Assembly: GCF_040564635.1 (NCBI RefSeq)
Contig: NZ_CP159837.1
Coordinates: 1,491,001-1,555,000, forward strand
Direction: 5' to 3'
Origin: Planktothricoides raciborskii GIHE-MW2
GTDB taxonomy: Bacteria > Cyanobacteriota > Cyanobacteriia > Cyanobacteriales > Laspinemataceae
DNA: 64,000 bases
Numbering within the stretch: the stretch's first letter is position 1; every line of letters begins with the position of its first letter. Position numbers and translations under genes: made by a program. Positions 1-64,000 of the stretch are shown in pieces. Under the pieces are notes generated by a model. It saw nothing but the letters and a program-made list of their open reading frames with translations. It did no database searches and had not been told where the DNA came from.

Positions 1-2
1 CC

Positions 3-935
3 CTAAGTTTTGCGATTATTCTGGAACCCGATGGCGCGATCGCGGAATATACGATTCATCCCAGTCTCATCCAACCTACCTATCGCCTCACTTATGAAGA
101 TGTGGATGAGATGCTGCATTTGGCTATCAGTGCGGAAGCAGAGTTAGCAACTTTGGCGAAATGGGCAAACATCCGACAAGCATGGCGAACTTCCCAAGGG
201 GCAATCAGCATTTCTATGCCCGAAGCGGTGATTAAAGTTAAAGATGACCAGATTTATATCAATGTCTTAGAAGACTCGATGTCCCGCAAGTTGGTCTCGG
301 AAATGATGATTCTGGCTGGGGAAGTTGGCGGAAGCTACGGTCAAACTAACAATATTCCCCTACCTTTCCGGGCGCAAATGCAGCCAGAACTGCCCCCGGA
401 AGAAGAGTTAATTTTATTAGAACCGGGTCCGGTGCGTTCTTGTGCTATCCGTCGCTGTATGCCCCGCAGTGAAATGGGGACAAATCCCGCCCGTCATGCG
501 AGTTTAGCTTTAGATGCTTACACCCAGGTGACATCACCGATTCGCCGCTATAGCGATTTGTTGGCTCATTTCCAGATTAAAGCCCATCTGCGCGGCGATA
601 CGCTGCCTTTTTCAGCGCAAGAACTTCAGGAAATGCTGATGAGTGTCACCAGTACCGCCAAAGAAGCTAGTTTGGTGGAACGTCAGACTAATCGCTATTG
701 GGCTTTGGAATATCTGCGGCGCAATTCCGGTGAGGTTTGGCAGGCTTTGGTGCTGCGTTGGTTGAAGGAAGAAGATAATTTGGGTTTGATTTTGTTGGAG
801 GAGTTGGGCTTGGAGTTGGCATGGCGTTTCCCCCGTCCTTTTGAGTTGGGCGATCGCCTCGATGTGCAAGTCAGTTATTCTGACCCCCGACGAGATCAAA
901 TTCATTTGCAAGAAAAGATTTATTCTACCATTTAG
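3..935 (+). CDS. RNase II/RNB-family 3'-5' exoribonuclease, C-terminal part
   Basis: Hydrolytic exoribonuclease of the RNase II/RNase R (VacB) family, a cytoplasmic enzyme degrading RNA from the 3' end. The reading frame is open to the left edge of the window, so only the last 310 codons are present; the ATG at 102 is internal, because codons 3-101 read as continuous RNB sequence. The conserved RNB signature TSPIRRYSDLLAH is at 529-567, preceded by a region typical of the domain (RHASLALDAYTQV), and followed by a short C-terminal beta-rich segment that may be the S1/OB-like end. The protein ends at a TAG at 933-935. The exact orthologue (RNase II-like versus RNase R-like) cannot be decided without the N-terminus. 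The family assignment is secure. Confidence 0.92.
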   Translation, partial: LSFAIILEPDGAIAEYTIHPSLIQPTYRLTYEDVDEMLHLAISAEAELATLAKWANIRQAWRTSQGAISISMPEAVIKVKDDQIYINVLEDSMSRKLVSEMMILAGEVGGSYGQTNNIPLPFRAQMQPELPPEEELILLEPGPVRSCAIRRCMPRSEMGTNPARHASLALDAYTQVTSPIRRYSDLLAHFQIKAHLRGDTLPFSAQELQEMLMSVTSTAKEASLVERQTNRYWALEYLRRNSGEVWQALVLRWLKEEDNLGLILLEELGLELAWRFPRPFELGDRLDVQVSYSDPRRDQIHLQEKIYSTI

Positions 936-964
936 CTTGAATTAAATGGTGGCTATTAGTCAAA

Positions 965-1044
965 GGTTATTGGTTATTGGTTATTGGTTATTGGTTATTG
1001 GTTGTCTGGAGTCCAATAAAGAATAACCAATAACTAATAACCAC
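965..1044. repeat. TTATTGG heptamer repeats with inverted counterpart
   Basis: About five head-to-tail copies of the heptamer TTATTGG are followed, 18 bases later, by the inverted sequence (AATAACCAATAAC). This is the short tandemly repeated repetitive (STRR) type common between genes of filamentous cyanobacteria. It lies between two convergent genes and could fold as a long imperfect hairpin; a terminator role is inference. Confidence 0.8.
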
Positions 1045-1056
1045 AATTATCCATGA

Positions 1057-1368
1057 TTAATAATTTAGATTTTGTAGGCTAAAATTTGCCGGTTCATAAT
1101 GACGGCAACCTTGACAAGGCCCTTGAGGATTAACGGCGCAACGAATGTAGGGAGAATTGGCATTAAATTGGCAGGTGCGATCGCCAATAATTTGCCACGG
1201 TTCTGGGGGCTGATTGGCCGGTGAATCATCAGGAACCCATCCGCTGCCAGCCCTGGCAATTGCTCGTTGCAATCGTTCATTGGCTGTCGCTTGGGCTTGC
1301 CGGAGTACCCAAACGGAAATTAATGAGGGAATGACGCCCACAGTCAAAATAAGCACGATAGAAATCAT
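1057..1368 (-). CDS. DUF6464-like small membrane-anchored Cys protein
   Basis: A 103-aa protein with one N-terminal hydrophobic segment (about residues 2-20), a short linker, and a C-terminal half with a conserved-looking cysteine pattern: DRTCQF, RCAVNP, GPCQGCRHYE. I recall this pattern from the cyanobacterial DUF6464 family; the match is from memory. The four cysteines in pairs suggest a metal site or disulfides, but no function is known. It is convergent with the exonuclease gene and lies downstream of corA on the same strand, separated by 136 bases rich in GTTATTG repeats, so independent transcription is likely. Confidence 0.65.
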   Translation of the reverse strand: MISIVLILTVGVIPSLISVWVLRQAQATANERLQRAIARAGSGWVPDDSPANQPPEPWQIIGDRTCQFNANSPYIRCAVNPQGPCQGCRHYEPANFSLQNLNY

Positions 1369-1504
1369 TGTCTTGGTGCTAGTTATTTGTTATTGGTGTT
1401 ATTGGTGTTATTGGTTGTTGTTGGTTATTTATTGGGGGTTATTGCACTTAATCTTGTTATCCCCATAAAAAATATCTTTTGTCAAGTTCAAGTTAGAGAA
1501 AATC

Positions 1505-2755
1505 TTAATCTTTGTCTACGGAGGAGAAATTCTCAAACCAGCCCCGACGCCAAAAGAAATAGACTAATGAGAGTGCGATCGCAATCATCACTCCCCAACA
1601 GCCGACATAGCCCCAATAGGAATTCAATTCTGGCATATTAAACGGCGAAGCGTCGGGATTAAAATTCATCCCGTACACCCCCACAATAAAAGTTAGGGGA
1701 ATAAAAATCGTGGAAATGATGGTAAGTAATTTCATCACATCATTCATCTTATTGCTGACAGCGGATAAATAGACATCCATTAACCCAGAGGTTAATTCTC
1801 GGTAAGTTTCTACTAAATCAATCACTTGGGTAACGTGATCGTAACAGTCCCGCAAATAAATTCGCACATCCTGACTAATCAGCTTACTATCATCTCTAAT
1901 TAACCGATTAATCGAGTGGCGCTGCGGCCAAATTGCCCGCCGTAAAGCGAGTAATTCTCGCCGCACTTCATAAATTTTTTCTAAGGTTTTTCGCGAGGGA
2001 TTTGCCACCACTTCATCTTCTAGTTCTTCGATGCGTTCGCCGTAATCTTCTAATACGGGGAAAAACCCATCAATAATAGCATCTAATAATGCATAAGCTA
2101 AAAAATCAGCCCCGTGTTTGCGAATCATGCCCTTGCCCGACCGAATGCGCGATCGCACCAACCCAAAACAATCATGTTCCGGTTCTTCTTGAACCGTCAA
2201 CAGATAATGTTTGCTCAACACAAAACTCACCTGTTCTAGATAGAAACCCTGCTGATCTTCCATCGGCATCACCATGTGTGCAATAATCAGCAATTGCTCT
2301 TGATATTCTTCAACTTTGGGTCGCTGTGGTACATTGACCACATCTTCGAGTACCAGGGGATGCAAATGAAACACTCCGCCAATCCGTTGCCAGGTTGCTT
2401 CATTTCCTAAACCTTGAATATCGACCCAAGAAACTGACTCTGTATCTAAGTATTGATAGCATTCTTCCGGCTGATTAATTCTGACGCGAGTTGCTCGCTC
2501 TAAGTTATAATCAATCAAGACAATTTTGGTGGGAGCCGCATCCGATTCAATCGTCAAAGTTCCCGGTGCGCTGCCCGGTTCGTCGTAAAAATAATCAAAA
2601 TAATCTTCTTCTTTATCTTCTGCTTCGATTTCTTGTTCTAGTTTTTGTCCCCCAAAATTATGCTGTTTTTCTGTAACTTTTTCTTGGCCTTTTTCATTGA
2701 TTTTTTCTTTGATTTTTTCTTTGATGTCTAGGTTTGGCAATGGTTTATGAGACAT
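1505..2755 (-). CDS. corA: CorA-type magnesium/cobalt transporter
   Basis: Inner-membrane divalent cation channel of the CorA family (Mg2+, Co2+, Ni2+ uptake as a pentamer). The 416-aa protein has a highly charged, Lys/Glu-rich N-terminal extension (residues about 8-60) absent from textbook CorA, then the cytoplasmic alpha/beta and long-helix domain, and two C-terminal membrane helices. The first helix ends with the diagnostic YGMNF selectivity motif; the second is followed by a short basic tail (FFWRRGWF). Length is slightly above the usual 320-380 residues because of the extension. ATG at 2753-2755 is the natural start. It is monocistronic as far as can be seen. Confidence 0.95.
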   Translation of the reverse strand: MSHKPLPNLDIKEKIKEKINEKGQEKVTEKQHNFGGQKLEQEIEAEDKEEDYFDYFYDEPGSAPGTLTIESDAAPTKIVLIDYNLERATRVRINQPEECYQYLDTESVSWVDIQGLGNEATWQRIGGVFHLHPLVLEDVVNVPQRPKVEEYQEQLLIIAHMVMPMEDQQGFYLEQVSFVLSKHYLLTVQEEPEHDCFGLVRSRIRSGKGMIRKHGADFLAYALLDAIIDGFFPVLEDYGERIEELEDEVVANPSRKTLEKIYEVRRELLALRRAIWPQRHSINRLIRDDSKLISQDVRIYLRDCYDHVTQVIDLVETYRELTSGLMDVYLSAVSNKMNDVMKLLTIISTIFIPLTFIVGVYGMNFNPDASPFNMPELNSYWGYVGCWGVMIAIALSLVYFFWRRGWFENFSSVDKD

Positions 2756-3003
2756 GGGTACTTTCCTGATAAATTGGTTGATAGTTTTTCCTGAAATTAT
2801 GCATCAAATTCCGGTTAAATAAGCCGGTTAAAGAAATTGGTCAATTCCGCCGCTGAATACGATGACGATTTAGCAACGCAAATTTGCGTGGCAGTTGGTT
2901 TGACTTAGGGCTGGGAGAAAATTACCCTTCATGTTCCCGAAAACAAACAATGGAAAACAGGGTGGCGAATACGGTCGAAAAGAATAAGCATTTTTCCTTA
3001 CGG

Positions 3004-3061
3004 GCAAATTGCTCCTCACCAGGGTTTGAAGATAGACCAGCCCTTCCCAGGGGCAATTTGC
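3004..3061. other. Stem-loop, possible structured RNA
   Basis: GCAAATTGCTCCT (3004-3016) pairs with AGGGGCAATTTGC (3049-3061), a 13-bp stem with one G-T pair enclosing 32 bases. It is not next to a start codon and has no T-tract, so it is not an obvious terminator. It could be part of a small RNA; there is no homology evidence. Confidence 0.3.
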
Positions 3062-3642
3062 ATCTGGGACGAGCAAAAGTCCGAGCTAAAGTCTGATCTA
3101 GAGTACCATCAGTCTAGGCTGATTTACTGGGAGCGGCGATCGGTTAAGAATTGTTAAATTAGATTTCAACTAATATTTAAAATTATATTTTAAATATTCG
3201 TTGAAAAAAATGATTAAATTCTGCTTGTTTATTTTCAATAAAAAAAATATATATAGCGATATCGCTAATCTAAAATTTAATTATTTTTTATCGATCGCTG
3301 GCATTAAAATTTTAACAAATAAATTCATTTTTCAGCATTAAATATTCAAACGAAACTAATTATAAAAAATAATTTAAGAAATCCGGCAGTCATTTTTTCT
3401 CTGTTCTCGTCCCATGAAATAGGGGGCTGAATCCAGTTATAATAATGATTGATGTAAAAAAAACAAGGTAAGTGACGGAGAAAAATATTCTCGGTTTTTT
3501 TCGGGACTGATTTCTCAGCAAAGATTTTTTCTGTTGATTAGCCAAAATGTTAACTTTTGTGAATTTGTTAATGGGCTAATTTGGCGCAGATCGCAAAAAA
3601 CAGTCACCTCCAGGGAGTCCTTGTCTCAATTTGTTCTCCCTT

Positions 3643-3686
3643 AGCGGTTGTTCTATGGAAGGGCGATCCTTCCCGGATCAACCGCT
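3643..3686 (+). promoter_or_regulatory. Two-tier hairpin in galT leader
   Basis: AGCGGTTG (3643-3650) pairs with CAACCGCT (3679-3686), and inside it GGAAGG (3657-3662) pairs with CCTTCC (3668-3673). The nested hairpin ends 44 bases before the galT ATG. It is a plausible 5'-UTR control structure. No known riboswitch class was recognised. Confidence 0.4.
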
Positions 3687-3730
3687 ATAACGCTGAATTA
3701 AAACGTTGAATTTCTATTTAGATAAACACC

Positions 3731-4780
3731 ATGTCAGAACTCAGACAAAATTTAATTACCAGAGATTGGGTGATTATTGCCCATGAACGGTCACAACGAC
3801 CGAATCAATTTGCGAAAAAAATAGAAAGCGATCGCATCATTCCACCTTATCAAGCGGATTGTCCATTTTGTCCAGGGAATGAGCATGATACTGCCGAGGA
3901 AATCTGTTGTTTAGGCGATCGCGAAAACTGGAAAGTCCGGGCGGTTTTTAATAAATATCCCGCTGTTTCCCCGGAAAAAGAACCCACGCGCAAAATTCAA
4001 AAAACTTACCGTTCGATCGCCGGTTTCGGCGTCCATGAGGTGATTATTGAACATCCCTTGCATAACGTCAATCCGGCACTGCTGACAATTAGCGAAATTG
4101 CCAATATTTTTAGCATGTATCGGGAACGATATCGCCAACTTAAACGGGATCCTCGAATCAAAACAATTGTCATTTTTAAGAATCATGGTCCGAAAGCGGG
4201 AACGTCTTTAGAACATCCTCACTCGCAAATTGCGGCCACCCCTATTGTGCCCGGTCAAATGCGCGATCGCATCTCAGAAGCGATGCGATATTTTGATGAA
4301 ACTGGGGAGTGTTTATATTGTCGAACAATGAAAGATGAACTCTCAGCCTCTCAGAGGATTATTTCCGAAAATAAACATTTTGTCGCCTTTATTCCTTATG
4401 CGGCATTATCCCCATTTCATCTATGGATTTTTCCCAAAAGACATAGCTCGTCTTTTGAGCAAATTTCTGATGAAGAAATTATCGATATGGCTCGGATTTT
4501 GAAAACGGTTCTGGCTAAACTCTATTATGGATTAAATAACCCAGACTATAACTATACCATTCGCTCAATTCCTACGGATCAAGATTACACGGATTACTAT
4601 CATTGGTATCTGGCCATTATTCCCAGAGTATCACAAGCTGCCGGATTTGAATTAGGCAGCGGAATGTTTATTAACAGTTCTCTACCGGAAGAAAGTGCTG
4701 AGTTTTTACGTTCCATAGAAATTCCTATCTCGTCAGGCAACCGCGATCTAGATAAAAAATCCCCACCTTACTCAATTTAG
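3731..4780 (+). CDS. galT: Galactose-1-phosphate uridylyltransferase
   Basis: Leloir-pathway enzyme of the histidine-triad superfamily that exchanges UMP between UDP-glucose and galactose-1-phosphate (or a related sugar-1-phosphate nucleotidylyltransferase). The 349-aa length fits the family. Zinc-site cysteines are visible at DCPFCPGNE (C44, C47), and the catalytic His-Pro-His with its downstream Gln is EHPHSQ (H162-P-H164, Q166), where H164 would carry the uridylyl group. The C-terminal half repeats the HIT fold (FHLWIFPKRH, YHWYLAIIPR). The ATG at 3731 follows a structured leader. The stop codon lies inside the first unit of a 12-bp tandem repeat. No other galactose genes are adjacent. Confidence 0.93.
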   Translation: MSELRQNLITRDWVIIAHERSQRPNQFAKKIESDRIIPPYQADCPFCPGNEHDTAEEICCLGDRENWKVRAVFNKYPAVSPEKEPTRKIQKTYRSIAGFGVHEVIIEHPLHNVNPALLTISEIANIFSMYRERYRQLKRDPRIKTIVIFKNHGPKAGTSLEHPHSQIAATPIVPGQMRDRISEAMRYFDETGECLYCRTMKDELSASQRIISENKHFVAFIPYAALSPFHLWIFPKRHSSSFEQISDEEIIDMARILKTVLAKLYYGLNNPDYNYTIRSIPTDQDYTDYYHWYLAIIPRVSQAAGFELGSGMFINSSLPEESAEFLRSIEIPISSGNRDLDKKSPPYSI

Positions 4781-4883
4781 TCCGGTATTTAGTCCGGTAT
4801 TTAGTCCGGTATTTAGTCCGGTATTTAGTCCGGTATTTAGTCCGGTATTTAGTCCGGTATTTATTCCGGTATTTATTCCGGTA
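4776..4883. repeat. 12-bp tandem repeat, nine copies, overlapping galT stop
   Basis: Seven copies of TTTAGTCCGGTA followed by two of TTTATTCCGGTA, in perfect 12-bp register. The first copy supplies the TAG stop of galT. Because 12 is a multiple of 3 and each copy has an in-frame TAG, copy-number change would not alter the GalT protein. Confidence 0.95.
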
Positions 4884-4992
4884 ATAATAGCCGAACAGGA
4901 GTGATGGGAAATCGGGCATTGCCCACCAATGCCCAGAAATTTTTAGTTGGAGATTTTTGTTAGTTGGAGATTTTTAGTGACAAAATGTTCAT

Positions 4993-6021
4993 TTAAATAT
5001 TCACGTTATTCAATTCATTAAAGCGAGCAATTAAAGCGGCAGTATTTTCTTGGGCTGTAGCCCCACCGAGGCCATAACAAGACCGTTTACGCCATCCTGT
5101 AACCGGCAAATGACCTTCGGCGGCGGTAATAGAGCAATTTAAATCATCATAATACAGCCAATTTTCTTTGACTCGCCAACCCACGCGATCGCAAAAAATA
5201 GTGTAGTCATTGCCCACAGTTTGCCAAATTTTATACTGAATATGGAAGCCAAATCGACCGCCACTATAATAGTCCCAAAGCCATGCGATCGTTTCTAAGT
5301 CCGTAGCCGGAAATCCTTCGATATCTTCAAGATTTAAAAAACCTCGATCTTCCTGATTAGCCACTCTAAGCATAATATCCCAAGTGCGTTCATCGGCTTG
5401 TCGCCATTTTCCCGCTGCCAGGAGTTTTTCTAACTTAGAATAGTCCATCCCCACCTCGGATTTTAGATAATTTTGGGGTTGATTTTGGGGTTGATTTTGG
5501 GCTGGGTAATTGCTTAGAGCATGAGCCCATTCTTGGAGTTGCCAGAGAGTTTGTTGGATGTCTTGGGGGTTGGCTTCCTGCAAGACATACAAAACCCATT
5601 CCATCTGAGATTTTAAATGGCGATTTTCCTCTTGTTCAACGGCCAATTCCGAGCGTAAGCTTTTAATTTCTAATTCAGATGTTTGTAACCGAGATTCTAA
5701 TTGTTCTAATCGGGCTTCCAGTTTGAGAATGATGGCATATTCAAGACTTTGATTGACTGATTCTCGATAAGAATTATTGACTAAAGGGTTGACGTTTACG
5801 GGCTGAGTCAGGGAGTGATTTTGTTGTACGAGATATTTTTGCCACATTTTTCTCGCCCAGTCGAGATGGGCTTGTTCTTTTTTGGCAAAGGCTTGACGAT
5901 ATTTCCCAGTTTGGGGTAAATTATAGTATTTTAAATCCCATTCGCAAACGGCACATTTTTCTAGGGGTGTTTCTAGGGTTGATTCAAGATATTCGGTGTA
6001 GCAAATTGGACATTTAGCCAT
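4993..6021 (-). CDS. Zinc-ribbon, coiled-coil, GUN4-domain protein
   Basis: The 342-aa protein has an N-terminal four-cysteine ribbon (C4, C7, C23, C26), a coiled coil (about residues 95-150), a QPQNQPQN linker, and a C-terminal GUN4 domain (about 195-335) with the typical GKWRQADERT, FPATDLETI and WRKRSCYGLGG segments. GUN4 binds protoporphyrin IX/Mg-protoporphyrin and stimulates Mg-chelatase, but stand-alone Gun4 is shorter and lacks the ribbon. Cyanobacteria carry several GUN4-domain paralogues fused to other domains, so this is probably a sensor or scaffold rather than the chelatase cofactor itself. It is the third gene of a likely minus-strand unit (gaps of 50 and 23 bases). Confidence 0.85.
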   Translation of the reverse strand: MAKCPICYTEYLESTLETPLEKCAVCEWDLKYYNLPQTGKYRQAFAKKEQAHLDWARKMWQKYLVQQNHSLTQPVNVNPLVNNSYRESVNQSLEYAIILKLEARLEQLESRLQTSELEIKSLRSELAVEQEENRHLKSQMEWVLYVLQEANPQDIQQTLWQLQEWAHALSNYPAQNQPQNQPQNYLKSEVGMDYSKLEKLLAAGKWRQADERTWDIMLRVANQEDRGFLNLEDIEGFPATDLETIAWLWDYYSGGRFGFHIQYKIWQTVGNDYTIFCDRVGWRVKENWLYYDDLNCSITAAEGHLPVTGWRKRSCYGLGGATAQENTAALIARFNELNNVNI

Positions 6022-6071
6022 GATTTTTTATGGGGTAATTTTTATGGGTGTTGCTGGTTGGTGGTTGGTGG

Positions 6072-6455
6072 TTATTGGTTAGTCTGATTAAATTGTGCTT
6101 CTAACTGAGAAAATCGGGTTTCTAGGGTGTTGATTTGTTCTTTGAGTTCGATTAAAAGGGTGGCTAGTCGATCAAATTGTTGTTTGTTGGGGGATTCGAC
6201 TATTTCCCGTTGGGGTAGGGGAAAGATCGCCGGTTCGGGGGCTTGCCGGATTTGGGCAAAATCTAGGCGGTTGTTGAGTCGAGAAACTTGAGATTCCAGG
6301 GAATTTATCTGCGATCGCACCATGAAAAATTCTGATTCTAATCGGCTGAGTCGGGCAGACATATCCAGGGATGCTTGAGCAGGAGCGCATCCCATCAGGC
6401 ATATGAGAAATAAGGTGATTAAAAGATGAAATATTCGGCGGTGTGGTTTCATCAT
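6072..6455 (-). CDS. Small coiled-coil lipoprotein, hypothetical
   Basis: A 127-aa protein with a basic N-terminus, a hydrophobic stretch and a lipobox-like LMGC (cysteine about residue 22), so it is probably a lipid-anchored periplasmic protein. The mature part is almost entirely heptad-repeat coiled coil in two blocks (LSRLESEFFMVRSQINSLES and LIELKEQINTLETRFSQL), separated by a proline-containing linker. I do not recognise a family. It sits between the alpha/beta hydrolase and the GUN4 protein on the same strand with short gaps, so co-transcription is likely; the GUN4 protein also has a coiled coil. Confidence 0.65.
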   Translation of the reverse strand: MMKPHRRIFHLLITLFLICLMGCAPAQASLDMSARLSRLESEFFMVRSQINSLESQVSRLNNRLDFAQIRQAPEPAIFPLPQREIVESPNKQQFDRLATLLIELKEQINTLETRFSQLEAQFNQTNQ

Positions 6456-6478
6456 TTCCCTCTATTTTTTATCGGTGA

Positions 6479-7426
6479 TTAAGAGTGATTTTTTCCCTGG
6501 GTGAAGGCAGTTTGGAGAATTGCCCCAATTTCCTTTAAGGCAGTTTGACCCAGGGGCAAGAATTTCGCGAAATTAATAAAAGCATGGATGGTGCCATCAT
6601 AGCGAATGGTTTTGATTTCTACCCCAGCTTCCCGGAGGCGATCGCCGTAAGTTTCCCCTTCATCGCGCAGGGGGTCAAATTCAGCAGTGACAATTAATCC
6701 TGGGGGTAAATTGGCCAAATTTTCCGCCAACAAGGGAGATGCATAAGGATTTTTTCCCTCCGTGGGACTGGGTAAATAATGATGCCAAAACCAGTTAATT
6801 GAGTCAGCCGTTAAAAAGTAGTTTTCTCCATATTGGTGAAAGGATGGGGTGTTGGATTGATATTGAGTAGCAGGATAAATCAGTAATTGATAGATTAAAG
6901 CAAATTCGCCGCGATCTCGTGCCATTAACGTCACCCCTGCCGCAAGATTTCCCCCGGCACTTTCCCCCGCTACCGCAATTAAGCGGGAATCGCCATTTAA
7001 TAATGCCGCATTTTCCGCCACCCACTTAGTTGCGGTGTAGGCATCTTCTAGCCCTGCGGGAAATTTATGTTCGGGGGCTAACCGATAATCCACGGACACC
7101 ACCACACAACCAGCGGCATTGGCTAAAGTCCGACAAATACTATCCACCATTGGCAAATCACCGATTACCCAACCGCCCCCGTGAAAATACACCAACAAGG
7201 GAAAGGGCCCAGCCCCAAAGGGGGTATAAATCAAGAGGGGAATCTCTCCCCCAGGACCGGGGATGGTGCGAGGTTCCACTTGGGCTACAGGTTCGGGGGG
7301 GTGGGAAGCAGCCACGAACACGGCGTTCATTTTGCGGGCAGTTTCCGGTTGCTGCTCATGTAGTGGCGGTTGACCGGACTGGGCTACTTGTTCTAAAAAT
7401 ATTTCGGTTTCTTGATTTAGCGGCAT
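6479..7426 (-). CDS. Alpha/beta hydrolase, HSL (GDXG) esterase family
   Basis: Cytoplasmic carboxylesterase of the hormone-sensitive-lipase family. In the 315-aa sequence the oxyanion-hole motif HGGGW is at residues 82-86. The nucleophile serine is S156 in GESAGG, the acid is D251 in DPLRDEG, and the histidine is H281 in HAFINF, so the catalytic triad is complete. Substrate is unknown; the family prefers short acyl esters. It is the first gene of a probable three-gene minus-strand unit and is divergent from the acyl-CoA dehydrogenase-like gene, with 79 bases between the start codons. Confidence 0.92.
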   Translation of the reverse strand: MPLNQETEIFLEQVAQSGQPPLHEQQPETARKMNAVFVAASHPPEPVAQVEPRTIPGPGGEIPLLIYTPFGAGPFPLLVYFHGGGWVIGDLPMVDSICRTLANAAGCVVVSVDYRLAPEHKFPAGLEDAYTATKWVAENAALLNGDSRLIAVAGESAGGNLAAGVTLMARDRGEFALIYQLLIYPATQYQSNTPSFHQYGENYFLTADSINWFWHHYLPSPTEGKNPYASPLLAENLANLPPGLIVTAEFDPLRDEGETYGDRLREAGVEIKTIRYDGTIHAFINFAKFLPLGQTALKEIGAILQTAFTQGKNHS

Positions 7427-7505
7427 AAATAAATCTCGTTTTTTTTAGCTTGAGTTATGGTCATTTAAATCTAAAATTAAAATCAGTAAAATTTTAAGCC
7501 AAATT

Positions 7506-8564
7506 ATGAGTAGTCAGCCACCCCTGCTGGAGATTGCGGAGTTTTATCTGCGGTCAGAAATCGCGCCCCAAGCCGCTGCCATCGATCGTGACCAGGCGGT
7601 GTTGCGTTGGGCAATGCAAGGATTGGGCGATCGCTCCTTATTAGCCTTAAAACTCACCGAATCAGAAGAAGACTTTCGGCGGTTTCAGGAAATGGTCGCC
7701 AGATATTCTGGTGCTTTAGCCTTTCTGCAAATTCAGCATCAAAGTGCCAGTAGTACGATCTTCGCCAGTGAAAATAAAGCACTGAAACAAGCTTATTTAC
7801 CAGATTTGGCAACGGGCGATCGCCTTTTGGGGGTTGGCTTTTCCCACCTCCGACGTGCTGGGGAACCCCGGATCAAAGCCTTCCCGGTCAAAGGGGGCTA
7901 TCGCATCTCTGGGGACTTACGTTGGGCGACGGGATTTGATATATTTCCCGAATTAATTGTAGCGGCCACCTTAGCCGATGGTCGGGCAGTCTTCGCCATT
8001 ATTCCTTTTACCAATACTACCCAACCGAATGGGGGCGAAATTCATTTTAGCGAACCTATGCAGTTAGCGGCCATGCAGTCTACCAATACGGTCATTGGGG
8101 AAATTAAAAATTGGTTTGTTCCCCACGATTATATTGTGGGCATTCAGCCCCCCGGTTGGATACATCAAAATGACCGCAAGAAAGTGCTGATGTTTAGTTT
8201 TTTCTGCTTAGGTTGTGCTCGCGCTGCTTTAGATATTATTGAACAGACGGCGAAAACAAAACACTTACCAATTATTCAAGAAACCTTTGAGGTTTTGGAT
8301 CGGAAGTTGACCCGGTGTCGCGAGGCAATTTTGTCAGAATTGGCAACAGAGGTGATCTATGAAAATGGTTTAAAATTACGAGCGGAGGCGATCGCTTTAG
8401 CTAATCGTTGTGCCCATGCTGCCGTCACTGTTGCTAGTGGGGAAGCGAATTATCTTGATCATCCCGCCCAACGAGTTTATCGAGAAGTGTTACTATTTAC
8501 AGTCTTTGGTCAAACCACTGATGTAATGACCGCGACTTTACATCAATTAATGGTTGATGGTTGA
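7506..8564 (+). CDS. Acyl-CoA dehydrogenase-like flavoprotein
   Basis: A 352-aa protein with the overall layout of acyl-CoA dehydrogenases: an N-terminal helical domain, a middle beta domain (GVGFSHLRR, KGGYRISGDLRWATGFD) that contacts FAD and substrate, and a C-terminal helical domain (CLGCARAALDII, VYREVLLFTVFGQT). It is somewhat shorter than the usual 380 residues, and the usual catalytic glutamate cannot be placed with certainty. The segment YREVLLFTVFGQTTDVMTAT corresponds to the FAD-binding C-terminal part. Role in the cell is unknown. Divergent from the esterase gene. The stop codon begins a GGTTGAT repeat run. Confidence 0.85.
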   Translation: MSSQPPLLEIAEFYLRSEIAPQAAAIDRDQAVLRWAMQGLGDRSLLALKLTESEEDFRRFQEMVARYSGALAFLQIQHQSASSTIFASENKALKQAYLPDLATGDRLLGVGFSHLRRAGEPRIKAFPVKGGYRISGDLRWATGFDIFPELIVAATLADGRAVFAIIPFTNTTQPNGGEIHFSEPMQLAAMQSTNTVIGEIKNWFVPHDYIVGIQPPGWIHQNDRKKVLMFSFFCLGCARAALDIIEQTAKTKHLPIIQETFEVLDRKLTRCREAILSELATEVIYENGLKLRAEAIALANRCAHAAVTVASGEANYLDHPAQRVYREVLLFTVFGQTTDVMTATLHQLMVDG

Positions 8565-8873
8565 TGGTTGATGGTTGATGGTTGATGGTTGTTGGTTGGG
8601 GTGTGGGGGAAGAGAAGTGAAAAGTGAAAAGTTAAAAGTTAAAAGTTAAAAGTCGTAGGGGCTTTCTGGCCATACGCCCGTACAAGTTAAAAGTTAAAAG
8701 TGAAAAGTGAAAAGTGAAAAGAAGTATCACTATTCACTATTCCCTATTCCCTATTCCCTATTCCCTATTCCCTATTCCCTCTCTTTCCCCAGCCCACCAG
8801 CACCCCAGCACCTCTGTTCCCTGTTCCCTGTTCCCTGTTCCCTGTTTGTTGGTTGATGGTTGATGGTTAGTGT
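8565..8873. repeat. Mosaic of short tandem repeats
   Basis: Gap of 309 bases made almost wholly of tandem short units: GGTTGAT copies, GAAAAGT/TAAAAGT copies (8618-8720), CCCTATT copies (8742-8780) and TTCCCTG copies (8816-8846). A short GTAGGGGC fragment interrupts it near 8655. No gene. It separates convergent transcription units. Confidence 0.85.
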
Positions 8874-8903
8874 AAAACCCCGATTTGTTGACAAATCAGG
8901 GTT
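8874..8903 (-). terminator. Rho-independent terminator of the S1-protein gene
   Basis: On the minus strand AACCCTGATTTGT, a two-base loop, then ACAAATCGGGGTT form a 13-bp stem with one G-U pair, followed by a short T-run. It starts 14 bases past the stop of the S1-domain gene. Confidence 0.8.
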
Positions 8904-8916
8904 ATTGCTTGACTAA

Positions 8917-9840
8917 TTAAGAGGGCAATGTTTGACTGATTTTATTATGACGGGCTTCAGCGTTATCCATCACCTCATTAAAGTTTTCTATGATTTCTCC
9001 GGGGTGATTTTCTAATAACTTGGTTGACAGAGAAACGCGACCTTTGGTTTCATCAATATCAATCACGACCGCTTTAATGGGTTGCCGCAAAGAAAACAGA
9101 TCATCCAGAGATTTCACGTAATTTTTACTCACTTGATTAATATGGAGTAAAGCAGTCATCCCATCCACATCCACAAAAACGCCAAAGGGTTTAATACTGA
9201 CTACGGTTCCTTCCAGGAGTTGGCCCACCTTAATTTCACCAATCCGACTGGATTGGGCTAAGTGCCGTTGGGAAAACACCAGCTTATTGCGATCGCGATC
9301 TAACTCTAAAATATTTGCCGTCAAGTTTTTACCCACCAGGGATGCGGGATTATTTTTTTCCAACAAGTGCGATCGGGGAATAAACCCACGCAACCCATTG
9401 ATATCAACCGTCACCCCACCTTTATTCACACCCGTCACATACAAATCAACGGACTGATTTTCTTTTTGCTTGTTCGCCAACTTATCCCAGATTTGCTTAA
9501 GTTCCAATTGTCGAATCGAAAGAGTCACCTGACCTTCCGCATCTTGTTCGCGGATAATCAAAAACTCCCGTTCTTCATCGAGGGGTAATAGTTCCTCAAG
9601 ATCCTCAACGAATGCCACCGCTGCTTCTCGCTTCGGCAGAAACCCAGGGGACTTGGCGCCAATGTCTACATAGACACCATCGTTTGTATAGGCACCGATC
9701 CGACCGGACACCACCTGACCGAGACTAAACGCATAGTCGTGTTCTGCAAGGGCTTTGGCAAAATCTTCAGCGGAAAAGGAAGGCTTACCCTTTTGAGAAC
9801 GGGTCGATTCTTGATTCATAACAATTTCAGGATTTGACAA
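8917..9840 (-). CDS. 30S ribosomal protein S1 homologue, three S1 domains
   Basis: RNA-binding protein of the cyanobacterial S1 type, which is shorter than the six-domain E. coli S1. Three OB-fold S1 domains follow an N-terminal tail: about residues 38-110 (GQVVSGRIGAYTNDGVYVDI), 125-190 (VTGVNKGGVTVDINGLRGFI) and 204-275 (GQLLEGTVVSIKPFGVFVDV). At 307 aa it fits the smaller of the two S1 paralogues known in cyanobacteria. The likely role is mRNA binding on the small subunit during initiation. The start could also be the Met at residue 8. A strong terminator follows. Confidence 0.9.
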   Translation of the reverse strand: MSNPEIVMNQESTRSQKGKPSFSAEDFAKALAEHDYAFSLGQVVSGRIGAYTNDGVYVDIGAKSPGFLPKREAAVAFVEDLEELLPLDEEREFLIIREQDAEGQVTLSIRQLELKQIWDKLANKQKENQSVDLYVTGVNKGGVTVDINGLRGFIPRSHLLEKNNPASLVGKNLTANILELDRDRNKLVFSQRHLAQSSRIGEIKVGQLLEGTVVSIKPFGVFVDVDGMTALLHINQVSKNYVKSLDDLFSLRQPIKAVVIDIDETKGRVSLSTKLLENHPGEIIENFNEVMDNAEARHNKISQTLPS

Positions 9841-10015
9841 AAGTAAAATTATACTGATAGAACTGAACCGCTACAACATTGAACTGTCGTAGCTGACTGG
9901 AGAGGGAACATCTGTGTTATCCATCAACAATCAGCTTACCCAGTCTAGCTAATTCTTACGGCGATCGCTCTTTTTTGGCGATAGTTTCGGCGATAGTTTC
10001 GGCGATCGCTTCGGA

Positions 10016-12265
10016 TTACACCAAGGTAAAATCCCCGGCATTAATCGCAAAATCCGGCACCCCAGCTAATACCGCCAAAAGCTCACCCGTACCGGCAACC
10101 CGAATCAACGTATCGGCGCCCACTCCAGTAATCGACAACTGGTCAAAGGTCAGCCCAGCGGACAAACCAATCTTATCCACCCCATCGCTAAAATCCGTAA
10201 TCCGGTCAGAACCATCGGCGATCGCATACACAAAAATATCAGAACCCTGCCCCCCGGTCAGGGTATCGGCGCCTCTGCCACCGATAATCGTATCCGCCCC
10301 AGGGCCACCGTTAATCACATTATCCAGATTATTGCCCGAAATAAAATCATTCACGGGAGAACCAATCAAATTCTCAACCAGCACCCCAAAACCAATCACC
10401 GTGCCATAACTACTGGTAATATGTGGCCCATCGGCGATCGTCAAGAGGGCATTACCAACTCCAGCCCGTTCTAAACTCCCATCTTCACCTCTAACCGCTG
10501 ACACCCCGATATAGGTGGAACCATTCAGGGCACTAAAGGTGGTATTCAGTCCCCCCTCATTCATATTAAAGAAATAACTATCAATCCCCGGCAATTGGGA
10601 AAAATCCAGGGTATCGATGCCACCCCCATCCCAGACGGTCTGTTTCATCCCGATAAAATTACTGCCATCAAAGGCATAGACATCATTGCCCTTTCTGGCA
10701 TCACTAAACCCATACAGGTATTGCAGCGCCCGAATATCATAAGACATCGGGCTAACCGCGCCTACCCCGGCAAAATTATAACTCATCGCCGTATTCGTAT
10801 TATTATCTTGAAAAGACTGTAAGAATGGCTGAGATTCTGTGGAACTTACGGGGGAATTATTTAAAGGATTGGTACTAGCAATCCCCGGATTTTTCAGTCC
10901 TAAAGCAAACCCGATTTGCCGTACCAAAGACTCATAGCCAAAAGTGCCTTTTTGTCGAGAAAAAGCATTATTTTGATCCGACTCAAAATTTCTACTTAAA
11001 TGGATATCACCCCGTAAATTAATATCACTAATTCCAGGGTCATAAGCATAAGCATAAAAGTTGCCAAAATTATTTGGTTGTCCGTTAGAAAACATAATTC
11101 TAATTTCCCCGGTATTCGGGGGTCTGTCCGGCACCTCCACCAATTGAAATGGCAGAATTTCATTATACTGCCGCATGATTTCCCGGACATTATTTTTAAT
11201 CGCTTCGCTGACCTCCCCGACCCCACTTTCTACCCCGGTATAAAGACCGGCACTAGCTTGGGTCACAAAGCTATAAGTCAGGGTGCCATTAACCCTGGTG
11301 TTCCACTTTTGTTTCGGCTGTAAAATGTTATTCGCTGCCAAAGCTTCATCAGGATTTTCGGCAACGGTTTGATTTTGGAGTAAAGCATCAATAGCTCTAG
11401 GGGCAAAATATACAGAAGATTGCCGTTGTTCGTCGGGCAAACCAATCAGACGAAAATGATTGATTAATTCCTTATTATTGAGATTTTGTTCTTTTAAATC
11501 TTGGTTGTTATCTCGATAATATTGAGTATCATACAGCAGGGAGGGACGGCGATTTTCGTTGATACCAAATCGGATAAAGTGTTCTAAGGCGGTGCGACTG
11601 TTGAAATTAGCCGACTGAAGCTCCCGATTATTTTCGACATAGTATTTCGGATCGAAAATAATCGAAAACCGGCGACCTTCATTTAGGCCAAACAGTTGTA
11701 AGTGTTGTAAGGCTTGTTTGACGTTGAAACCAGCGTTGACTAAATCCGGGTTAGTGGGTAGGTAAATTTCTTGAATATCAATGTAGGGAGAAAAGCGGAA
11801 AAAATCTTCTCCTTCTTCTGGTTGTGCTGGAGCGGTTTGTAGTTGGTTCACTAATAACCGGAGCCATTGTCGGTTCGCTGATTCTATGGGGTTAAAATCT
11901 TCGGGAACTGCGGTGGTTAATTCGTTTCTCTTTCTATATGATTGAATGTAGAAGTCCAGGTCAATAAATGGGGAAAATAGCCGACCTTCGCTGATTCCTG
12001 ATGTTTTAAAATGATTCAATAGATCCCGATTACTTAACCCAGCTAAATCTGGATTTGCGGCGCGGTAAAAGTTAAAATCAAATACGAGAGAAAATCGCCG
12101 GCCTTCATCAATTCCATTGTTGAGGAAGTGATTTAATAGTTGCTCGTCATTGAATCCGGCGGCGGCAACGTCGGGGTTGGCCGCGAGATAAAAATCGCGA
12201 TCGAATATTTCTTGTTCAAAGGGAAAAAATTCAACGCTGGGATCTGTGAAAACGCCCTGAACCAT
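10016..12265 (-). CDS. RTX protein with degenerate serralysin-like domain
   Basis: A 749-aa probably secreted protein. The N-terminal half has about five copies of a 40-50 residue repeat (D/N-x-x-FYLAANPDVAAAG, then HF...G..EGR.FS), a motif widespread in bacterial surface proteins. Residues about 320-600 look like a metzincin (serralysin, M10B): the Met-turn segment MSYDIRALQYLYG is present. However, the zinc site reads VRQIGFALGLKNPG where active enzymes have HEIGHALGLKHPG, so all three His ligands and the catalytic Glu are lost. The C-terminus has RTX nonapeptides (GGPGADTIIGGRGADTLTGG) and an IGL-type end, consistent with calcium-dependent folding and type I secretion. No ABC exporter is nearby. 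It is probably a binding or structural protein. Confidence 0.85.
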   Translation of the reverse strand: MVQGVFTDPSVEFFPFEQEIFDRDFYLAANPDVAAAGFNDEQLLNHFLNNGIDEGRRFSLVFDFNFYRAANPDLAGLSNRDLLNHFKTSGISEGRLFSPFIDLDFYIQSYRKRNELTTAVPEDFNPIESANRQWLRLLVNQLQTAPAQPEEGEDFFRFSPYIDIQEIYLPTNPDLVNAGFNVKQALQHLQLFGLNEGRRFSIIFDPKYYVENNRELQSANFNSRTALEHFIRFGINENRRPSLLYDTQYYRDNNQDLKEQNLNNKELINHFRLIGLPDEQRQSSVYFAPRAIDALLQNQTVAENPDEALAANNILQPKQKWNTRVNGTLTYSFVTQASAGLYTGVESGVGEVSEAIKNNVREIMRQYNEILPFQLVEVPDRPPNTGEIRIMFSNGQPNNFGNFYAYAYDPGISDINLRGDIHLSRNFESDQNNAFSRQKGTFGYESLVRQIGFALGLKNPGIASTNPLNNSPVSSTESQPFLQSFQDNNTNTAMSYNFAGVGAVSPMSYDIRALQYLYGFSDARKGNDVYAFDGSNFIGMKQTVWDGGGIDTLDFSQLPGIDSYFFNMNEGGLNTTFSALNGSTYIGVSAVRGEDGSLERAGVGNALLTIADGPHITSSYGTVIGFGVLVENLIGSPVNDFISGNNLDNVINGGPGADTIIGGRGADTLTGGQGSDIFVYAIADGSDRITDFSDGVDKIGLSAGLTFDQLSITGVGADTLIRVAGTGELLAVLAGVPDFAINAGDFTLV

Positions 12266-12336
12266 TTTGTTTACTCCTGTTTACTACTTTAGCATTTAGA
12301 TAAATTTTAGCTGAATAAAACTTTTGATAGTTGTCG

Positions 12337-12385
12337 TTAGGTGACAGGTCATTTTTTCTTTGTTCACCAATGACCTGTCACCTAA
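12337..12385. repeat. Perfect 16-bp inverted repeat
   Basis: TTAGGTGACAGGTCAT (12337-12352) and its exact complement (12370-12385) are separated by 17 bases. It lies between the 3' end of the dienelactone hydrolase gene and the start of the RTX gene. It may be a bidirectional terminator or a small mobile palindrome; no T-tract follows the stem. Confidence 0.7.
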
Positions 12386-12404
12386 TGCTCAATAAGAGTT
12401 TCAC

Positions 12405-13154
12405 TTAGTGAGAGGTTTTGAGGGTTTCGCCATAGAGTTGTAAGACGTGAGTCCAAGCATCTGCGGCGGCGCTGGGGTTGTAACTAGCCCGTCGATCGCA
12501 GAAGAAACCGTGGTCGGTTCCATCGTAGCGAAAGACGCGATGAGAGATTTGATGTTTCTGAAGTTCGGCTTCAATTTGATCGCCCTGTTCATTGGGAATG
12601 AGGGGGTCTTGGTTGCCGAAGAATAGGTAAATGCTGCCGTTGATTTCTGGGGTGCGGGTGATGGTAGGTTCACCGCCTCCAGGGGTCATGGTGGCAATTC
12701 CGCCGCCATAAAATGAGGCGGTGGCTTTGATGTCCGGTAATGTCGCCGCCAGGTAAGCGACGTGACCGCCAAAGCAGAAGCCAATGCAGCCAAAGTTATC
12801 CGTGGTGACGGGCAAGCTTTTCAGGTAGTTGATGGTGGCTTGGGTATCACTCAGGAGTTGGTCGGCGGTGGTGAGGTCTTTATGATATCTGCCGATTTCT
12901 AGGTCTTTTTCGGTGTATCCGGTTTCAAAGTTGGGGGCAGTGCGTTGAAAAATTGCTGGGGCGATCGCCACATATCCTTGTTTGGCAATGCGTTCGGTGA
13001 CATCCCGAATATGGGCATTGACCCCAAAGACCTCTTGGAACACGATCACCCCTGGAAATGTCCCTTGACCCACAGGTTGGGCTAAATAGGCGGAAAGTTG
13101 CAAATCTCCGTTGACAACTTTAACCTGATGAGTAAGTATTTGCTGTTCTGACAT
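12405..13154 (-). CDS. Dienelactone hydrolase family protein
   Basis: Alpha/beta hydrolase of the DLH family (type enzyme: carboxymethylenebutenolidase). The 249-aa protein has the cysteine nucleophile C127 in GFCFGG, the acid D183 in NQDPLIP, the histidine H215 in GTDHGF, and the E41 that activates the cysteine in QEVFGVN. The triad is therefore complete. In cyanobacteria such proteins are widespread and their substrate is not established; no aromatic-degradation genes accompany it. It is divergent from the GntR regulator gene, from which it is separated by 207 bases of repeats. Confidence 0.92.
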   Translation of the reverse strand: MSEQQILTHQVKVVNGDLQLSAYLAQPVGQGTFPGVIVFQEVFGVNAHIRDVTERIAKQGYVAIAPAIFQRTAPNFETGYTEKDLEIGRYHKDLTTADQLLSDTQATINYLKSLPVTTDNFGCIGFCFGGHVAYLAATLPDIKATASFYGGGIATMTPGGGEPTITRTPEINGSIYLFFGNQDPLIPNEQGDQIEAELQKHQISHRVFRYDGTDHGFFCDRRASYNPSAAADAWTHVLQLYGETLKTSH

Positions 13155-13186
13155 AGTTTCTCTGACATAACTGGTTTGATTTTATA

Positions 13187-13340
13187 TTGATAGTTGGTTG
13201 TTGGTTGATGGTTGTTGGTTGTTGGTTGATGGTTATTGGTTATTCGTTATTGGTTATTGGGTGTTCGTTATTGGTTATTATAGGTTAGCCAGAACCAACA
13301 ATAAACAATCAACAATCAACAATCAACAATCAACAAATAA
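13187..13340. repeat. TTGGTTG/TTATTGG repeats facing inverted copies
   Basis: Runs of TTGGTTGTTGGTTGATGG and TTATTGG are followed by CAACAATCAACAAT runs, the reverse complement. They fill the divergent interval between the hydrolase and the GntR gene, so any promoter is embedded in or next to this foldback. Confidence 0.8.
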
Positions 13341-13361
13341 TTTGTCCCTGGAGCCCCTGAT

Positions 13362-14345
13362 ATGGTTGATTTTCATATTCAGTCTGATAGCGAAATTTCT
13401 GCGTCGAACCAATTATTTAATCAAATTCGGTTTGCGATCGCCTCTCGGCAATATTCTCCGGGGGAAAAGCTACCGAGTACCCGTGCGTTGGCCATGCAGA
13501 CGGGTTTACACCGGAATACGATTAGCAAAGTTTATGAACAATTAGAAGCGATCGGGTTGGTAGAATCCCAAGCGGGTTCGGGGATTTATGTCAAAGCCGA
13601 AGGCTCTCCAGGCCAACGGCCTATCAAATCTTACATCTTAGAACAACATCCCCAAGCGAGTGAGATTGTGCAGAAAAGTGTTGACAAGCTAATTGCTCTG
13701 GGTTGCACGCTCAATGAAACCAGAGAGCTATTTTTAGGAGAAATTGATTGGCGTTTACGGTGTAGTGCGCGAATTCTGGTGACAGCCCCGTCCCAAGATA
13801 TTGGCATTGGTAAGTGGATGCGTTGGGAGTTAGAAGAAGCCCTGGCAACGCCGGTGCAACTTGTGGCTTTGGAGGAGTTGGCTGACGTGCTGGCCCAAGC
13901 GCCTTCGGGAACGGTGGTGACGACTCGTTATTTTATTGGCAAAGCGGAGGAGATCGCCAAGCCCAAGTCGGTACGAGTTTTGCCGATTGATATTTATGAC
14001 CATGCCAAAGAAGAGGCGATTGTCAAACAGCTACCCAAGGATAGCTGTCTGGGTCTGGTAAGCATTAGTCCCGGTTGGTTGCGAGCCACGGAAGTGATTA
14101 TTAATAGTATGCGGGGGGATGAATTACTGGTGATTACCGCCCAACTGGAAGATGCCTATAAGCTCAATTCGATTGTCCGTCGGGCAAGGGTGATCGGCTG
14201 TGACCCCGCCAGTTTACCTTCCGTGAAAGCGGCGATCGCAGCGGCTAAAGAAGACCTAATTCGCGCCCCGCAAGTTTACTGTATCGACCATTACATCAAC
14301 CCGGATTCAATTAATCGGCTCAAACGAGAACTAGGACTTAGTTGA
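13362..14345 (+). CDS. GntR-family transcriptional regulator
   Basis: DNA-binding regulator with an N-terminal winged helix (about residues 12-75: QIRFAIASRQYSPGEKLPST, then HRNTISKVYEQLEAIGLVES) typical of GntR. The C-terminal 240 residues are not a FadR, HutC or MocR domain that I can name; they alternate strands and helices (RILVTAPSQDIGIG, VLPIDIYDHAKEEAIVKQL) and are probably a cyanobacterial effector domain. Effector and targets are unknown. Its divergence from the dienelactone hydrolase gene makes that gene a candidate target (inference). Confidence 0.88.
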   Translation: MVDFHIQSDSEISASNQLFNQIRFAIASRQYSPGEKLPSTRALAMQTGLHRNTISKVYEQLEAIGLVESQAGSGIYVKAEGSPGQRPIKSYILEQHPQASEIVQKSVDKLIALGCTLNETRELFLGEIDWRLRCSARILVTAPSQDIGIGKWMRWELEEALATPVQLVALEELADVLAQAPSGTVVTTRYFIGKAEEIAKPKSVRVLPIDIYDHAKEEAIVKQLPKDSCLGLVSISPGWLRATEVIINSMRGDELLVITAQLEDAYKLNSIVRRARVIGCDPASLPSVKAAIAAAKEDLIRAPQVYCIDHYINPDSINRLKRELGLS

Positions 14346-14389
14346 AGCCTTTGTCATTCAGAGATTCAATGGGGCGATCGAGTGGGGAT

Positions 14390-14600
14390 GAGGGGCTTCA
14401 GGAGCTTCAGAAGCTTCAGGAGAGAGTGAATAGTGAATAGTGAAAGGGAGGATGCATAGGAAAGAGGATGCATAGGAAAGAGGAAAGAGGATGCATAGGA
14501 AAGAGGAAAGATATTCTCTCCTCTCTTTTCTCTCCTCTCTTTTCTCTCTTGGCCATTCGCCCCTACGACTTTTCACTTTCCCTGCCCCCCCGCACCCGCG
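14390..14600. repeat. Purine-rich short repeats between convergent genes
   Basis: Three near-copies of GAGGATGCATAGGAAA, GAGCTTCAG units, and CTCTCTTTTCTCTC runs form a strand-asymmetric block between the GntR and GGDEF-EAL genes. The small frames here on both strands are low-complexity and not genes. Confidence 0.75.
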
Positions 14601-14623
14601 CACCCCTACATCTGCCCAAGCCC

Positions 14624-17600
14624 TCATGCTTCCCCGTGATTAAACCAAGTTGGGGCGTTGGCTAATAACTCCGTTGCCGCTTGACTATCTAAGGGTTTAG
14701 AAAAGAAATAACCTTGTCCTTGTTCACAAGCTAGGGATTTTAATTGGGCTAATTGTTCAGAGGTTTCGATGCCTTCGGCTACTGCATCCATGCCCAAAGT
14801 ATGCGCCAGGGTGACAATGGCTTTGACGATTTCTGAGTTTTCTTCGTTGTCGTTCATACGACTGACAAAAGAACGGTCAATTTTCACTGTATTGACGGGG
14901 AAACTATGTAAATAGCTTAAGGAAGAATAGCCGGTGCCAAAATCGTCCAGACTTAACTCAATATTGCGCGATCGCAGTTGCCAGAGAATTTTCGCCACTA
15001 CCTCGGTATTTTCCATTAACACACTTTCAGTAATTTCTAACTTCAGGCAATTGGGATTTAAATTAGTTTCTAGTAAAATGTCATCAATCTTCTGAATTAA
15101 TTGCTTCTCCCTAAGCTGTTTTGCCGAAAGATTCACACTCATTTTCAAAGGAGCAACCCAGGAAAATTGGTCTTGCCATTGCTTCATTTGCTGACAAGCT
15201 TCCCGGAGTACCCACTCACCCAAAGGCACAATTAACCCGGTTTCTTCCGCAATAGGAATAAATTCCACCGGGGAAACCATGCCTTTCTCTGGATGATGCC
15301 AACGCACCAATGCTTCAAAGCCAGTTAAGCTGGCGGATACTAAAGAGGTAATTGGTTGATAGTGTAATTTAAATTCGCGTTTTTCTATGGCTCTTCGCAA
15401 GTCATTTTCTAACTGTAATAAACCCAAAGCATAGGAATACATTACTTTATCAAATATTTCATACCGAGCTTTGCCAGCGCGTTTGGCTCGATACATGGCA
15501 ATATCTGCATCTCGGAGGACTTGCTCTGGTTGTTCATAGGTCGGAGATAGCATGGCAATGCCAATACTCGCAGTGGTGACGACTTCATAACCATTTAAAG
15601 TAAAGGGTGAACCCAGCAGTTCTAAAATGCGATCTGCGACTTTTGTGGCATCTTTAATATCTTTAATATCTTCGAGTAAAATACTAAATTCATCGCCGCC
15701 CAAACGGGCTACCATATCCGTAGACCGCAGACATTGATTCAGTTTATCAGCGATCGCAATTAACAGTCGATCGCCCATCACCGGCCCCATACTATCATTG
15801 ACAATTTTGAAGCGATCCACATCTAAAAATAACACAGCAAATAGCTGATGGGGATATCGTTTAATTCGTTTCAGTGCGGTGGAAACTCGTTCCAAAAACA
15901 TCGCCCGATTAGGCAGACCAGTGAGAGCATCATGGAAAGCATCGTGAACTAATTGTTGCTCGACTTGTTTGCGATCGCTAATATCCACAAATTGACCGAG
16001 CAAATGTAGCGGTTCTCCCCTAAAGTCCCGCACTAACACCATTTTTAACAAAGCATGAACTACATGACCATCTTTAGCCAAATAGCGATTTTCCATTCGA
16101 AAAGAAGCAATTTCATCGGCTAATAAATGCTGCTGTTGTTCCAGAAATGCCATCACTTCCTCTGGATGGATTAAATCCGCAAAACTTTTGCCTAACAATT
16201 CCTCAGCGGTGTAGCCCAAAGGTTCACACAATCCTTGATTCACCCGCTGAAATGGCCCATTCAAAGACTGGATCGCCATCCCAATGGGGGCATATTCAAA
16301 TGTATGACGAAATTGCTCTTCACTTTGACGCAATGCTTCCTCAGTGACTTTCAATTCATTAATATTTGTCACCGTCCAAACATAGCCAGTGATTTTCGTG
16401 TCTTGGTCAAATTGAGCGATCGCCTCTGACAAAACCCAAGTCACCTGATTATTAGCCCGTAAAAACCGATATTTACCAGTCACTTTTTGGCGATCGCTGT
16501 GGATCTGTTGCAACTGCTCAAACACCGCTAGACGATCTTCGGGATGAACATTTTGAATCCATCCTTCTCCCAACATATCAACCAGTCCCAACCCAGCGAT
16601 TTCACAAGCGTGAGGATTAGCATAAACACATTCTCCACTGGCATCTAAATGGAAAATTCCCACGGGAGAAACCTGCATCAAGCTATAATATCGATGTTCG
16701 CTGTCTTGTAATGCTTGTTCCGTGCGTTTGCGATCGCTAATATCCGTCAAAAACGCCACAAAATATTTCGGTTTTCCCTCGTGATTTCGCGCCAAAGATA
16801 CAGTAACATTGCCCCAAACCACTGCACCATTTTTGTGAATATACCGCTTTTCCCGCGAAAACTTAGGAATTAAATCATTAATTAATGCCTGACATAACTC
16901 TAGACTTGAGTCCAAATCTGCGGAATGAGTCAAATCCTGGAACTTCATTTCTAATAATTCTGACTCAGAATAACCGACAATTTTGCCAAAACCAGAATTC
17001 GTCCACAAAAACTGACCATCCAGTGACAGTTGAGCAATGCCAACTGCGGCTTGATCCATGATATCCAGAAAACGCTCTTGACATTCCAGCATGGTCAACT
17101 CCATTTCCTTTTGCTGGCTAATTTCTCGACCGATCCCCACCAAGAATTTTTCTGCCCCCACATCCTCAACACAATATATCTTTGTGGAGATAACATAAGT
17201 GTTACCCACGGCGTTGGTAAAATTCGCCTCATATTCCACCGGAGACCCCAAGGCTAAGACCCGTTTCTCTTGTTCTCGGAACAGGTCAACTTCGGGAAAA
17301 ATCTGCTCGTCGGACTGACCAATCAACTGTTCTCGGGGATATCCAACCAGTTGGCAAAAAGCATCGTTGACAACTAAATAACGGTGTCCTTCATTCTTAA
17401 CAAAAATGGGATCCGCAATGGTATTCAGAATGTGATTGATCCACTGTAGCGAGCATTTTCGGCGATTTTCCCTAAGTGGCTCCTCAGTGCTTGAATTGGC
17501 TAAGTCTCCTGTGTTTTGGGAGATTTGCTGTTCCCAGAATAAAGACTCAACTTGCTGACGAGCCTTGATTTCTGCTTGCAATGTGGTCTGCAATTCGGCT

Positions 17601-17650
17601 ATTTGTCTACTGAGATCCTCGATTTGCATTGCTAGTTGCCGTTCAGACAT
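14624..17650 (-). CDS. PAS(x4)-GGDEF-EAL signalling protein
   Basis: Cyclic-di-GMP turnover protein of 1008 aa. An N-terminal coiled coil (residues 5-45) is followed by four PAS/PAC sensor domains (about 75-190, 195-312, 317-437, 442-560). The GGDEF domain spans about 570-735, and its active-site motif LGGDEF is intact. The EAL domain spans about 745-1000 and has FEALVRWHHP and the later conserved LDDFGTGYSSLSYL and KIDRSF segments. Both catalytic sites look complete, so it may be bifunctional or mainly one activity. It has no membrane segment and is probably cytoplasmic, sensing a small ligand or redox state through PAS. Confidence 0.95.
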   Translation of the reverse strand: MSERQLAMQIEDLSRQIAELQTTLQAEIKARQQVESLFWEQQISQNTGDLANSSTEEPLRENRRKCSLQWINHILNTIADPIFVKNEGHRYLVVNDAFCQLVGYPREQLIGQSDEQIFPEVDLFREQEKRVLALGSPVEYEANFTNAVGNTYVISTKIYCVEDVGAEKFLVGIGREISQQKEMELTMLECQERFLDIMDQAAVGIAQLSLDGQFLWTNSGFGKIVGYSESELLEMKFQDLTHSADLDSSLELCQALINDLIPKFSREKRYIHKNGAVVWGNVTVSLARNHEGKPKYFVAFLTDISDRKRTEQALQDSEHRYYSLMQVSPVGIFHLDASGECVYANPHACEIAGLGLVDMLGEGWIQNVHPEDRLAVFEQLQQIHSDRQKVTGKYRFLRANNQVTWVLSEAIAQFDQDTKITGYVWTVTNINELKVTEEALRQSEEQFRHTFEYAPIGMAIQSLNGPFQRVNQGLCEPLGYTAEELLGKSFADLIHPEEVMAFLEQQQHLLADEIASFRMENRYLAKDGHVVHALLKMVLVRDFRGEPLHLLGQFVDISDRKQVEQQLVHDAFHDALTGLPNRAMFLERVSTALKRIKRYPHQLFAVLFLDVDRFKIVNDSMGPVMGDRLLIAIADKLNQCLRSTDMVARLGGDEFSILLEDIKDIKDATKVADRILELLGSPFTLNGYEVVTTASIGIAMLSPTYEQPEQVLRDADIAMYRAKRAGKARYEIFDKVMYSYALGLLQLENDLRRAIEKREFKLHYQPITSLVSASLTGFEALVRWHHPEKGMVSPVEFIPIAEETGLIVPLGEWVLREACQQMKQWQDQFSWVAPLKMSVNLSAKQLREKQLIQKIDDILLETNLNPNCLKLEITESVLMENTEVVAKILWQLRSRNIELSLDDFGTGYSSLSYLHSFPVNTVKIDRSFVSRMNDNEENSEIVKAIVTLAHTLGMDAVAEGIETSEQLAQLKSLACEQGQGYFFSKPLDSQAATELLANAPTWFNHGEA

Positions 17651-18615
17651 TGTTTATAGAGCCTCCTGACCTTGATAATGGCGAGTCTCTCGCTACCATC
17701 CCCATATTGAATCAGCCGTTGAATGACTGTAACCGGCTTGACCATTCAGAAATCGCCAGAGACAAATGAATTTTTGTATTTTTTTAATATTTTCCCCTAA
17801 ATCTCTCATTTGTGCTACAGCTTTGTCTTTAAATCTCGCCGCCCCGATCTAATTATAATGGACGGTTCTTGACGACTAAATATTTTGTCATCATTTTGTC
17901 ATCATTTGGCGCTCGATCATAGTTAGTTATAATTGGTTCAATTGAACGGCGATCTCAGTGACTCAATTAGACTTTTCTCATGGTATCTTTAAATCAAGGT
18001 TTTGGTCTATTTAAAATATCTATTTCAGAGATTGGCTTTAATTTTATATAAAAAAAGAATAATCTCCAGCCAAATCATTTTTTTTGTTCTGACAAAGTAT
18101 CAAGTCTCTAGGCAAGTGAGGGATAATTCTAAAAACCGACTAAAAATTATGCGTGATTCTTTATTCTTTGCTCAGGGGATAGTAGATATAAGGGATAGTA
18201 GATATAGTAGATTAGGACTGGTCAGTATTCGGAAACCTATATAGCAATTGTCATAGTTATGAAGTACAAAAAAAACCTGTCATTCCCGCGCCGGCGGGAA
18301 TCCAGAAAACCTCTGTACTTCATTCGGACAATAACCGCTATATACTTTCAGGCAACGCCGCCCTCTTCCCCAGTGATATGTTACCAATTCTTGACAATAG
18401 AATTTACCGATCGCGATCGCGGCGATTAGAGGGTTGGGTTGCCTACCAATGGTCTAACCTACATTAGCTAGATTAGCAAAAAAGGGGGATTACCTTTAAT
18501 GTATCGCGATCGCCGCATTTCCCCGGCAAATTCCCCGGCAAATCAACCAACATCTCAGCGTTAAATTCCACAATCAGCACCCCTAACCAATAACTAATCA
18601 CTAATAATTAATAAT
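17651..18615. other. Long divergent intergenic region
   Basis: Contains no convincing gene; an 80-codon frame at 18002-18244 lacks family resemblance and includes GGGATAGTAGATATA tandem words. The region holds AT-rich sequence, the CATTCCCGC palindromic element (18259-18323) and several HIP1 sites near 18410-18520. Promoters for the PAS-GGDEF-EAL gene and the thioesterase gene must lie at its two ends. Confidence 0.6.
18259..18323. repeat. Nested palindromic dispersed element (CATTCCCGC type)
   Basis: Outer arms ATGAAGTACA (18259-18268) and TGTACTTCAT (18314-18323) enclose the inner hairpin ATTCCCGC-GCCG-GCGGGAAT (18282-18301). The inner part, including the preceding CTGTC, recurs in opposite orientation at 46717-46743. 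This is a MITE/REP-like dispersed repeat. Confidence 0.8.
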
Positions 18616-19038
18616 ATGTCATTCACCTACTTGCGGACGATTCGCTTCCAAGACACTGACGCAGCGGGAGTGGTCTATTTTAGTAATGTTTTGGCCATAT
18701 GCCATGAAGCTTATGAAGCTTCACTGTTGTCCGCAGAATTTAATCTGAAAGATTTTTTTCGCAACCCGGAGGTGGCGATTCCCATTGTTCATGCTAGTGT
18801 GGATTTTTTCCGACCCATGTTTTGCGGCGATCGCCTCTGTGTGGAGTTAACCCCCCATCAATTAAATGACAACTCCTTTGAAATTGCTTATGAAATTTTC
18901 CCAGATCCCAAACTCACTCAGAATTGCCTTGCCAAAGCCTTAACTCGCCATGTCTGTATTAATCCCCGCGATCGCCGCCGACAACCCTTATCCCCACCGA
19001 TGATCCAGTGGTTGACCACAGGAATTGATGATTTATAG
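18616..19038 (+). CDS. menI: 1,4-dihydroxy-2-naphthoyl-CoA thioesterase (hotdog fold)
   Basis: Hydrolyses DHNA-CoA to DHNA in phylloquinone (vitamin K1) synthesis, the step before prenylation. The 140-aa single hotdog domain starts with the 4HBT-like catalytic segment [17 protein letters not shown]; the aspartate in DTDAAG is the expected catalytic acid. It matches the cyanobacterial DHNA-CoA hydrolase type (Slr0204 family) by memory. Its position just before menE, menC, menH and menA supports the assignment. A general acyl-CoA thioesterase is the alternative. The ATG at 18616 follows directly on AATAACTAATAATT repeats. Confidence 0.85.
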
Positions 19039-19504
19039 TTGGTTGTTGGTTGTTGGTTGGGGAAAGGGGGTGTGGGGTGTGGTACAAAAGAAATATCACT
19101 ATTCACTATTCACTATTCACTATTCACTATTCACTATTCACTTTTCCCTCTTCCCTCTTCCCTCTTCCCTCTTCCCTCTTCCCTTAATTTATAACCAATA
19201 ACCAACAAGTTATATATTTCACCTAATAGCGATCGCTACTTTCTCAGAAAAATCTTACAAATCTCAAACAAACTTAATAAATAGTAATGTTATTTAATTT
19301 TACTACATTTAAATTAAAAAAACTTAATAAATCTACAGAAAAATTAAGACAAAGAAAATAATTTAGTAATTAATTGTAATTTTGTGTAACAGAATACAAA
19401 CTATTTAACATTCTTTTAATAAATTAAGATATATTAAGAATTAGTGAATCTAATCCGGGTTGGTTAAGGCACACTTTCTAGTCGGTTCAACAAAGTAGGG
19501 CACT
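19039..19504. repeat. ACTATTC and TTCCCTC heptamer runs, then AT-rich DNA
   Basis: 19095-19140 has six copies of the ACTATTC heptamer, and 19144-19185 has six of CTTCCCT. The remaining 300 bases are very AT-rich and carry no gene that I can support. Confidence 0.8.
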
Positions 19505-19834
19505 ATGACACTGGAACAACAATTTTATACAAGAATCAGAGAATTAGGGTATTGGGATCGGTTGAATTTGACAAACCGCAAAAACCATAATCATAAAATG
19601 GCACTGGCTTGGTGCAATCCCAACACCACCGCAGACCCAGAGATGATGTTTCAACTGGTCTGGTTGTTGAGTTCTAGCAAGCGGCGGCAAAGACTGAATG
19701 CGATTGACGTGCGAATTTTAGAACAAACCGCAGAAGATTTGGCAGAAAACGGCCAAACGATGTCGGCGCGTAAGTCTTATGTGCAATATCTTTGGCAACA
19801 GGTTCACGCTCAAGAATTGACTTCGGTCAGCTAA
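19505..19834 (+). CDS. Conserved-looking hypothetical protein, 109 aa
   Basis: A soluble, mostly helical 109-aa protein. Its codon use resembles neighbouring genes and it has a clear ATG start, so it is likely real. Features: an aromatic, basic N-terminus (YTRIRELGYWDRLNLTNRK), the segment WLLSSSKRRQRLNAIDVRIL, and no signal peptide or membrane helix. I do not recognise the family. It ends 22 bases from the convergent menE gene. A menaquinone-related role is possible only by position. Confidence 0.65.
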   Translation: MTLEQQFYTRIRELGYWDRLNLTNRKNHNHKMALAWCNPNTTADPEMMFQLVWLLSSSKRRQRLNAIDVRILEQTAEDLAENGQTMSARKSYVQYLWQQVHAQELTSVS

Positions 19835-19856
19835 TTAATCATGGAACGGTTGAATG

Positions 19857-21338
19857 TTAGTTAGTTGTTTGCGGTTGGCTAAGACGCCATGCTTGGGCAA
19901 TTTGATAGAGGCTGACGCGGTTGATTTTTCCCTGAGCATTCCGAGGTAACTCTGTCACCGGCACCCAATGTTTTGGCTGCTTATACTTAGCCAACCGATC
20001 TACTAACTCGATTTTCAGAGATTCCGGGGAAACGGTTAAATGGTTAGGAACATAAACAGCGGCGATCGCTTGACCCCAGTCAGGATCGGGTAAGGCGATC
20101 GCGCAAACATCGGCAACTAAACCAGTAGTTCTAATTGCCGCTTCTACCTCAGCGGGAAACACATTTTCCCCACCTGTAATAATTTTGTCGCTGCGGCGTC
20201 CCACAATATTTATGTCACCATCGGCATCAAAAAAACCCAAATCATCAGCGGTAAACTCTGGTGAATTATCCTCACATAGGGAAAACGATGCCATATCGGG
20301 ATAATAACCCAGGGCTAAAGATTTAGCTCTAATCTTAATTAGGCCAATTTGATTAACCCCTAATGGCTGACCATCTTCATTACAAATTCTCACTTGGGCA
20401 TGAGGTAAAACTTGACCACAAGTCTGATTCCCAGCTAAGAAAGCGCTGGGTTTTAAGGTGACAATTTGGGAGGCTGTTTCCGTCATGCCGTAGGTCGGTG
20501 CTAATTTAACGTGATACTCTCTAGCTTTTTCTAATAATTCTGGCCATGGGGGGGCGCCACCGAGAAGCACCGTGGCAAATTGTGATAACCAATCGGCGGC
20601 GATCGCCTGTTCTAGGAAGCGAGAAAGCTGGGTGGGTACAAGGGAAATAAAAAAATTTTCCGGGTTAATTTCTTGCAGATATTTTTGACAGGGGATTACC
20701 TCGCGAGATTCTGAAGTGAGGACATTTAAAATTTCTTTATAAGAGGGGAAAATTGCCAAAGTTCCGCCGGTAGTGAACGAGCGAATAAATTGCATCAAAC
20801 CACTAACATGATACAGGGGTAAAACACAAAAGGAATTCACTTTTGAGACTTGAAAATACTCCGTAAATCCGCTGACTGATGCGGTTAAAGTTTCCCAAGT
20901 ATGAATGGTAAAGCGAATTTTTCCCGAAGATCCGCCCGTGGGAATCATAATCGCTGCTTGGTTTTTGGGTAAGGGAAAAAACTGGTCAGATTTTTTGGCT
21001 GTTGCCGGTTTTTTGAGATATTTCTGTAAATGTGCTAAATCATTGCCCCAAATAATATCGGGCTGGAGGTAATCAAAGACCTGCTGCCATTCTTGTGCTT
21101 GCCAGTGCGGATTGGCTAAAAAAATGGGACATTTGGCCTCGACTGCGGCGATAAAATTGCCAATAAATTGCTCCGGGTCAGCGTCACAAAGGATAATTTT
21201 CCCCGGACAATCCGGGGAGCGATCGCTAATTTCCTGAAATTTTTGCTGGGCGATCGCCTCGATTTTTTGCCCGTCAATTCCTTTGAGCCAACCTTGATGA
21301 TTTCGGGTGGTTAATGTTGATAATATCCAATAGTTCAT
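19857..21338 (-). CDS. menE: 2-succinylbenzoate--CoA ligase
   Basis: Adenylate-forming ligase that activates o-succinylbenzoate to OSB-CoA for phylloquinone synthesis. The 493-aa protein has the AMP-binding P-loop IPTGGSSGK, the motif PTYGMTETAS, and the C-terminal GRRSDKIITGGENVFPAEVE hinge region with a terminal lysine in RNAQGKINR. Length and motifs are complete. It is 102 bases downstream of menC on the same strand and probably part of the men transcription unit. Confidence 0.93.
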   Translation of the reverse strand: MNYWILSTLTTRNHQGWLKGIDGQKIEAIAQQKFQEISDRSPDCPGKIILCDADPEQFIGNFIAAVEAKCPIFLANPHWQAQEWQQVFDYLQPDIIWGNDLAHLQKYLKKPATAKKSDQFFPLPKNQAAIMIPTGGSSGKIRFTIHTWETLTASVSGFTEYFQVSKVNSFCVLPLYHVSGLMQFIRSFTTGGTLAIFPSYKEILNVLTSESREVIPCQKYLQEINPENFFISLVPTQLSRFLEQAIAADWLSQFATVLLGGAPPWPELLEKAREYHVKLAPTYGMTETASQIVTLKPSAFLAGNQTCGQVLPHAQVRICNEDGQPLGVNQIGLIKIRAKSLALGYYPDMASFSLCEDNSPEFTADDLGFFDADGDINIVGRRSDKIITGGENVFPAEVEAAIRTTGLVADVCAIALPDPDWGQAIAAVYVPNHLTVSPESLKIELVDRLAKYKQPKHWVPVTELPRNAQGKINRVSLYQIAQAWRLSQPQTTN

Positions 21339-21440
21339 GCTGGTTTCGATTCCAAGTAAAACAACTAGAAATTTACAACTATAAACTTAAAAAATTAAAT
21401 AAGATATCCCTGATAGAGGATAATTTTCCCGGACAGCGGT

Positions 21441-22445
21441 TTAATCATGCCAAAGTTGATGAACATCAAAATTATCATCAAACCAATGGTTGACCCCAAA
21501 TCCCACAGGCCGATTATGTTTAGTATTTAATTCTGAAGCTAATCTCAGGGCAGCTTCGCGGCCTATTTCGGTTTCAAAAACCGATGAAAAGACCGCATCA
21601 ATATTTTTCGATTTGCAAAACTGACGAATTTGGGAAGGAGAACCGGCAATACTCGGTTTAATCACAAAAATTCCGTTCCAACCTTTTTGATAAACCTCTT
21701 TCATTTGCTTCAGGGTGACGACTGATTCATCTAAGGCAATGGGGGTGGAAAAGCGATCGCTTAATTTCTTCATCTGGTCAAACTGATCCACCGGCAACGG
21801 TTGCTCTAAAAATTCAATAATTTTCCCAGCGCGATCGCAAACGTGCAACCATTGACTCGCTTCCACATCCGTCAGTCCGCCATTGGCATCTAAGCGAAGG
21901 GAAATCGAGTCATCGGCAGAAAAATCTTCCAGAATTGACTGGACTAACTGCTCTAAAATTCGCAGTTCTAACTGAATGGGAATCACACCAATTTTCCACT
22001 TAAAGGTACGATATCCTTTTTTCCAGAGAATCTTGCAGGCAAGGATGGCCGCTTGTCCAGGGGGAAGTAAACCACTACACATTTCCGGTTCTGAAGTAGG
22101 ATCTGGCAAATCCTCTAATGGCATTCCACTCAGGGTGAGTGCATGAGTGGTAATGGTTTCCCAGGCTGATTCAATCCCAAATTGACAAGCGGGTAACTCG
22201 TCGGGAACTGAAAAAATATTCGTTGGTGTAATCACCTTGGGGAGTTGTTGACAAAAGTCTAAAGCTTGCTCAAAGGTTTCTGACCCCAACCAACTCACTG
22301 GGGCAATTTCACCGAAACCTTCTTTCCCTTTCTCATCGGTGAGACGCAGGATAATACCTTTTCGGAGATCCCAGGTGCCATGACTGGTTTTGACCGGGAC
22401 TCGGAATTGGCGCTGGTAGGGACGAAATTCAAATTTGTATTCCAT
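21441..22445 (-). CDS. menC: o-Succinylbenzoate synthase
   Basis: Enolase-superfamily dehydratase that converts SHCHC to o-succinylbenzoate. The 334-aa protein has the KxK base motif in TFKWKIGV. The metal ligands are in LRLDANGG, EFLEQPL and ALDESV, and the second catalytic lysine is in FVIKPSIAG. All key positions are present. It lies between menH and menE on the minus strand; the 244-base gap to menH contains TATTTG repeats. Confidence 0.93.
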   Translation of the reverse strand: MEYKFEFRPYQRQFRVPVKTSHGTWDLRKGIILRLTDEKGKEGFGEIAPVSWLGSETFEQALDFCQQLPKVITPTNIFSVPDELPACQFGIESAWETITTHALTLSGMPLEDLPDPTSEPEMCSGLLPPGQAAILACKILWKKGYRTFKWKIGVIPIQLELRILEQLVQSILEDFSADDSISLRLDANGGLTDVEASQWLHVCDRAGKIIEFLEQPLPVDQFDQMKKLSDRFSTPIALDESVVTLKQMKEVYQKGWNGIFVIKPSIAGSPSQIRQFCKSKNIDAVFSSVFETEIGREAALRLASELNTKHNRPVGFGVNHWFDDNFDVHQLWHD

Positions 22446-22489
22446 TATTTTGCTATCTGTTTGGGATTTGCAGATCAGGGCAGATCAGG

Positions 22490-22620
22490 GATGCCGGATT
22501 TTACTGGTTATTTGCTATTTGTTGTTGGCTATTTGTTATTTGCTGTTTGGTTTAGGCTGAGAATTTTCCCGAACCAATAACGAATGACCAATAACGAGTA
22601 ACGAATAACGAATAATTAAT
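22490..22620. repeat. TATTTGTTGTTGGC-type repeats facing inverted copies
   Basis: Short words GTTATTTGCTATTTG on one side and AATAACGAATGACC / AACGAATAACG on the other make a foldback between menH and menC. No gene. Confidence 0.65.
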
Positions 22621-22689
22621 AAAGAATTGGCATTTAGCTAATTAACGATACCCATTTTAGGGACATTTTAGAGCAATCATAGAGAAAAT

Positions 22690-23496
22690 TTAGCAAGATT
22701 TAAGTCGATCGCACGCTCCGAAAAATTGAATTAATTCGTTGACGTATGTTCTCGAATTTTCCCAGTGGATATTATGACCTGTGTGGGGGATAATTTTCAA
22801 CTGGGCGAAGGCAGAGCGCTGGACTATTTCCGTATTAATCTTTCTAAATTTATCATCATACTCTCCTACTAGGAGTAATATAGGAACGGAATTGTGGGGT
22901 AATTGTTCCCATAAAGAAGGTTGGTTGCCAGTACCCAGATTACGGAGAGATTTGCTTAATTCTCTGGGGTTTTCCTGCATCCGACGTGCCATTAATTTTC
23001 CCCAATCAGGATGCTGGAGTAAAGATTGAAACAGAGGTTGATGATACCACTCAATTAAAAAAGATTTGAAGGGAATTGTTTCTAATTTTTGGGCAAGTGC
23101 TTCATCGGCTGCACGGCGCTGCGATCGCTCTGGCTCGGTCTTTAATCCAGGGGAGGCTCCCTCCAAAATCACTTGGTAAAATCGCTGGGGAAAATGTAAG
23201 GTTAAATATAAAGCCAATCGCCCCCCCATTGAATAGCCCACTAAAAAACATTGGTCTATGTGGAGGCGATCAAGTAAAGAAATCAAAGCCTGAGCAGTTT
23301 GGGGCATTTGGTAGCTAGTTTCATCCCCGTTCACTGTGGTTTTTCCATGTCCCGGTAAGTCAACGGTTAAACAACAAAATTTGTCTTTTAACTCTGTACA
23401 AATCTCCCTATAATCATCCCCACTTCCCAGAAATCCATGTAAAAATAAAATGACAGGTTTATGGCGATTTCCAGACAAAGAATAGTGAATGTTCAT
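22690..23496 (-). CDS. menH: SHCHC synthase, alpha/beta hydrolase
   Basis: 2-succinyl-6-hydroxy-2,4-cyclohexadiene-1-carboxylate synthase, which eliminates pyruvate from SEPHCHC in phylloquinone synthesis. The 268-aa alpha/beta hydrolase has the oxyanion segment LHGFLGSGDDY, the nucleophile in VGYSMGGRLALY, and the late histidine in HTGHNIHWEN. The GYSMGGRLA nucleophile elbow matches MenH. Position between menA and menC supports the role. Confidence 0.88.
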   Translation of the reverse strand: MNIHYSLSGNRHKPVILFLHGFLGSGDDYREICTELKDKFCCLTVDLPGHGKTTVNGDETSYQMPQTAQALISLLDRLHIDQCFLVGYSMGGRLALYLTLHFPQRFYQVILEGASPGLKTEPERSQRRAADEALAQKLETIPFKSFLIEWYHQPLFQSLLQHPDWGKLMARRMQENPRELSKSLRNLGTGNQPSLWEQLPHNSVPILLLVGEYDDKFRKINTEIVQRSAFAQLKIIPHTGHNIHWENSRTYVNELIQFFGACDRLKSC

Positions 23497-23712
23497 GGTG
23501 ATTGATGATTGGTTGTTGGTTATGGATTATTTTGTTGTTTGTTGTTTGTTAGTGGTTATTAGTTGGTGGGTAGGAATTCTTTGGTTATTGGTTGTTCGAT
23601 TGGAGATTATTGGATATTAAAAGCATTAATAACCACCAACAACCAACAAAATAATCCCTACCCAACAACAACCAACAAAAGAATCCTTACCCAACAACCA
23701 ATCATTAATAAA
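23497..23712. repeat. TTGTTGGTT / AACCAACAA repeat foldback
   Basis: 216-base gap between menA and menH filled by GTTGTTTGTTG and AACAACCAAC words in opposite orientations, including two near-copies of CCTACCCAACAACA. No gene. Confidence 0.7.
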
Positions 23713-24618
23713 CTAGAAGAGAAATCCTAAGCCTAATAAACTACCGCTAATAAAATGAAGACCCACGGCGATAAATTTGCAATTGATTAACTTGTGTGGT
23801 TCTTGATAGTAAGTTTGGACTTGATGAGAAAGTTTAATGGCAAAGGGTAAACCCGCCAAGCTGAGTAAGGTTGAAAGGGGAAACATTCCTAATGCCACAA
23901 ATATTCCCGTAAATACAAAAATACTCCCAGAAAACCACGGCAGGAGTTTGGTTCCGGTTTCAATTCCTAGGCGCACAATGGGCGATCGCTTTCCGGCGGC
24001 AATGTCATCTTCTACTTGGTGGAAATGAGAACAAAATAAAATCAAGGTGGTGGCGATGCCTACAATGATAGATGCGGCGATCGCCGATAGATTGAGCATT
24101 GACCAGCTTTGGGTTTGACTGTAGTAAGCAGCGGCCACTCCTACGGGCCCAAAAGCCACAAAGCAGAGAATTTCACCTAATCCGTGATAACCCAGGCGAA
24201 ACGGTGGCCCTTGGTACATATAGCCGAGGAAACAGGCCAGCAAAATTAAGCCTAAGACGGTGAAGTCTTGCTGCCACCAACTAATCGCGATAATTTCTAG
24301 AATGCCAACAGCTAAAAACAGATTGGCAATCCAAAAAATTAAGGATTTATTTTGGGTGAGATTGACTAAGGAATGATGTTTATTTTTATCAATGCCGGTT
24401 TCTGAGTCAAAGACATCATTATAGAGATTTTCCCAGGCTAAAATTAAAATCGCCGCCGTCATAAAGGTGGAAAAAATCCCCCAATTCATAGTTTGGGTTT
24501 GAAAAAAAGCGATCGCACTACCGACCCAAATGGGCATAATCGCCACACTATACATGGGTGGTTTAATGGCGGCAAGCCACAGTTGGCGTTTGGAAGTTTG
24601 AATGGTTTGGGTGGTCAT
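23713..24618 (-). CDS. menA: 1,4-dihydroxy-2-naphthoate phytyltransferase
   Basis: Integral membrane prenyltransferase of the UbiA superfamily that attaches the phytyl chain to DHNA in phylloquinone synthesis. The 301-aa protein has about eight to nine hydrophobic helices. The first Asp-rich prenyl-diphosphate site is NLYNDVFDSETGID; the second is in HFHQVEDDIAAGK, whose DDIAAGKRSP follows the UbiA pattern. It is the first gene of the minus-strand men block and is divergent from menF. Confidence 0.93.
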   Translation of the reverse strand: MTTQTIQTSKRQLWLAAIKPPMYSVAIMPIWVGSAIAFFQTQTMNWGIFSTFMTAAILILAWENLYNDVFDSETGIDKNKHHSLVNLTQNKSLIFWIANLFLAVGILEIIAISWWQQDFTVLGLILLACFLGYMYQGPPFRLGYHGLGEILCFVAFGPVGVAAAYYSQTQSWSMLNLSAIAASIIVGIATTLILFCSHFHQVEDDIAAGKRSPIVRLGIETGTKLLPWFSGSIFVFTGIFVALGMFPLSTLLSLAGLPFAIKLSHQVQTYYQEPHKLINCKFIAVGLHFISGSLLGLGFLF

Positions 24619-24968
24619 TTTAACTGTAAATATTAGATCGCAGACTATCCGGAGAAGGAAAATAACAGATATTTTCGGTTAGAGTTGAGCATTTGAATCC
24701 CTGGGCGATCGCCAGCTAACCAGTGACAAACCCAGGTGGCTGTGCCCCAGAGAATTTAAGGAACTTCATAATTTTACAATTGCAGATCGGTGGATGATCC
24801 CTGGCAATTGTTGAGAAATATTACAGAAACCAGGGAATTTTACTCCTGTCCGCGACAAATCAGGAATGATTGGTCTGAGGACTGGTAAATTCTGCGATTC
24901 CGCCTGAAGCGGATCGCGAACGCGAATCGCGCCAATCAGTCCATCGGGATGCCCAAAATATGTCTATA

Positions 24969-25062
24969 TAGGACTTACGCAAATTTCCTTATGTCACCCT
25001 TTTAGGTAGGGGTGATTCGCGGAATCACCCCTACCATATATAAAGGTAATGTGTAAGTCCTA
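24969..25062. repeat. MITE-like element with GGACTTA ends and inner hairpin
   Basis: Terminal AGGACTTAC and GTAAGTCCT face each other, about 94 bp apart. Inside is a perfect 14-bp hairpin, GGTAGGGGTGATTC (25005-25018) against its complement (25022-25035). Related copies are at 43187-43276 (same ends) and 59129-59192 (decayed); the inner hairpin alone recurs at 54003-54032. It lies in the menA-menF divergent promoter interval. Confidence 0.85.
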
Positions 25063-25152
25063 TCTATATATATCTATGTGTACATATCAGTGGTGCGTCT
25101 AGTTCCACCTGATTCGTTTATAGTTAAGTAGCCAACCTTTAAGGGGACACCT

Positions 25153-26613
25153 GTGCCCCAACCGCCAAAATCTGCCATTTTCTCTTCCATGCCAGTTGTA
25201 CCGTTTCATGCCAATCTATTGCAAGGTCATCGGGAACTCTGCCAGTTTCTGGTCGCTTGTCAGCAAGTGTCCAGAGAAAAAGGCTGTGGTCAAATTATCA
25301 GCATTTCCCTGGAAATTCCCCCAGTGGATCCCCTGGCGGTGTTTCAAGTTCTCAGTCCAGAATCTCCCTTACATTTTTATCTGGAAAAAGGGGGAAACGG
25401 TGAAGCGATCGCTGCTTTTGATGCCGCAGTAGATTTTACGGCTAACAGTGGCGATCGATTTACCCAAACCAAAGATTTTATTCATTCTACCCTGGCCAAT
25501 ACTCTGAGCACAGGGGCATTAAACTTGCCTTTTGCCGGCCCCCACTTTTTTTGCAGTTTTACCTTTTTTCCGCCAGATAAATCCAGTGATTCCCCCTTTC
25601 CTGCGGCCACCGTCTTTTTACCCCGTTGGCAAGTTTCTCGCTCTAACAATCACTGTTTATTAGTGGCTAATTGCCTCATTGAACCCGATCATAATATTGA
25701 AAATTTAGCCGAAAGTATTTGGCAAAAACTCCAAAAAATTAATTTAATTAAATCCCAGGGGTTGAACTGGGCAGAAACCAATGGTCAATCTCTGAATAAA
25801 AAACGGCATATTACCCAAACGGATAATTTTAAACTAGCGGTGAATTCGGCATTAGATTCTATCGCCAATCAGCGGTTAAGTAAAGTCGTTTTAGCTCATG
25901 CCATTGATGTCAGTTCACCGAAACCTTTTAATTTGGTCAAATCTTTACAGAATTTGCGCCGATTTTATGCCGATTGTTATCTCTTTGTCACCAGCAATCC
26001 CCAGGGACAAAATTTTCTGGGAGCCAGTCCAGAACGATTACTCAGTATTCAAAATCACCAACTGGTTACGGATGCCTTGGCCGGGTCTGCACCGAGGGGC
26101 AAAACTCCCGCCGAAGATGCTCAGTTAGCCAATCAATTAATCTCTAGTGATAAGGAACGGCACGAGCATCGAGTGGTGATTGATTTTATTCGCGATCGCC
26201 TAATTCATTTAGGATTAAATCCCCGAATTTATCCCGAAGTTCGGCTGCTGCAACTCTCGAATATTCAACATTTATGGACACCGATTAAAGCGACGATTCC
26301 CCCGGACGTGCATCCGTTAGATATTTTAGCCGAACTGCATCCGACTCCAGCGGTGGCGGGAGTTCCCAGAGATATTGCCTGTGAAGAAATTCGCCGCTAT
26401 GAAACCTTCGATCGCTGTTTATATGCAGCGCCAATTGGCTGGGTAGATGCCCAAGGAAATGGAGAATTTATTGTCGGTATTCGTTCGGCTTTAATTACAG
26501 GAAATCATGCTAGACTGTATGCCGGTGCTGGAATTGTTCAAGGCTCAAATCCCGATCGAGAATTGGCAGAAATTGACCTCAAACTTCAAGCCCTTTTAAA
26601 AACATTAGTTTGA
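25153..26613 (+). CDS. menF: Isochorismate synthase
   Basis: Converts chorismate to isochorismate, the first committed step of phylloquinone synthesis. The 486-aa protein has the C-terminal chorismate-binding domain with ASPERLLS, LAGSAPRGKTPAEDAQLA, SDKERHEHRVV, LHPTPAVAGVPRD and the final GIRSALI/AGAGIV segments. The frame opens with GTG at 25153; an ATG at 25192 (residue 14, MPVVPFHANLL) is an alternative start. menD follows after 96 bases on the same strand, so the pair is probably co-transcribed. Confidence 0.93.
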   Translation: MPQPPKSAIFSSMPVVPFHANLLQGHRELCQFLVACQQVSREKGCGQIISISLEIPPVDPLAVFQVLSPESPLHFYLEKGGNGEAIAAFDAAVDFTANSGDRFTQTKDFIHSTLANTLSTGALNLPFAGPHFFCSFTFFPPDKSSDSPFPAATVFLPRWQVSRSNNHCLLVANCLIEPDHNIENLAESIWQKLQKINLIKSQGLNWAETNGQSLNKKRHITQTDNFKLAVNSALDSIANQRLSKVVLAHAIDVSSPKPFNLVKSLQNLRRFYADCYLFVTSNPQGQNFLGASPERLLSIQNHQLVTDALAGSAPRGKTPAEDAQLANQLISSDKERHEHRVVIDFIRDRLIHLGLNPRIYPEVRLLQLSNIQHLWTPIKATIPPDVHPLDILAELHPTPAVAGVPRDIACEEIRRYETFDRCLYAAPIGWVDAQGNGEFIVGIRSALITGNHARLYAGAGIVQGSNPDRELAEIDLKLQALLKTLV

Positions 26614-26633
26614 GCACATAAGCGATCCTATTT

Positions 26634-26660
26634 CAGGGTAGGAACGAACGGCCTACCCTG
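26634..26660 (+). promoter_or_regulatory. Hairpin between menF and menD
   Basis: CAGGGTAGG and CCTACCCTG pair across nine bases. There is no T-tract, so it is more likely a processing or attenuation structure, or a remnant of a palindromic repeat, than a full terminator. Confidence 0.45.
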
Positions 26661-26709
26661 ACCGCCATTAGGGTGCGATCGCTTAATTAAAAAATCGCGA
26701 TTAAAGGCA

Positions 26710-28533
26710 ATGATAGATTTTCGGAATACAAATACGGTTTGGGCGTCAGTTTTAGTCGAGACATTACACCATTTAGGATTAACGACCGCAATAATTTGTC
26801 CCGGTTCGCGATCCACTCCATTGGCGATCGCTTTTGCGGCTCACCCAAAAATTGCCGCAATTCCGGTACTGGATGAGCGATCGGCGGCTTTTTTTGCCCT
26901 GGGACTCGCCCGACAAAGTAATTTGCCCGTGGCGATCGTCTGTACTTCTGGAACCGCTGGGGCGAATTTTTACCCCGCAGTGATTGAAGCGCGGGAAAGT
27001 CGCGTGCCTTTGTTGGTGTTGACCGCTGACAGACCCCCAGAATTGCGCGATTGTCATGCGGGACAGGCGATCGACCAACTAAAACTCTATGGTCATTACC
27101 CCAACTGGCAAGCGGAGTTAGCGGCGCCATCGTTGGACATAGCCATGCTGCGTTATTTGCGCCAAACCTTAATCTATGGGTGGCAAAAAACTCTGTTTCC
27201 GGTTCCCGGTGTGGTTCATCTCAATGTGCCATTGCGCGACCCGTTGCCCCCGTTGCCCGAACCGGATCGGGCTTTGGCGATCGATCGCTTACGGCAGACG
27301 TTCGACGCCGAGGATTTTTTTGCTCATTGCTGCCCTCCTAGCCCCCAACCCCCCCAACCCCCCCTTCAACGGGGGGGCTACGGAGGGGTTGGGACGGTTG
27401 GAGAACGATTCATCCCTGAGCAAATATTTCCCCAGTGGCAAGGTAAACCGGGAATCATTATTGCTGGGCCTGCCCAACCTTCCGAACCAGAAACCTATTG
27501 TCAGGCGATCGCTCAACTTGCCCAAACCTTTGATTGGCCGGTATTAGCCGAAGGGCTTTCTCCCGTGCGGAATTATGCCGCCATAAATCCTGATTTAATT
27601 TCCACTTATGACCTAATTTTACGCAACCAGAATCTAGCCGAAACCTTGACCCCGGAAATTGTGGTGCAAATCGGCGAATTACCTATTAGCAAACAACTGC
27701 GACAATGGTTAGAAACTCAAAACATTCGCCGGTTTGTAATTGATCCATCTGACCATAATCTCGACCCCCTCCACGGCCCCACGATTCATTTAACAATTTC
27801 CGTGGGACAATTAGCCATTGCTGCCGCAAATAACCCCCCCAATCCTTTCAATTCAGTTAATTCAGCCCAGGCAGAATATCGGCAAAAGTGGGCGGACGCT
27901 GAGAGCCAAGTCAGAGAGGCGATCAGCCAAACATTTGCGTCAATCAATCACATCATTGAACCGAAATTAGCCTGGGTAATTTCCCAATCCTTACCCATTG
28001 GCACTCCTCTATTTATTGCCAATAGTATGCCCGTGCGGGATGTAGAATATTTTTGGCAACCGGGAAACCTGCAAATTCGGCCATTTTTTAATCGCGGGGC
28101 TAATGGTATTGATGGCACTTTATCCACCGCTTTGGGCATTGCCCACCGCCAACAACCTAGCGTTATGCTAACCGGAGATTTAGCCTTACTCCATGATACC
28201 AATGGGTTTTTACTTTGCCCTAAATTTCAAGGTCATCTGACAATTATTTTAATTAATAATAACGGCGGTGGCATCTTTGAAATGTTACCTGTAGCCCAGT
28301 TTGACCCACCCTTTGAGGAGTTTTTCGCCACGCCGCAACAAGTAGATTTTGGTCAGCTTTTTGCCAGTTATGGAGTTGAGCATCAACTGATTAGTTCTTG
28401 GGAAAAATTAAGGCAATTATTAAACCCATTACCGAGTCAGGGCATTCGGGTATTAGAGTTAAGGTGCGATCGCAAATTTGATGCTCAATGGCGCAAGCAA
28501 ACTTTGCTTAATCTCGCCAGTATATTATCATAA
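26710..28533 (+). CDS. menD: SEPHCHC synthase
   Basis: Thiamine-diphosphate enzyme that adds the succinic semialdehyde unit from 2-oxoglutarate to isochorismate. The 607-aa protein shows the N-terminal PYR domain (CPGSRSTPLAIAF, the catalytic glutamate in VLDERSAAFFALG, and TADRPPELRDCHAGQAIDQ). A central domain and the C-terminal PP domain follow, with RGANGIDGTLSTALGIAH and the ThDP motif GDLALLHDTNG. An unusual Pro/Gly-rich segment (about residues 207-230) is encoded by an in-frame dispersed repeat at 27331-27396. It lies between the PYR and central domains, so activity is probably kept. Confidence 0.93.
   Translation: MIDFRNTNTVWASVLVETLHHLGLTTAIICPGSRSTPLAIAFAAHPKIAAIPVLDERSAAFFALGLARQSNLPVAIVCTSGTAGANFYPAVIEARESRVPLLVLTADRPPELRDCHAGQAIDQLKLYGHYPNWQAELAAPSLDIAMLRYLRQTLIYGWQKTLFPVPGVVHLNVPLRDPLPPLPEPDRALAIDRLRQTFDAEDFFAHCCPPSPQPPQPPLQRGGYGGVGTVGERFIPEQIFPQWQGKPGIIIAGPAQPSEPETYCQAIAQLAQTFDWPVLAEGLSPVRNYAAINPDLISTYDLILRNQNLAETLTPEIVVQIGELPISKQLRQWLETQNIRRFVIDPSDHNLDPLHGPTIHLTISVGQLAIAAANNPPNPFNSVNSAQAEYRQKWADAESQVREAISQTFASINHIIEPKLAWVISQSLPIGTPLFIANSMPVRDVEYFWQPGNLQIRPFFNRGANGIDGTLSTALGIAHRQQPSVMLTGDLALLHDTNGFLLCPKFQGHLTIILINNNGGGIFEMLPVAQFDPPFEEFFATPQQVDFGQLFASYGVEHQLISSWEKLRQLLNPLPSQGIRVLELRCDRKFDAQWRKQTLLNLASILS
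27331..27396. repeat. Dispersed C-rich/G-rich repeat inside menD
   Basis: CCCCCAACCCCCC faces CGGGGGGGCTACGG and GGGGTTGGG, a foldback that adds about 22 in-frame codons (CCPPSPQPPQPPLQRGGYGG). The same family (CAACCCC / TTCAACGGGGGG, or TTTTGAAGGGGGGTTAGG) is found twice at 56279-56333 and once at 59194-59216. Confidence 0.8.
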
Positions 28534-28584
28534 CATCCCAGAAACCTGGTTTTAGTGATTTCCCTAAGCTGTGGAGCGACAAAC

Positions 28585-28631
28585 AACCCGGTTTATTGTC
28601 ACCCAAATTTATCCCAACAACCGGGTTTTTT
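28585..28631 (+). terminator. AACCCGGTT stem terminator after menD
   Basis: AACCCGGTT (28585-28593) pairs with AACCGGGTT (28619-28627), followed by a run of T. The arms belong to the dispersed AAACCCGGTTT family seen at 46022-46057 and near 62-63.6 kb. It ends the men plus-strand unit 50-100 bases past the menD stop. Confidence 0.65.
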
Positions 28632-28714
28632 CTCTCTTCCTGCTTCGGCTGTTCACCAAAAAAACCGATCTTTTAAGTTTTCCTGTATTTCTTTCCTGTA
28701 TTGGCTTCCAACCC

Positions 28715-29677
28715 ATGAACAAAAAATTAAGATTAATTAGAGTCGCTGCTGCCCTGTTGCTGGCTCCCACTTTGGTTCAATGTACATCAACCACCGTTGC
28801 CGAAAAAATAGCTGAAGAAAACATCAATACAGCGTATAATAGCAATATTTCCCGCCCACAAACCAACATTAAAAATATTCTCAGCCCTAGCCAAGAATTA
28901 GCAAATAGCTACCTCAGCAAAACTCCAGCCACCGCCGTCACCGCGAATTTAACTTTAGCCCAAGCTGAACAAATTCAAGCGGAATTTGTCCAAATTTTAA
29001 GCCAGACATTGGGCAATCCCGTAGGCTATAAAGCCGCACTAACCAGTGCTCCAGCCCAAGAAAAATTTGGGGTTTCTCAGCCATTGTTAGGGGTTTTATT
29101 AGAGAAAATGTTATTACCCAATGGGGCAGTTTTACCCGCTAATTTTGGGGCTAGACCCATGACCGAGGGAGATTTAATTGTCCGGGTCGGTAGTGATGCC
29201 ATTAATCAGGCAAAAACTATGTCAGAAGCATTAGCCAGTTTGGATGCAGTGATACCATTTATCGAAGTTCCGGATCTGGTTTATGGGTCAGAGGTGAAAA
29301 TGGATGTGTATGCGATCGCGGCCATCAATATTGGCGCTCGCTATGGAATTTTAGGGGAGCCAATTCCTCTGACAAATAATCAAGATTGGCAAACCAGTTT
29401 AGCCGCCATTCGTTTAGAAATTATCGATGAAAATGGCACAACCTTAGCCACCGGAAATAGTAGTGCATTGTTGGGTCATCCTTTAAGCGTAGTCCTCTGG
29501 ATCAAAAATACCCTTAAAGCCCAAGGAAAACAACTTAAAAAAGGTGACTTGCTTTCCCTGGGAACCATTACACCCTTAATCCCCGTAAAACCGAATAGCA
29601 CAATTCGGGCGAAATATATCGGTTTAGACCCGTTCGACCCAAATAAAGAAATAGAAATTTCGGTTAAATTTGAGTAA
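28715..29677 (+). CDS. Exported FAH/hydratase-family protein
   Basis: The 320-aa protein resembles 2-keto-4-pentenoate hydratase / oxalocrotonate decarboxylase (MhpD-like, FAH superfamily): GYKAALTSAPAQEKFGVSQP, ARPMTEGDLIVRVG, FIEVPDL and GHPLSVVLWIKN. Unusually it carries an N-terminal signal (MNKKLRLIRVAAALLLAPTL) ending at VQC, a lipobox-like site with Gln before Cys. It is therefore probably periplasmic and may bind rather than catalyse. The ATG at 28715 is preferred over an upstream in-frame start at 28571, because the latter would read through the terminator hairpin and bury the signal sequence. No catechol pathway genes are nearby. Confidence 0.8.
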   Translation: MNKKLRLIRVAAALLLAPTLVQCTSTTVAEKIAEENINTAYNSNISRPQTNIKNILSPSQELANSYLSKTPATAVTANLTLAQAEQIQAEFVQILSQTLGNPVGYKAALTSAPAQEKFGVSQPLLGVLLEKMLLPNGAVLPANFGARPMTEGDLIVRVGSDAINQAKTMSEALASLDAVIPFIEVPDLVYGSEVKMDVYAIAAINIGARYGILGEPIPLTNNQDWQTSLAAIRLEIIDENGTTLATGNSSALLGHPLSVVLWIKNTLKAQGKQLKKGDLLSLGTITPLIPVKPNSTIRAKYIGLDPFDPNKEIEISVKFE

Positions 29678-29728
29678 AAAATTTGCCTAAATAAAAAATA
29701 ACCTCAAATATTGCCTGAGCCAAAGCCA

Positions 29729-30943
29729 TCAAAATTGATAACTAATGCCAATTTGTAAAACCGGATAAAATTTAAACCCGTCTAATTTGGCATTTAAATC
29801 CTCTATTTCTTTATCAATTGACTCCTGAAGTTGTGGCGTCACCGCTTGATTAGTTGCTCTGAGAGAAACTTCTGGGGTTCCGTGAATCATCACTCCTAAA
29901 TCTATCGTGAATCCTAATCTTCTTCCTGGTTTCACCGCATTTCCCCAACCAATGCCCACAAAGGGCGCGACTAAAGGAAACGTGACATCTCCCGATAAAG
30001 TTCCCACTTGTTCAGCGGTAAAAGTCCGCCCACCAATGGTGTAAACTTGTCTGTCTACCCCACCGACAACTACTGTTTGAGACTCAGCGGTTGCCTCTGC
30101 TTTATTTCCATTTAACATCACCCCCGCAGAAAGGCGAAATTCCGTCTCTGGAAGCGGATAAATATCCATTACCGCCGCGCCACTTCTTAAGTTAATATCT
30201 GTGCTATATTTCACATCGGTTTCTTCATAGTCTCCACTCAAAGAAAAAATCCCAAATCCAGCGCGGGCATTCAAAATTTCTGAGACTCTGGCTGTAATAT
30301 CTAATCCTAATCCTAAGCTACTGACTTGCGGCTCGATCGCCACTCCACTGAGTTCATTCAAAGGCCCCCATTTCCGGGGTTTTTCCTGATTATTTGAGTC
30401 TTCAGAACTGGATCCGGATGATGGCTTTTCAGGAATTTCGATCCCTGGAGGTTCGCTCTGTGGAATTTGCATCTCTGGGGGTTTTATCTCTGGCACTTCC
30501 ATCGCTGGTGGTTCGATCGCCGGGGGTTCGATCGCCGGGGATTGACTGTCTGATTCTTGTGGCTTTTCTCGCTCTCCTTGACACATGGAATTTTGGGGAA
30601 ATTTCTCACAAAAAACTGCCCAGTCAACGTCTTGAGTTAATAAAAACTGGGCCGAATTGCCGGAGATTAAAGGGTCTTGAATCTCTAACGACTCTAACGA
30701 GAAAGTTTGCATTTGCCCGGAATTCAGCAGACTATTGTCAAATAAAAAAAGCGATCGCTCATTTATTTGGGCTTTAGCCACCGGATTGCTTAACAAATCT
30801 TCAGGCAAAAAGTCGATTTTGTCTTGCGCTAAGAGAGGAGAAGATAAGCCGCCAATCGTATAGAAAACTGTGGTAATTCCTAAGTAAAACTTACTGGATT
30901 TTAAGCGGGGAAAATTTTTAAACATATTTGTTGACTTTGCCAA
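29729..30943 (-). CDS. Putative outer-membrane beta-barrel protein with Pro-rich linker
   Basis: A 404-aa exported protein: signal peptide (about residues 15-40, ending SPLLAQ), a poorly conserved N-terminal region, then a proline-rich linker made of IEPPA/IEPPAMEVPE-type pentapeptide repeats (about 140-185). The C-terminal 200 residues have alternating amphipathic strands (LGLGLDITARVSEILNARAG, FRLSAGVMLNGN, VAPFVGIGWG) and end in a terminal phenylalanine (GISYQF), the hallmark of BAM-inserted barrels. The barrel is probably eight-stranded, OmpW/OprF-like in size. Function unknown. Confidence 0.7.
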   Translation of the reverse strand: MAKSTNMFKNFPRLKSSKFYLGITTVFYTIGGLSSPLLAQDKIDFLPEDLLSNPVAKAQINERSLFLFDNSLLNSGQMQTFSLESLEIQDPLISGNSAQFLLTQDVDWAVFCEKFPQNSMCQGEREKPQESDSQSPAIEPPAIEPPAMEVPEIKPPEMQIPQSEPPGIEIPEKPSSGSSSEDSNNQEKPRKWGPLNELSGVAIEPQVSSLGLGLDITARVSEILNARAGFGIFSLSGDYEETDVKYSTDINLRSGAAVMDIYPLPETEFRLSAGVMLNGNKAEATAESQTVVVGGVDRQVYTIGGRTFTAEQVGTLSGDVTFPLVAPFVGIGWGNAVKPGRRLGFTIDLGVMIHGTPEVSLRATNQAVTPQLQESIDKEIEDLNAKLDGFKFYPVLQIGISYQF

Positions 30944-31206
30944 GATTGTATTGCCAATATTTTCAAGCTGGCAATAGGCTGAGTTTTATATACCACAGGT
31001 GATGGCTGATATGCAATCATCCCTAAAGATCCCCCTCTGGGGATGGGGGGTTTCCCAAGTCCCCGGCGCCTCCGAGCCAAAAATCGCCAGAAAATTCGCT
31101 AAAATATAAAAAAAATCATTAATTTTTTTCAGTGATTTACAAAGCTGAGAAAAATCCTGTGAGTTGAGTCCACAGGACACCTCTAAACCGAAACCAGGAG
31201 ATAGTG
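30944..31206. other. Divergent intergenic region
   Basis: Holds the promoters for the barrel protein and the HAD phosphatase, and a CCCCCTCTGGGGATGGGGGG foldback near 31026-31050. A ribosome-binding AGGAG stands at 31196-31200 before the HAD start. Confidence 0.55.
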
Positions 31207-31914
31207 ATGAGTCTGAAAGCAATTTTATTTGATTTCAATGGTGTCATCATTAATGATGAGCCGATCCATGAGCAGTTGCTGGCGGAATTGCTGATTCAAG
31301 AAAACTTGCGTCCCAAGGACGGTGAGTTTAGGGAGTTGTGTTTGGGGCGCAGCGATCGCGCTTGTATCCTTGAATTATTTGCCAGACGAGGCCGAATTCT
31401 CGAAGAACCGGAACTCACCAAACTTATTCAACGCAAAGCACAAGCCTATCAAGCTCACATAGAAACCTTGGCCAAAATCCCCGTTTACCCTGGACTCGAA
31501 GACTTAATCTATCAGATCCGAGGGCTGGGACTAAAAATGGCGGTGGTCAGTGGCGCCCTGCGATCGGAAGTTGAACTGGTCTTAAACCGTTTAAAAATTG
31601 CCGAGTATTTTTCCGCGATCGTCAGTGGGGATGATATTAAAGTCAGCAAACCCGAACCGGATGGCTATTTGCTGGCGATCGAACGGCTGAACCGCGTCTA
31701 TCCGGGCTTGAATTTACAACCCCAAAATTGTTTGGCCATTGAGGATACGTTTCCCGGCATTGAATCGGCGAAACGGGCCAAAATCCCTGTGGTCGGAGTC
31801 GCCCATGCTTACCCATTACATATGCTGCAACGGCACGCTAACTGGGCAGTAGACTATCTGTGGGACTTGAACCTGGAACGAGTGCAGGAAGTGTACAGCC
31901 AGTCGGCAGCATAG
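31207..31914 (+). CDS. HAD-superfamily phosphatase (beta-phosphoglucomutase-like)
   Basis: A 235-aa HAD hydrolase with a helical cap. Motif I is FDFNGVI: the nucleophile D9 is present, but the second acid of DxD is Asn (N11). Motif II is VVSGALRS, motif III is the lysine in SKPEPDGY, and motif IV is IEDTFPGI. The ATG at 31207 is chosen over an overlapping GTG at 31204 because AGGAG is well placed before it. Substrate is probably a small sugar or nucleotide phosphate. The Asn variant may be the family norm for this cyanobacterial subgroup rather than a defect. Confidence 0.88.
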   Translation: MSLKAILFDFNGVIINDEPIHEQLLAELLIQENLRPKDGEFRELCLGRSDRACILELFARRGRILEEPELTKLIQRKAQAYQAHIETLAKIPVYPGLEDLIYQIRGLGLKMAVVSGALRSEVELVLNRLKIAEYFSAIVSGDDIKVSKPEPDGYLLAIERLNRVYPGLNLQPQNCLAIEDTFPGIESAKRAKIPVVGVAHAYPLHMLQRHANWAVDYLWDLNLERVQEVYSQSAA

Positions 31915-31999
31915 GGGATTTGTGATTTTTTTTCATCTCTTTTCCTCAGAGCACTTCCCCTTGGCTCTGACTTGTGCTACAATGTCTGAGAACAAACGC

Positions 32000-32072
32000 G
32001 GGGAATTAGCTCAGTTGGTAGAGCGCTGCGATCGCACCGCAGAGGTCAGGGATTCGAGTTCCCTATTCTCCA
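32000..32072 (+). tRNA. tRNA-Ala (anticodon CGC)
   Basis: Complete cloverleaf of 73 nt: acceptor GGGGAAT/ATTCTCC with the G3-U70 pair that identifies alanine tRNAs, D arm GCTC/GAGC, anticodon arm CTGCG/CGCAG with loop ATCGCAC, so anticodon CGC (32033-32035), and T arm AGGGA/TCCCT with loop TTCGAGT. The CCA end is not encoded. A HIP1 octamer (32028-32035) spans the anticodon. Confidence 0.95.
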
Positions 32073-32178
32073 TTAACTAAAACCCAGACTGGGTAAGTGT
32101 TTCATCGGTTGACCAGTTGTAAGTCAGCCTGATACTTTCTAGCATTTTCTGGATATTTCTTGATGTTTTTTGGGAAAA

Positions 32179-32222
32179 TTGAGGGAAAATTGAGGGAAAA
32201 TTGAGGGAAAATTGAGGGAAAA
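32179..32222. repeat. 11-bp tandem repeat, four copies
   Basis: Four exact copies of TTGAGGGAAAA. The last copy supplies the TTG that opens the frame of the next gene. Because 11 is not a multiple of 3, copy-number change shifts the frame upstream of that gene. Confidence 0.92.
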
Positions 32223-33192
32223 TAATCGGAATCAGAAACATATCCATACAGAGGGCATCAAACTGGCTAAGAAAAGCCCTTGGTTTGACAAGCTCAAGCG
32301 GTCTTATCCAGATGTTGCCGGTTACGAGTCATTTTCCACCGTAGCTCAACATCTGGCGTTCAACTTATTTTCCCTAGACTTTTGTTTAGACCAAGAGTTA
32401 TTGACGCCGCAGGATTTTTTAAATGACCTTGCCTGGAGTTCGACGGTAATGGCAGCCTGGACTTTGGCTCACAATCCGTTTCCCGTCTGGTGGCTCGATA
32501 AAGATTTATTTGCTGCGTTTGAGCAATCCGACATTCCCAAGGCGATCGCTGATTTGCAATTATCCGTCCCGTTTGGCATTCTCATGTTGCCCCAAAGCAT
32601 CCCAAACCCCGATGGTGAATTTTGCAACTGGGTTAGTTTCCAGCATTTTCTCCCAGGGTATAAGTTTCCCATCATGCAGTTTGGGTTACATACTATCGCC
32701 TCTGTGCCCGTTGACTGTGAAAAGTTGCGCTGGCTGACGGTGCTTCAGAATGGGACTCGTTATGCCAGCACTGTAGAATTTGCTGGAGACCACCTGGTTC
32801 ATGGCAACTTTCAGACGGTTGGAGACAAAGGAAAACCAGACGCTAACCGCGATATTGACCTCGAACGAGATTTTCTGAATCGGGTTGAAAAAATTGTTAT
32901 CCAAACCCTGCTTTATCTTCAAATTCGACCTGATGATTTAGCGCCTCCTCGGAAGGTTTCGGTTTCTTATAAGGGTCAAGGCTTTGGCCAGAAAGCTAAC
33001 AAAGACCGCCTAACTCCGCTCATCATCGGTCAACAATTTCAGCCTCAAACGGAGCGCGTCTCATCTGCCCACGGCACCCATGCCACCCCTAGGACTCATT
33101 GGCGGCGAGGTCATTGGCGTAGAGTGGCTTTTGGCAAGGGACGGCAGCAGCGCGAGTGGCGATGGATTCAGCCCGTGCTGGTGAATGGGTGA
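32212..33192 (+). CDS. AcrVA2-like family protein
   Basis: A 326-aa soluble protein. Its C-terminus (HATPRTHWRRGHWRR, then REWRWIQPVLVNG) closely resembles my memory of the end of AcrVA2 (PHIRRGHWHGYW, then WQPAVFVN), the anti-CRISPR that lowers Cas12a by acting on its mRNA; length (AcrVA2 about 322 aa) also fits. Homologues without known CRISPR activity are widespread on mobile DNA, so the name shows family and not activity. The start is uncertain: no ATG occurs before residue 79, and the frame opens with TTG inside an 11-bp tandem repeat. It lies between tRNA-Ala and a CRISPR array 2.3 kb away. Confidence 0.7.
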   Translation: MRENNRNQKHIHTEGIKLAKKSPWFDKLKRSYPDVAGYESFSTVAQHLAFNLFSLDFCLDQELLTPQDFLNDLAWSSTVMAAWTLAHNPFPVWWLDKDLFAAFEQSDIPKAIADLQLSVPFGILMLPQSIPNPDGEFCNWVSFQHFLPGYKFPIMQFGLHTIASVPVDCEKLRWLTVLQNGTRYASTVEFAGDHLVHGNFQTVGDKGKPDANRDIDLERDFLNRVEKIVIQTLLYLQIRPDDLAPPRKVSVSYKGQGFGQKANKDRLTPLIIGQQFQPQTERVSSAHGTHATPRTHWRRGHWRRVAFGKGRQQREWRWIQPVLVNG

Positions 33193-33267
33193 GCAGGGGA
33201 GCGGGGGGCAGGGGGGGCAGGGGGGCTTCAGGAGCAGGGGGGCTTCAGGAGCAGAGGGGCGGGGGGG

Positions 33268-33311
33268 CTGAGATACGATGCGATCGCCCGTCACTCAACC
33301 CAGTTTCACCG
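33268..33311. repeat. Left copy of a direct repeat flanking the CAP-RTX gene
   Basis: Starts CTGAGATACGATGCGATCGC and ends CAACCCAGTTTCA; the right copy is at 35076-35115 with a few substitutions and indels. The G-rich run before it (33190-33265) consists of GGGGGGC and CTTCAGGAGCAG words. The rest of the 33193-33683 gap contains no gene. Confidence 0.7.
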
Positions 33312-33683
33312 TATCGCTGTAAGGGCGCCTGTCTTGATTGGATAGATATGTTGTAACTTGCCATATTCACCAGCGGGAGTTTCTGTTGCTTAAAATAGTA
33401 TTCATAAAGATAGAGGGCTGTCCCTAGTATGTCAGTTTCAGTTTCACTGAATTAGTATGGTAGTGCGATCGCCTGATAGACTCCTGTACCAAGTTGCTCT
33501 CTTTCAGCTTCATTTTCCCACTCGAAGGTGAGTTAGTGGAAACAAAGCATGAATCAACAATCGTGTAAATCTTTAAGCTTTCCTTAAATATGAATTAATG
33601 GAGACGTCCCTATTCCTGTTGTTACTAACAGGAGAAACCATACTTTAAGATTCCTTTGAAACTGAATTAAAGGTAATTAACAG

Positions 33684-34997
33684 ATGGCTATTGATATTTA
33701 TGCAAAATCACCCTTGGACGGTTTGGAAGAGGAAGAGGCCAAACTCTATGCCTTAATTAACGATTATCGCAAGCAAAACGGACTGCCCTCTATCCCCGCA
33801 TCTAATGCCCTGACTACGGTGGCGAACCGCCATTTGCAGGATGTGGCGGAAAATCTGCAAATAGTGAGGTTGGATGACCCCCGCAATCCCCATTCCTGGA
33901 GTTATGGCGCTTATGATGGGAGCGATTCTAGCACCTGGCCAAATATGTGGACGGCACCGCAGCGACTGAATACGGGTTATCCGGGAAATGGATATGAGAA
34001 TTTTGCCAGAACAACGGCTGATTTTATGTCTGCGGAACAGGCTTTGGAAGTCTGGAAAAATAGCCCGCCTCATAATGCGGTGATTCTGAATCAGGGTATC
34101 TGGAGCGATCGCCCCTGGAACGCTTTGGGAGTTGGTATCTATAAGGGGTTTGCTGCCTTATGGTTCGGGGAGGAACCAGACCCCACTGGTGAACCAGTAA
34201 AAAACCAAGGTTCAACAATAGATGAAGACGAGCAGGGTCGCACAGACTTAATATCATTCGTTCCTATGTTGGGAGAGGTGATACCAGAATTTCGCCGCCA
34301 GAGTCTCGCGGGGATAACGGAACCGGCAAATCAGTCTTTTGTATTTGCAGATTTTTCAGCGGAGAATGATGTGGTGCAGTTAACCCCGGAAATTAGCCGC
34401 CAAAACCCCGGAGGAGTGCGGGCTTTTGATGGGGATGATTTGATTGTGGGGTCGAGCGATCGGGATATCGTCAATGGCAACCGAGGGAACGATACCATCC
34501 AGGGTAGTGGGGGAGATGATTACCTGCGTGCCGGTCAAGATAATGATTGGCTTGAAGGCAATGATGGGAATGACATTCTCAATGGCAATAGGGGTGATGA
34601 TACGGTATATGGCGGCGCCGGAAATGATTTGGTGCGCGGCGGTCAGGGAAATGATTTGTTAATTGGCGGTGATGGGGATGATGTGTTAATTGGGGATTTT
34701 GGTACTGATACCCTCACTGGGGGTCTTGGTGCCGATAAGTTTATTATCCGCGCTGATACGGTGGTGGGCGAAACTAATCCTAATTTGGCAGACCTGATTA
34801 CTGATTTTGGCCTTGGGGATGAAATTGTGATTGTGGGCAATCAGGAAACGATTCAATTAGTCGCCAGTGGTAGTGATACGGTGATTCAGTTGAGCGGTGG
34901 CGATATTTTGACCGTGGTGGCAAATGTGACGCCGGGGAATTTGCAAGGGTCAGTTTTGGCGGCTTTTAGTAGCGATCGCGCCATGAGTATCGGGTAA
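33684..34997 (+). CDS. CAP-domain protein with RTX repeats
   Basis: Probably secreted 437-aa protein. Residues about 15-165 form a CAP (SCP/PR-1) domain: LYALINDYRKQNGLPSIP, NPHSWSYG, YENFARTT, WKNSPPHNAVIL and a final GVGIYKGFAALWFG. The His and Glu positions of the CAP cavity are present (HSW, YEN, PHN). Residues about 245-355 are RTX calcium-binding nonapeptides (GNRGNDTIQGSGGDDYL through GGLGADKF), followed by a short beta domain. RTX repeats imply type I secretion; no exporter is nearby. No N-terminal signal peptide is visible, which agrees with that route. Near-identical 40-bp direct repeats flank the gene. Confidence 0.9.
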   Translation: MAIDIYAKSPLDGLEEEEAKLYALINDYRKQNGLPSIPASNALTTVANRHLQDVAENLQIVRLDDPRNPHSWSYGAYDGSDSSTWPNMWTAPQRLNTGYPGNGYENFARTTADFMSAEQALEVWKNSPPHNAVILNQGIWSDRPWNALGVGIYKGFAALWFGEEPDPTGEPVKNQGSTIDEDEQGRTDLISFVPMLGEVIPEFRRQSLAGITEPANQSFVFADFSAENDVVQLTPEISRQNPGGVRAFDGDDLIVGSSDRDIVNGNRGNDTIQGSGGDDYLRAGQDNDWLEGNDGNDILNGNRGDDTVYGGAGNDLVRGGQGNDLLIGGDGDDVLIGDFGTDTLTGGLGADKFIIRADTVVGETNPNLADLITDFGLGDEIVIVGNQETIQLVASGSDTVIQLSGGDILTVVANVTPGNLQGSVLAAFSSDRAMSIG

Positions 34998-35075
34998 TGG
35001 CCATAATTTGAGTCTGTTGGACAATTCCGGGACAACCATAGAAGCCACAGAAAGGTACTTAGCACAGCAACCAGA

Positions 35076-35115
35076 CTGAGATGCGATGCGATCGCCACCC
35101 AACCCAGTTTCAACC
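35076..35115. repeat. Right copy of the direct repeat flanking the CAP-RTX gene
   Basis: Starts CTGAGATGCGATGCGATCGC and ends CAACCCAGTTTCA, matching 33268-33311. Together they bracket the CAP-RTX gene. Confidence 0.7.
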
Positions 35116-35365
35116 CTTCACAGCGTAACTTTGGGCGTATCGTTATATGGTAAAATAAGTAATTATTCCCCGAACAGTTACTAGGGGGTAATCGGTCGGC
35201 TATCTTCGGGTAGTCGGCCACTCTTTTTTTCAGCCTAAATGCTTCAGTAAAATCTCCGTAAATTGCTAACTGTCTAATTTAGAGACTGCTGATTAATGAT
35301 TCTGTTAGCTGTTATAAGTTTGTAAACAAACCAATAAACTATTAACTACCTAATAAGTAACTACC

Positions 35366-35542
35366 GCGAGGTTCACGGAAAATCGCTGTAACTTAGCTAA
35401 TTCGTCGGGAACCTCGCAGCCTCTCTGGGTAAGGGTTTCAGCGATTTTTTTTTCGAGGTTTAGCAAAATTGTAGCAACAAAATTGGTGAACCTCGCAAAC
35501 CGCCTCTAGACATCTTGCTGGGTAAGGGTTATAATTTTAGCT
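35366..35542 (+). promoter_or_regulatory. CRISPR leader with duplicated module
   Basis: The leader directly upstream of the first repeat is AT-rich. It contains the word CTGGGTAAGGGTT twice (35425-35437 and 35518-35530), each preceded by an AACCTCGCA element. GCGAGGTTCAC (35366-35376) is the exact inverse of GTGAACCTCGC (35486-35496). A TATAAT at 35530-35535 lies 8 bases before repeat 1 and is a plausible -10 box. Position next to the most uniform repeats and opposite the degenerate end supports leader identity and plus-strand transcription. Confidence 0.8.
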
Positions 35543-36435
35543 ATCCCCACTCGCTGGGGATATTAATTGAATGGAAACAAATTGCAATTACTGAGTAAGG
35601 ACAGTTAGGGATTTTTTTTATCCCCACTCGCTGGGGATATTAATTGAATGGAAACGGATAGATGAGCGATCGCTGGTAATGGATAGATGAGCGAATCCCC
35701 ACTCGCTGGGGATATTAATTGAATGGAAACCATCAAGTATTCCAAAGAGCTATCTAAAAAAGAAAAAATAGATCCCCACTCGCTGGGGATATTAATTGAA
35801 TGGAAACCCCCTTTTAGGCAATTCGTTAAATCGGGGTTAATCTCAATCATCCCCACTCGCTGGGGATATTAATTGAATGGAAACTGTTAATGGTTTGCCA
35901 AGTTCGTTTGACTTAATTTCCGAGTATCCCCACTCGCTGGGGATATTAATTGAATGGAAACGCGCCTTAATAGTGAAAAAATCGGATTCTCGATCGTCTG
36001 TGATCCCCACTCGCTGGGGATATTAATTGAATGGAAACGAGCAACTTTTAGTTGCTCATTGAAAAGAGAGTTATTGAATCCCCACTCGCTGGGGATATTA
36101 ATTGAATGGAAACTGGAGATGCCAGTTGACTACCCCCACAGAGTACATGAAGAATGCCTGTCCGATGAATCCCCACTCGCTGGGGATATTAATTGAATGG
36201 AAACTTTACCTTCGGTATTAGAACCGAAGACGAATATTTGATTAATCCCCACTCGCTGGGGATATTAATTGAATGGAAACTTGACATCCGAAGTTACGAG
36301 CCACTCGGCAAGCATGGAGATATCCCCACTCGCTGGGGATATTAATTGAATGGAAACTAGGAGTCGGTAAAGAGTCTCAAAAGACTTTTTGATGAATCCC
36401 CACTCGCTGGGGATATTAATTGAATGGAAACATAA

Positions 36436-36780
<345 letters not shown>

Positions 36781-37195
36781 TAATTGAATGGAAACGGGCG
36801 TAGCAGCTAACCCCTTGTACAACCCTACCATACTATCCCCACTCGCTGGGGATATTAATTGAATGGAAACTTAAGTTTAAATGCTTTAATTAAGTTATTG
36901 ATAGAAAAGAGTAAGTATCCCCACTCGCTGGGGATATTAATTGAATGGAAACACACTTCCTTTTGGCTTAAAGCCATACGGCTACCATTGATCCCCACTC
37001 GCTGGGGATATTAATTGAATGGAAACAGGAAAGTATCCCAGATACTTTCTAGGAGAAGGAGCAGTTGAATCCCCACTCGCTGGGGATATTAATTGAATGG
37101 AAACGCTCCGAGTGAAGGAGCTCGACCGTAACGATATCCATTTCTATCCCCACTCGCTGGGGATATTAATTGAATGGAAACGTGACTTCTGTTAG

Positions 37196-37345
<150 letters not shown>

Positions 37346-37725
37346 TGACAGAGTCTTCCCAGAATTTTTTGAAACATCCCCACTCGCTGGGGATATTAAT
37401 TGAATGGAAACTAAATCCATTGGCTTACAGGGAGATAAATATAGCGATCGATCCCCACTCGCTGGGGATATTAATTGAATGGAAACGTGAATTTACCTTC
37501 ATCAGAAGATTCCCACTCGCGTTGCATCCCCACTCGCTGGGGATATTAATTGAATGGAAACTGGTTAAGATTACCCCTTCTTCAGAGGTAATCATAGAAG
37601 AAATCCCCACTCGCTGGGGATATTAATTGAATGGAAACTCTTCCCCCTCTTCATCGATTAACGTTGGTCTATGGTCATCCCCACTCGCTGGGGATATTAA
37701 TTGAATGGAAACAAGGAGTTATTAG

Positions 37726-37945
<220 letters not shown>

Positions 37946-38919
37946 TAAGAATATCCATGACATCGAATGTTTCTTCTTCATCCCCACTCGCTGGGGATAT
38001 TAATTGAATGGAAACAGAGAGGGATAGCGCTTGACTTTTGAGGCTTACTTTTATCCCCACTCGCTGGGGATATTAATTGAATGGAAACATGGTAGTCTTG
38101 AATGCCTTACGCTCTTGACGGGCACTAATCCCCACTCGCTGGGGATATTAATTGAATGGAAACGATAGTGCCGGGGAACCGGGAGGCGATCGCCTGTGGT
38201 GATCCCCACTCGCTGGGGATATTAATTGAATGGAAACCTGCCCTTTAAATGGAATAGACTTAATTAGTGATTTTGGATTTATCCCCACTCGCTGGGGATA
38301 TTAATTGAATGGAAACGAATTGCTGCTTGGTCAATAGAATCAACTAGCGATTTGTATCCCCACTCGCTGGGGATATTAATTGAATGGAAACGAGCGCTAA
38401 CTGATTTAAATAATGGATTAACCTCCGCATCCCCACTCGCTGGGGATATTAATTGAATGGAAACGATATCAAATACTTTTTGAATAAACTCTAGAGGAAC
38501 ATCCTTATGGAATATCCCCACTCGCTGGGGATATTAATTGAATGGAAACTCTTCTTATCAGCTTTGCTTTGGGCTTCAAGCCCGAAAAAAATCCCCACTC
38601 GCTGGGGATATTAATTGAATGGAAACGGCAATTGTTGCCAGTCGTAATAGGCGATCGCCTCACCCTATCCCCACTCGCTGGGGATATTAATTGAATGGAA
38701 ACTCTACTCATTTGAGGATTAAATAAGTCTATTACTACTGTATCCCCACTCGCTGGGGATATTAATTGAATGGAAACTTAAAAGATGGTTTAAGTTGTAG
38801 TCCCATGTATTGAATCCCCACTCGCTGGGGATATTAATTGAATGGAAACAATAATCAATTGGTTTGAAGCAATTGTCAACTTGATCACGTCGTTGATCCC
38901 CACTCGCTGGGGATATTAA

Positions 38920-39069
<150 letters not shown>

Positions 39070-39345
39070 TGAATGGAAACCGGCAAAAGTTGTCGAGCGG
39101 GCATTTTGGAAGTACCGCGAATCCCCACTCGCTGGGGATATTAATTGAATGGAAACGGTAGTTTCATTTTGATTTTTGGAAAATTTACCTAAATTATTCT
39201 ATCCCCACTCGCTGGGGATATTAATTGAATGGAAACCTTACACCCTCACTGACCATTGCCTTGATTTCCTCGAAATCCCCACTCGCTGGGGATATTAATT
39301 GAATGGAAACTCTATTTCTTTCCTTTAATATATCTTGAAGAATAG

Positions 39346-39465
<120 letters not shown>

Positions 39466-39645
39466 TGAATATAAGACGATGGAAATATTAGATATGGAGG
39501 ATCCCCACTCGCTGGGGATATTAATTGAATGGAAACTTCGCCTTATCTATCTGTATGGATAATGCGTAAATCTATCCCCACTCGCTGGGGATATTAATTG
39601 AATGGAAACGTAGATTAGTAGTATCCCGGTTAAGCATTGCGCTAA

Positions 39646-39783
<138 letters not shown>

Positions 39784-41236
39784 TAACTACTCTTAAGCCT
39801 ATCCAATCTTTATCCCCACTCGCTGGGGATATTAATTGAATGGAAACAATCCTAAATGGTACACTTAAACCTCCCTTTTAATTATTGATAAATCCCCACT
39901 CGCTGGGGATATTAATTGAATGGAAACATCCGTAATGAACAATACTTAGGAGAGGATAAATCCCCACTCGCTGGGGATATTAATTGAATGGAAACAATGC
40001 AAGAGGCGGGCAAGGTTGTCTGGGAAAAAGCATCCCCACTCGCTGGGGATATTAATTGAATGGAAACAAGGAGAATAATTTTTCTAACTTGTTAACATTG
40101 GTATCCCCACTCGCTGGGGATATTAATTGAATGGAAACTAAGAACGCCTTTCCCTCTGGTGTTAACCCGACTACTTATCCCCACTCGCTGGGGATATTAA
40201 TTGAATGGAAACGATGGGATATAACAGAGGCTAATAAATTACAAACCTTTTATCCCCACTCGCTGGGGATATTAATTGAATGGAAACTGGTAGCTTCAAG
40301 AAGAACTTCATGCATCCATTTATCGAATCCCCACTCGCTGGGGATATTAATTGAATGGAAACCCACAGTCACGAACTGCATTCCATCCCCATCGACATCG
40401 CCTATCCCCACTCGCTGGGGATATTAATTGAATGGAAACTTCACCAGTCCGGCCACAAAGGACCGGCTATCATACTTCTATCCCCACTCGCTGGGGATAT
40501 TAATTGAATGGAAACGATCGCGAATCATAGAGCGCTCCAGTTGTGCGAAGCCCGCCATATCCCCACTCGCTGGGGATATTAATTGAATGGAAACATTCGG
40601 AAAGAGTTAATCAGAGCATTTGACTTTTCCGATATCCCCACTCGCTGGGGATATTAATTGAATGGAAACACTGTTGCCATTTTCTTTGTTGCATTAGCCA
40701 ATTTGTTGTATCCCCACTCGCTGGGGATATTAATTGAATGGAAACATAAACCTACCTTTTCCTATGCTCGTTACCTTGGATCCCCACTCGCTGGGGATAT
40801 TAATTGAATGGAAACTCTACTTGGCTAACTATTACAAGGTCTTCGTCTTCTAATCCCCACTCGCTGGGGATATTAATTGAATGGAAACTCATTCCCTTAG
40901 CAGACCAGTTGAGAGCACCCGGCCAATCCCCACTCGCTGGGGATATTAATTGAATGGAAACGCTCCTCAATGCTCCAACCTTGAAGGGTGAGTGGTTGAT
41001 TCAATCCCCACTCGCTGGGGATATTAATTGAATGGAAACGTGGGCTCGGTATGAGCTGTTATTGCCTTAGCTAAGGGACATCCCCACTCGCTGGGGATAT
41101 TAATTGAATGGAAACCCATTGACCTCCGTGAATAATCTCATGCAAGGTCATTAAATCCCCACTCGCTGGGGATATTAATTGAATGGAAACAGAATTGCCC
41201 GATAGCCATTTGCACTGTACGCAGTTCACCATTCTT

Positions 41237-41272
41237 ATCCCCAGCGAGTGGGGATATTAATTGAATGGAAAC
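41237..41272 (+). repeat. CRISPR repeat 76 with inverted stem-loop
   Basis: This repeat reads ATCCCCAGCGAGTGGGGA where all others read ATCCCCACTCGCTGGGGA. The loop ACTCGCT is replaced by its exact reverse complement, AGCGAGT, and the rest of the repeat is unchanged. Confidence 0.97.
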
Positions 41273-42127
41273 AAGGAGAAGCTTCTTGATAGAGGTCATG
41301 TCCTAATATCCCCACTCGCTGGGGATATTAATTGAATGGAAACTTATAATCCTCCAAAGTAGCCCCGACCACTTGGGAGGAATACTCATCCCCACTCGCT
41401 GGGGATATTAATTGAATGGAAACTCGCGGGAATCGTTGCTTTTCCAAAGTTCATCTTTATCCCCACTCGCTGGGGATATTAATTGAATGGAAACTAAGTT
41501 TTTCTTAAGTTAGCTGAATTGATTGTAAATCCCCACTCGCTGGGGATATTAATTGAATGGAAACTCAACATAAAAGCAATACCTTGAATAGTAGCCCAGT
41601 TCAATCCCCACTCGCTGGGGATATTAATTGAATGGAAACAGTCAGTGGGATTTCCGCATCCCCGAATTTGATAGCTAAAGATCCCCACTCGCTGGGGATA
41701 TTAATTGAATGGAAACAATCCCTATCCGGTCAAGAGTAGAGAACCCTTGACCAGAATCCCCACTCGCTGGGGATATTAATTGAATGGAAACGTTAAGGGC
41801 TTTAGTTGCTCAACGATTGCGGCTTCAGCATCCCCACTCGCTGGGGATATTAATTGAATGGAAACTGGAAGGTAGCCCCCTAGGACAAAGCAGTCATACA
41901 ATCCCCACTCGCTGGGGATATTAATTGAATGGAAACCATTGGTAGAACGGGGCTTCGATAATGGCTAGGTCCTGATCCCCACTCGCTGGGGATATTAATT
42001 GAATGGAAACGTTCCAAAGCACGACGACGAAGGGCTTGAAGTTTGACCATCCCCACTCGCTGGGGATATTAATTGAATGGAAACAGATAGGGCGTCCATA
42101 GGATTTAGGGGTAGGTAACTTAACCTT

Positions 42128-42688
42128 ATCCCCACTCGCTGGGGATACTAATTGATTGGAAACTCGCGCGTTCATAATTAAACTCTGTTAGTTCATCCTG
42201 GTATCCCCACTCGCTGGGGATACTAATTGATTGGAAACAGCATTTCGGCGTCTGTCGCGTTTAGCAGTTGCTTAACTCTATCCCCACTCGCTGGGGATAC
42301 TAATTGATTGGAAACTAAGACCTTACCTTTCAAACCACTCATGCTATGAAGAACTATCCCCACTCGCTGGGGATACTAATTGATTGGAAACAAAACGTAA
42401 TCTGACAGGCTTAAAGTGAAGCTGTTTAATATCCCCACTCGCTGGGGATACTAATTGAATGGAAACGGAATCCCTTTCTTCTGCTGTAAAGGTTTTTCTC
42501 GACAGTCAATCCCCACTCGCTGGGGATACTAATTGAATGGAAACGTCAAGGTCTTTCTTGACAGTCATATTTGATTTTTATCCCCACTCGCTGGGGATAC
42601 TAATTGAATGGAAACTCACCACATCGGCGGTGTATGCCGGTGGAGCGATCGCATCCCCACTCGCTGGGGATACTAATTGAATGGAAAC
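42128..42688 (+). repeat. Block of variant CRISPR repeats 88-95
   Basis: Repeats 88-95 share a T-to-C change (GATACTAATTG instead of GATATTAATTG). Repeats 88-91 also have GATTGG in place of GAATGG. The last repeat (96) returns to the consensus. The variants mark the leader-distal, older end. Confidence 0.95.
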
Positions 42689-42849
42689 CCTCTACTAAGG
42701 CTTCATTCCAAGATGCTCCTTGCTGGGCACATCCCCACTCGCTGGGGATATTAATTGAATGGAAACGCCATGACCATCGGCAGAAACTTGATGGTAAACA
42801 TTGCTGCAAATGGTTTTCCACTTGCAGGGAACAATTGAACAAAAATAGT

Positions 42850-42887
42850 AAAAGCGATCGCCCATTTTCTGTAAGCGATCGCTTTTT
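42850..42887 (+). terminator. HIP1-based terminator downstream of the CRISPR array
   Basis: AAAAGCGATCGC (42850-42861) pairs with GCGATCGCTTTT (42875-42886) across a 13-base loop, followed by T. Two HIP1 octamers form the stem. It stands 84 bases past the last repeat in the direction of array transcription. Confidence 0.75.
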
Positions 42888-42947
42888 AATTACTGATTAA
42901 TAAATTTCTCTCTCTCATCTGCCCGATTCAACCAGCCCGGTAAGTGA

Positions 42948-43169
42948 ACCCCACCCCATTTTTATGGGCGGCAAAATTATTTCGGCAGTCCTCCTTATAA
43001 TTTTACCAATCAAACTTGTGAATATTTTCTGCCTCCACCAAAACCCACGGAACAGGATATCCAAGTTCACGCTTATCACTTATGGCAACGGATGGGTTGT
43101 CCTGAAGGGCAAGATGTAGAAATTTGGCAACAAGCCCGTCAAGAATTAGAAGAAAGTTGGCTTAACTAA
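42948..43169 (+). pseudogene. DUF2934-like gene remnant
   Basis: The frame ending at the TAA at 43167 encodes DIQVHAYHLWQRMGCPEGQD followed by VEIWQQARQELEESWLN. This matches the pattern of DUF2934 (R/HAYxLWExxGxPEGxDxxxWxxAxxEL), a short domain of unknown function. The frame is open from 42948 but has no ATG, GTG or TTG start, so it is probably the 3' remnant of a gene whose start was lost, possibly when the array region expanded. Confidence 0.6.
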
Positions 43170-43186
43170 GTTATTTCAGTTATTTC

Positions 43187-43276
43187 AGGACTTACGCATA
43201 AACCCTAAATATTTACGGTTGATTCGCTTTCTCAACCCTACTTTTACACCTGGATCTTAAATAATGCATAAGTCCT
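43187..43276. repeat. MITE-like element, GGACTTA ends
   Basis: AGGACTTACGCATAA at the left faces TGCATAAGTCCT at the right, 90 bp in all. Same ends as 24969-25062, with a decayed inner hairpin (GGTTGATTCGCTTTCTCAACC). Confidence 0.8.
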
Positions 43277-43426
43277 ATATTTGTTATTTAGTCACTCGTA
43301 GGGGCGTTCTCGCATTCGCCCCTACTGCTCTCTGCCTCCCTACTTATCCGACAGCCCACACCCTAAACCCTACAGCGGTTTTCTGTTGAATAGACCACAG
43401 ATGCTTTGTATATTTTATCGAGGCTT

Positions 43427-43499
43427 GTAGGGGCGAAGCATTCCGGCAGATATTTCTGGTTAAAAGCAGAGATTTAATACCGGAATGCTTCGCCCCTAC
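43427..43499. repeat. MITE-like element with 20-bp perfect inverted ends
   Basis: GTAGGGGCGAAGCATTCCGG (43427-43446) and its exact complement (43480-43499) enclose 33 bases. The same arm family (GTAAGGGCAAAGCATTCGGG) forms the block at 57041-57232. A third related hairpin (GTAGGGGCGTTCTCGCATTC) is at 43299-43326. The remainder of the 43170-43568 gap contains no gene. Confidence 0.85.
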
Positions 43500-43568
43500 G
43501 GGTATTTGTGGTTTACCAGTCTGAAAACCGCTGTCTTGCCTGATAGTTGCTGGGGACGGTAATCGCAT

Positions 43569-44144
43569 TTAATACAATAATTTATAATAGTGAATCAGGT
43601 AACGAGAAACATTCTGACTGCATCGCTCAAATTGGTAACCGGAAAGAGTTAAATTTTCATAACTTTTTTCTGTGAGTAAAATATCTCCGCCATTGGCAAT
43701 ATCTTCCCCCAATTTATAAGATAAATTGACCTCATGGCCATAGACTCCCTCATCTCCAGCATCCAGCATTAGGCCATAACCAATGCCAATAGCCACCCCC
43801 AAGGCTTCATCTTCAGCAATCATCATTCGGGCATCAGCTACTACTTTATTCATGGCGATCGCTGCTTCTAAAGCGCGATCGGGATGGGTAAAACAAGCAT
43901 AAAGATTATCCGCTTTCGGCTGCCATTTAATCGCTTCATGTTGTTTCATCACTGGATCGGCAAGTTCCCGCAAATTGGCCAGCAACTGGAGATAATAAAC
44001 AATTCCATATTTTGCCGTTGTCCTCGTAAATCCGGTGGGATCTAGATTCAAAATCGCCCAATTGCGCCCTAAATCTGCCCACAATTTTTGCTCATCTTCT
44101 TCTCTCACCCGTTGAAATATTCGATTGTTGTTCATATTTGACAC
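43569..44144 (-). CDS. Class III nucleotidyl cyclase-like domain protein
   Basis: A 191-aa single-domain protein resembling the catalytic fold of adenylate/guanylate cyclases. WAILNLDPTGFTRTTAKYG fits the first metal-binding strand, ADNLYACFTHPDRALEAAIA the second, and VYGHEVNLSYKLGEDIANGG with ILLTEKSYENL the end of the domain. The usual second metal aspartate stands in AD rather than GD, and the transition-state Arg/Asn pair is not clear, so catalytic activity is doubtful. It lacks sensor domains, so it may be a non-catalytic cyclase homologue. It is 67 bases downstream of arsS on the same strand. Confidence 0.75.
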   Translation of the reverse strand: MSNMNNNRIFQRVREEDEQKLWADLGRNWAILNLDPTGFTRTTAKYGIVYYLQLLANLRELADPVMKQHEAIKWQPKADNLYACFTHPDRALEAAIAMNKVVADARMMIAEDEALGVAIGIGYGLMLDAGDEGVYGHEVNLSYKLGEDIANGGDILLTEKSYENLTLSGYQFERCSQNVSRYLIHYYKLLY

Positions 44145-44211
44145 CCATCTATGAAAAATTCAAAAATTTTACCCTGAAACAATCTAACCATTCCCTAATC
44201 TAAATCTAATT

Positions 44212-45273
44212 TTACACTAATGCCCCTCCACAACTCGACCCAGACCCAGCGGTACAGCCATAACAATAATTAGCAGTTTGTACCGTTGAAATTATATCTA
44301 AATTTTCGGCTTCTAGTAACTTAGCTAACGTTAAAGCTTCTCCATTTGCTGTGCGGGCGGGTAAACCTTCCATTTGGTTAAAATCGCAATCATAAACATT
44401 GCCTAAATAGTCAATGGATAACTCATGGCGACACATTAATTGAGGAATAGTAGCTGGGTTGTAATTATGCTCTAAAAATTTCAAATAAGGCTGATAAAGC
44501 TGGTGATGTTGTAACTGAAACTTAGTCCGACCAATGGGCAGATTGGTAATGGTTAATAGCTGGTTAAACTGAATGCTAAAATGTTTTTTTAAGAACGATT
44601 CATAGGCGTTTTTCAGTCGATACTGATCTGGGGTTAAAGCAAACTTTTCCGATTTAGGCAGTGCCGGGTTATAGACTAAATCGAGAATTAAATTGGGGTC
44701 GCTGCCGTAGCCAAGCTGGTTTAATTTCTGCAAGGCTTTGATTGAGTCATTATAAACTCCTTTGCCCCGCAGTTTATCTACATTGTCTTCTAGGTAACAA
44801 GGCAAAGATGCCACTATTCTGACTTTTTGACTGGCACAATATTCGGGAATATCTTCATATCCCGGTTCAAAATAAATGGTCAAATTCGACCGGACAATTA
44901 CCTCTTTGCCTTGGTTTCTAGCGGCTTCGACAATGGGTTTGAATCCATACAGCATTTCCGGCGCCCCTCCGGTGATATCCACGGTTTTAATTTGGGGAAA
45001 TTGGGCGATCGCCTGTAAAATCTGCTGGCAAATTTCCGGGGAAAGTTCTTCGGTTCGCGTCGGACTTGCTTCTACATGACAATGAGTACAAGCCAGATTA
45101 CAACGTCTCCCTAGATTAATTTGTAAAACCGTAATTTTATTTTTGGTTAAAGGGGCATTTAGCTTTTGCTGAAACGGGGTAATTGTGGTGTTGGAAACCT
45201 GGTTAGCGGCTAATTGAATCATATCCTTTGGGTGATTTTTGATCTTTTGATCGGTTTTGACACTGTACAACAA
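44212..45273 (-). CDS. arsS: Arsenosugar biosynthesis radical SAM protein ArsS
   Basis: Radical S-adenosylmethionine enzyme of the ArsS/rSAM-Cys-rich family, which joins the 5'-deoxyadenosyl group to methylated arsenic in arsenosugar synthesis. In the 353-aa protein the cluster motif CxxxCxxC is C58-C62-C65 (RRCNLACTHCHVEASPT). The C-terminal Cys-rich tail is YCYGCTAGSGSSCGGAL, as expected for the family (DUF3641 type). ArsM, its usual partner, is not in the window. The start could also be the Met at residue 18 (MIQLAANQVSN). It is followed at 67 bases by the cyclase-like gene. Confidence 0.88.
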   Translation of the reverse strand: MLYSVKTDQKIKNHPKDMIQLAANQVSNTTITPFQQKLNAPLTKNKITVLQINLGRRCNLACTHCHVEASPTRTEELSPEICQQILQAIAQFPQIKTVDITGGAPEMLYGFKPIVEAARNQGKEVIVRSNLTIYFEPGYEDIPEYCASQKVRIVASLPCYLEDNVDKLRGKGVYNDSIKALQKLNQLGYGSDPNLILDLVYNPALPKSEKFALTPDQYRLKNAYESFLKKHFSIQFNQLLTITNLPIGRTKFQLQHHQLYQPYLKFLEHNYNPATIPQLMCRHELSIDYLGNVYDCDFNQMEGLPARTANGEALTLAKLLEAENLDIISTVQTANYCYGCTAGSGSSCGGALV

Positions 45274-45628
45274 ATTGTTGTTTGTTGTTGGTTGTTAGTT
45301 GTTAGTTGTTGGTTGTTGGTTATTTGTTATTTGTTATTTAATAACATTAATTGATAGCAACTAGCAGTTAGTGACTAGCGGTTAACAAGAAACAACTAAC
45401 AACTAACAACAAAAAATCCTTGGTTAAGAAAATTTAACATAAGTCTAATGAAAGCTTTGATTGCCTTTAACCACAGGGATAGGGGCGATCGCGCATAATA
45501 TTTAATATAAATTTGTATCAGTAAATACAAAAGGTTCCGGTAAAGTTTCTCTAAGGGCTGAATCTTATAACAAGAATCACTGACAAATCATTAATTCGCG
45601 TAATCCCTCAATTTTTAGGAGTACTGCC
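45274..45628. repeat. TTGTTAG/CTAACAA foldback and small-gene promoter region
   Basis: GTTGTTAGTTGTTGGTTG runs (45278-45330) face AACAACTAACAACTAACAAC (45390-45410). The remaining 200 bases hold the promoter region of the 53-aa gene and a well-placed AGGAG at 45617-45621. Confidence 0.7.
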
Positions 45629-45790
45629 ATGACTACCCAAGCCAAAGCCAGATTTTTACTAGCCCGTCAGCGTCAACGTCAACGTAACCGCCAAGACTCT
45701 CAGGTGACATTGCTGGCGCAACAAACAGGGCTATCAAGCGGTACATCTGATGTCACCGATTTTATAAGCGATCGCAATCAAATAATCTAA
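45629..45790 (+). CDS. Small basic protein, 53 aa
   Basis: ATG at 45629 with a good ribosome-binding AGGAG 7 bases upstream; stop TAA at 45788-45790. The peptide has a basic Arg/Gln-rich N-terminal half (LLARQRQRQRNRQDSQ) and a polar Ser/Thr/Asp C-terminal half ending in DRNQII. No family recognised. The Shine-Dalgarno and the immediately following gene (1-base gap) suggest a real translated pair. It could be a nucleic-acid-binding or regulatory peptide. Confidence 0.6.
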   Translation: MTTQAKARFLLARQRQRQRNRQDSQVTLLAQQTGLSSGTSDVTDFISDRNQII

Positions 45791-45791
45791 A

Positions 45792-45980
45792 ATGGTAAAA
45801 AACGCGATGAAATTTTCCTATCACCGAATCACCCAACCTTGGCAACCACTGACTTTAGAAGTCATTGAGGCAGAAATCTTAGATCGAGATCATCTCCGTA
45901 ACGGAAAAACCCGCACCATAAAGGAAATGCCGATGCCTCAACGTCCATTTTCTTTTGCCAAAACTATCTTGTGTCAATAA
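45792..45980 (+). CDS. Small protein, weakly DUF4278-like, 57-62 aa
   Basis: Starts 1 base after the stop of the 53-aa gene, so translational coupling is likely. An alternative start is the ATG at 45807 (MKFSYHRITQPWQ). The N-terminal 25 residues faintly resemble the DUF4278 pattern (MKxxYRG, then PPxVEVxExE), here as MKFSYHRI and PLTLEVIEAEIL, but the conserved GxYRG is missing. Function unknown. A palindromic AAACCCGGTTT element follows at 46022. Confidence 0.5.
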   Translation: MVKNAMKFSYHRITQPWQPLTLEVIEAEILDRDHLRNGKTRTIKEMPMPQRPFSFAKTILCQ

Positions 45981-46014
45981 TGATTCGTGGTGGGATTTTT
46001 CCGCATTACCAGCA

Positions 46015-46206
46015 TCAAAACCAAAAACCCGGTTTTTTCACGAAAACCGGGTTTTTTGGCGATAAAATTCGGTTCTGTAAGGACAGGACATCGCCTGATG
46101 GTCTTATTCTTTGGGAGATTACTTCATATGGACGTTTTTTCACGCTCGTTTGATCTGTAAAGGGAAATGGAACCAAGATAATATCGCCGAAACTATAACT
46201 GGTCAT
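46015..46206 (-). pseudogene. Truncated MazF/PemK-type toxin gene
   Basis: The start ATG at 46204-46206 overlaps the antitoxin's end. The first 30 residues (TSYSFGDIILVPFPFTDQ, then KKRPYEVIS) are the N-terminus of a MazF/PemK ribonuclease. After that the frame diverges into unrelated sequence and enters the AAACCCGGTTT palindrome, stopping after about 63 codons instead of the usual 110. The catalytic core beyond the first beta strands is missing, so it is not a functional toxin. Confidence 0.8.
46022..46057. repeat. AAAACCCGGTTTT / AAAACCGGGTTTT palindrome
   Basis: Two copies of the 13-bp arm, inverted and separated by CACG-containing bases, with T-runs on both sides, so it could stop transcription from either direction. 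Same family as the units at 62.2-63.7 kb. Confidence 0.8.
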
Positions 46207-46402
46207 AGTCAGCATCCTCATCGTTATCCCAAATCTTGGCAAAAGCGGTTTCCGAAAGTTTCCCCGCCGCACGATTTAAGAGAATCCTGTCATTTTTCTC
46301 TAACAGGAAGTCCACAAAATATTCTACTTCTGTAATTTTATCGGGAGGTAAATTGCGGATTTTTTTGATTAAGTTTGTTTCTGAATAAATCCCTGAATTC
46401 AT
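46193..46402 (-). CDS. Antitoxin of a MazF-type pair (DUF2281-like)
   Basis: A 69-aa protein with the sequence LIKKIRNLPPDKITEVEYFV, then DFLLEK, and a C-terminal acidic tail (KIWDNDEDADYDQL). This is typical of small cyanobacterial antitoxins that precede PemK/MazF toxin genes. Its last codons overlap the ATG of the truncated toxin (ATGA-type coupling), as expected for a toxin-antitoxin operon. With the toxin broken, the antitoxin is an orphan. Confidence 0.8.
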   Translation of the reverse strand: MNSGIYSETNLIKKIRNLPPDKITEVEYFVDFLLEKNDRILLNRAAGKLSETAFAKIWDNDEDADYDQL

Positions 46403-46945
46403 ATTCTCTATAATTCTTTTATGAGAGTTTTGACTTTCAAATCATCAACACCATAAAGAAGCGTAAAATAGCTATTTGTTAGCATAGCACACAAAGGCAC
46501 GGTGTGGGTGTCGCGAGTTGAAAGGAAAAAGAATGAAAAAGGGCGATTCCGCGTGCATATCGGATTCCGAAGCTTGCCCCCACTTCGGCGGGGGTAAAAT
46601 CCCTTGAACGTTTTAGAATTAAAGCCCTGGAAACAGAAAAGATTCTGTATTCAGGAATCCGATTTAAGTAGGTGAACATAATTAATTGCACTTTTCGTTC
46701 TCCGCCAATAGGCTTTGGATTCCCGCCTTCGCGGGAATGACAGTTTTTCTTCTGTTATGGTCTGTAGTGCATTTATTTCTGCCCACCTACTTACCCCGAT
46801 TGATTGCCCATGTTGAAATGTTAATATGTTAAATCTTGATAAAGATTGGCAAAACTATCGATTTTTTTTATGGAAAATTTCTCTGTTTATATGATAGTTT
46901 AAATATGAGAGTTTAAATCGACAATCCCTAGAGGATCGGACTGCC
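46403..46945. other. Intergenic region with CATTCCCGC element
   Basis: Contains the palindrome ATTCCCGC-CTTC-GCGGGAAT (46719-46738), an inverted relative of the element at 18259-18323, and a CCCCCACTTCGGCGGGGG foldback near 46575. The 70-codon frame at 46479-46691 lacks gene character. An AT-rich stretch before 46946 probably holds the tpsA promoter. Confidence 0.6.
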
Positions 46946-49900
46946 ATGAAATTACCCCGTCATTTATTTCCCGGTCTCATTGTGATGCTCTCTGGGTGGG
47001 TTTTGCCCTGGCAGTCTTCCACAGCGCAAATCCTTCCAGATTCCACTCTGCCAGGGAATTCGCTGGTGACACCTAACGGGCAAATTTGGGAAATTACTGG
47101 GGGCACCCAAGCGGGCGGCAATTTATTCCACAGTTTTGAAAAGTTTTCGATTTTGACTGGGGAAACGGCTTTTTTCAATCATTCTTTGGATATTCAAAAT
47201 ATTTTTAGTCGTGTGACCGGGGGTTCAGCTTCCGAAATTGATGGATTAATTCGGGCAAATGGGACGGCGAATCTATTTTTGCTGAACCCCAATGGGATTA
47301 TGTTTGGCCCCAATGCGAGGCTGGATATTGGTGGGTCGTTTTTTGCCAGTACCGTTAGCAATTTCAAATTAGCGGACGAAACAGAATTAAAAATCGCCCC
47401 GGAAACTGCTCCTATATTGACTGTTAATGTTCCGATTGGTCTGCAAAATACATCTTATTCGGCTGGAATTGTCAATACAGGTCAGCTTGCGGTGAAACCA
47501 GCGCAAAATATAGGCTTGTTGGCTGGAACTATTATCAATACTGGTCAACTTTGGGCACCAGGGGGTCGAGTAACGATCGCCACTGTCCCGAATATTACAG
47601 AATCTGGAGATTTATCTTCATCTTTGTTCGAGTTACCCATCTTTGGAGAAATAGAAACATTCGGACTCAATGTCACCAATACGGGTGCAGTGACATTAGG
47701 TGAGTCGGGTTTTTTTGTAGAAACTGGGGATATTGCGATCGCACCGGGAAACCAAGGTGTCCCATCAGTACAAGCGGGAACAGCAACTTTGTTGGCGGCT
47801 AAAAATCTGAGTTTAATCGATGCTGCATTATATGTTACCGGAGATTTAAACTTACTGGCGCGGGATACCGTGCAAGTTCGCGATAGTATCGCTAATCCTT
47901 TTTATGCCCAAGCTGGAGGAAATCTACATATCCAGGGAAATCAGGGGATAAATTTACTCGTTTTGAATCATCCACATACACCTTTTCAGAGTGGTGCTGC
48001 CCTTCATTTAGTCAGCGATGGCACAATTTTTGCCGACGCTCACTTTACCAGTGGCGGTAGTTTCTCGATTCTTAATCTGTCAGGAAACCCCGGTAACTTT
48101 GTCAGTCTTTATGACCCGATTATCAGTTCGGAAGAAGATGTCATTATTGGGAATTATACAGGGCCGTCGTTAAAAATAGAATCAATGGGAAGCATCACTG
48201 CCGGAAATCTGGTAATTTTAGAACCCGATACAACTTTACAACCGAGTTCCGATCCAGATATTCCAATTTTAAGAAGTAGTCCAGCATTAATTTTGCGAGC
48301 AGGAGTGGATGCTTTACAAAATCCCCCGACTTCGATTCCATCTGTTGTAAATAGTTTTCCTGAAGCGGCGATCATAACTTCTTCTACAGAAGTGTACGCT
48401 AACGACTTTGAAAACTCTGTGGGCGATGAATGGTCTAACCGAAAAACTGATATTACTCCTCTGGGAGACAGAAGATTTTTAGGCCAGTTTGGTGGCATTG
48501 AAACCGTTAGTCTAAATTTGGATAATATTCCCGAACATAATCAAGCCACGGTGACATTTGATTTATTTGTAATTCGCTCTTGGGATGGAAGCAAAATTGA
48601 TTTTGGGCCAGATATTTGGAATCTGACTATTCCTAATTACATCACTTTAGTGAATACAACATTTTTGAATCAAGAAGATGCAAAGAATAACACAACATTT
48701 GGTCAAGCGTATCCGAATAGTTTGTTTGAAGGCAATAATCCTGGTTACACTGGCACTCAAGAAATAAATTCTCTTGGGTATAATTTTAGGGAGCATCGAA
48801 ACGATGCACTTTATTCATTAATTCAGATATTTCCCCATTCAGACAGTTCATTGCAACTGAACTTTTTTTCATTGCTGGAAGAAGAAATTGAAAATGAAAG
48901 CTGGGGAATCGATAATGTTACCGTATCGGTGCAAGAGGCTACTACGAGTTCTGGGAATCCGTTGCCCTCTGTTGTAGTGGATCTGCCAAATTTCAGCACC
49001 TCCGGATCGCGATCGCCCGGAAGTATTACCGTTGGCAACATGATTACCGCTGGAGGCCCGATCGTTCTATCAGGAACCAGCGATATTACTGTCAGTGGAA
49101 TCGTTCGGTCTTTTGGCGGAAATATTAGTTTCGAGAGTAGAGGAGATATCAACACAACTGCCGGTAATATCGATTCAAGGTTAGACCAAAAAGGAGGAAA
49201 CATAATCCTCAAAGCAAATGGAAATATTTTTACTAACCAGATTGAATCAAATGGGGGAACTATTACGTTAGATAGTGGAGGAACGATCGATACCACTGCC
49301 GGTCGGATTCAGTCGAGATCGAGTAGTAATGGAGGAACAATTACTTTCAACGCTGATGGGGACATTTTCGCAGGTTCTATTACTTCCTCTGGAGACCAAG
49401 ATGCTGGAGACATTAATTTGATTAGTCATGGAAAATTGTTTATCGATGGCGCCATGACGGAAGAGGAACTTACGATTCGCAGCGATACCTTTAAGTCTGG
49501 CACTAGGGGTAATATTAATTTTACCGCTAATTCTATTTCTGTGATGAATGGCGCTCAAGTTCTCACGGGAACAGGATTGGACGGACAACAAAGTAGACCG
49601 GAAGGAGAAGGTGGTACGGTGACTATCACTGCCAGAGATTTTGTTGAGGTCAGCGGAACCTCACCGGATGGTCTTAGATTTAGTTTCATCTCTACCGCCA
49701 GTGGTGGAAATATAAATCCAGCAGATTTAATCATTAATACCCAACGATTGATCGTCAAAGATCGAGGTGCGATCGTCACAGCGGCGGCTGGCTCAGGCAA
49801 CGGTCAAGGGGGCGATCTGATTGTCAATGCTTCTGAATCGGTAGAATTGTTAGGCTCTTCAGTACCGCTTCTATTTCCGACAGGCTTATCTGCCGATACA

Positions 49901-51097
49901 ATTGGTTTTTCAGATGAAGGAGATGCGGGGAACTTAATCGTCAATACGAAACGGTTCATTGCCCATAATGGAGGCGCTGCATCCGCTTCTACTGCTGCCA
50001 GATCATCTAACCGTCAAGGAGGCAATCTGATTATTAATGCCTCGGAATTTGTTGAATTAAGTGGAAGTTCGGTAAATGGGTTTGCCAGTGGTTTATATGC
50101 TCAAACTTTTGGTGCAGGAAATGGAGGAAATTTGATCGTTAATACTCCTGAGTTGATCGTTCGAGATGGAGCAGTGATTACAGTTAGTTCTCGGAATGCA
50201 GGAGATAGTAGACTTCCTTTCAATTTAAGCGTATTAGAAGGATTAAATATACAGGGTCTGGATAATATGGCGCTATTAAATAGCGTATTAAATGTTGAAG
50301 CAACAGGGGATGCAGGGAATATAAAAATTGATGCAAATTCGATAATTTTGGATAGTCAAGGGTCGATCACCGGGGAAACCAAAACGGGGCAAGGTGGGAA
50401 TATTACCGTCGAGACAGATGACTTGCAACTTCGCAATGGAAGTAATATTTCGACGACTGCTGGAATTGCTGGTGCAGGGGGTAATGGCGGCAACATTACT
50501 ATTGTGATGGATATTTTAGCGGCTTTGGAAAATAGCGATATTCGCGCAAATGCCTTTGAGGGTAGTGGTGGAAATATTCAAATTACCACTCAAGGGGATT
50601 TTCGATCGCCTGATAGTGAGATTGATGCCAGTTCTCAATTTGGAATAGATGGGACGGTGACATTTAATATCTTCGGTATTGACCCCACTTCTGGGTTATT
50701 AAAGTTACCGCAGACTCCTGTGGATGTAACCAGTTTAGTCGATCGCCGTTGTACTCCTAGCAACCCACAGCAAAGTTCATTTATTAATATTGGACGCGGT
50801 GGTAAACCGGCAACTCCCAGAGATCCTCTGAGTAGTAATGGTGGTTGGGTAGACTCCAATTTTTCTGAGGTATCGACCACTGCCTCAGTGCCAACTGACC
50901 AGAAATCGGGTTTCTCTTCAGCGATTTTGGCCGAAAGTCAAGAAAGACTGACAGAAACCCGGTTTCTGATGCCACATAATGCCATTGTGGAAGCCCAAGG
51001 TTGGATTTTCAACGAACAAGGTCAAATCATATTGGTGGGGCAAACTGATGCCGCTACCCCCGATCGTTTTTTACCGACACCTCGTTGCGGAGAATAA
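46946..51097 (+). CDS. Two-partner secretion exoprotein (TpsA, filamentous hemagglutinin type)
   Basis: A 1383-aa exported adhesin-like protein. Signal peptide about 1-28 (ends SSTAQ); TPS/haemagglutinin N-terminal domain about 30-260 with GGTQAGGNLFHSFEKFS, IFSRVTGG and the diagnostic LLNPNGIMFGPNARLDIGGS; then parallel beta-helix repeats (GGNI, TAGNI and IDTTAG type). A separate globular block (about 482-655: VYANDFENSVGDEWSNRK, FLGQFGG, FDLFVIRSWDG, ESWGIDNVTV) is inserted and looks like a jelly-roll, lectin-like domain. The C-terminus ends in CGE. No TpsB transporter is in the window. The stop codon overlaps a CHAT-gene remnant. Confidence 0.92.
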   Translation: MKLPRHLFPGLIVMLSGWVLPWQSSTAQILPDSTLPGNSLVTPNGQIWEITGGTQAGGNLFHSFEKFSILTGETAFFNHSLDIQNIFSRVTGGSASEIDGLIRANGTANLFLLNPNGIMFGPNARLDIGGSFFASTVSNFKLADETELKIAPETAPILTVNVPIGLQNTSYSAGIVNTGQLAVKPAQNIGLLAGTIINTGQLWAPGGRVTIATVPNITESGDLSSSLFELPIFGEIETFGLNVTNTGAVTLGESGFFVETGDIAIAPGNQGVPSVQAGTATLLAAKNLSLIDAALYVTGDLNLLARDTVQVRDSIANPFYAQAGGNLHIQGNQGINLLVLNHPHTPFQSGAALHLVSDGTIFADAHFTSGGSFSILNLSGNPGNFVSLYDPIISSEEDVIIGNYTGPSLKIESMGSITAGNLVILEPDTTLQPSSDPDIPILRSSPALILRAGVDALQNPPTSIPSVVNSFPEAAIITSSTEVYANDFENSVGDEWSNRKTDITPLGDRRFLGQFGGIETVSLNLDNIPEHNQATVTFDLFVIRSWDGSKIDFGPDIWNLTIPNYITLVNTTFLNQEDAKNNTTFGQAYPNSLFEGNNPGYTGTQEINSLGYNFREHRNDALYSLIQIFPHSDSSLQLNFFSLLEEEIENESWGIDNVTVSVQEATTSSGNPLPSVVVDLPNFSTSGSRSPGSITVGNMITAGGPIVLSGTSDITVSGIVRSFGGNISFESRGDINTTAGNIDSRLDQKGGNIILKANGNIFTNQIESNGGTITLDSGGTIDTTAGRIQSRSSSNGGTITFNADGDIFAGSITSSGDQDAGDINLISHGKLFIDGAMTEEELTIRSDTFKSGTRGNINFTANSISVMNGAQVLTGTGLDGQQSRPEGEGGTVTITARDFVEVSGTSPDGLRFSFISTASGGNINPADLIINTQRLIVKDRGAIVTAAAGSGNGQGGDLIVNASESVELLGSSVPLLFPTGLSADTIGFSDEGDAGNLIVNTKRFIAHNGGAASASTAARSSNRQGGNLIINASEFVELSGSSVNGFASGLYAQTFGAGNGGNLIVNTPELIVRDGAVITVSSRNAGDSRLPFNLSVLEGLNIQGLDNMALLNSVLNVEATGDAGNIKIDANSIILDSQGSITGETKTGQGGNITVETDDLQLRNGSNISTTAGIAGAGGNGGNITIVMDILAALENSDIRANAFEGSGGNIQITTQGDFRSPDSEIDASSQFGIDGTVTFNIFGIDPTSGLLKLPQTPVDVTSLVDRRCTPSNPQQSSFINIGRGGKPATPRDPLSSNGGWVDSNFSEVSTTASVPTDQKSGFSSAILAESQERLTETRFLMPHNAIVEAQGWIFNEQGQIILVGQTDAATPDRFLPTPRCGE

Positions 51098-51165
51098 CTT
51101 CCGACATCCATATTATTGGGCAAGTTTTATCTTAGTCGGAAGTTGGGTTTAATTTTTGCAGTATT
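51096..51165 (+). pseudogene. 3' remnant of a CHAT-domain gene
   Basis: Seventy bases matching 53811-53879 (the end of the downstream CHAT gene) at about 91 percent by my alignment (6 mismatches in 69). It encodes HPYYWASFILVGSWV and continues past the stop into the matching 3' flank. It begins within the tpsA stop codon, so a deletion joined the end of tpsA to the end of an earlier CHAT gene copy. Confidence 0.85.
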
Positions 51166-51167
51166 TC

Positions 51168-51311
51168 TCTTGGATCAAAACCACAGAGACACAGAGGACA
51201 CAAAGAGAGATTTTTTATTCGTTCCCAGGTTGTACCAGGGAACGAGTAAACTTAGTAGGGACACGGCTGGCCTAAGTCCCTACGTTTTCCTTTTTAGTTG
51301 GAGATAGCAAG
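51168..51311. repeat. Dispersed ACCACAGAGACACAGAGG-type and palindromic repeats
   Basis: ACCACAGAGACACAGAGGA (51181-51199), a common intergenic word in many bacteria; CGTTCCC/GGGAACG foldback (51219-51245); and TAGGGACACGGC / AAGTCCCTA palindrome, also seen at 58846-58870. Confidence 0.7.
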
Positions 51312-53867
51312 ATGACAAAATATTGGTCAGTTTGGAAATATATTTTATTGGCAATCAGCCTCATCCTAGTGATTATTGGTGGGCAAGAAAAATTAATCGC
51401 TCAGGTAGATAATCCTGTCGGCAATTCAACAAGTTCTGCGATCGCCCAATGTGAGTTAGCAGCGGAAAACTATGCGGCTTGTTTAACTCAAAAAGGTTAC
51501 GACTATTTCAACCGAGGTGATGCCCAAGCTGCCTTAGAAATTTGGCAAGAAGCTGAGGCAGCTTACCCAGAAAATTCAGATGGATTTATAGGCAGTAAAA
51601 TTAATCAAGGGATGGCTTTACAAGGGTTAGGTCAATCTCGGCAAGCTTGCCAAGTTTTAGTTAAAGCTTTATATGGCGATCGCCTCTATAGTATTTGTGA
51701 TGTTACAAATGAAGAAACTTTAGATTTATCAGCAATATCCCCATCTTCAATGAATGCGATCGGATTGCGGAATTTGGGGGAGGTGCTGCGGGCGATCGGT
51801 AAACTGGATGAGTCGCAGCAGGTATTAGAAAAAAGTCTGGAAATATCTCAAAAACTTAACATTTCTGAACAAATAAATCTGGTGCAGCTAGAGTTAGGCA
51901 ATACTCATCGCGCAAATTACTACAGACTTACCAATTTATACGAAAGAACCGATAATAAGGCGAATACGAGAAAAGATGCGATCGCTCAAGCTGATTTGGC
52001 TTTAGCATCCTATCGCCAAGTTCGGGAAACCTACCCGCTACTTCAGATAAAATCCCAACTCAATCAACTCAGCTTATTAGTAGATTTCAAGGATTGGTTG
52101 TCAAAGATTAAGCAAAGTGATTCATTCACTCACAAATCAGAAATAACTGATTTAATTGATTGGCTAAATAACTCATCAAATTTGACAAATTTACCTCCCA
52201 GCCAATTTGCGGTTGATGCCCAGATTAATTTTGCCTTAAACTTAAGCAAGCTTGGTCAATCTGAGATGGCTTTCACCTATGCGGAAAAAGCCAGAAAAAT
52301 TGCTACACCTCTGGGAAATCCATCGGCTGAATCTTATGCTTTGGGTGTTCTTGGTGAATTATTTTACGATCGGTATGTTCGGTTAAAGCAAGATGAAGAT
52401 TTAACCCAAGCTGAAAAGTTAACCAGAGAAGCCATAGTCATTGCTAACAAGATTCCTGATTCGGCAAATCTTTTGTATGAATGGCAATGGCAGTTAGGCA
52501 AAATTTACCAAGATAAAGGAAATATTGAGGAGGCGATCGCGGCTTATGAAGCAGCGGTGAAAAACCTAGAAATCGTCCGCCGAGATTTACTGGCGATTAA
52601 TGCCGAAATGCGGTTTTCTTTCCAGGAAAAAATTAAGCCGATTTATGAAGATTTAATTTGGTCACTGTTACATCAAGCGGAAACACCCGAACAAAAATCA
52701 GAACAAAAAGACTTGAAAAGAGTCACTGAACTGATTGGCCAATTTCAACAAGCTGAAGTTGAAAATGCTTTTGGCTGTATCCAATCAGAGCTAATTAATC
52801 TTACCAAAGATATCGAACCACAAAATAACTATGATTTGCCCGACGCGATTATTTACACAATCGTTTTAGAAAGAGAACAGCATAATGCGATCGAAGTGAT
52901 TCTGAAAACTACGGATAAATATTATTACAACAGTACCCGATGGACGGATGTCAAGAAAAATATTGATAATCTACAAGACATTTTACAAGATAAATATTTC
53001 TATCAGTACGAACCGAATGACTGGATATCAACGGATACGAAAAAACTTTACGAACTCTTCATTGGACACGCTGAAAACCACTTGCCAAAAACAGGCGATT
53101 TAGTTTTCGTGGTCGATAGCTCATTAAGCAATATTCCGATGGGGCTGCTGCAAGATAAACATAATCAATATCTAGTACAGAAATATCGAATTTCTACGAT
53201 TTTAGGAGCGCAATTGCGAGAACCCAAAAAGTTGAATTTAGAAAAATCAACGGCTTTAATTGCTGGTGCTGACCAATGGCAAAATGCTCAAGAAAGAAAC
53301 TTGGATCCGCTGAACTATATAACCGATGAACTCGACGAATTTGAAAAATTGACGGTGGCGCGATCGCGTCTGGAAGGTGAAGACTTTACTCGAAATAAAT
53401 TTCAAAAGCAAGTTGCAGATTTGCCCGTTCAAATCATTCACATCGCCACTCACGCCAAATTTAGTTCCGATCCGGAACAAACCAGAATAGAAGCTTATGA
53501 CCAACCGATTACTCTTAAAGAATTAAAGTCTTTACTTCAGAGTAAAACCCAAAGCAGTCTGGATAATATTGAGTTACTGGTTTTGAGTGCTTGCCAGACT
53601 GCTAAGGGAGACGAACGTTCCGGTTTAGGATTAGCAGGAGTTGCCTTACAAGCGGGAGCCCGAAGTACAGTGGCAAGTCTCTGGAATGTCAACGATCCTT
53701 CTACGCCAAAATTTATGAAAGAATTCTACCAAAGACTCAAAGATGGCGAAACTAAAGCCGAAGCTTTACGTCAAGCACAGCTTGCTTTTTTAGAAGATGA
53801 AAAATACTCCAACTTTCGACATCCATATTATTGGGCAAGCTTTATCCTAGTCGGCAGTTGGCTTTAA
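51312..53867 (+). CDS. TPR-CHAT caspase-like protein
   Basis: An 851-aa protein: an N-terminal membrane segment or signal (YILLAISLILVIIGG), TPR repeats (about 60-480), and a C-terminal CHAT protease domain (about 560-851). The catalytic dyad is intact: His714 in HIATHA and Cys761 in SACQT. The final AGVALQAGARSTVASLWNVN and HPYYWASFILVGSWL are conserved in the family. CHAT proteins are caspase/separase relatives; in type III-E CRISPR and gasdermin systems they are triggered proteases, but the cyanobacterial TPR-CHAT group is uncharacterised and often sits beside TpsA genes, as here. Substrate is unknown; processing of the adjacent TpsA is a reasonable hypothesis. Confidence 0.92.
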   Translation: MTKYWSVWKYILLAISLILVIIGGQEKLIAQVDNPVGNSTSSAIAQCELAAENYAACLTQKGYDYFNRGDAQAALEIWQEAEAAYPENSDGFIGSKINQGMALQGLGQSRQACQVLVKALYGDRLYSICDVTNEETLDLSAISPSSMNAIGLRNLGEVLRAIGKLDESQQVLEKSLEISQKLNISEQINLVQLELGNTHRANYYRLTNLYERTDNKANTRKDAIAQADLALASYRQVRETYPLLQIKSQLNQLSLLVDFKDWLSKIKQSDSFTHKSEITDLIDWLNNSSNLTNLPPSQFAVDAQINFALNLSKLGQSEMAFTYAEKARKIATPLGNPSAESYALGVLGELFYDRYVRLKQDEDLTQAEKLTREAIVIANKIPDSANLLYEWQWQLGKIYQDKGNIEEAIAAYEAAVKNLEIVRRDLLAINAEMRFSFQEKIKPIYEDLIWSLLHQAETPEQKSEQKDLKRVTELIGQFQQAEVENAFGCIQSELINLTKDIEPQNNYDLPDAIIYTIVLEREQHNAIEVILKTTDKYYYNSTRWTDVKKNIDNLQDILQDKYFYQYEPNDWISTDTKKLYELFIGHAENHLPKTGDLVFVVDSSLSNIPMGLLQDKHNQYLVQKYRISTILGAQLREPKKLNLEKSTALIAGADQWQNAQERNLDPLNYITDELDEFEKLTVARSRLEGEDFTRNKFQKQVADLPVQIIHIATHAKFSSDPEQTRIEAYDQPITLKELKSLLQSKTQSSLDNIELLVLSACQTAKGDERSGLGLAGVALQAGARSTVASLWNVNDPSTPKFMKEFYQRLKDGETKAEALRQAQLAFLEDEKYSNFRHPYYWASFILVGSWL

Positions 53868-53885
53868 TTTTTGCCGTATCGGTAG

Positions 53886-53914
53886 GGTGTGTTAGCGCTG
53901 GCGCGTAACGCACC
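53886..53914. repeat. GGTGTGTTAGCGC / GCGCGTAACGCACC palindrome
   Basis: Palindromic repeat of the GTAGGGTGCGTTA family; longer relatives occur at 56891-56961 and 57274-57343. Confidence 0.7.
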
Positions 53915-54002
53915 AATCCCCTATATATAAAGTCAGCACCGACTGTTGCATTTTTAATTGGAAACGGTATTAAAATTGGTAAAATAGTCGGTTTTAACCG
54001 CC

Positions 54003-54032
54003 TGTAGGGGTGATTCGCGAATCACCCCTACA
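54003..54032. repeat. TGTAGGGGTGATTCG hairpin
   Basis: Perfect 30-bp palindrome, same sequence as the inner hairpin of the MITE-like element at 24969-25062. Confidence 0.85.
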
Positions 54033-54039
54033 GGCGGGG

Positions 54040-54158
54040 ATTTTCATCCCCGCCGGATTTTCATCCCCGCCGGATTTTCATCCCCGCCGGATTTTCATCC
54101 CCGCCGGATTTTCATCCCCGCCGGATTTTCATCCCCGCCGGATTTTCATCCCCGCCGG
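54040..54158. repeat. 17-bp tandem repeat, seven copies
   Basis: Seven exact copies of ATTTTCATCCCCGCCGG. On the complementary strand the word reads as the GGCGGGGATGAAAAT dispersed repeat. The small frame through it (54010-54210) is an artefact. Confidence 0.95.
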
Positions 54159-54185
54159 AGGGTTAATTGCGGGGGTACATAAACC

Positions 54186-54235
54186 GCCGGGGGTTAAAAC
54201 CCCCGGCTAATAGCGCAAGTCGGTTAAAACCGACT
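54186..54235. repeat. Two adjacent short palindromes
   Basis: GCCGGGGGTTAAAACCCCCG (54186 onward, 22 bases in all) and AGTCGGTTAAAACCGACT (54218-54235). Related GTCGGTTTTAACCGCC occurs at 53987. Dispersed REP-like words; no gene in 53868-54349. Confidence 0.75.
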
Positions 54236-54349
54236 CTGGATTATTTTGAAATTGGTAATACCAGTTACAAAAATTCATGCAACAGTAGGGGCGCAATGCT
54301 TGCGCCCAAATAAACCTTGGGATTGTAGCAAAATTTTTTAAAATTGCTA

Positions 54350-55084
54350 TCACTCTTGAATCAACTTAAATCGAGTGGTATCAGGTTCTATACAGTTATC
54401 AGAAGATGCCACGATCGCTTCAACGGTTACTTCATACCTGTGGCCAAAAATTAAAGGGTCTTCATCATCAGGATAAGGAAAAGCGATCGCTTGAGAAATC
54501 ACACTGGAATTGTCTACTGTTTCCAATGTTTTCTGAAAATTAAAATCCGAATCCCAGGATTCTACCTTCACCGTGTAACCTGTTGCACCTGCAATTGTTT
54601 TCCAAGCGATAGAGGGTCGAGAATTGGAGATTATTTGACTAAAAGGACTCTTAATTTCCGGGCTATCACAAGAACCACTGGGACGCGGGTTCGGGTCGCA
54701 AAGATTGCCCGAATCATCGCACTCTACTGCGGGTTCTGGTGCCGAACAATATTCCCCGACCTGAAATCTATCATCACTGGATACTTCCCAACGCTTGCCT
54801 TGATCAAAACAAACCAAAGCAACTTTTGTTCCAGTAGTAGGCTGTAAATTTTCATCACCACATAACAATTGTCCCGCTTGTAAACCCACGGGGAAATTAG
54901 GGTCATTTTCTACCTGGTAAATCAGTCCCACCGCAGACTCAATTTCACAAGTCTGAGTTGCTGTCGTTGCTGTTACAGGCAACATCGATGTCACTTTTCC
55001 ATCAGAGTTAAAACTCCACCCTACTAAAACTATCAGTAGAGTTAATCCGAATAAAACCAATTTTCTAATTTTTCTCGATTTCAT
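54350..55084 (-). CDS. Exported protein with C-terminal Fn3-like domain
   Basis: A 244-aa protein: a basic N-terminus and one membrane helix (LVLFGLTLLIVLVGW, residues about 10-24), an extracytoplasmic region with paired cysteines (TCEIE, LLCGDE, LVCFDQGKRW, YCSAPEP), and a C-terminal beta-sandwich-like segment (SRPSIAWKTIAGATGYTVKV, RYEVTVEAI) resembling fibronectin type III. The ATG at 55082-55084 overlaps the TGA of the upstream kinase gene, so translation is coupled; an in-frame ATG at 55132 inside the kinase gene is less likely. Such small periplasmic proteins are frequent beside TpsA/CHAT loci. Function unknown. Confidence 0.75.
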   Translation of the reverse strand: MKSRKIRKLVLFGLTLLIVLVGWSFNSDGKVTSMLPVTATTATQTCEIESAVGLIYQVENDPNFPVGLQAGQLLCGDENLQPTTGTKVALVCFDQGKRWEVSSDDRFQVGEYCSAPEPAVECDDSGNLCDPNPRPSGSCDSPEIKSPFSQIISNSRPSIAWKTIAGATGYTVKVESWDSDFNFQKTLETVDNSSVISQAIAFPYPDDEDPLIFGHRYEVTVEAIVASSDNCIEPDTTRFKLIQE

Positions 55085-56859
55085 CGTTGTTTTTTTCCAT
55101 GATTCAAACGTTGTCGAGCCACAGTTCGCCATAGTATTACATCATTATTGACATATTCAGAATCTAGACAATTTTCCCATTGTTCTACAGCCTCTTCTGC
55201 ATTACCTTTTGCTTCTTGTACAAAACCTAACAAACAATAAGCGTCCGTTCGTTTTGAGTTGAGCTTAATTGCCTGTTGCAAGTCTTTCTCTGCTTGGTCA
55301 TATTCGCCACGCATCCAATAAGCCCAACCTTGATTTTTGTAACAAGCGGATAACACTTTGTTTTGGGATTGATTAGTTTTTTCGATACATTGCGAAGTCA
55401 GAGTAATTGCCGCAACTAGGTTTCCTTGTAAAATTTTTATCCGAGACAAATCGCTGGTAGCACGAACCGAAACAGGGGAGTGAGATTCAACCACAGATTT
55501 GTAGTTTTCCTCGGCACAGTCTAAGTCTCCCCAGTCATCACAAACACCGCCTAAATTATAGCGAACCGTATAATTGTATGGGTTGATTTTAATAGCTTTT
55601 TCATAATTTTTTTTAGCGCAAGTATAATCTTGTTGATATTGACAAATTAATCCCAAGCTATTGTAAATAGTATCATTTTGTTCATTAAAATAAAGAGCTC
55701 GATCATAATATTTTTTTGCTTGTGTTAAATTATTATCTTTTTGAGCATCTAGTCCCAGATTAAAATAGTATTTTTCCCACCAGGGAAATGATAGCCGATA
55801 AATTCCCAAACCAGCAATTACCAACCCCAATACTCCATAAACAGTTAACTTAAACTGACGAGAATTAATAAACCGCCAAACACTTCTAAGCCACAAACCC
55901 CGGACGGTCAAATTCCGCAACATCACTTGAATATTTTGCGGTCTAGCTGCCGGATCTGCCGCCATCAAATCATCAATAAAATCCGCCAAAGGTGAAGAAA
56001 TTTGTGGGGCGCGATCGCGCCAAATTAACTGACCCGTTTTGCCATCTCTGGGTAAGTCTACGGGATGCAACCCTGTGACTAAATGAACAAAGGTGCGACC
56101 AACAGCAAAAAAATCTGATTCAGGTAATGCTTTCCCCTCTATTTGTTCTGGGGCAGTATAACCACTAGAAATATATGTGGTGACGCTTCCTAGTCTGACA
56201 TCTACTCGATAAGTAGGGCTAATTTCTCGCACCGATCCAAAATCAATTAAAACCAGTTGCCCACTATATCCTATTCCCCCCTTTTGAAGGGGGGTTAGGG
56301 GGGATCCAGCCTTTTGAAGGGGGGTTAGGGGCGATCGCAGAATAATATTAGAAGGCTTAATATCCCGATGTAAAAATTTATTCTCATGGAGTACCCCTAA
56401 TATTTCAAGAATTTGTCTCAACCAGTTAATCGCCACCTTTTGAGATATTCGCCCATGAGTGGCAGACCATTTTTCTAAATCCTCACCCTCGATTTTTTCC
56501 ATGACTAAACAATTCAGGGGATCCGACTCTTCATCAATGGTCAACTGAAAATAACCATCGATATCCACTTTGGGAATACCGGGGCGATCTAGCCACTGAA
56601 GAGTTAACGCTTCTTCCTCAAACTTCTCGACTAATTTCGGTTCATTATCTTTTAAGATTTTCAGCACTTTGCGGGTGTGATTATCTTTAATATCTTCCAC
56701 TTCAAAAATTTCCGTAGCCAAGCGGCGGTCTAATTTCCGCAAAGGGCGAATGAGTCGATAGCGGTTCCGCACCAATAATGGCGTCCCGCAAGCTTGACAA
56801 GAAGTTAAATTATCGTCATTTTCCCGATGTTTACATTCTGGATTAATACAATAAATCAC
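55081..56859 (-). CDS. 4-Cys Ser/Thr protein kinase with TPR repeats
   Basis: A 592-aa membrane protein. The N-terminal zinc ribbon (YCINPECKHREN, then CQACG) is the cyanobacterial 4-Cys signature. The Hanks-type kinase domain is about 33-325, with HRDIKPSN (HRD 164-166), LIDFGS (DFG 206-208) and YTAPEQIEG. A membrane helix lies at about 337-352 and TPR repeats at about 365-580, so the sensor part would lie outside the cytoplasm. Between the catalytic loop and DFG there is an insertion of about 22 residues (SPLTPLQKAGSPLTPLQKGG) encoded by two copies of a dispersed repeat. It is coupled by overlap to the exported Fn3-like protein downstream. Confidence 0.93.
   Translation of the reverse strand: MIYCINPECKHRENDDNLTSCQACGTPLLVRNRYRLIRPLRKLDRRLATEIFEVEDIKDNHTRKVLKILKDNEPKLVEKFEEEALTLQWLDRPGIPKVDIDGYFQLTIDEESDPLNCLVMEKIEGEDLEKWSATHGRISQKVAINWLRQILEILGVLHENKFLHRDIKPSNIILRSPLTPLQKAGSPLTPLQKGGIGYSGQLVLIDFGSVREISPTYRVDVRLGSVTTYISSGYTAPEQIEGKALPESDFFAVGRTFVHLVTGLHPVDLPRDGKTGQLIWRDRAPQISSPLADFIDDLMAADPAARPQNIQVMLRNLTVRGLWLRSVWRFINSRQFKLTVYGVLGLVIAGLGIYRLSFPWWEKYYFNLGLDAQKDNNLTQAKKYYDRALYFNEQNDTIYNSLGLICQYQQDYTCAKKNYEKAIKINPYNYTVRYNLGGVCDDWGDLDCAEENYKSVVESHSPVSVRATSDLSRIKILQGNLVAAITLTSQCIEKTNQSQNKVLSACYKNQGWAYWMRGEYDQAEKDLQQAIKLNSKRTDAYCLLGFVQEAKGNAEEAVEQWENCLDSEYVNNDVILWRTVARQRLNHGKKQR
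56279..56333. repeat. Dispersed TTTTGAAGGGGGGTTAGG repeat, two copies inside the kinase gene
   Basis: Two head-to-tail copies about 30 bases apart that add SPLTPLQKAG and SPLTPLQKGG to the kinase in frame. A further copy is intergenic at 59194-59216, and a relative is inside menD. Confidence 0.9.
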
Positions 56860-57040
56860 ATTGTTTTGGTTCTCCTACATTATATTAACAGGTAGGGTGC
56901 GTTAGGCGGACAGACAACCTAGGATATTTACAGATTATTTCATATTCCGCCGTAACGCACCATTTGATTTGTTTGATTTATCAATGGCCGCGATCGCCTT
57001 TAAGCAATCAAGTCTGAATTGGTAGAGAGCATCTGATATT
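56860..57040. repeat. GTAGGGTGCGTTAGGCGG palindromic element
   Basis: GGTAGGGTGCGTTAGGCGG (56891-56909) faces CCGCCGTAACGCACC (56947-56961). MITE-like, upstream of the kinase gene. Nothing else is recognised in the interval. Confidence 0.75.
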
Positions 57041-57232
57041 TGTAAGGGCAAAGCATTCGGGGAAAATTTTAACGGTTTAAACCCAGAATTAACTGCTTTG
57101 TAAGGGCAAAGCATTCGGGAAAAATTTTAACGGTTTAAACCCAGAATTAACTGCTTTGTAAGGGCAAAGCATTCGGGAAAAATTTTAACGGTTTAAACCC
57201 AGAATTAACTGCCCGAATGCTTTGCCCCTACA
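57041..57232. repeat. 58-bp unit tandemly tripled, closed by an inverted end
   Basis: Three copies starting at 57041, 57099 and 57157 of a 58-bp unit (begins TGTAAGGGCAAAGCATTCGG). The third is followed by the inverted arm CCCGAATGCTTTGCCCCTAC (57212-57231). This is a head-to-tail amplified MITE-like element of the family at 43427-43499. Confidence 0.92.
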
Positions 57233-57273
57233 ATCACTAATATCTTATTTGCAAATCTGAGATATTAGTGATT

Positions 57274-57343
57274 GGTGCGTTACGGCAGGTTTTGAACTTC
57301 ATTGTTTGAGTATAAATATTTTTGCCTGCCTAACGCACCCTAC
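57274..57343. repeat. GTGCGTTACGGCAGG / CCTGCCTAACGCACC element abutting the NB-ARC gene
   Basis: Inverted arms about 16-21 bp long separated by 33 bases. The right edge touches the last codons of the NB-ARC gene: TTAGGTAG is directly repeated at the junction and supplies the terminal Leu-Gly-Ser-stop. Confidence 0.8.
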
Positions 57344-58699
57344 CTAACTACCTAACTGATATTTATTGATATATTTTTGAATCACCGGCTGAAGACCAAA
57401 TCGGCTTTGCTCATTGTCTGGGGATTCGGATTTTTCTAAGAGCGATCGCCCCTTAAGTGAATTTAAACTTTCAATCAAGTCGGACATAGAATAGTCTGGC
57501 ATTCGATCGCGCAACTCAGAAAAAGATATCGGGTGATCGGCTTCGGCTAAAATCCGCAAAACTTTTTTTTCTAAGTCAGATAATCTTTCCCAGTGCCAAG
57601 CTAAAATATGCCGATATTCTGGATCGAAGTAGATGGTTTGTGGATCTTTGAGAAATTCGCCTATATCTCGATCGAAAAACTCCTGAATCGTCGGGGCAAT
57701 CAATCTCAAAGCTAAAGGCATCCCACTATATCTCTCGATCAACCCTTGCCAATGTTGAGATTCTCCCGTTAAATTAGTATTCTGTAAAAGTTCCTGAACT
57801 TCCTCTAGTTTCAATCCCGTCAGTTCTAAAGATTTTACCGCTTGATTAAACTTGCTTAGGCGATCGCATTCTGGGAACTTCTCTCGACTAACTACCACCA
57901 AACAACTTTGATGGGCAACTTCACCCACTTTTTTAAACAATTGACCATAGGCTTCAAACCCTGTCCGATATCGACCAAAGCGATCGCCTGGTTGTAAAAT
58001 CGCCTCCAGATTATCCAGAATCAACAGACAGCGATAGTCACGCAAACCATCAATCAACCGCAAAATTTTGTCATAGACATCTTCCTCCTTATTTTGTAGG
58101 GACGACCCAGTTAAAAAAGTCGGTAAATCCCCCAGAAACTTGTCAAAAGCATAAGTCTCGCGCAGCACTCGATAAATGCAGCGGTCAAATTCTCCTTTAA
58201 CTTGTTCTCCCATGCGAACTGCCAGGGTAGTTTTCCCCATCCCTCCCAGTCCCAAAATCCCCACCATGCGGCATTTGTCCTCAACGATCCAGCGTTTCAA
58301 AGTGTTGAGTTCTTCAGTTCGTCCGCAAATATTAGACACATCTGGTGCATAACCCCAATCATCGCGAGGCTGATTTTTCTGTCCTGCGGTTTCGGTGACA
58401 GCGGTTTTGGCAACTGGTGAAGTCGGTTGAGGCTGTTTTTCCAACTTTTCCAAAACAGCCCGAACATTTCGCTTACTCACCTGTTCCCCAAACACCTCGC
58501 TGAGTAGCTTCCAAAAGTTCGGGCCAACATCTCCTTTGAGATAATTCGCTTCATAGTTTGAGGATTGTTCAGCAATTTGGTCGTAAGTCAGCCCCTCCCA
58601 GGCACCCTGGAATACCACTTTTTCTACGTCAAGTAGCGGCTTGCCGGTTTTCTCCTGCACCAATTGCTCAACTAATTTCAGTGCTATTTCAAATTCCAT
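57344..58699 (-). CDS. NB-ARC (STAND) ATPase with N-terminal vMAP-like domain
   Basis: A 451-aa signal-transducing ATPase. The N-terminal domain (about 1-90: FEIALKLVEQLVQEKTGKPL, GAWEGLTYDQIAEQ) matches the helical N-domain of cyanobacterial vWA-MoxR-associated/NB-ARC proteins. The NB-ARC core has the P-loop GLGGMGKTT (K156), Walker B CLLILDN and the GMPLALRL motif, followed by a winged helix (about 370-445). STAND proteins of this type normally carry C-terminal WD40 or TPR sensors; here the frame ends just after the winged helix, with its stop codon at the edge of a palindromic repeat, so it may be truncated. Plausibly a defence or cell-death switch; substrate unknown. Confidence 0.85.
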   Translation of the reverse strand: MEFEIALKLVEQLVQEKTGKPLLDVEKVVFQGAWEGLTYDQIAEQSSNYEANYLKGDVGPNFWKLLSEVFGEQVSKRNVRAVLEKLEKQPQPTSPVAKTAVTETAGQKNQPRDDWGYAPDVSNICGRTEELNTLKRWIVEDKCRMVGILGLGGMGKTTLAVRMGEQVKGEFDRCIYRVLRETYAFDKFLGDLPTFLTGSSLQNKEEDVYDKILRLIDGLRDYRCLLILDNLEAILQPGDRFGRYRTGFEAYGQLFKKVGEVAHQSCLVVVSREKFPECDRLSKFNQAVKSLELTGLKLEEVQELLQNTNLTGESQHWQGLIERYSGMPLALRLIAPTIQEFFDRDIGEFLKDPQTIYFDPEYRHILAWHWERLSDLEKKVLRILAEADHPISFSELRDRMPDYSMSDLIESLNSLKGRSLLEKSESPDNEQSRFGLQPVIQKYINKYQLGS

Positions 58700-59339
58700 T
58701 GTGTTATTAAAGCTTCTCTGTGTAAATCTGTGTGTAAATCTGTCTAAGCTTACCTCTATTGTAGCTTAAGCTTAATCCACCACAAGCGCGATCGAAAACC
58801 GGGTTTTTTTAGGTTGACCGAAAATTTTCCTCCTATTACTCCTATTAGGGACACGGCATTGCCTAAGTCCCAACACGCTTCAGCCAAGGATCCAGGATTT
58901 GACTAGCGGATTGACATAATAAATGACATAATAGTCAGCTTAGGTAAGGCTATTCTGGAAAACAGCAATCAAGAAACCTGTTGCCACAGGCGAAATGCCG
59001 CCTTTTGTCCGGCCTCAATTCCGGCAAATTGTAAAGTTTTGTAAAAAGTTAAGCATAGTATTAGCTAATATACTTATGCTATGTTATGCTGTTAAGCATC
59101 AACAGGACTGAGACAAGTTTTCCGATCCAACCCTTTTAGGTACGGGTGATTCGCTTTCTCACCCCTACCAGATATAGGAGTAATGCCTAACTTTTCAAGG
59201 GGGGTTAGGGGGGATCTGGGAGTTTGGGGGATCAATCCGTCCTGTTTGCACTCTTGTCTATTAATTGAATTTAACAGGGTGTTTCGTGACTTTCCGCGTG
59301 TTGGCCGATGTTAAAAACTAACAATTCGATAATGAGGGT
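58700..59339. other. Divergent intergenic region with several dispersed repeats
   Basis: Holds an AAAACCGGGTTTTTTT half-element (58797-58812), a TTAGGGACACGGC repeat (58846), a decayed GGTACGGGTGATTCGC element (59129-59192) and the AAGGGGGGTTAGGGGGGATC repeat (59197-59216). GCATAGTATTAGCTAATATA near 59055 is partly palindromic. Promoters for the NB-ARC and FG-GAP genes lie here. No gene seen. Confidence 0.6.
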
Positions 59340-61919
59340 ATGATCATGCTTTCTTTTGACACAGATACTAAAGAAATTGCCAGATTACTGGGAATAAATC
59401 CCGATCCGATCGCTCCAAATGATGGGGATATTTTAAAGCCTTTTGGTGCCAATCAACTACCAATACCGGGGGCTGCCGATGCGATCGCTCTCCCCACCTT
59501 AGTATCAGTGGCCTGCGATAATCTTGTCATCCCTCTCGATATGTCGGTTGACCAAGGAAAAACTCCAGCGGAAACGGATTCTCACACTGCTGCGTCCGTA
59601 GATTCGTTAACAGGAATAGCCTTAGCCAAGAGTCACGAACAATTACAGCAATTTGCCAATAGCCCAGAGTTTCTCTCTCAAATGAGCCTTGCTTTTGGAG
59701 ATGATTTTGATGTTGAGGCGGCTCAGGATTTGGCAGATAGCTTGACTAATGGTACTTTCCAGACATCACCGATTAAGGTCGTTTCTGCTGCTGATATCAA
59801 CGGAGCTAATGGGGCTTTTGCCGCAGAAACTAACAATATTTATCTGTCTAGTGAGCTTGTGGCTGACAATGCTGATAACCCATTGCCAATTGTCTCAGTG
59901 CTGCTAGAAGAGATAGGGCATTATATCGACTCACAGATTAACATCTCCGATGCAGCGGGAGATGAGGGGGCGATTTTTGCTGGTGTCGTTCAAGGGAAAG
60001 TGTTTGATGCAGCGGAACTACAGGGATTAAAGGCGGAAGATGATACTGCGACGGTGATGCTGGATGGGAAAGCCACGGTCATAGAGCAGGCAGCTAATCA
60101 AAAAGCAGACTTTAATGGAGATGGCAAAACTGACTTCATCCGCCAAGAGAAAAACTTTTGGGATGATGACACATTCAATACTGCCCACGTTTGTTTGTCA
60201 ACGTCAAATGGCAGTTTTAGCAAGCAGGAATTGACCGATCATGCGGGGATGAAGGGCGACCTGACTAACCTGATTTTTGGCGACTTCAACGGCGATCGTC
60301 GTACCGACTTCATCCGCCAAGAAAAAGGGGTTTGGGATGATGACACTGCCAATACTGCTCAAGTTTATTTGTCCAATGGTAATGGCACCTTCAGTAAGCA
60401 AGACTTGACGAATCAGGCGGATATGAAGGGGGACATGACTAACCTGATTGTCGGCGATTATAACGGCGACGGCAAAGATGACTTCATCCGCCAAGAAAAA
60501 GGAGCTTGGGATGATGACACTGCCAATACTGCTCAAGTTTATTTATCCAATGGTAATGGCACTTTCAGTAAGCAAGACTTGACCGAGCATACGGCGATGA
60601 AAGGCGATTTAACCAATCTGATTGTCGGCGATTATAACGGCGACGGCAAAGATGACTTCATCCGCCAAGAAACAGGAGTTTGGGATGATGACAATGCCAA
60701 TACTGCTCAGGTTTATTTGTCCAATGGTAATGGCACCTTCAGTAAGCAAGACTTGACCGATCATGTGGGGATGAAAGGCGACCTGACTAACCTGATTCTC
60801 GGCGACTTCAACGGCGATCGTCGTACCGACTTCATCCGCCAAGAAAAAGGGGTTTGGGATGATGACACTGCTAATACTGCTCAAGTTTATTTATCCAATG
60901 GTAATGGCACCTTCAGCAAGCAAGACTTGACGAATCAGGCAGATATGAAGGGAGACCTGACCAATCTGATTGTCTGCGATTATAACGGCGACGGCAAAAA
61001 TGACTTTATCCGCCAAGAAAAAGGGGTTTGGGATGATGACACTGCCAATACTGCTCAAGTTTATTTATCCAATGGTAATGGCACTTTCAGTAAGCAAGAC
61101 TTGACCGATCATGTGGGGATGAAAGGCGATCTGAGCAATTTGATTGTTGGCGAATTTAACGGCGATCGTCGTACCGACTTCATCCGCCAAGAAAAAGGGG
61201 TTTGGGATGATGACACTGCCAATAATGCTAACATTTATTTGGCCAATAGTAATGGCACATTTTGGAAGCAAGACTTGACCAATGACCCTAATTCTATGAA
61301 GGCTGATGATGGTGTCAATATTCTTACCGGATCGCCACAGGCGTATTTAAACCCCACTCCTAGTTCTAGTCCAACTCCTACTGGTGGTAAATACCAACTC
61401 CCTTACCCAGATGGTACAACTTATAAAGTTTACCAAGGAAATAACGGCGGATACAGCCACTCGGATCAATGGAACCGCTATGCTTGGGATTTTGGTATGC
61501 CTGAAGGCAATACAGTAGTCGCGACAAGAAGTGGTAAAGTCGTCAGTTTATACGAAGGTTCTCAAACGAGATTAACTTCTATGAACGGTTGGGCACAATA
61601 CACTAACTATGTACTTATTGATCATGGAGATGGAACATCTTCTTTTTATTCTCACTTAAAAAATAATAGTGTACTGCCAAATGTAGGCGATTATGTAAGT
61701 CAAAACCAGCCAATTGCTCAAAGCGGAAATACTGGTTTCTCCACTGATCCTCATCTACACTATTCTGTACAAAAAACTCCCAGTTATATTCCTCCTGGTG
61801 GTTTTAGCAACACAAGCGGATATGCGACTGAAAGCCTACCAAGTTCTTTCTCAGATCCAAATGTCTTGAGCCAAAATTCTAATGGTGTGCCTACTTCTCC
61901 TAACTACTATACTTCGTAG
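59340..61919 (+). CDS. FG-GAP/VCBS repeat protein with C-terminal M23 peptidase
   Basis: An 859-aa probably secreted protein. The N-terminal 240 residues include a module common in cyanobacterial exoproteins (NIYLSSELVADNA, LLEEIGHYIDSQIN, DEGAIFAGVVQGK), where LLEEIGH resembles a zincin helix lacking its first His. Residues about 250-650 are seven FG-GAP-like repeats of 58 aa (GDFNGDRRTDFIRQEKGVWD, YLSNGNGTFSKQDL) that should form a calcium-binding beta-propeller. Residues about 690-825 are an M23/LytM endopeptidase: HSDQWNRYAWDFG, DHGDGTSSFYSHL and the zinc motif HLH (805-807). It probably cuts peptidoglycan crosslinks or glycine-rich peptides outside the cell. No signal peptide is obvious. 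Confidence 0.9.
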   Translation: MIMLSFDTDTKEIARLLGINPDPIAPNDGDILKPFGANQLPIPGAADAIALPTLVSVACDNLVIPLDMSVDQGKTPAETDSHTAASVDSLTGIALAKSHEQLQQFANSPEFLSQMSLAFGDDFDVEAAQDLADSLTNGTFQTSPIKVVSAADINGANGAFAAETNNIYLSSELVADNADNPLPIVSVLLEEIGHYIDSQINISDAAGDEGAIFAGVVQGKVFDAAELQGLKAEDDTATVMLDGKATVIEQAANQKADFNGDGKTDFIRQEKNFWDDDTFNTAHVCLSTSNGSFSKQELTDHAGMKGDLTNLIFGDFNGDRRTDFIRQEKGVWDDDTANTAQVYLSNGNGTFSKQDLTNQADMKGDMTNLIVGDYNGDGKDDFIRQEKGAWDDDTANTAQVYLSNGNGTFSKQDLTEHTAMKGDLTNLIVGDYNGDGKDDFIRQETGVWDDDNANTAQVYLSNGNGTFSKQDLTDHVGMKGDLTNLILGDFNGDRRTDFIRQEKGVWDDDTANTAQVYLSNGNGTFSKQDLTNQADMKGDLTNLIVCDYNGDGKNDFIRQEKGVWDDDTANTAQVYLSNGNGTFSKQDLTDHVGMKGDLSNLIVGEFNGDRRTDFIRQEKGVWDDDTANNANIYLANSNGTFWKQDLTNDPNSMKADDGVNILTGSPQAYLNPTPSSSPTPTGGKYQLPYPDGTTYKVYQGNNGGYSHSDQWNRYAWDFGMPEGNTVVATRSGKVVSLYEGSQTRLTSMNGWAQYTNYVLIDHGDGTSSFYSHLKNNSVLPNVGDYVSQNQPIAQSGNTGFSTDPHLHYSVQKTPSYIPPGGFSNTSGYATESLPSSFSDPNVLSQNSNGVPTSPNYYTS
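60106..61290 (+). repeat. Seven 174-bp coding repeats inside the FG-GAP gene
   Basis: Successive 174-bp units encode one propeller blade each. Several stretches of 50 or more bases are identical or nearly so between units, implying recent amplification or gene conversion. Confidence 0.9.
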
Positions 61920-62179
61920 TTTGTTAGTATCGACAACTAATATTAACGTGAGTTCAACGACTAATATAGCAATCCCAAAGTAATAGGGTGCTTCACCGGG
62001 CAATTTTTTACTAAAACAATTAATTATCGCAGGTGACACACCCTAAATCTGTTGAAAATACAATTGCGATAATCCCTCTGCTACCTAGTTTCTGTGCTAA
62101 GAAGCGATCGCTATTTTATTTTAAGATAGGCGATCGCTATTTTATTCTTAGATAGGCGATCGCTTTTTTGCCCCGAAAA
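61920..62179. other. Intergenic region with HIP1 sites
   Basis: After the FG-GAP gene comes a TTTACTAAAACAATTAATTATCG AT-rich stretch without a gene, then three copies of GGCGATCGCTATTTTATT-type units (62104-62168), the start of the HIP1-rich region. Confidence 0.7.
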
Positions 62180-62429
62180 AGAAACCGGGTTTCTATTGTG
62201 AATATAACAGTTAAATGTGGTAGGCAAAAAAGAAACCCGGTTTCTGAGTCCCTGGTTTTTGCCCCAAAAAAGAAACCGGGTTTCTGTTGTGAATATCACA
62301 GTTAACTTTTGCCGCCAAAAAAGAAACCCGGTTTCTGAGTTCCTGGTTTTTGACACCGAAGAAAGAAACCGGGTTTCTGTTGTGAATATAACAGTTAACT
62401 GTGGCAGTAAAAAAAGAAACCCGGTTTCT
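62180..62429. repeat. Three 66-bp inverted-repeat units (AGAAACCGGGTTTCT ends)
   Basis: Units at 62180-62245, 62271-62336 and 62364-62429, each exactly 66 bp. Each starts AGAAACCGGGTTTCT, ends with the complement AGAAACCCGGTTTCT, and has a core GTGAATATAACAGTTAACTG (ACAGTTAACTGT is itself palindromic). They are separated by 25-27 bp spacers with GAGTCCCTGGTTTTTG. Three related units lie downstream of the nuclease gene pair. Confidence 0.95.
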
Positions 62430-62442
62430 GAGTCCCATGAGA

Positions 62443-62595
62443 GGGCGATCGCTTTTTTTGTGGGGAGCGATCGCTTTTTTGTAGGGTGCGATCGCTTTTT
62501 TGGGTGGGCGATCGCTTTTTTGGGGGGCGCTTTTTTGGGGGGTGCGATCGCTTTTTTGTGGGGTGCGATCGCTTTTTTGTGGGGTGCGATCGTAT
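62443..62595. repeat. HIP1 array upstream of the GIY-YIG gene
   Basis: Six intact GCGATCGC octamers and two degenerate ones in 150 bases, each followed by TTTTTT and joined by GTGGGGTGC-type linkers with a period of about 22 bp. The last unit is 36 bases from the nuclease start codon. Confidence 0.95.
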
Positions 62596-62630
62596 TGTAT
62601 TATCGGAAAACTGCCTAATGTCACATCACT

Positions 62631-62999
62631 ATGTCTGAATCCATTGAGCGAGAAGCCGAAGTCATACTGCACACTCTTGCATCGACTTCGTTCCAGGATT
62701 GTATCGCCCTGTCCAAGGAATTCCGCGAACTGCCAATGACGGCTGGTATCTACGCTGTTAAACATCGCACCCTGGGAATCCTTTACATTGGTAAAACCAG
62801 AACACTGAGAGATCGTTTTCGTGGGGGTCACAAAGCGTTACTTTGGGCATTCATCGAAGAATTAAAAGCCACAGACATCCGAATTGCTTTTTACCCGCTA
62901 GATTTTGTTCAATGGAGACAGCTATCATTGGAGTTAGAACGTCTAATTATTCAAGCCGTGAATCCACCTTATAACGTGAAAATTCCAGCGAGGGACTAA
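62631..62999 (+). CDS. GIY-YIG nuclease-domain protein
   Basis: A 122-aa protein with a GIY-YIG endonuclease domain: AGIYAVKHRTLGILYIGKTR contains both GIY and YIG, followed by the catalytic arginine region LRDRFRGGHKALL and a later EL/E (LSLELERLIIQAVNPPYN) with the conserved Asn. The N-terminal 40 residues are helical. GIY-YIG nucleases act in homing, restriction, repair (UvrC) and transposition. The compact form resembles cyanobacterial stand-alone nucleases of unknown role. It is followed after 5 bases by a 69-aa gene, so the two are co-expressed, and both are flanked by palindromic repeat arrays. Confidence 0.87.
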   Translation: MSESIEREAEVILHTLASTSFQDCIALSKEFRELPMTAGIYAVKHRTLGILYIGKTRTLRDRFRGGHKALLWAFIEELKATDIRIAFYPLDFVQWRQLSLELERLIIQAVNPPYNVKIPARD

Positions 63000-63004
63000 T
63001 AAAG

Positions 63005-63214
63005 ATGCAAACTCAGCCTGCGATTTCTGAACATCTGTCACCTGAATTAGCACAAATATTTTTAGAAGGATTACCTGAAACCATTCGTCACGGACTAGAA
63101 ATGCGAGCGAAAAGAATGAACTATCCAGTTTGGGCAGTTATTGAAATGGCGATCGCTGGCTATCTTGATGAAGAAGCACTATCTTTTGTCGATTGCCAGC
63201 CAAAGCTTGACTAG
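63005..63214 (+). CDS. Small helical partner of the GIY-YIG gene, 69 aa
   Basis: Starts 5 bases after the nuclease stop. The sequence (LSPELAQIFLEGLPETIRHG, RAKRMNYPVWAVIEMAIAGY, DEEALSFVD) predicts three helices without a clear DNA-binding signature; the middle part faintly resembles a ribbon-helix-helix second helix. I do not recognise the family. It may be an inhibitor, an adaptor or a DNA-binding subunit for the nuclease; the tight spacing supports a joint function. Confidence 0.7.
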   Translation: MQTQPAISEHLSPELAQIFLEGLPETIRHGLEMRAKRMNYPVWAVIEMAIAGYLDEEALSFVDCQPKLD

Positions 63215-63230
63215 CCATAAATCATATTCA

Positions 63231-63290
63231 TGCGATCGCTTTTGGGGGGCGATCGCTTTTGGGGGGCGCTTTTTTTGGGTGCGATCGCTG
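63231..63290. repeat. HIP1 array downstream of the 69-aa gene
   Basis: Three intact GCGATCGC sites with GGGGGG linkers and T-tracts, starting 17 bases after the stop codon. Confidence 0.92.
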
Positions 63291-63306
63291 TTTTAACCCC
63301 AAAAAA

Positions 63307-63451
63307 AGAAACCGGGTTTCTTCTGTGAATATCACAGTTAACTGTGAAAGCGATAAAGAAACCCGGTTTCTGAGTCCCCAAGAAAAGAAACCGGGACCCA
63401 AGTGGTGAATATTAGAGTTAACTGTGGAACCACAAAAGAAACCCGGTTTCT
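63307..63451. repeat. Two more inverted-repeat units of the 66-bp family
   Basis: Units at 63307-63371 (65 bp) and 63386-63451 (66 bp; left end degenerate, AGAAACCGGGACCCA). Cores keep GTGAATAT and AGTTAACTGTG. Confidence 0.92.
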
Positions 63452-63464
63452 ATGTCCCCTGAGA

Positions 63465-63580
63465 GGGCGATCGCTTTTTTGTGGGGTGCGATCGCTTTTT
63501 TGTGGGGTGCGATCGCTTTTGGGGGGCGATCGCTTTTGAGAGGGCGATCGCTTTTTTGGGGTGCGATCGCTTTTTTTAGG
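63465..63580. repeat. Second HIP1 array
   Basis: Six intact GCGATCGC octamers in 116 bases, each followed by four to seven T, with GTGGGGTGC linkers identical to the upstream array. Confidence 0.95.
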
Positions 63581-63586
63581 GATATG

Positions 63587-63651
63587 AGAAACCGGGTTTC
63601 TCTATATAATCTCTGTCACCCAACCAATATTCTCATAGAAACCCGGTTTCT
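63587..63651. repeat. Sixth inverted-repeat unit with a different core
   Basis: Same AGAAACCGGGTTTCT and AGAAACCCGGTTTCT ends and 65-bp length, but the core (CTATATAATCTCTGTCACCC onward) is unrelated to the other five. Confidence 0.88.
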
Positions 63652-63760
63652 TGGTCGGGGCGATCGCCTTGCGGAGGACGAGGAAATCGCTTTTTCGGTC
63701 AACATGGCAAAAAATGACAAAAATTGCCATAATATACCAAAGCGCTAAAAGACTCAGGCT

Positions 63761-64000
63761 ATGAAAACAATGAATGTCTCTGTTCCCGAACCCATGCGGG
63801 ACTACATCGAACAGCAAGTCAAGACCGGAGGTTACGGAAGTGTCAGCGAATATATCCGCGACCTCATTCGTCAAGACCAAAAACGAAAAGCGCAAGAACA
63901 CCTGGAAAACCTTCTATTACAAGGAATAGACTCCGGGGAAGCCACAAATATGAGCGATCGCGACTGGGTAGAAATTCGCCAAGCAGTTCAAAAAAAACTG
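63761..64000 (+). CDS. ParD-like ribbon-helix-helix antitoxin, 3' truncated by window
   Basis: The ATG at 63761 opens an 80-codon frame that runs off the right edge. The N-terminus (TMNVSVPEPMRDYIEQQVKT, GGYGSVSEYIRDLIRQDQKR) is the ribbon-helix-helix domain of type II antitoxins of the ParD/CopG class, and the later part (LENLLLQGIDSGEA, DWVEIRQAVQKK) is the toxin-binding tail. A ParE-type toxin gene is expected just beyond the window. Confidence 0.9.
   Translation, partial: MKTMNVSVPEPMRDYIEQQVKTGGYGSVSEYIRDLIRQDQKRKAQEHLENLLLQGIDSGEATNMSDRDWVEIRQAVQKKL

Follow-up and report, generated by a model that had tools for sequence, protein, structure and literature searches.

REPINs bracket a GIY-YIG nuclease gene and its co-inherited partner, a toxin-antitoxin-like pair, in a ParDE-type island of Planktothricoides raciborskii

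Near the end of the 64,000-nucleotide stretch of DNA that was analysed (the window), a gene for a GIY-YIG nuclease and a second small gene, named here giy and par, are enclosed by palindromic repeats and by arrays of HIP1 sites. The layout raises the question of whether the nuclease acts on the palindromes or the HIP1 sites, as an earlier note on this DNA had suggested, or whether separate elements have come together at one locus. The features are given below in order of position; genes are on the + strand, and repeats and sites have no strand.

62104-62163, no strand: HIP1 array, left, 3 GCGATCGC
62180-62245, no strand: REPIN unit 1, left, 66 bp, both arms exact
62271-62336, no strand: REPIN unit 2, left, 66 bp, both arms exact
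62364-62429, no strand: REPIN unit 3, left, 66 bp, both arms exact; the long alignment with SR001 starts within it, at 62398
62445-62592, no strand: HIP1/T-tract array, left, 7 CGATCG with a period of about 21 bp, the last being the promoter-proximal CGATCG
62587-62592, no strand: CGATCG, first base at -44 relative to the start of giy
62631-62999, + strand: giy, GIY-YIG nuclease gene, candidate toxin, 122 aa, PF01541 above cut-off
63005-63214, + strand: par, partner gene, candidate antitoxin, 69 aa, helical, perhaps ribbon-helix-helix-like
63232-63288, no strand: HIP1/T-tract array, right, 3 GCGATCGC
63307-63371, no strand: REPIN unit 1, right, 65 bp, both arms exact
63387-63451, no strand: REPIN unit 2, right, right arm exact, left arm decayed past AGAAACCGGG
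63467-63570, no strand: HIP1/T-tract array, right, 6 GCGATCGC
63587-63651, no strand: REPIN unit 3, right, 65 bp, both arms exact
63761-64000, + strand: start of a ParD antitoxin gene, PF03693 above cut-off, with ParE next, beyond the window

Open reading frames were called with a simple script. The two genes are 5 bp apart, and the ParE gene behind the ParD of the window matches PF05016 (L062:5014-5340). The arrangement reported earlier, with both genes lying between inverted-repeat units and HIP1/T-tract arrays, is real and goes beyond chance. The 12 copies of AGAAACCGGGTTTCT that the window contains, both strands counted, include 11 at the giy-par locus, and 100 shuffles gave none; GCGATCGC occurs 106 times against 0.55 expected, and around the pair (62104 to 63667) it is found nine times to the left, ten to the right and once within par. 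The three units of 65-66 bp on each side are also present as described, one of them (63387-63451) being imperfect.

The identity of the palindrome emerged from the genome as a whole, which has 1442 copies of AGAAACCGGGTTTCT and two nuclease genes. In a sample of 60 stretches of 20 kb containing 232 copies, an exact inverted partner followed 45-56 bp on for 126 of them (control, 1 of 232), and among the 147 palindromes having a partner with up to three mismatches the spacing was 50 or 51 in 116, doublets being counted from both ends. Open reading frames of at least 150 aa contained 37 of the 232, a count made without the two stretches that hold the pairs (L062 and L092), both of which are still among the 232 palindromes. 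Two Y1 transposase genes (L156 and L157), out of six Y1_Tnp matches in this genome, are flanked on both sides by 15 and 16 palindromes (up to one mismatch) in 3.3 kb, where about 0.6 would be expected, and the one that was scanned matches the NCBIfam REP-associated tyrosine transposase (RAYT) with 82.7 bits (cut-off 80). A third match, L159, has four palindromes, all on one side and more than 1.2 kb away. RAYT orthologues in four other genomes (L162, L163, L164 and L166, in G099, G039, G008 and G213) likewise have the palindrome on both sides, and several more distant RAYTs are flanked by other palindromes. With the palindrome thus flanking the RAYT genes and their orthologues, the units of 65-66 bp are identified as REPINs, in which two copies of a REP palindrome of 15 bp are paired in inverted orientation. 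This bears out the earlier suggestion of REP/RAYT-type repeats, and the partner of the palindrome is likely a RAYT, a Y1 HUH transposase encoded elsewhere in the genome. This type of RAYT, counted at E up to 1e-30, is found in 8 of the 20 genomes in which the palindrome has 10 or more copies, and is missing from 12. No GT[AG]G foot on the hairpin was noticed by eye in the units of the window, and a literature search gave no match to the exact sequence GAAACCGGGTTTCT.

The earlier note had instead made the GIY-YIG protein the enzyme of the units, so that giy would act on the 15-bp REP palindromes and spread them. Both giy-par pairs of this genome are indeed bracketed by the palindrome (2 of 2), although the window pair was picked for its arrays and only the second pair is thus an independent case. 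Further support came from co-occurrence: an intact or broken giy match is present in 10 of the 20 own-order genomes with at least 10 palindromes, compared with 12 of 75 others (p 0.003), a stronger association than that of the RAYT (8 of 20 versus 15 of 75, p 0.08), both being Fisher tests on hand-tallied counts from 95 own-order survey genomes, uncorrected for shared ancestry. Against this stand palindrome-rich genomes with no giy match, such as G116 (274 copies) and G157 (204 copies), the clustering of the palindrome around RAYT genes, and the equal bracketing of ParE genes discussed below. Furthermore, among 18 giy/par loci taken from other genomes that have 10 or more copies (7 with an intact giy and 11 with a broken one or none; the contig of L142 ends less than 500 bp to the left of the gene), none is flanked by the palindrome left and right within 600 bp, two having it on one side, and no exact copy occurs in the fetched DNA of 40 of the 42 homologous loci of the genome_contigs set, the two exceptions being from Planktothricoides SR001. 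Homologues of the nuclease therefore regularly lack the flanking 15-bp units, and equal arrays lie at many loci of the same genome that have no nuclease. On these counts a cognate relation between giy and the palindrome was dropped; the proposal is very probably wrong, activity of giy on the repeats being scarcely credible, and the Y1 tyrosine transposase encoded elsewhere fits instead.

What the REPINs of this genome do surround are toxin-antitoxin genes in general. Bracketing on both sides within 850 bp was found for 6 of 10 ParE genes, three of these in one island, and for 5 of the best 30 of 44 PIN matches, compared with 1 of the best 30 of 91 Uma2 matches and 1.2% of random positions; response regulators gave 1 of the best 30 of 137, and are a weak control since many of them are in long genes. 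The giy-par pair itself sits in a ParDE island. In six other repeat-rich genomes, where 30 of 72 ParE matches were used, some on short loci, one ParE gene in 30 was bracketed on both sides, yet 14 palindromes were present against 4.6 expected.

The giy product matches PF01541 with an E value of 1.1e-7 (32.4 bits, cut-off 22.6), and ten residues, G39, Y41, Y52, G54, R60, R62, H67, E101, E103 and N115, are invariant in 20 homologues. Its predicted fold resembles the GIY-YIG domain of UvrC and R.Eco29kI (Foldseek E 0.002-0.01), and it therefore has both the motif and the fold by which the superfamily is recognized. With E values allowed up to 1, no PADLOC model matched the product of either gene, and PHROGs gave weak matches only (best E 0.0072). 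Carriage of the pair by phages was considered and dropped after two scans of the viral_contigs set returned no confirmed relative. A giy fusion in G064 was also discarded, since the DNA directly behind giy reads N there, so that the 989-aa open frame is meaningless and the partner cannot be judged.

The par product matches no Pfam family, with E values allowed up to 1, and no NCBIfam model. Profiles of FitA-like ribbon-helix-helix (RHH) proteins match 6 of 30 par members weakly (best E 0.0076), FliG_M matches 5 of 30 with a better E value (0.002), and the best PDB sequence matches are designed proteins and FliG. All Foldseek matches have E values of 2.4 or worse, CopG being among them at about 2.5, and the structure model places a helix at the position of the RHH strand. 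The assignment of par as an RHH protein is doubtful.

The two genes are inherited together. In 46 of 46 intact pairs par lies directly downstream of giy, and over these pairs the giy and par distances correlate at 0.79, compared with at most 0.15 in 999 permutations; the correlation is 0.60-0.84 within three clades, and one pair of the 46 crosses clades. A pair is also present on a plasmid of Leptolyngbya boryana. The survey fetched 51 of 65 par places, the other 14 being mostly partial or diverged (the giy of G060:C28 is outside the set too), and a gene was scored intact when one open stretch covered most of its profile, by which L140 and L030 count as intact despite a reported stop. Among the 44 intact par genes obtained in this way, giy is intact at 19, broken at 18 and absent at 7; five of the 18 broken copies are in two pieces that span most of the gene, where assembly errors are possible, and of the 18 copies scored as broken in the genome_contigs set, one (L032) is only truncated where its contig ends. 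Five more places have a broken par with a giy that is broken or absent. Thus, 25 intact par genes from 14 genera lack an intact giy, while giy without an intact adjacent par was seen at one or two loci of the survey; at a further one, the DNA beside giy reads N. The range of one to two reflects L154 (G060), which was scored as having a broken par, yet its partner lies within a single open frame of 136 aa that contains two stretches resembling par, so that the locus may be an intact, divergent pair. Set against gene length, the asymmetry of decay has p values from 1e-4 to 7e-4, the counts not being phylogenetically independent. Finally, par is under equal purifying selection with or without an intact giy, the median dN/dS among 59 hand-picked copies being 0.138 where both giy are intact and 0.140 where both are broken or absent. 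A solitary par kept by selection could be an independent regulator.

This pattern may be read in two ways. If giy were a selfish, homing-type nuclease that inserted upstream of a resident and useful host gene, par, and then decayed, a conserved par beside a broken or absent giy would resemble a cycle of gain, decay and loss, and the 7 of 44 intact par with no trace of giy would fit as well. However, inheritance independent of the neighbouring gene, which is expected of a homing endonuclease, is at odds with the strong correlation of distances, which holds also within clades, and giy was seen without an intact par beside it at no more than these few survey loci; such an origin is rather unlikely. 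On comparative evidence, giy-par behaves instead like a toxin-antitoxin module, being co-inherited, with its motif residues kept and its decay asymmetric. We infer co-transcription, toxicity, neutralization, DNA binding, autoregulation and a target for the pair.

The part played by the HIP1 sites is less clear-cut. CGATCG reaches 8.9 per kb in the intergenic DNA flanking the pair and 3.9 elsewhere in giy-par loci, and is higher in 25 of 28 (p 6e-6; 30 of 42 loci were given and 28 used, two Planktothricoides loci, four without HIP1 and six fragmentary or cut ones being left out). Compared within one set of relatives, the flanks of the pair have 5.96 per kb (9 loci) and those of ParE 2.77 (25 loci; p 0.01). 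At giy1-type starts, CGATCG is placed at -44/-45 in 9 of 10 and at -53 in the tenth. These observations, together with the likeness of the giy fold to R.Eco29kI and the orphan methylases for GATC and CGATCG described in a portion of PMC4390886, would suit a restriction-like giy that is directed against HIP1 or CGATCG DNA not methylated by the host and is controlled by par, the arrays being its sites or by-products. On the other hand, four Calothrix and Dulcicalothrix loci (L015, L026, L027 and L037), which are outside the 8.9 versus 3.9 comparison, have the pair and not one GCGATCGC in the fetched 10 kb. The CGATCG near the start is less constant in giy2 and mostly absent in giy3, where 15 of 16 survey starts have none at -40 to -55, and the flanks of Uma2 and ParE in this genome are raised too (4.3 and 4.9 per kb). 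A restriction-like role is accordingly improbable. Of the link between nuclease and HIP1 that had been suspected, the enrichment beside the pair and the site near -44 in giy1 lend some support, and the loci and the giy3 starts without such sites do not; a weaker tie of HIP1 to the pair is left.

Taken together, the sequence comparisons moderately favour two separate things at one locus, namely REPINs most likely spread by a RAYT and a giy-par module resembling toxin-antitoxin systems, set in a ParDE-type island whose members the REPINs separate. In such a module, par would bind and hold giy, and might repress the giy-par promoter, in the giy1 subfamily perhaps through the CGATCG palindromes near -44; if par were lost faster than giy, the nuclease would be free to cut or nick nucleic acid, and the cell would be harmed or stalled. 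A bolder version is highly unlikely: a new toxin-antitoxin family with a GIY-YIG DNA nuclease as toxin, for which CGATCG, the HIP1 core, would be both operator and cut site, making cells of HIP1-rich cyanobacteria dependent on their orphan CGATCG methylase, with REPINs as boundaries for cassette shuffling.

If giy-par is a toxin-antitoxin module, it would add the GIY-YIG fold to the toxins of type II; no such toxin was recognized in a search of the literature, as distinct from toxin-antitoxin sequence databases. The repeats teach that a conspicuous local pattern misleads as long as its elements are not counted genome-wide. That REPINs bracket 6 of 10 ParE genes in this genome, against 1.2% of random positions, gives a testable starting point for explaining the assembly or rearrangement of toxin-antitoxin islands, and CGATCG in the giy1 promoter region gives a concrete handle on a possible role of HIP1 sites.

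Compared with known systems, the repeats share with REPIN-RAYT systems a high-copy, mostly extragenic 15-bp palindrome arranged in inverted doublets, its presence on both sides of Y1 transposase genes, and palindromes that differ between RAYT clades; they depart in having two RAYT genes, no GT[AG]G foot noticed by eye, and REPINs that bracket toxin-antitoxin genes in this genome. With the N-domain of UvrC, R.Eco29kI and I-TevI, giy has the motif and the predicted core fold in common, but it stands alone as a 122-aa protein and is inherited together with a partner of 69 aa. PD-T4-3, which a portion of PMC12409345 describes as a single-gene phage defence of unknown mechanism, also has a GIY-YIG nuclease domain, a likeness of description and not of sequence; it is one gene where giy-par is two, neither of which matches a PADLOC model. 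Type II modules with RHH antitoxins, such as ParDE and FitAB-like systems, differ from giy-par in gene order, the nuclease being first and the partner second here, and in fold, their toxins being RelE/ParE, PIN or MazF proteins and giy a GIY-YIG protein, with the RHH nature of par in doubt. Like them, giy-par consists of two small, adjacent, co-inherited genes, lies in a toxin-antitoxin island (window) or on a plasmid (Leptolyngbya boryana), and leaves more orphan partner genes than orphan nuclease genes.

The arrangement described in the earlier note is present in the window, which covers bases 1491001-1555000 of one 7.2-Mb contig: a GIY-YIG nuclease gene (giy) and its small partner (par) lie between three units of inverted 15-bp palindromes on each side, one of the right-hand units having a decayed arm, and between HIP1/T-tract arrays.

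59340-61919: 859 aa, FG-GAP repeats plus an M23 peptidase domain; immediately upstream
62631-62999, + strand: giy, 122 aa, candidate toxin
63005-63214, + strand: par, 69 aa, candidate antitoxin

The closest named locus found, in Planktothricoides sp. SR001, encodes a GIY-YIG protein identical to that of the window; the long alignment starts at 62398, within the third of the left-hand units, and the array is therefore also a site of rearrangement. The genome holds another giy-par pair, with a nuclease (5945066-5945425) 52% identical to the first; this pair too is bracketed by the palindrome, as is the PemK/MazF-like gene adjoining it. Because the window pair was selected for its arrays, this second pair is the sole independent case of bracketing.

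The nuclease retains the GIY-YIG motif residues, which presumably have catalytic roles. Its predicted structure (mean pLDDT 85) matches UvrC GIY-YIG domains and R.Eco29kI, with Foldseek E values of 0.002-0.01 and none below 0.001; a plant Grx N-terminal domain ranks second. The partner is predicted to be a small helical protein. Among 30 par members, six match a FitA-like ribbon-helix-helix (RHH) profile (best E 0.0076) and five match FliG_M (best E 0.002), and CopG and other RHH proteins are among the first Foldseek matches, all at E 2.4 or worse. Some relatives may be organized differently: two par-like stretches share one 136-aa open frame, possibly a double-domain partner, at L154 (genome G060) and G008:C110:52991-53302, and giy and a par-like stretch occur with a 222-aa open frame, possibly a fusion, at G060:C28:3048-3587.

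The two genes have been inherited together. Their protein distances correlate at 0.79 over 46 intact pairs (0.60-0.84 within three clades), and one of the 46 pairs crosses clades. A giy relative occurs in three plasmid records, that of Leptolyngbya boryana being accompanied by its par. Decay is asymmetric: the 44 survey loci with an intact par divide into 19 with an intact, 18 with a broken and 7 with no giy, and half of the broken genes (9/18) retain only a stretch beginning at profile position 78 or beyond. These 25 par genes lacking an intact giy are spread over 14 genera, and the reverse case, an intact giy without an intact par, was met once or twice in the survey loci. In the genome_contigs set, which was collected through giy, the nuclease gene beside an intact par is intact in 27 cases, broken in 18 (one by a contig end only) and absent in one, and wherever par is broken its neighbouring giy is never intact. 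Purifying selection on par is the same in both situations, the median dN/dS being 0.140 beside a broken or absent giy versus 0.138 beside an intact one. By eye, 4 of 17 par genes without an intact giy (L117, L131, L135 and L146) are near RelE-, PIN- or MazF-like ORFs. At L034:5297-6610, about 1.3 kb of other DNA splits giy, and the downstream par is intact. Overall, these observations agree with a toxin-antitoxin module whose antitoxin is retained, in which giy would be toxic. The pair is a candidate for a new type; no GIY-YIG toxin-antitoxin module was recognized among the papers listed by the literature searches.

The flanks of the pair are also rich in the HIP1 core, CGATCG. In other genomes, its intergenic density is 8.9 per kb beside the pair versus 3.9 in other intergenic DNA, and is higher beside the pair in 25 of 28 loci (p 6e-6), four loci without HIP1 having been left out. 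Pair flanks exceed ParE flanks in the same relatives (p 0.01), and in the own genome CGATCG is raised at Uma2 and ParE flanks too. The core starts at -44/-45 in nine of the ten upstream regions of the giy1 subfamily and, among 16 of the giy2 type, at -44 to -46 in five, at -51 in three and at neither place in eight. Of the 16 giy3-type survey regions, whose assigned starts may be a few bases out, one (L127) has the core at -45 and the other 15 lack it between -40 and -55; in two further tandem copies (L007 and L019) it occurs at -46 and -47. The upstream core is closely followed by an element of TAGGAT or TATAAAAT type, by eye a putative -10 box, and the window array resembles this CGATCG/-10-like unit repeated at 21 bp. 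The longest CGATCG arrays of the sampled 1.2 Mb (7, 6 and 6 sites; window 62445-62592 and 63467-63570, and L062:5390-5504) all belong to the giy-par island, and one of the three lies past its first ParDE. HIP1 is not required for the pair, because Calothrix-type loci have the pair without it.

The same island, at 3631-9569 of L062 (G000:C1:1550001-1570000), holds two ParDE modules besides giy-par, as well as another ParE-family gene and one for Uma2; they are separated by REPINs, as the inverted palindrome pairs are called, and partly also by HIP1 arrays. Within 850 bp, REPINs lie on both sides of 6 of 10 ParE genes of the own genome, three of them in the island that starts with the window pair, and of 5/30 PIN, 1/30 Uma2 and 1/30 response regulator genes (the best 30 matches each, of 44, 91 and 137), versus 1.2% of random positions. 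Thus, giy-par looks enclosed since toxin-antitoxin genes of this genome generally carry REPINs on both sides. The bracketing hardly repeats elsewhere: in six repeat-rich relatives, one ParE locus out of 30 shows it, and the 30 loci have 14 palindromes versus 4.6 expected.

The earlier note had taken the palindromes to be cognate to giy, and at the level of loci this was not borne out. The own genome contains 1442 copies (232 in 60 sampled 20-kb stretches), and in 58 of these stretches, the pair-bearing ones excluded, the palindrome brackets 8 of 680 ORFs of at least 100 aa at a distance of up to 500 bp. The other genomes with 10 or more copies contributed 18 giy/par loci, giy being intact in 7; none of the 18 is bracketed within 600 bp, and two have palindromes on one side. 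Among 339 cyanobacterial genomes, the palindrome occurs in 32, giy in 29 (E up to 1e-12, intact and broken genes both counted) and par in 42. Fewer than 10 copies are present in 19 of the 29 giy-bearing genomes, and several repeat-rich genomes have no giy match (G116, 274 copies; G157, 204; G203, 120; G213, 103; G255, 82; G129, 81), G203 and G213 having par. Among 95 genomes of the own order, those with at least 10 copies versus the others have giy (intact or broken) in 10/20 versus 12/75 (p 0.003), par in 14/20 versus 21/75 (p 0.001) and the REP-associated tyrosine transposase (RAYT) in 8/20 versus 15/75 (p 0.08), so that at the genome level giy follows the repeat more closely than the examined RAYT does. 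Shared ancestry may explain this co-occurrence, because repeat-bearing genomes share genera and the statistics ignore kinship.

The likely enzyme of the palindrome is instead a RAYT. Two of the six Y1_Tnp matches in the own genome, at 2487602 and 2510806 (L156 and L157), are flanked left and right by palindromes, 15 and 16 of them in 3.3 kb when up to one mismatch is allowed, where the density of the sampled stretches predicts about 0.6. Of their products, the one encoded at 2510806 scores above the cut-off of the NCBIfam REP-associated tyrosine transposase model, and the other is 92% identical to it; the longest ORF at L156 starts upstream and reads through REPs. The same palindrome also flanks, on either side, the RAYT orthologues of G099, G039, G008 and G213. 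Among the commonest 12-mers, four genomes of genus g23 (L173-L175 and L177) show a palindrome variant represented by AAACCCGCTTTC, the more distant RAYT loci L167, L169-L171, L176 and L183 show AGATCCCCGACTTCT-type palindromes, and L178 and L179 show a variant of the latter; the other RAYT loci examined show neither the own type nor the AGATCCCCGACTTCT type. The AGATCCCCGACTTCT-like sequence is a second cyanobacterial REP type, found around related RAYT genes. Over all 339 genomes, RAYT is associated with the repeat at 10 or more copies (8/20 versus 16/319, p 1e-5), and at E 1e-30 it has no match in 12 of these 20 repeat-bearing genomes, including G229, G116 and G157. A tandem REP array at G000:C1:933755-934999 contains sixteen palindromes with an exact 82-bp period.

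Of the proposal that the units are REP/RAYT-type repeats served by giy, the first half holds, on the REPIN doublets and the REP-flanked RAYT genes, and giy is very probably not the cognate enzyme. The repeats are a REPIN-RAYT system of known kind: the inverted doublets, spaced mostly by 50 or 51 bp, match the REPIN arrangement as PMC3116915 describes it, and the RAYT genes with flanking REPs correspond to the REPtron, as this term is used in PMC6006769.
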